Shown in pieces: positions 1 through 14,590 of a stretch of DNA of 14,590 nt. The translations under genes and the position numbers were made by a program. The stretch comes from Achromobacter sp. (GTDB taxonomy: Bacteria > Pseudomonadota > Gammaproteobacteria > Burkholderiales > Burkholderiaceae_B). The DNA is taken from positions 1 through 14,590 of the forward strand of contig DMTA01000200.1 in NCBI GenBank assembly GCA_003454835.1, read 5' to 3'. Under the pieces are notes generated by a model, which was not told the origin of the DNA, did not search any database, and saw nothing but the letters and a program-made list of their open reading frames with translations. Numbering within the stretch: position 1 is the stretch's first letter; each line of letters begins with the position of its first letter.

Positions 1-1
1 G

Positions 2-736
2 GTCCAGGCCGAGATGCACGCCAAGCGCGCGCCGCGCGCCAGCGCGATGGAAGACAGCGCGGTGCTGCCCGAGCCCGAGGCCGAAGTCATCGAGGTCTCG
101 ACGGCCCAGGTCCAGAACGCCGCGACCAGCGCGTCATTCCAGATCAAGAATCCGGCCACGCTCCTGTCGGACAACACCACGCAGCGCGTCGCGATTGCAA
201 CGGCCAAGCTGCCCGCCGCCTTGCAATATCAATCCACCCCGGGTCTGCGCGAAACCGTCTACCTGACCGCGCAAGCCAGCAACAACACCGACTTTCCCTT
301 CCTGGCGGGTCCGCTCAACACGTTCCTGGACGATGCCTTTGTCGCGTCGGGCGCCATGAAGGCCGTGATGCCCGGCGAAAAGCTGGAGCTGGCCCTCGGC
401 GCGGACGATGGCATTTCCATCAAGCGCCAGCTGGTGAACCGCTATACCGAAAGCACCGGATTTTCGGGCAGCGGCAAGCGCGTCACCTACGAGTACAAGA
501 TCACCGTCAAGAACAACAAGGCCACCACGGAAAAGGTGTCCTTCGCGGATCGTCTGCCCATCTCTCGCAACGAGAAGATCGTCGTAAAGCTGCTGTCGCC
601 GTCCGAACGCGACATCAAGCGCGAAGAAGACGGCAAGCTGGTGTGGGACTGGGAACTGGAGCCGGGCAAGTCGCGCGAGACCGTGCTCAAATTCTCGGTG
701 GACTACCCGGGCGATATCAACGTGTACGGCCTCTGA
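2..736 (+). CDS. DUF4139 domain protein, C-terminal part (5' end outside window)
   Basis: The open frame runs in from the left edge and ends with TGA at 734-736, so only the last ~244 residues are seen. The visible part is rich in beta-strand-like segments. It carries phrases typical of the DUF4139 domain (mucoidy-inhibitor MuiA-like family): a YLTAQASNNTDFPFLAGPLNTF-like stretch near positions 260-325, then a VTYEYKITVKNN region, a DRLPIS segment and a closing VWDWELEPGKS...VDYPGDINVYGL. Full family members are usually around 500-600 residues with an N-terminal DUF4140 and coiled-coil part, which would lie outside the window. The biochemical role is not established. The first ATG in frame (14) is internal to the protein and is not a credible start. 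The gene is convergent with the reductase and only 4 bp separate the two stop codons. Confidence 0.85.
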   Translation, partial: VQAEMHAKRAPRASAMEDSAVLPEPEAEVIEVSTAQVQNAATSASFQIKNPATLLSDNTTQRVAIATAKLPAALQYQSTPGLRETVYLTAQASNNTDFPFLAGPLNTFLDDAFVASGAMKAVMPGEKLELALGADDGISIKRQLVNRYTESTGFSGSGKRVTYEYKITVKNNKATTEKVSFADRLPISRNEKIVVKLLSPSERDIKREEDGKLVWDWELEPGKSRETVLKFSVDYPGDINVYGL

Positions 737-750
737 TGCGCTAGCGCATC
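735..750. other. Perfect 16-bp palindrome across two convergent stop codons
   Basis: GATGCGCTAGCGCATC reads identically on both strands. It contains the last bases of the DUF4139 stop (734-736) and the TAG stop of the minus-strand reductase (741-743). As RNA it could form only a short hairpin, and no T-run follows on either strand, so it is a poor intrinsic terminator. It may act as a weak transcript-end structure for both convergent genes, or be coincidental. Confidence 0.4.
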
Positions 751-2051
751 TGGAAGGCCTCCTGGTGAAAAAGCTGCCGCACCGGCATGCCGCGCCGGTA
801 CAGGCCATCCTTCAGCGCGTCGGCAAAGCCCGTCGGACCGCAGAACCAGATACTTGGCCACGGCGCGCCGTCCGGGTGTGCCCTGGCCAGGACGGCGGCG
901 GTCAAGGGCGGGTGCTGGTCGCTGTAACGCACGTCTAATTTCACGCTTGGAATGCGCGCGCACAACTCGCGCAGCCTGTCGGCGAAGGGCGCATCGGCCG
1001 CATTGCGGGCGCAATAGTACAGAGTGGCGTCGGGCGCGTCAGCGGGCCGCGTCTGCAGCGCCTCAAGCCAGGAAATGAAAGGTGTCACGCCGATTCCCGC
1101 GCCTATCCAGATCTGCGAACGGCCCTCGTCTCGGCGATAGTCGAAACAACCGTACGGCCCTTCAACGGTCACCGCCTGCCCGACTGCCAGCGTCTTCTGA
1201 AGGCGCCGCGTGTAATCGCCCAGCGCCTTGATCGAAAACTGCACCCGGCCCGAGCCATCGTCAGCGCCTGAGACGGTGAACGGATGCGCGCCTTCCTTGC
1301 GGTCGGCCGTCAGAAAGGCGAATTGGCCGGCGCGGTGATGCCAGTCGCCCTCTACACGACAGGTCACGCGCAGTATGTCGTCCGAAAGGTGATCGACGTC
1401 GAGGACGGTGCCCTTGTAGCGGCGCGCCCGCCCGATGCGGCCCGTCAGCGCCATGACCGAACAGACCGAACCCACCGCGGTCGCGACGCCAACCAGCCAA
1501 CCGGCCGGTTGCGACCACCAGGCGGCGGGCGTAAGCACAACGCCATGAAATGCCGCCACCAGAAAGATCACTGCGGCGATGCGATGAACCTGACGCCACA
1601 CGTGGTACGGAAACCGGCGCCACAGCGTCAGCAGCACCATTGCCACCAGAATCCACACGGCGTACTCGCCCCATTCCTTGGCCGATCCCCGGAACATGTC
1701 CAGCAAGGCCGCCGTGCGGGGCGTCTTGGGAACCGGATCGAAGATAGCCAGCAGCAACGGCTTGGCCAGTTTGATGAGGTAGTGCGCCGCCGCCAGCGCG
1801 GTGGCCAGAATGCCGCACCATTTGTGCAGCCGGTACATCTTGTCCAGCCCATCCAGCCGCTTCTCGAGCCAGATCGGCCTGACCGACAGCAGCATGATGA
1901 GCGCCATCAGCGCGTAAGCCGCCAGGCCGGTCAGCAAGATCAGTTGGTCGCGCCACGTCCATACGTTGAAGGCAGCGGGCGGCTGCAGCCATAAGGCGAC
2001 CGCCCAGGCCAGGACGCTGACGGCGAGGATCGAGAAAAGGATTCGTCGCAT
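741..2051 (-). CDS. Ferric reductase-like transmembrane protein with FAD/NAD(P)-binding reductase domain
   Basis: This is a predicted membrane oxidoreductase that passes electrons from NAD(P)H through FAD to membrane haem. Counting from the upstream Met at 2057, hydrophobic helices fill residues ~5-25, 38-58, 78-105, 131-147, 158-176 and 185-205. Four histidines (78, 92, 158, 171) are placed as in the bis-haem ferric-reductase/NADPH-oxidase fold. The C-terminal half is ferredoxin-NADP reductase-like: an FAD motif HPFT at 258-261, a nucleotide-binding GAGIGVTPF at 319-327 and FCGPTGF at 405-411. The start at 2051 (Met3 of the longer frame) is preferred because GGGAG lies 8 bases upstream of it, but only 2 bases from the ATG at 2057. 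The electron acceptor (ferric iron, quinone or another partner) cannot be told from sequence. An FNR-like box lies upstream. Confidence is high for the fold and lower for the substrate. Confidence 0.88.
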   Translation of the reverse strand: MRRILFSILAVSVLAWAVALWLQPPAAFNVWTWRDQLILLTGLAAYALMALIMLLSVRPIWLEKRLDGLDKMYRLHKWCGILATALAAAHYLIKLAKPLLLAIFDPVPKTPRTAALLDMFRGSAKEWGEYAVWILVAMVLLTLWRRFPYHVWRQVHRIAAVIFLVAAFHGVVLTPAAWWSQPAGWLVGVATAVGSVCSVMALTGRIGRARRYKGTVLDVDHLSDDILRVTCRVEGDWHHRAGQFAFLTADRKEGAHPFTVSGADDGSGRVQFSIKALGDYTRRLQKTLAVGQAVTVEGPYGCFDYRRDEGRSQIWIGAGIGVTPFISWLEALQTRPADAPDATLYYCARNAADAPFADRLRELCARIPSVKLDVRYSDQHPPLTAAVLARAHPDGAPWPSIWFCGPTGFADALKDGLYRRGMPVRQLFHQEAFQMR

Positions 2052-2155
2052 AGGCATCGCTCCCAGTAAATCGGCAGCCTTACCGAAACGAGGCAGGCCG
2101 CAGGCGAAATGGTAGTTTCGCGCAGGGACGCTATTTCGGATATCCCGGCCGACTT

Positions 2156-2169
2156 TTGACGCGGATCAA
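2156..2169 (-). promoter_or_regulatory. Candidate FNR/ANR box upstream of the ferric reductase-like gene
   Basis: TTGAC, then four bases, then ATCAA matches the FNR/ANR consensus TTGAT-N4-ATCAA at 9 of 10 positions. The centre is about 111 bp upstream of the preferred reductase start on the minus strand. A poor -10-like AAATAG lies at 2136-2131, which would put the box near the -40 position used by class II FNR activation. The placement fits oxygen-responsive control of a haem/flavin electron-transfer gene. One short motif can arise by chance, so this is tentative. Confidence 0.42.
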
Positions 2170-2204
2170 ATTCATCCCGGCAAAAAGTGGCGTGCCGTCC
2201 GCGC

Positions 2205-3431
2205 TCAGTGGGTGCGGCAATACGCGATGAAGTCGTCCGGGGCCAATGGCATCGAAATCCCGTAGCCCTGCGCCACATCGCAACCGAGTTCTCTCAGAAG
2301 CTGCACGTCGCGCTCCTGCTCGACGCCTTCGGCGACCACCCGCCGGCCCAGCACCCGCCCCATTTCAATCGCGGCGGCCACTACGGCGCGCGAGGCGGGT
2401 TCACGGTGCATGTGCACGATGAAGTCGCGATCGATCTTCAATTCATTGAACGGCATGGCGGAAAAAAGGCGCATGGACGCGATGCCCGCGCCGAAATCGT
2501 CCATCGCCAGTTCAAACCCGCGCACCCGCAACAGGTTCAACGTCGACGACAGCGCCAGCCAGTCGTTGACCGGCTCGTCCTCCGTAAGCTCGACCTTGAT
2601 CAGCCGCGCGGGCAATCCCGCCTGCCCCACCTTCTGCTCCAGCAGGCCGGGCAGATCGCGCGAGCACAGCGTGGACGCTGAGGCGTTGATGGCGATGGGC
2701 ACCGCGATGTCTTCGTCCTGCAACTGGCGCAGCACGCTCAGCACGCGGTCGGTGACGCGGCTGAACAGCATGCGGTCCATCCCCAACCGATGCGCCGCCG
2801 GCACGAAGTCGGCAGCGGAAATAGCGCCCAGCTTGGGATCGACCCAGCGCGAAAGCGCCTCGGCCGCCACCACGCGCCCGGTCGACAGGCTGATCTGGGG
2901 TTGCAGCACCACGCTCATGCCGGTGCCGGACAGCAGCGCCTGGCTCAGCGCGGCTTCCATGACCTCGCGCCGCACGGACTTGGGTTTGTCTGGCGACGCG
3001 GATTCGTCGTCGATGCTGTGCAGCGCATTCTTGATGGCCTGCTGCATCGCCACGCGCGTCACGGGCTTGGACAGCGCCTGCGCCGACGGGCAGCCGGCCT
3101 GAAGGGCCAGCCGGACATGCGACTGCAGCAGCTCGTCGCTCAGGCTGCTGATCCAGATGATCGGCGGCATGCTTTTCAAACGCCCCGCGTCCACCAGCCG
3201 GCGCAGATCGTTGGGCAGGCGCGTGCCATCGCCTTCACCCATCACGATGTCGCTGATCAACACGTCATGGTATTGACGCGTGATCGCGCCGACCGCCTCG
3301 ATGCTGCTCGCCAGGCCCGCCACGCGGCGGTAGCCCAACGCCAGCAGCATGTTCTGCAGGTAGGCGCGTTCGACAGGATGATCTTCGACGAGAAGAATCC
3401 GTCGAGACGCTCCGGCATCGGGTTTTGGCAT
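2205..3431 (-). CDS. REC-EAL response regulator, predicted c-di-GMP phosphodiesterase
   Basis: A 408-residue cytoplasmic protein of two domains. An N-terminal receiver domain (~11-137) has acidic Glu16/Asp17, phospho-acceptor Asp61 (in LISDIVM) and Lys122 (SKP). A C-terminal EAL domain (~158-405) keeps the signature residues: Glu191-Ala-Leu, Asn249, Glu281, Asp311-Asp312 in DDFGAG, Lys332 in LKIDRDF, Glu368 in AEGVEQ and Gln388 in QGYG. By family knowledge it should hydrolyse c-di-GMP to pGpG, with activity set by phosphorylation. The start at 3431 has AGGA nine bases upstream. An in-frame ATG at 3473 would add 14 residues before the receiver fold and is less likely. No sensor kinase is adjacent, so the signal is unknown. 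The gene is divergent from aroG and 147-153 bp upstream of the reductase gene on the same strand. Confidence 0.9.
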   Translation of the reverse strand: MPKPDAGASRRILLVEDHPVERAYLQNMLLALGYRRVAGLASSIEAVGAITRQYHDVLISDIVMGEGDGTRLPNDLRRLVDAGRLKSMPPIIWISSLSDELLQSHVRLALQAGCPSAQALSKPVTRVAMQQAIKNALHSIDDESASPDKPKSVRREVMEAALSQALLSGTGMSVVLQPQISLSTGRVVAAEALSRWVDPKLGAISAADFVPAAHRLGMDRMLFSRVTDRVLSVLRQLQDEDIAVPIAINASASTLCSRDLPGLLEQKVGQAGLPARLIKVELTEDEPVNDWLALSSTLNLLRVRGFELAMDDFGAGIASMRLFSAMPFNELKIDRDFIVHMHREPASRAVVAAAIEMGRVLGRRVVAEGVEQERDVQLLRELGCDVAQGYGISMPLAPDDFIAYCRTH

Positions 3432-3622
3432 TGCTGACCGTCCTGAACCTATACACACGGAAAGAAGCCGCACGCGGCCCCAGCCTGCGCCAGCCGCGGG
3501 CCGGTTGCGCCGGCCAACTGAGAGCGTGAATCAATGCTAAGGCATCCACGCAAAACCTGTCTTTATCGATAACGGGTTAATTCAGTTGCCGCAGCCACCC
3601 ATCCGCCTCCACCGTCCGCGGG

Positions 3623-3631
3623 TGCGATAAT
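3623..3631 (+). promoter_or_regulatory. Extended -10 promoter element for aroG
   Basis: TGCGATAAT fits an extended -10 (TGn plus a TATAAT-like hexamer). Transcription would begin near 3638, giving a leader of about 31 bases before the TTG at 3669. It overlaps the ATG at 3630, which argues against that ATG being the translation start. No good -35 is visible at normal spacing, as is common for extended -10 promoters. Confidence 0.45.
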
Positions 3632-3668
3632 GGCGGACTTTCCCGCATCTACCGGCACGGAGCTTCCC

Positions 3669-4802
3669 TTGACCCGCATTGACGATCCCCTGCACGACCG
3701 CGAGGTCGGCGCCGCCGACGCCACCCAGGACAACACGCGCACCGACGACACCCGCATCAGCGCCGTGCGCCCGCTGATTTCACCCGCCCTGCTGCAGGAT
3801 GAACTGCCGGTGTCGGCCGACATCCAGAACCTCGTCGAACAAAGCCGCGCCCAGATCGCCGACGTGCTGCATGGCCGTGACGACCGGTTGGTGCTGGTGG
3901 TAGGCCCGTGCTCCATCCACGACCACGCGCAAGCGATGGAATACGCGCGCAAGCTGCGCATCGCCGCCGACGAGCACAAGAACGACCTGCTGATCGTCAT
4001 GCGCGTGTACTTCGAGAAGCCCCGCACCACCGTCGGCTGGAAGGGCTACATCAACGACCCGCGCCTGGACGGCAGCTTCCGCATCAACGAAGGCCTGCGT
4101 CGCGCCCGCGAACTGCTGCTGGATATCGGCGGCCTGGGTCTGCCCATCGCCACGGAATTCCTCGACCTGCTCAGCCCGCAGTACATCGCCGACCTGATCG
4201 CGTGGGGCGCCATCGGCGCGCGCACCACGGAAAGCCCCAGCCACCGCCAGTTGAGCTCCGGTCTGAGCTGCCCGTTGGGCTTCAAGAACGGCACCGACGG
4301 CGGCGTGCAGATCGCCGCCGACGCGATGGTCGCCGCCAGCGCCAAGCACGCGTTCATGGGCATGACCAAGATGGGCATGGCCGCCATTTTCGAAACCCGC
4401 GGCAACCAGGATACCCACGTGATCCTGCGCGGCGGCAAGCAAGGCCCGAATTTCGACGCCGCCAGCGTGCAGGCCTGTTGCGACGCCCTGCGCAAGGCCG
4501 GTCAGCGCGAACAGGTCATGATCGACTGCTCGCACGCCAACTCCAATAAATCCCATCTGCGCCAGATCGATGTAGCCAACGACATCGCCGCTCAGCTCGC
4601 TCAGGGCGACAGCCGCATCACCGGCGTCATGATCGAAAGCCACCTCGAAGAAGGCCGCCAGGACCTCAAGCCCGGCGAGCCGCTGCGTCACGGCGTTTCC
4701 ATCACGGACGCCTGCCTGGGCTGGACGCAGACCGAGCCCGTGCTCGCCGCCCTGGCCCTGGCCGTCCGCCAGCGCCGCGAAAAGCTCGCCGCCCGCAGCT
4801 GA
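3669..4802 (+). CDS. aroG: 3-deoxy-7-phosphoheptulonate (DAHP) synthase, class I
   Basis: This enzyme condenses phosphoenolpyruvate with erythrose 4-phosphate to DAHP, the first step of the shikimate pathway. Counting from the TTG start it has 377 residues, about 27 more than E. coli AroG, the excess lying in a polar N-terminal extension. Expected motifs are present: VVGPCSIHD with metal ligand Cys81, FEKPRTTVGWKG (117-126), GARTTESPSHRQLSS, GFKNGTDG (204-211), IDCSHANSNK with His289, Glu323 in MIESH and Asp347 in SITDACLGW. TTG at 3669 is chosen because GGAG sits six bases upstream. An ATG at 3630 would add 13 residues but has no ribosome site and lies inside the likely promoter. The metal-binding set is complete, so it should be active. 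Which aromatic amino acid feeds back on it cannot be judged here. Confidence 0.95.
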   Translation: MTRIDDPLHDREVGAADATQDNTRTDDTRISAVRPLISPALLQDELPVSADIQNLVEQSRAQIADVLHGRDDRLVLVVGPCSIHDHAQAMEYARKLRIAADEHKNDLLIVMRVYFEKPRTTVGWKGYINDPRLDGSFRINEGLRRARELLLDIGGLGLPIATEFLDLLSPQYIADLIAWGAIGARTTESPSHRQLSSGLSCPLGFKNGTDGGVQIAADAMVAASAKHAFMGMTKMGMAAIFETRGNQDTHVILRGGKQGPNFDAASVQACCDALRKAGQREQVMIDCSHANSNKSHLRQIDVANDIAAQLAQGDSRITGVMIESHLEEGRQDLKPGEPLRHGVSITDACLGWTQTEPVLAALALAVRQRREKLAARS

Positions 4803-4868
4803 TTGCCATCGGGTGACCGGCGCGCACTGCCACCCGCGCCGGCTGTTACAGCACACACCTGAAACAAT

Positions 4869-4877
4869 TGGTATCAT
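4869..4877 (+). promoter_or_regulatory. Extended -10 promoter element ahead of the small unknown gene
   Basis: TGGTATCAT matches TGn plus a TATAAT-like hexamer (TATCAT, 5 of 6). The predicted start of transcription is near 4884, just before a GC-rich hairpin. A possible -35 (GTTACA near 4845) is too far away at 21 bases, so the extended -10 would have to carry the promoter. Confidence 0.4.
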
Positions 4878-4887
4878 GCGCGTCTCC

Positions 4888-4905
4888 GGGGGGCCTGCGC
4901 CCCCC
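4888..4905 (+). terminator. GC-rich hairpin between aroG and the small unknown gene
   Basis: GGGGGGC pairs with GCCCCCC around a CTGC loop, a perfect 7-bp all-GC stem. It is followed by a pyrimidine-rich stretch with TTTT at 4915-4918, about ten bases after the stem, so it is not a classic intrinsic terminator. It may end aroG transcripts. Alternatively it is a leader structure, because a candidate promoter lies just upstream at 4869-4877. Confidence 0.4.
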
Positions 4906-5023
4906 TCCCGCTTCTTTTCGTTCAGGTATGGATCGTTCTCGCCTTGTAGGGGCCGCGCCGGCCCAGTCCGCCCCCGTGCGGCACAGCATTTTCATTTACA
5001 CCGAAGAACAACGCGGCAACCAG

Positions 5024-5422
5024 ATGGTCGAGTCGCGCGTGATCGGCATGATGTCCGACGTGTCCGGGTCGGAAAAGCTCATTGTCGTGGAAGACCCGTT
5101 TCACGGCCTCAAGTACGTCTACCGCATCGACCACGAAAGCAACAACCTGGACGCGGCCGCCATCACCGAGATCGACGAGTCGCTGTTCAACGGCAAGTCC
5201 TCGATCGAGATCAATGCCATGTCGTACCGGCTGGGCACGGCGGACAATGCTGTCAAGCTCTTGCGCGGCAAGACGCGCTGGATTCAGGACAAGGGCTCGG
5301 TGCTGTCAGTGCTGCTGCAAAATGCTGCTGCGCGCAAAACGCGCTTTGCGCCGGCCCGGATTGAACGCGATCGGATGCGCAAAGTGCCCGATGGTGTGCC
5401 GGTCGAATTACTCCCTTCGTAG
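5024..5422 (+). CDS. Small conserved-looking protein of unknown function
   Basis: I do not recognise a family. From ATG 5024 the product is 132 residues. It is acidic and hydrophilic in the first ~75 residues (MVESRVIGMMSDVSGSEKL..., with EDPFHGLKYVYRIDHES) and becomes basic towards the end (KTRFAPARIERDRMRK). No signal peptide or membrane helix is visible. The start is uncertain. The same frame is open upstream and has an ATG at 4928 that would add 32 residues, but AGG is only one base from that ATG, and the added segment (MDRSRLVGAAPAQSAPVRHS...) has low complexity. No clear ribosome site precedes 5024 either. A promoter-like TGGTATCAT at 4869 and a weak terminator at 5511-5534 bracket it as a single-gene unit. 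Confidence 0.6.
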   Translation: MVESRVIGMMSDVSGSEKLIVVEDPFHGLKYVYRIDHESNNLDAAAITEIDESLFNGKSSIEINAMSYRLGTADNAVKLLRGKTRWIQDKGSVLSVLLQNAAARKTRFAPARIERDRMRKVPDGVPVELLPS

Positions 5423-5448
5423 CCAGGACGGTATCCAGGCCGGTTCTG

Positions 5449-5473
5449 CTTATCCACAGAATTTGTGGATAAG
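5449..5473. promoter_or_regulatory. Inverted pair of DnaA-box sequences
   Basis: CTTATCCACA and TGTGGATAAG form a perfect 10-bp inverted repeat with a 5-base spacer (GAATT). Each arm contains TTATCCACA, the consensus high-affinity DnaA box, one in each orientation. The site lies 27 bp after the stop of the small unknown gene and about 270 bp before the response-regulator start. No AT-rich unwinding region, further box cluster or replication gene is near, so it is not an origin. Possible roles are a DnaA-responsive control site or a DnaA titration site. It is not followed by a T-run, so it is unlikely to be a terminator. Confidence 0.55.
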
Positions 5474-5510
5474 AAAAACCCAAACGCCCGGCTGATGGCC
5501 TTTCGGGCGA

Positions 5511-5534
5511 TGCGCACCGGGCTGCGCAATTTTT
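5511..5534 (+). terminator. Weak intrinsic terminator after the small unknown gene
   Basis: TGCGCA (5511-5516) pairs with TGCGCA (5523-5528) around the loop CCGGGC, and five T residues follow at 5530-5534. The stem is only 6 bp, so efficiency is doubtful. A second, looser stem (CGCCCG 5485-5490 with CGGGCG 5504-5509) lies just before it. The rest of the gap up to 5741 shows no convincing promoter. Confidence 0.4.
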
Positions 5535-5741
5535 GACCAATTGATTTTTGCCCGCCGCCTGGATCACATCCTTGATCCATGCGGCGCCGCCGCATCGGCG
5601 GGGATGATATTCTGCGCGCACGCAGGCTGCAGACGCACACCGTCGTCCCCTGATTTTTCCGCGCGAACGCGACCCTCCAAGAATTCACAGCATGACGAGA
5701 ACACACCTGTTCGCCCAAGGACCGCGAGAGCGCGCCGCGTC

Positions 5742-6899
5742 GTGACGATCATCGTCGTCGACGACCACGGGGATTGGCGCGATTCCATCGCCGAATACAT
5801 CCAGGACCTGGGCCTGGACAAAGCCATCCTCACCGCAGGCTCGCTGGCCGAGCTGGACAAGCTGTTGCTCACCGTCACGCCCGCGATCCTCGTGCTGGAC
5901 GCCATGCTGCCGGACGGCGACGGGCTGGCGCGCGTGTCGCATCTGCGCACCACCTATCCGTCGATGGGCATCATCATGCTCACCGGACGGCTCTTAAGCG
6001 AAGACAAGGTGTCGGGCCTGAGCCTGGGCGCCGACCACTACCTGACCAAGCCCGTGAATCTGGCCGAGCTCGGCGCCACGCTGGTGTCGCTGTCGCGGCG
6101 CCTGCGCGTCGTACCGGCCGCCGGGATCGATGACGCGCAATCGGACGCCTGGCGCTTCGACCCCGCGCGACGCACGCTGACCTCGCCCGGCCAGATCACC
6201 GTCGACATCACCGACACCGAAAGCCGCCTGATCGGCGCGCTGATCCAGGCGGCCCCGTTGCCGCTGTCGCGCGCCCGTCTGGTCGAAGCGCTGGGCGCCG
6301 TGCGCGTGCCGGTTTCGCTGCCGCGCACCGAGTTGGCCATTCCGGCGTATTACGTCATCGCCCCCGCCGAAGCGTCCAGCAATCTGGCCCGCTACGACGG
6401 CGTGCGCTACGGCCACCGCGCCAAGCAGTACGGCGACCTGAACGAGATGATCAGCCGCTCGCGCGCCGAAGGCTTCGGCGACGAGGTCAAGCGCCGCATC
6501 CTGATCGGCACCTACGTGCTGTCCCACGGCTATTACGACGCCTACTACCTGCAGGCGCAGCGCCTGCGCCGCCTGATCGCGCAGGACTTCCAGCGCGCCT
6601 ATGCCGATCAGTGCGACGTCATCATGGGACCGGTCACGCCCACGGTCGCCAAGAACATCGGCGACAACCGCGACGACCCGACCGCCGACTGGCTGGCCGA
6701 CGTCTACACGCTGGGCGTCAGCCTGGCCGGTTTGCCGGCCATGTCGATCCCGTGCGGCTTCGGTGGCGAGAAACAGAATCGCCCCATCGGCCTGCAGATC
6801 ATCGGCAACTACTTCGACGAAGGCCGCCTGCTGGCCATCGCCGACCGCTATCAACACGTGACGGACTGGCATCAGCGTGCCCCTGTCCAGCAAGGCTGA
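5742..6899 (+). CDS. In-frame chimera: truncated OmpR-type response regulator joined to C-terminal GatA
   Basis: One uninterrupted frame encodes two unrelated pieces. Residues 1-~122 (from GTG 5742) are a receiver domain with Asp7/Asp8, phospho-acceptor Asp53, Thr81 and Lys103 (TKP). Residues ~137-185 start an OmpR-type winged helix ([14 protein letters not shown]...[13 protein letters not shown]...RARLVEALG). That domain stops before the recognition helix. From about residue 182-191 the sequence is the end of GatA ([23 protein letters not shown]..., [44 protein letters not shown]). The receiver could still be phosphorylated, but DNA binding is probably lost and the GatA part lacks its active site. 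GTG 5742 is chosen because the receiver fold begins there. The frame is open upstream to ATG 5541, but that extension looks non-coding. Either a real rearrangement or an assembly chimera explains it. Confidence 0.8.
6312..6899 (+). pseudogene. gatA: gatA remnant: last ~195 residues of Glu-tRNA(Gln)/Asp-tRNA(Asn) amidotransferase subunit A
   Basis: GatA is the amidase subunit of GatCAB and is normally about 485-510 residues, with a Lys/cis-Ser/Ser triad and a GGSSGG-type loop in its first ~200 residues. Here only the C-terminal ~40% survives, beginning at [11 protein letters not shown]. The catalytic triad and amidase signature are absent, and no gatC precedes it. The remaining part ends normally with TGA at 6897-6899, 4 bp before gatB. 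It is translated as the tail of the response-regulator frame, so the frame is not broken by a stop. The exact left border is uncertain because the residues EALGA just before it (codons 6285-6299) fit both proteins. Confidence 0.82.
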
Positions 6900-6903
6900 G
6901 AAC

Positions 6904-8361
6904 ATGAACTGGGAAATCGTCATCGGCCTGGAAACGCACACGCAGCTTTCCACGGACTCCAAGATTTTTTCGGGCAGCAGCACGCAATTCGGCGCCGCGC
7001 CCAACACGCAGGCCAACGAAGTCGACCTGGCGCTGCCGGGCAGCCTGCCGGTCATGAACCGCGGCGCGGCCGAGCGCGCCATCCGCTTCGGCCTGGCCGT
7101 GGGCGCCACGATCGCGCCGCGCTCGGTCTTTGCGCGCAAGAACTACTTCTACCCTGACCTGCCCAAGGGCTACCAGATCAGCCAGTACGAGCTGCCCGTC
7201 GTGGTGGGCGGTTCGCTGTCGTTCTTCGTGGGCGAAGAAGAAAAGACGGTCAACCTGACGCGCGCCCACCTGGAAGAAGACGCCGGCAAGTCCCTGCACG
7301 ACGACTTCAACCTGGGCAATGGCAGCCCGGCCAGCGGCATTGACCTGAACCGCGCCGGCACCCCGCTGCTGGAAATCGTGACCGAACCCGAAATGCGCTC
7401 TGCCGCCGAGGCCGTGGCCTACGCGCGCGCGCTGCACAGCCTGGTCGTGTGGCTCGGCATTTGCGACGGCAACATGCAGGAAGGCTCCTTCCGCTGCGAT
7501 GCCAACGTGTCGGTCCGCCCTGTAGGCCAGAAGGAATTCGGCACCCGCACCGAGATCAAGAACGTCAACTCGTTCCGCTTCCTGGAACGCGCCATCACCT
7601 ATGAAGCGCGCCGCCAGATCGAGCTGATCGAGGACGGAGGCACCGTCGTCCAGGAAACGCGCCTGTACGACGCCGACCGCGACGAGACGCGCAGCATGCG
7701 CAGCAAGGAAGACGCGCACGACTACCGCTACTTCCCCGATCCCGATCTGCCCACGCTGGTGATCTCCAGCGCGTGGGTGGACGAGGTCCGCGCCGCCATG
7801 CCGGAACTGCCGGCCGCCCAGCGAGCCCGCTTCGAAACGGAATACGGTCTGCCCGCGTACGACGCCGCGCAACTGACCATCAGCCGCGATCTGGCCGCCT
7901 ACTTCCAGGCGGTCGCCAACGCGCTGCCGGCAGGCCAGGCCAAGCTCGCGTCCAACTGGGTCATGGGCGAAGTCGCCGCCGTGCTCAACAAGGAAGAAAA
8001 GACCATCGCCGAATCGCCCGTCGCGGCGCCGGCGCTGGCGGCCCTGATCAGCCGCATCATCGACGGCACGATCTCCAACAAGATCGCCCGCGAAGTCTTC
8101 GGCGCCATGTGGGCTGGCGAAAACGGCGGCGATGCCGACGCCATCATCGAATCGCGCGGCCTGAAGCAGATCAGCGACACGGGCGCCATCGGCGCGATGA
8201 TCGACGAGGTGCTGGCCGCCAACCCGGCCATCGTCGAGGAGTACCGCGCCGGCAAGCAGAAGGCGTTCAACTCCCTGGTCGGCCAGATCATGAAGGCCGC
8301 CCGCGGCAAGGCCAATCCGCAGCAGGTGAATGATCTGCTGAAGCAGAAGCTGGATAGTTGA
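6904..8361 (+). CDS. gatB: Aspartyl/glutamyl-tRNA amidotransferase subunit B
   Basis: GatB binds and phosphorylates mischarged Glu-tRNA(Gln) or Asp-tRNA(Asn) within cytoplasmic GatCAB, using ammonia delivered from GatA. The 485-residue product is full length for the family. It shows [17 protein letters not shown] at the start, [15 protein letters not shown] (81-95), [20 protein letters not shown] (147-166), [18 protein letters not shown] (189-206), [12 protein letters not shown] (219-230), [11 protein letters not shown] (273-283) and a C-terminal YqeY-like tail domain (~335-485). ATG 6904 has AAGG eight bases upstream and matches the family start. A GTG at 6877 in the same frame overlaps the gatA tail and is rejected. 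gatB lies 4 bp after the gatA remnant, as in a normal gatCAB operon. It needs GatA and GatC from elsewhere to be useful. Confidence 0.96.
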
Positions 8362-8367
8362 TGGTCG

Positions 8368-8392
8368 GCCGGATCCCCACGCGGGGACCGGC
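8368..8392 (+). other. Hairpin just after gatB
   Basis: GCCGG and TCCCC pair with GGGGA and CCGGC, with a single bulged A at 8373 and an ACGC loop. No T-run follows. It may stabilise the gatB mRNA 3' end or assist the terminator 22 bp downstream. Confidence 0.4.
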
Positions 8393-8413
8393 GCAATATC
8401 AGACTGAATCAGG

Positions 8414-8440
8414 GGCCGCGGCATATTGCCGCGGCCTTTT
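8414..8440 (+). terminator. Strong intrinsic terminator after gatB
   Basis: GGCCGCGGCA (8414-8423) pairs perfectly with TGCCGCGGCC (8427-8436) around a TAT loop and is followed by TTTTG. The 10-bp GC-rich stem plus T-run is a standard Rho-independent terminator. It separates gatB from the toxin-antitoxin pair. Confidence 0.85.
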
Positions 8441-8484
8441 GTTTGGCCAAGAATGATCTGGTCGATTTCGCCGGAGGCTTGGCC

Positions 8485-8730
8485 ATGAACTACACCGAGG
8501 TCAGCAGCAACGACTTGCTGCACCGATTCACCGATTACCTGCAGGCCCTCAGCCAGGGGCAGCACTTCATCATTGCTGTCGACGGCGTGCGCCGCGCCAG
8601 GCTGACGCCCGTCCTGCCCGACACTTCGCTGAACGCGCACGATGCCCTGGAAGCCATGAAGCGCCTGCACACCGCGGCCCCCGTCTCCCATGACATCATC
8701 CGCGCCTGGATCGAAGAAGGCCGGGAATGA
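8485..8730 (+). CDS. Phd/YefM- or VapB-like antitoxin
   Basis: An 81-residue protein immediately upstream of, and overlapping, a PIN-domain toxin gene. The N-terminal half (MNYTEVSSNDLLHRFTDYL, then QHFIIAVDGVRRARLTPV) resembles the DNA-binding Phd/YefM fold, in which a short helix pair is followed by a strand reading like 'F-I-I-x-x-x-G-x-x-x-A-R-L-x-P'. The C-terminal part (HDIIRAWIEEGRE) would wrap the toxin. ATG 8485 has a near-perfect GGAGG seven bases upstream. A TTG at 8443 in the same frame overlaps the gatB terminator and is rejected. By analogy the antitoxin neutralises VapC and represses its own operon. The assignment rests more on context and fold-like pattern than on strong motif identity. 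Confidence 0.72.
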   Translation: MNYTEVSSNDLLHRFTDYLQALSQGQHFIIAVDGVRRARLTPVLPDTSLNAHDALEAMKRLHTAAPVSHDIIRAWIEEGRE

Positions 8731-9200
8731 ACACCATCCGTCTGGTGCCGGACGCGTCGGTCGCCCTTGCCTGGCTGCTGTACCGCGTGAATGTCCACGA
8801 ATCGCTGCTTGCCCAGCATCTGCTCGACGTCGCGCACGGCTCGCAAAACACCGTGCCTCACATCTGGCGCGTGGAAGTTGCCAATGGCGTTTTGCGTGCA
8901 GAGCGCAGCCAGCGCATTTCGCGGGCCCAGGTTGCTGCATTCAATCAGCTTCTCGACAACCTGCCCATCGCCGCCGACAACGACGATGCGGCTTCCAGCA
9001 TCGCGCGCACCTGCCAGCTTGCCCGCGCCCACGGGTTGACTGCCTACGACGCCAGTTATCTCGAACTCTCGCTGCGGCAGCGCGCGTGCCTGGCGACCTT
9101 TGACCGCAAGCTGGCGGACGCGGCGCGGGCCAGCGGCGTCACCGTGTTCGGGCAACCGCACGGCGTCGCCGAACCCGTTGCGCCCTATCTGTGGCAATGA
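8727..9200 (+). CDS. vapC: VapC-family PIN-domain ribonuclease toxin
   Basis: A 157-residue PIN-domain protein. The expected acidic metal-binding residues are visible: Asp9 in LVPDASVALAW, Glu50 in WRVEVANGVL, Asp108 in LTAYDASYLEL and Asp126 in LATFDRKL. VapC toxins are Mg-dependent RNases that cut tRNA or rRNA when the antitoxin is degraded. The actual target here is unknown. The start ATG overlaps the antitoxin stop as ATGA (8727-8730), implying translational coupling. The C-terminus runs ~15 residues past the usual PIN fold (PHGVAEPVAPYLWQ). All acidic residues are intact, so the toxin should be functional. Confidence 0.9.
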   Translation: MNTIRLVPDASVALAWLLYRVNVHESLLAQHLLDVAHGSQNTVPHIWRVEVANGVLRAERSQRISRAQVAAFNQLLDNLPIAADNDDAASSIARTCQLARAHGLTAYDASYLELSLRQRACLATFDRKLADAARASGVTVFGQPHGVAEPVAPYLWQ

Positions 9201-9224
9201 CGTTTTGGCAATAGCATCTTTGCA

Positions 9225-9259
9225 ATGACAAAGGGCGGCCCATGGCCGCCCTTTGTCAT
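9225..9259. terminator. Bidirectional terminator between vapC and pyrE
   Basis: ATGACAAAGGGCGGCC and GGCCGCCCTTTGTCAT form a perfect 16-bp stem with a CAT loop. The A and T tracts lie inside the arms, so it reads as a terminator on both strands. It sits 24 bp after the vapC stop and 20 bp from the end of minus-strand pyrE, which is the right place for a shared convergent terminator. Confidence 0.75.
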
Positions 9260-9279
9260 CGCCTTCAGCAACGAGACGC

Positions 9280-9966
9280 TTACTTCACCCCGTACTTCGT
9301 CCGATACGCCAACACGGCATCCCGGTTCTCCGCAAACGACGCATCATCCTGCAGCAGGGCCAGGATATCGGTCAGCGAGGCAATCGCCACCACGGGGATG
9401 CCGTAGGTCTTGGCCACGTCCTGCACGGCCGAATGCGGCGACAGGGCGTCGTCCGGGCCGGCGCGTTCCATGCGGTCCATCGCGATCAGCACGGCGGCCG
9501 GTTCAGCGCCGGCGGCGCGGATGATTTCCACGGACTCGCGCACCGACGTGCCGGCCGTGATGACGTCGTCAATGATGACGACCTTGCCCTTGAGCGGCGC
9601 GCCGACCAGCGTGCCGCCTTCACCGTGGTCCTTGGCTTCCTTGCGGTTGTAGGCAAACGGCACGTCGCCGCGGCCCTGCATGTCGGGGTGGCCGGCCAGC
9701 GCCACGGCGGTGGCGGTGGACAGCGGAATGCCCTTGTATGCGGGGCCGAACAGCATGTCGAACTTGACGCCGGAATCCAGCAGCGCCTGCGCGTAAAACT
9801 GCGCCAGCTTGCCAACCGAGCGGCCATTGTTGAACAGGCCCGCGTTGAAAAAATAGGGGCTGATGCGGCCCGACTTGACCTTGAAGCTGCCAAAGCGCAG
9901 AACGCCCTCGTTCAAGGCGAAACGGACGAAATCCAGGGCGGTGACGGAGGACGGGGCGGCGGGCAT
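9280..9966 (-). CDS. pyrE: Orotate phosphoribosyltransferase
   Basis: PyrE transfers phosphoribose from PRPP to orotate, giving orotidine 5'-phosphate in de novo pyrimidine synthesis. The 228-residue product from ATG 9966 has the family pattern: [18 protein letters not shown] (28-45), [12 protein letters not shown] (72-83), [15 protein letters not shown] (104-118) and the PRPP-binding [13 protein letters not shown] (129-141). Length is close to that of E. coli PyrE (213). No clear ribosome site precedes 9966. The in-frame ATG at 9999 overlaps a -10-like TAAAAT on the minus strand, so 9966 is preferred. The gene is divergent from exoA, with 131 bp between starts. Confidence 0.95.
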
Positions 9967-9997
9967 GCAAGGAGATCCGGTAGGTGGCAGACCCCGC

Positions 9998-10003
9998 ATT
10001 TTA
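9998..10003 (-). promoter_or_regulatory. Possible -10 element for pyrE
   Basis: On the minus strand TAAAAT lies 32 bp upstream of the pyrE start at 9966 and differs from TATAAT at one position. No good -35 is found at 16-18 bp. Transcription from here would start near 9991 and exclude the ATG at 9999. Confidence 0.3.
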
Positions 10004-10097
10004 TCCGCTGTCGGGGCTGTTCCATGAAGCCTTTGCAGAGTCGGTTAAATTCCTGGCACTGTCCGCCCTTTTGCGGCCGCATTACAGGAGTTTCGCT

Positions 10098-10892
10098 TTG
10101 CTGCGCATCACGTCGATCAACCTCAATGGCATCCGGTCCGCCTTCAAAAAGGGCCTGCAACCGTGGATGGAAAAGCACGCTGCCGACGTGCTGTGCCTGC
10201 AGGAAATCAAGGTTTCCCATGATGACCTGACCGACGAACTGCGCCATCCGCCTGGTTACACCGGCCACTTTCACCACGCCGTGAAAAAGGGCTACAGCGG
10301 GGTGGGCATCTACCTGCGAGACGCCGCCGAGCGCGTGAACAACGGCTTTGATTGTGAAGAGTTCGATAACGAAGGCCGCATCATCCGCGCCGACTGGAAG
10401 GATCTGTCGGTCATCAGCGCCTACCTGCCTTCCGGCTCCAGTGGCGACGAGCGCCAGCAGGCGAAATACCGCTTCCTGGACCGGTTCGGACCGTGGATCG
10501 ACGCGTTGATGCACGAGCACAAGACGACCGGGCGCGAATTCGTCATCTGCGGCGACTGGAACATCGCGCACAAGGAAATCGACCTGAAGAACTGGAAGGG
10601 CAACATGAAGAATTCGGGCTTTCTGCCCGAAGAACGCGCGTGGCTGACGGACGTCTTCGACAAGCGCGGCTTTGTCGATGTGTTCCGCACCATCGACGAC
10701 CGCCCCGATCAGTACACCTGGTGGAGCAACCGCGGCCAGGCCTGGGCCAAGAATGTCGGGTGGCGCATCGATTACCAGATCGCCACCCCTGGCATCGCGG
10801 CCAAGGCGCGCAGCGTCGCGATCTACAAGGATGAACGCTTCTCGGACCACGCGCCGTTGACGGTCGATTACGACTTCACCCTGCGGGCGTGA
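10098..10892 (+). CDS. exoA: Exonuclease III-family AP endonuclease
   Basis: This is a Mg-dependent DNA repair nuclease of the XthA/ExoA family that incises at abasic sites and trims 3' ends. The 264-residue product has ITSINLNGIRSA (4-15, Asn10), VLCLQEIKV with metal ligand Glu36, YSGVGIYLR, EGRIIRADW, SAYLPSG with Tyr109, CGDWNIAH with Asp153 and Asn155, WRIDYQIA with Asp225, and the terminal FSDHAPLTVDYDF containing the catalytic Asp250-His251 pair. The start is TTG 10098, with CAGGAG seven bases upstream; this gives the family N-terminus (M)LRITSINLNG. The frame is open further upstream, to 9984, but that part overlaps the pyrE control region and is not conserved-looking. All catalytic residues are present. 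Confidence 0.95.
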   Translation: MLRITSINLNGIRSAFKKGLQPWMEKHAADVLCLQEIKVSHDDLTDELRHPPGYTGHFHHAVKKGYSGVGIYLRDAAERVNNGFDCEEFDNEGRIIRADWKDLSVISAYLPSGSSGDERQQAKYRFLDRFGPWIDALMHEHKTTGREFVICGDWNIAHKEIDLKNWKGNMKNSGFLPEERAWLTDVFDKRGFVDVFRTIDDRPDQYTWWSNRGQAWAKNVGWRIDYQIATPGIAAKARSVAIYKDERFSDHAPLTVDYDFTLRA

Positions 10893-11176
10893 TTTTTCTC
10901 AATTCAAATTTAGGGACATATAAGGCGCGCGTGAACGGCGGCACCGGAGTTAGTACGCTGCCCGGCGCCCTTCATGGCTAGACCAGCGGGTGCCTCTCCC
11001 TATGGAACATGCGACCCTTTAAATAGGGACGCATTAAAATTCCCTGAGTTTTCAAGCTCTCCGGGCTTGAGCGCCCTCTTCCGGACGGATAGCACCCCCC
11101 ACGCCACCTAGATACGACCCCATTTTCTGCCCTTAAAAACTCGTTTGTTATCAATGCGATGGCGCGGTTTTTCGCT
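10893..11176. other. Intergenic region with AT-rich patches and TAGGGAC repeats
   Basis: No credible gene is seen between exoA and the gdhA promoter region. The stretch is more AT-rich in patches than its surroundings. It holds an imperfect direct repeat, TAGGGACATATAA (10911-10923) and TAGGGACGCATTAA (11024-11037), and inverted copies of the core at 10997-11002 (TCCCTA) and 11042-11046 (TCCCT). A 6-bp stem, TCAAGC (11053-11058) with GCTTGA (11066-11071), lacks a T-run. No tRNA or terminator with a proper tail was recognised. It could be a remnant of mobile DNA, a small-RNA locus or spacer. Confidence 0.35.
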
Positions 11177-11206
11177 TTGCGCAGGGCAACATTTTGCCCC
11201 TACAAT
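11177..11206 (+). promoter_or_regulatory. Sigma70-type promoter for gdhA
   Basis: A -10 TACAAT at 11201-11206 (5 of 6) lies 18 bp after a weak -35, TTGCGC, at 11177-11182. Transcription would start near 11213, giving a leader of about 90 bases. The leader can form GGTGCA/TGCACC (11221-11236) and GCGCC/GGCGC (11251-11267) stems. Confidence 0.5.
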
Positions 11207-11209
11207 CCT

Positions 11210-11226
11210 CGCACCATACCGGTGCA
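11210..11226. promoter_or_regulatory. Candidate NtrC operator in the gdhA control region
   Basis: CGCACC, then ATACC, then GGTGCA matches the NtrC site TGCACC-N5-GGTGCA at 11 of 12 defined positions. A further half-site TGCACC follows at 11231-11236, so three half-sites lie about one helical turn apart. The site covers the predicted sigma70 start near 11213, a position suited to repression. NtrC is known to repress gdhA directly in Pseudomonas putida under nitrogen limitation, which makes the location meaningful. Not tested here. Confidence 0.5.
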
Positions 11227-11261
11227 GCATTGCACCAAGACAAACTGATAGCGCCCCAATC

Positions 11262-11277
11262 TGGCGCAGTTTTCGCA
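11262..11277 (+). promoter_or_regulatory. Weak sigma54-like (-24/-12) match before gdhA
   Basis: TGGCGCAGTTTTCGCA matches TGGCACR-N4-TTGCW at 10 of 12 defined positions and keeps the GG and GC pairs at the required distance. It would start transcription near 11288, just before the ribosome site. The match shares bases with a possible leader hairpin (11251-11267). Two mismatches leave it doubtful. Confidence 0.25.
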
Positions 11278-11304
11278 CCTATTCGAAGCACCCCCGAGGA
11301 GATC

Positions 11305-12651
11305 ATGGTGAAAGTGCAGAGTCTGGACGACTTCCTGCGTGGCGTCGCCGCGCGCGACCCGCAGCAACCCGAATTCATGCAAGCCGTCCAGGAGGTGATG
11401 CTCAGCTTGTGGCCCTTCGTCGAGAAGCATCCCCACTACGCCGAGCACGCCCTGCTGGAACGCCTGGTCGAACCGGAACGCGTCATCCAGTTCCGCATTT
11501 GCTGGACCGACGACCAAGGCCGCGCCCAGGTCAACCGCGGCTTCCGCATCCAGCACAGCTCCGCGATCGGCCCCTTCAAGGGCGGCATGCGCTTTCACCC
11601 GTCGGTGAACCTGTCGATCCTGAAATTCCTCGCCTTCGAACAGACCCTGAAGAACTCGCTGACCACGCTGCCCATGGGCGGCGGCAAGGGCGGATCCGAC
11701 TTCGACCCCAAGGGCAAGTCCGACGCCGAAGTCATGCGCTTCTGCCAGGCGCTGATGATCGAGCTGTACCGTCACCTGGGTCCGGACACCGACGTGCCCG
11801 CCGGCGATATCGGCGTGGGCGCGCGTGAAGTCGGCTTCATGGCCGGCATGATGAAAAAGCTGTCCAACTCGACCGCCAGCGTCTTCACCGGCAAGGGCCT
11901 GACCTTCGGCGGCAGCCTGATCCGCCCCGAAGCCACCGGCTACGGCACCGTCTACTTCGCGGAGGAAATGCTCAAGCGCGTCGGCAAGTCCTTCGACGGC
12001 ATGCGCGTGTCCGTGTCGGGCTCGGGCAACGTGGCGCAGTACGCCATCGAGAAGGCCATGGCGCTGGGCGCCCGCGTCATCACCGTGTCGGATTCGAACG
12101 GCACCGTGGTCGACGAAGCCGGCTTCAACCACGAGAAGCTCGTGGCGCTGATGCACATCAAGAATGACCTGCGCGGCCGCCTGGACACCTACGCCCGCCA
12201 GTTCGGCCTGCAGTACGAAGCCGGCAAGCGCCCGTGGCACGTGCCCGTCGACGTCGCCCTGCCCTGCGCCACGCAGAATGAGCTGGAACTGTCGGACGCC
12301 CAGACGCTCATCAAGAACGGCGTGCTGGCGGTTGCCGAAGGCGCCAACATGCCCGCCACGCTGGACGCCGCCAAGGCCTTCATCGCCGCGCGCGTGCTGT
12401 ACGCGCCGGGCAAGGCCAGCAACGCCGGCGGCGTGGCCGTGTCGGGCCTGGAAATGGCCCAGAACTCGGCCCGCCTGTCGTGGAACCGCGAGGAAGTGGA
12501 CACCCGTCTGCACGCCATCATGCGCGACATCCACGAAAACTGCGTGCGCCACGGCCACTCCGAGCGCGAGTACGTGAACTACCTGGACGGCGCCAACATC
12601 GCCGGCTTCGTCAAGGTTGCGGACGCCATGCGCCAGCAAGGGCTGTACTGA
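11305..12651 (+). CDS. gdhA: NADP-type glutamate dehydrogenase
   Basis: GdhA makes glutamate from 2-oxoglutarate and ammonium. The 448-residue product matches the hexameric E. coli type (447) along its length: LLERLVEPERVIQFR (50-64), SSAIGPFKGGMRFHPSVNLSILKF with Lys92, TLPMGGGKGGSDFDPKGKS with catalytic Lys128, PAGDIGVG with Asp168, KGLTFGGSLIRPEATGYG and the Rossmann GSGNVAQYAIEKA (239-251). It closes with GANIAGFVKVADAM. ATG 11305 follows GAGGAG by only three bases. A GTG at 11308 has the more usual six-base spacing and would shorten the protein by one residue. The preference for NADPH is inferred from close likeness to the E. coli enzyme. A promoter and NtrC-like site lie upstream, and strong hairpins follow. 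Confidence 0.97.
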   Translation: MVKVQSLDDFLRGVAARDPQQPEFMQAVQEVMLSLWPFVEKHPHYAEHALLERLVEPERVIQFRICWTDDQGRAQVNRGFRIQHSSAIGPFKGGMRFHPSVNLSILKFLAFEQTLKNSLTTLPMGGGKGGSDFDPKGKSDAEVMRFCQALMIELYRHLGPDTDVPAGDIGVGAREVGFMAGMMKKLSNSTASVFTGKGLTFGGSLIRPEATGYGTVYFAEEMLKRVGKSFDGMRVSVSGSGNVAQYAIEKAMALGARVITVSDSNGTVVDEAGFNHEKLVALMHIKNDLRGRLDTYARQFGLQYEAGKRPWHVPVDVALPCATQNELELSDAQTLIKNGVLAVAEGANMPATLDAAKAFIAARVLYAPGKASNAGGVAVSGLEMAQNSARLSWNREEVDTRLHAIMRDIHENCVRHGHSEREYVNYLDGANIAGFVKVADAMRQQGLY

Positions 12652-12661
12652 TCTGCGCCAA

Positions 12662-12689
12662 GCGCGGCGTCCGGCAACTGACGCCGCGC
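12662..12689 (+). other. First of two hairpins after gdhA
   Basis: GCGCGGCGTC pairs perfectly with GACGCCGCGC around an 8-base loop. No T-run follows directly. It probably works with the adjacent terminator to protect the transcript end. Confidence 0.55.
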
Positions 12690-12695
12690 CAATGC

Positions 12696-12725
12696 AAAGG
12701 CCGACTCGATTGAGTCGGCCTTTTT
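12696..12725 (+). terminator. Strong intrinsic terminator of gdhA
   Basis: GGCCGACTC (12699-12707) pairs with GAGTCGGCC (12712-12720) around a GATT loop. AAA before the stem can pair with the TTT that follows, and the run is TTTTT at 12721-12725. This is a clear Rho-independent terminator 45 bp after the gdhA stop. Confidence 0.88.
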
Positions 12726-12800
12726 GCTTGTGGGGAATCGCAAGGAGCAGCGGCCCGGCGCTGCCAGCCTGCCGGTCAACTGCCGGTCACCGGCCTCCTG

Positions 12801-12833
12801 GCCACTGGCCTGCCACTGGCCTGCCACTGGCCT
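12801..12833. repeat. Three tandem copies of an 11-bp unit
   Basis: GCCACTGGCCT is repeated exactly three times in a row, followed by a truncated GCC. Just upstream, CTGCCGGTCA also occurs twice (from about 12769). The array lies in the spacer between the gdhA terminator and the end of the copper chaperone gene. It looks like a small minisatellite that could vary in copy number by slippage. Confidence 0.75.
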
Positions 12834-12883
12834 GCCGCGAAATCGTCAACGGCCCGCCGACAGTCGCCGCCGCAGCGCCAGCC

Positions 12884-13375
12884 TCAATGCTTCATGCCGC
12901 CATGATCGTGGCTCATGCCGGGATTGTGCGAGGCCGGCTTGACCTTGAACTCCACCGCCACCTCGCCCGCCTTTTCGAACTTGAGCGTGGCGGGCACGGT
13001 GGCGCCATCCTTGAACGGCGCCTTCAGCTTGATGAACATGACGTGATAGCCTCCCGGGCTGAGCTTGACCTCGGTGTCGGCGGGCAGCGCGATGCCGCCT
13101 TCGACCTGACGCATCTTGGAGACGCCGTTTTCGGTCTGCACCGTGTGCAGCTCGACGCGTTCGGCGGCGTCCGACGTCACGGACAGCAGGCGGTCCGGCG
13201 CCTTGGCGTCGTTGTCGATATCCATGTACCCCGCGCCGTTGGCCTGTCCGGGCGCCGAAGCGCGGACCCAGAGATCGTCGACTTCGACCTGGCCGACCTT
13301 GTAGTCCTTGGCCCACGCCGAACTGGCGGTGCACAGGCCGATCGCGGCGACAACGGCAAACTTGCGGATGTTCAT
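12884..13375 (-). CDS. Periplasmic PCu(A)C-type copper chaperone
   Basis: A 163-residue exported protein. Residues 1-22 form a signal peptide (MNIRKFAVVAAIGLCTASSAWA) with probable cleavage after the AWA at 20-22. The copper site of the PCu(A)C family is visible: His77, Met88 ten residues later, then His111-x-Met113 after 22 residues (the family pattern is H-x10-M-x21-H-x-M). A His/Met-rich tail (SHNPGMSHDHGGMKH) can bind more copper. Members deliver Cu(I) to cytochrome oxidase centres or help copper handling; the partner is not identifiable here. The start has AGGAGG about six bases upstream. It lies 18 bp after argP on the same strand, so the two may be co-transcribed, although no functional link is obvious. 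Confidence 0.9.
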   Translation of the reverse strand: MNIRKFAVVAAIGLCTASSAWAKDYKVGQVEVDDLWVRASAPGQANGAGYMDIDNDAKAPDRLLSVTSDAAERVELHTVQTENGVSKMRQVEGGIALPADTEVKLSPGGYHVMFIKLKAPFKDGATVPATLKFEKAGEVAVEFKVKPASHNPGMSHDHGGMKH

Positions 13376-13393
13376 GGGTGTCCTCCTGAGACG

Positions 13394-14293
13394 TTAACGG
13401 CGCCTGACCAGGCTGCGGGCGGCTGACAGCACCGAGTCGGTCAAGGCTTCCATGGCCTCGGAGTTTACCCGCCAATGCTGCCAGTAGAGCGGCACGTCCT
13501 CCCATGCACGGCCGCGCAGCAGGACGAGTTGACCGGCATCAAGATGCTCCTGCACGAGCGGCAGCGGGTTCATGGTCCAACCCAGTCCGCCCAGCGTGGC
13601 CTGCACGAAGGCGCGTGTGGACGGCACCCACCAGACCGGCGGCTCCCACGGCGCGGGGTCGGCGATCTTGTGCGCAAAACGCGCCTGCAGCGCGTCCTTG
13701 CGGTTGAAGACCAGCACCGGCGCCTGGGCCAGCGTCTGCGCGTTGACGCCCGAGGCGAAGTAGCGCTTGTGGAAGTCGGGCGTGCAGGTCGCCACATAGC
13801 GCATGCTGCCCAGCGCGTGGATGCGGCAGCCCTGCACGGGATCGGCCAGCGTGGTCACGGCGCCCAGCACGGAGCCGTTGCGCAGCAGCGCGGCCGTGTG
13901 GTCCTGGTCTTCGGACAGCATGTCCAGCGTGGCGCGGGTACGCGCCGCGAACTGCAGGGCCGCGTCGACGAACCAAGTTTCCAGGCTGTCGTGGTTGACC
14001 GCGATGGGGATGCTGGCGTGGGGCACGTCGTCGTCGCCAACGCCCAGCCGGTTCAGCGCATCGTGCTCCAGCAAGGCGGTCTGTTCGGCCAGTTGCACCA
14101 GCACCTGACCATCGGCCGTGGCCGCGGCGGGCACCGTGCGCTGGACCAGCAGCCGGCCCATCCGGTCTTCCAGCGCCTTGATCCGCTGAGACAGCGCCGA
14201 CGGGCTGATCGCCAGGCGGCGTGCGGCGGCTTCGAAACTGCCTTCTTCCAGCACCGCGGCGAAGGCGGCCAGTTGCGGGTGTACCAGGTCCAT
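13394..14293 (-). CDS. argP: LysR-family regulator ArgP
   Basis: A 299-residue LysR-type transcription factor, close in length to E. coli ArgP (297). It has an N-terminal winged helix (helix-turn-helix ~18-40, GSFEAAARRLAISPSALSQRIKALE) and a C-terminal effector domain reading VNHDSLETWFVDAA and WWVPSTRAFVQATLGGLGWTMNPL, typical of ArgP. ArgP senses lysine and arginine and switches on amino-acid exporters of the LysE/ArgO family; such a gene begins divergently 93 bp away, which supports the name. The start at 14293 has AGAGG about six bases upstream. The frame is open to 14506, but that extension overlaps lysE and is rejected. Confidence 0.92.
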   Translation of the reverse strand: MDLVHPQLAAFAAVLEEGSFEAAARRLAISPSALSQRIKALEDRMGRLLVQRTVPAAATADGQVLVQLAEQTALLEHDALNRLGVGDDDVPHASIPIAVNHDSLETWFVDAALQFAARTRATLDMLSEDQDHTAALLRNGSVLGAVTTLADPVQGCRIHALGSMRYVATCTPDFHKRYFASGVNAQTLAQAPVLVFNRKDALQARFAHKIADPAPWEPPVWWVPSTRAFVQATLGGLGWTMNPLPLVQEHLDAGQLVLLRGRAWEDVPLYWQHWRVNSEAMEALTDSVLSAARSLVRRR

Positions 14294-14307
14294 GTCGGGC
14301 CTCTTCA

Positions 14308-14334
14308 GTTTTTCTGTACAGGATAACGAAAAAC
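14308..14334. promoter_or_regulatory. Inverted repeat between argP and lysE, candidate ArgP operator
   Basis: GTTTTTC (14308-14314) and GAAAAAC (14328-14334) are a perfect 7-bp inverted repeat with a 13-base spacer. It is the only AT-rich dyad in the 93-bp divergent spacer, and LysR regulators bind such sites (T-N11-A type) to control a divergent target and themselves. A second stem, CGCAGG/CCTGCG (14353-14370), lies closer to lysE and could be a leader structure. Confidence 0.5.
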
Positions 14335-14386
14335 CAGCTGGCCTTAACCGGCCGCAGGCGCCACCCTGCGCGTCCTTTCCGATGTG

Positions 14387-14590
14387 ATGGCAGTACTCAT
14401 GTGGATTACCGCGGCCCTGGCCGGCCTGTTTGCGGGCGCCGGCCTGATCATCGCCATCGGCGCGCAGAATGCCTTCGTCCTGCGCCAGGGGCTGCAGCGC
14501 CGCCATGTGGGCATGGTGGTGCTGGCCTGCATGGGCGCGGACATCGCGCTGATCCTGGCCGGGGTGGGCGGCATGGGTGCGCTGGTGCTG
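14387..14590 (+). CDS. lysE: LysE/ArgO-family amino-acid exporter, N-terminal part (runs off the window)
   Basis: The first 68 codons of an inner-membrane exporter are present. The sequence after [20 protein letters not shown] continues [21 protein letters not shown], the family N-terminal signature with the [11 protein letters not shown] motif, then a second hydrophobic segment ([26 protein letters not shown]). LysE/ArgO proteins export basic amino acids and are controlled by a divergent ArgP/LysG regulator, as seen here. ATG 14387 is chosen as the first in frame. ATG 14399 (giving MWITAAL...) is an alternative, and neither has a strong ribosome site. Substrate (lysine or arginine) cannot be separated from this part. 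Confidence 0.85.

Follow-up and report, generated by a model that had tools for sequence, protein, structure and literature searches.

Bacteria that lack AsnRS form Asn-tRNA through a relaxed AspRS together with GatCAB, as described in an excerpt of PMC4206432, and the excerpted text of PMC7541841 calls GatCAB essential, in mycobacteria. A fused polypeptide containing GatA is known from Mycobacterium smegmatis, where the same excerpt traces the GatC-GatA fusion to loss of the gatC stop codon and reports a check by Western blot (PMC7541841). A different kind of junction is found in short-read metagenome assemblies, where chimeric contigs join unlinked sequence and are said to lead to erroneous conclusions (abridged text of PMC8172020). 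The mock-community chimeras described there formed between two similar genomes and at contig ends.

The window analyzed here, the whole 14,590-nucleotide stretch, is one complete contig (C190) of the source assembly and carries an apparent fusion of a response regulator with GatA. In contrast to the M. smegmatis protein as excerpted, GatA is truncated and its partner is unrelated. Like the metagenome chimeras, the window joins unlinked sequence, although its join is internal to the contig and within one bin, which differs from the cases in the abridged PMC8172020. We consider it highly likely that the contig is an assembly or library chimera of two distant, ordinary genes.

The fusion lies in an open frame without stops at 5742-6899. 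Translation from the GTG at 5742 yields 385 residues and terminates at the stop codon 6897-6899. A Pfam profile search places the receiver domain (PF00072) at residues 3-112 (E 1.5e-17) and the Amidase domain (PF01425) at residues 178-364 (profile positions 262-445, E 4e-41), while Trans_reg_C (PF00486) is absent at E 0.001. In the intact regulator of G034, PF00486 is matched at positions 4-76 of 77. Compared with that gene, to which the regulator part has 94% DNA identity, the fusion keeps 186 of 240 residues. These comprise the receiver and the start of an OmpR-type winged helix. The fusion lacks the last 54 residues, which lie in the DNA-binding domain and behind it, so that the winged-helix domain is incomplete. 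The fusion thus shares the receiver and first winged-helix part with OmpR-type response regulators (PF00072 and PF00486), and agrees with them fully in the receiver domain only.

On the other side of the join, the fusion retains residues 308-511 of GatA, the last 204 of 511 by comparison with G029; among gatA loci, the top five matches share 94–97% DNA identity with it. In this part it resembles the GatA of GatCAB (PF01425, TIGR00132), is close to the genus relatives and is followed by gatB, whereas it has none of residues 1-307, where the catalytic motifs lie. The motifs AHKDAF (80), GGSSGGS (155) and TDTGGS (176), which we take to hold the Lys/Ser/Ser catalytic triad, are all N-terminal to residue 308, and the triad region (residues 80-183) is outside the retained part. 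The fusion scores 227.5 bits against the GatA model TIGR00132, over profile positions 274-464 only. This is below the curated cut-off of 481.1 bits, and the fusion does not qualify as a full-length GatA. The sequence-only reading had described a stop-free frame linking a receiver and part of a winged helix to the last ~195-204 residues of GatA, without the active site, directly upstream of an intact gatB and with a join within 6280-6320. The frame, the domain matches and the alignments to relatives bear out each of these points (Table 1).

Table 1 Features of the window and their matches in relatives
Feature	Position	Strand	Basis
Left arm, collinear with the regulator locus	2..6299		G029 about 3.00 Mb; G034 C1; G020 C5
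OmpR-type response regulator gene, 5' part (receiver, linker, winged-helix start)	5742..6282	+	PF00072; left-arm locus
Join TCGAAGCGCTGGGCGCC, overlap of both arms' alignments, codes EALGA	6283..6299	+	Alignments to relatives
Right arm, collinear with the gatA-gatB locus, small gaps	6283..14276		G029 about 6.04 Mb; G034 C11; G020 C9
gatA 3' part, residues about 313-511 plus stop	6300..6899	+	PF01425 262-445
gatB, intact	6904..8361	+	GatB_N and GatB_Yqey (Pfam); directly after fusion

The two arms of the window are collinear with two unlinked loci in the relatives. In the single-contig genome G029, the regulator locus is on the minus strand and the gatA-gatB locus on the plus strand. The right-arm match in G020 extends to 14260. 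In the left arm, 736-2204 is missing from G029 and 711-2204 from G034, while the stretch is present in G020. Used as a query, the fusion matches two separate places in all 36 same-genus relatives. The regulator part ends at query position 557-558 and the GatA part starts at 519-544, mostly at 542, so that the usual overlap corresponds to 17 bp of the window, 6283-6299; in the fragmentary genome G033, the regulator match starts at position 133 instead of 1. Both loci are on one contig in 14 relatives, where they lie 2.6–3.7 Mb apart by coordinates, on opposite strands in eight (including G029) and on the same strand in six. Each locus is intact in its own place: a closed frame spans 506–518 codons in 29/29 fetched gatA loci (L010-L038) and 242–313 codons, stop to stop, in all 22 regulator loci that were fetched. 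The comparison of gene order that had been proposed thus shows the regulator and gatA-gatB as separate loci. The discontinuity that had been read as a breakpoint or a chimera is present relative to every relative examined, and a chimera is its best supported explanation.

Other genes in the arms can be observed. On visual inspection, an open reading frame at 741-2057 on the minus strand resembles a membrane protein of the ferric reductase kind; it sits in the stretch that G020 has and that the corresponding loci of G029 and G034 lack. A receiver and EAL domain protein (Pfam) is encoded on the minus strand at 2205-3440, near the regulator gene. Downstream of gatB, 8452-9200 encodes a small protein without a Pfam match and, after it, a PIN-domain protein; the two resemble a toxin-antitoxin pair of the VapBC type. 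This region aligns in G029 and G034 and mostly not in G020.

At the join, both genes encode the peptide EALGA, and do so in the same phase. A 17-base motif, TCGARGCSCTGGGCGCC, is present in 23 of the 29 gatA loci and 17 of the 22 regulator loci of relatives; among the regulator loci, those of the close relatives G029, G034 and G020 gave no match to it. Within a genome, the identical run between regulator and gatA spans 7–17 bp (17 comparable pairs among 18 relatives; the gatA of G027 lacks the motif), with 17 bp in G016 and 8–9 bp in G029, G034 and G020. The short sequence common to both sides at 6283-6299 is seen in relatives; intact copies of both sites from the source species are absent from the assembly. 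The fused frame stays open because EALGA is encoded in the same phase in both genes. An open frame is expected from a join at this stretch, and is no sign of selection.

The source assembly consists of 585 contigs, with 78.85% completeness and 4.34% contamination. It contains gatC at 216-452 of contig C173, followed by the first 64 gatA codons (residues 1-64), which run to the contig edge; 6,397 bp of C173 are collinear with the region upstream of gatCA. A second contig, C451, carries the region beyond the regulator. Both end 0.7–0.8 kb before the join is reached. By the coordinates of relatives, the stretches without a strong match in the source assembly measure about 725 bp in gatA and about 778 bp on the regulator side; the only matches that fall in these gaps are short ones of 71–93% identity on other contigs, amidase genes among them. 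The proposed search of the rest of the genome thus recovered gatC and the region beyond the regulator, but no full gatA: nothing in the source assembly exceeds the curated TIGR00132 cut-off. The claim that gatC is missing holds for the window and fails for the assembly, and loss of gatC was rejected. A deletion joining the two genes, also part of the sequence-only reading, was rejected on the distance between the loci in the 14 relatives, and also on the far-side sequence of both breakpoints, which is kept on C173 and C451. For the suggested partial duplication, no second copy was seen. The source genome also has no glnS match, while glnS was found over the cut-off in 24/24 genus relatives searched, which probably reflects incompleteness of the assembly. 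With 78.85% completeness and no glnS, absence from the assembly therefore means little.

A second instance of the join was searched for in genomes, proteins and plasmids. With a 216-bp query centered on the join, the sole full-length match is the window itself, and the join is absent from the 42 other genus genomes. The regulator piece is present in all 42, ending at query position 115-116, and the GatA piece in 41 (the exception is G066), mostly starting at 100-102. In G004, G016, G030 and G061, the GatA match extends 23 bases beyond the left edge of the shared stretch, to position 77, with 85–87% identity over the whole match. The extra bases belong to the locus of gatA itself, and these genomes also match the regulator piece at another place. 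In the protein search, only the 8000 candidates with the most words in common were scored, and among the best 120 no other protein covers the whole fusion. The window's own protein scores 853 bits, the next one listed 457 bits with 53% coverage, and the other 119 listed matches cover 52–68%. The near ones among them bear the names Achromobacter and Bordetella. The cluster of the window's protein has one member, from one contig of 14,590 bases. A degenerate junction pattern retrieved 34 stretches from a genome contig collection, which may omit records of or near the source genome. A tblastn comparison of the fusion protein with these stretches gave rows for 25, none with E under 0.2, and the 34 are therefore unrelated matches. 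In the plasmid collection, eight records have partial matches and none covers 80% of the query. A conserved fusion was rejected, with 0/42 other genus genomes and the window's protein alone among the 120 listed.

Several GatA proteins deserve separate mention. Across the part that is shared, the metagenomic proteins P0002 and P0003 reach 99% and 94% identity. Compared by eye with P0007, they show in-frame internal losses between short repeated residues (GGS, AGS) that remove part of the catalytic region, and that may be similar short-repeat assembly errors. P0013, a protein of 404 residues from a contig of 504,704 bases, is listed with Amidase and GatB_N domains, and may be either a fusion of GatA with GatB or a predicted read-through.

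The viability of a cell with the fusion would depend on its route to Asn-tRNA. AsnRS (asnS) was found over the curated cut-off in none of 25 genus members, comprising 24 relatives and the source genome. Among the 41 genomes searched, two have asnS over the cut-off, neither of them in the genus, and the weaker matches are probably AspRS and LysRS. GatCAB should therefore be the only Asn-tRNA route in the genus. A chromosome whose only gatA lacks the catalytic half should not support life, since no AsnRS was detected in the genus. The bypass suggested in the sequence-only reading, by way of GlnRS and AsnRS, thus fails for AsnRS.

These results bear on whether the join exists in cells. A real inversion or translocation in the strain, with breakpoints in the regulator gene and in gatA, would make the window one of two junctions, and would place the reciprocal one (gatA 5' part joined to the regulator 3' part) in the gap between C173 and C451. 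Sequence between these contigs is missing and could contain it, and the opposite strands of the two genes in eight of the 14 one-contig relatives, including G029, provide the geometry that an inversion needs. However, such an event would destroy the only gatA found, in a genus where AsnRS was not detected, and the join recurs neither in the other genus genomes nor in the other listed proteins, which makes it very unlikely. Still less likely is a megabase-scale inversion at the microhomology that the cell survived through an AsnRS or a second gatCAB located in the missing fifth of the genome. The estimated contamination indicates that more than one strain may be mixed, in which case most cells could have an intact gatCAB while a subpopulation carries the fusion on a rearranged or duplicated copy. 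We give this even less weight: neither the regulator part nor the GatA part showed another strong match in the source assembly, which has five matches and where the next one listed after the window is C475 (E 5.9e-8), and the end of gatA proper is on no other contig. A functional protein, in which phosphorylation of the receiver controls the GatB-binding C-terminal domain of GatA, is the least credible reading. Its frame is open and joined in phase, but the common EALGA codons account for this, the working parts of both partners are lost, and no second example emerged from the genome, protein or pattern searches. The phosphorylatable fusion of the sequence-only reading accordingly finds no support.

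The chimera itself meets some opposing evidence. In a base-rate control, six of 40 systematically chosen contigs, a small sample, matched 1.2 Mb of G029. Five of these were collinear with it and C215 ran off the fetched block, so the control found no chimera, and chimeras are not shown to be common in this assembly. The count took in matches of at least 300 bp and at least 85% identity. C159 was covered to 20,000 of its 22,803 bases, and the window and contigs C447, C473, C25 and C451 were examined in addition to the 40. The common stretch is short for a join made by an assembler, as the k-mers usually employed by assemblers are longer. A chimera formed in the library or during amplification would be an equally good fit, and so would a real event at microhomology.

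For the chimeric contig, the window has two arms that come from two loci sharing a similar stretch, with a join absent from the relatives examined and with gatC and the gatA start located on another contig. The join, at up to 17 bp common to both genes, would connect two chromosomal regions that are not linked, of which the first breaks off in the regulator gene and the second starts inside gatA. This common stretch would arise from Glu-Ala-Leu-Gly-Ala being encoded by chance, with similar codons and in the same phase, in both. We infer that the join formed in the library or by the assembler and not in a living chromosome.

The apparent regulator-GatA fusion is thus almost certainly not a new protein. 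It serves as a caution that five identical residues, in phase by chance, can make a misjoined contig resemble a clean in-frame fusion. If the fusion were true, a genus member without AsnRS could lose the catalytic half of GatA, which would be surprising.
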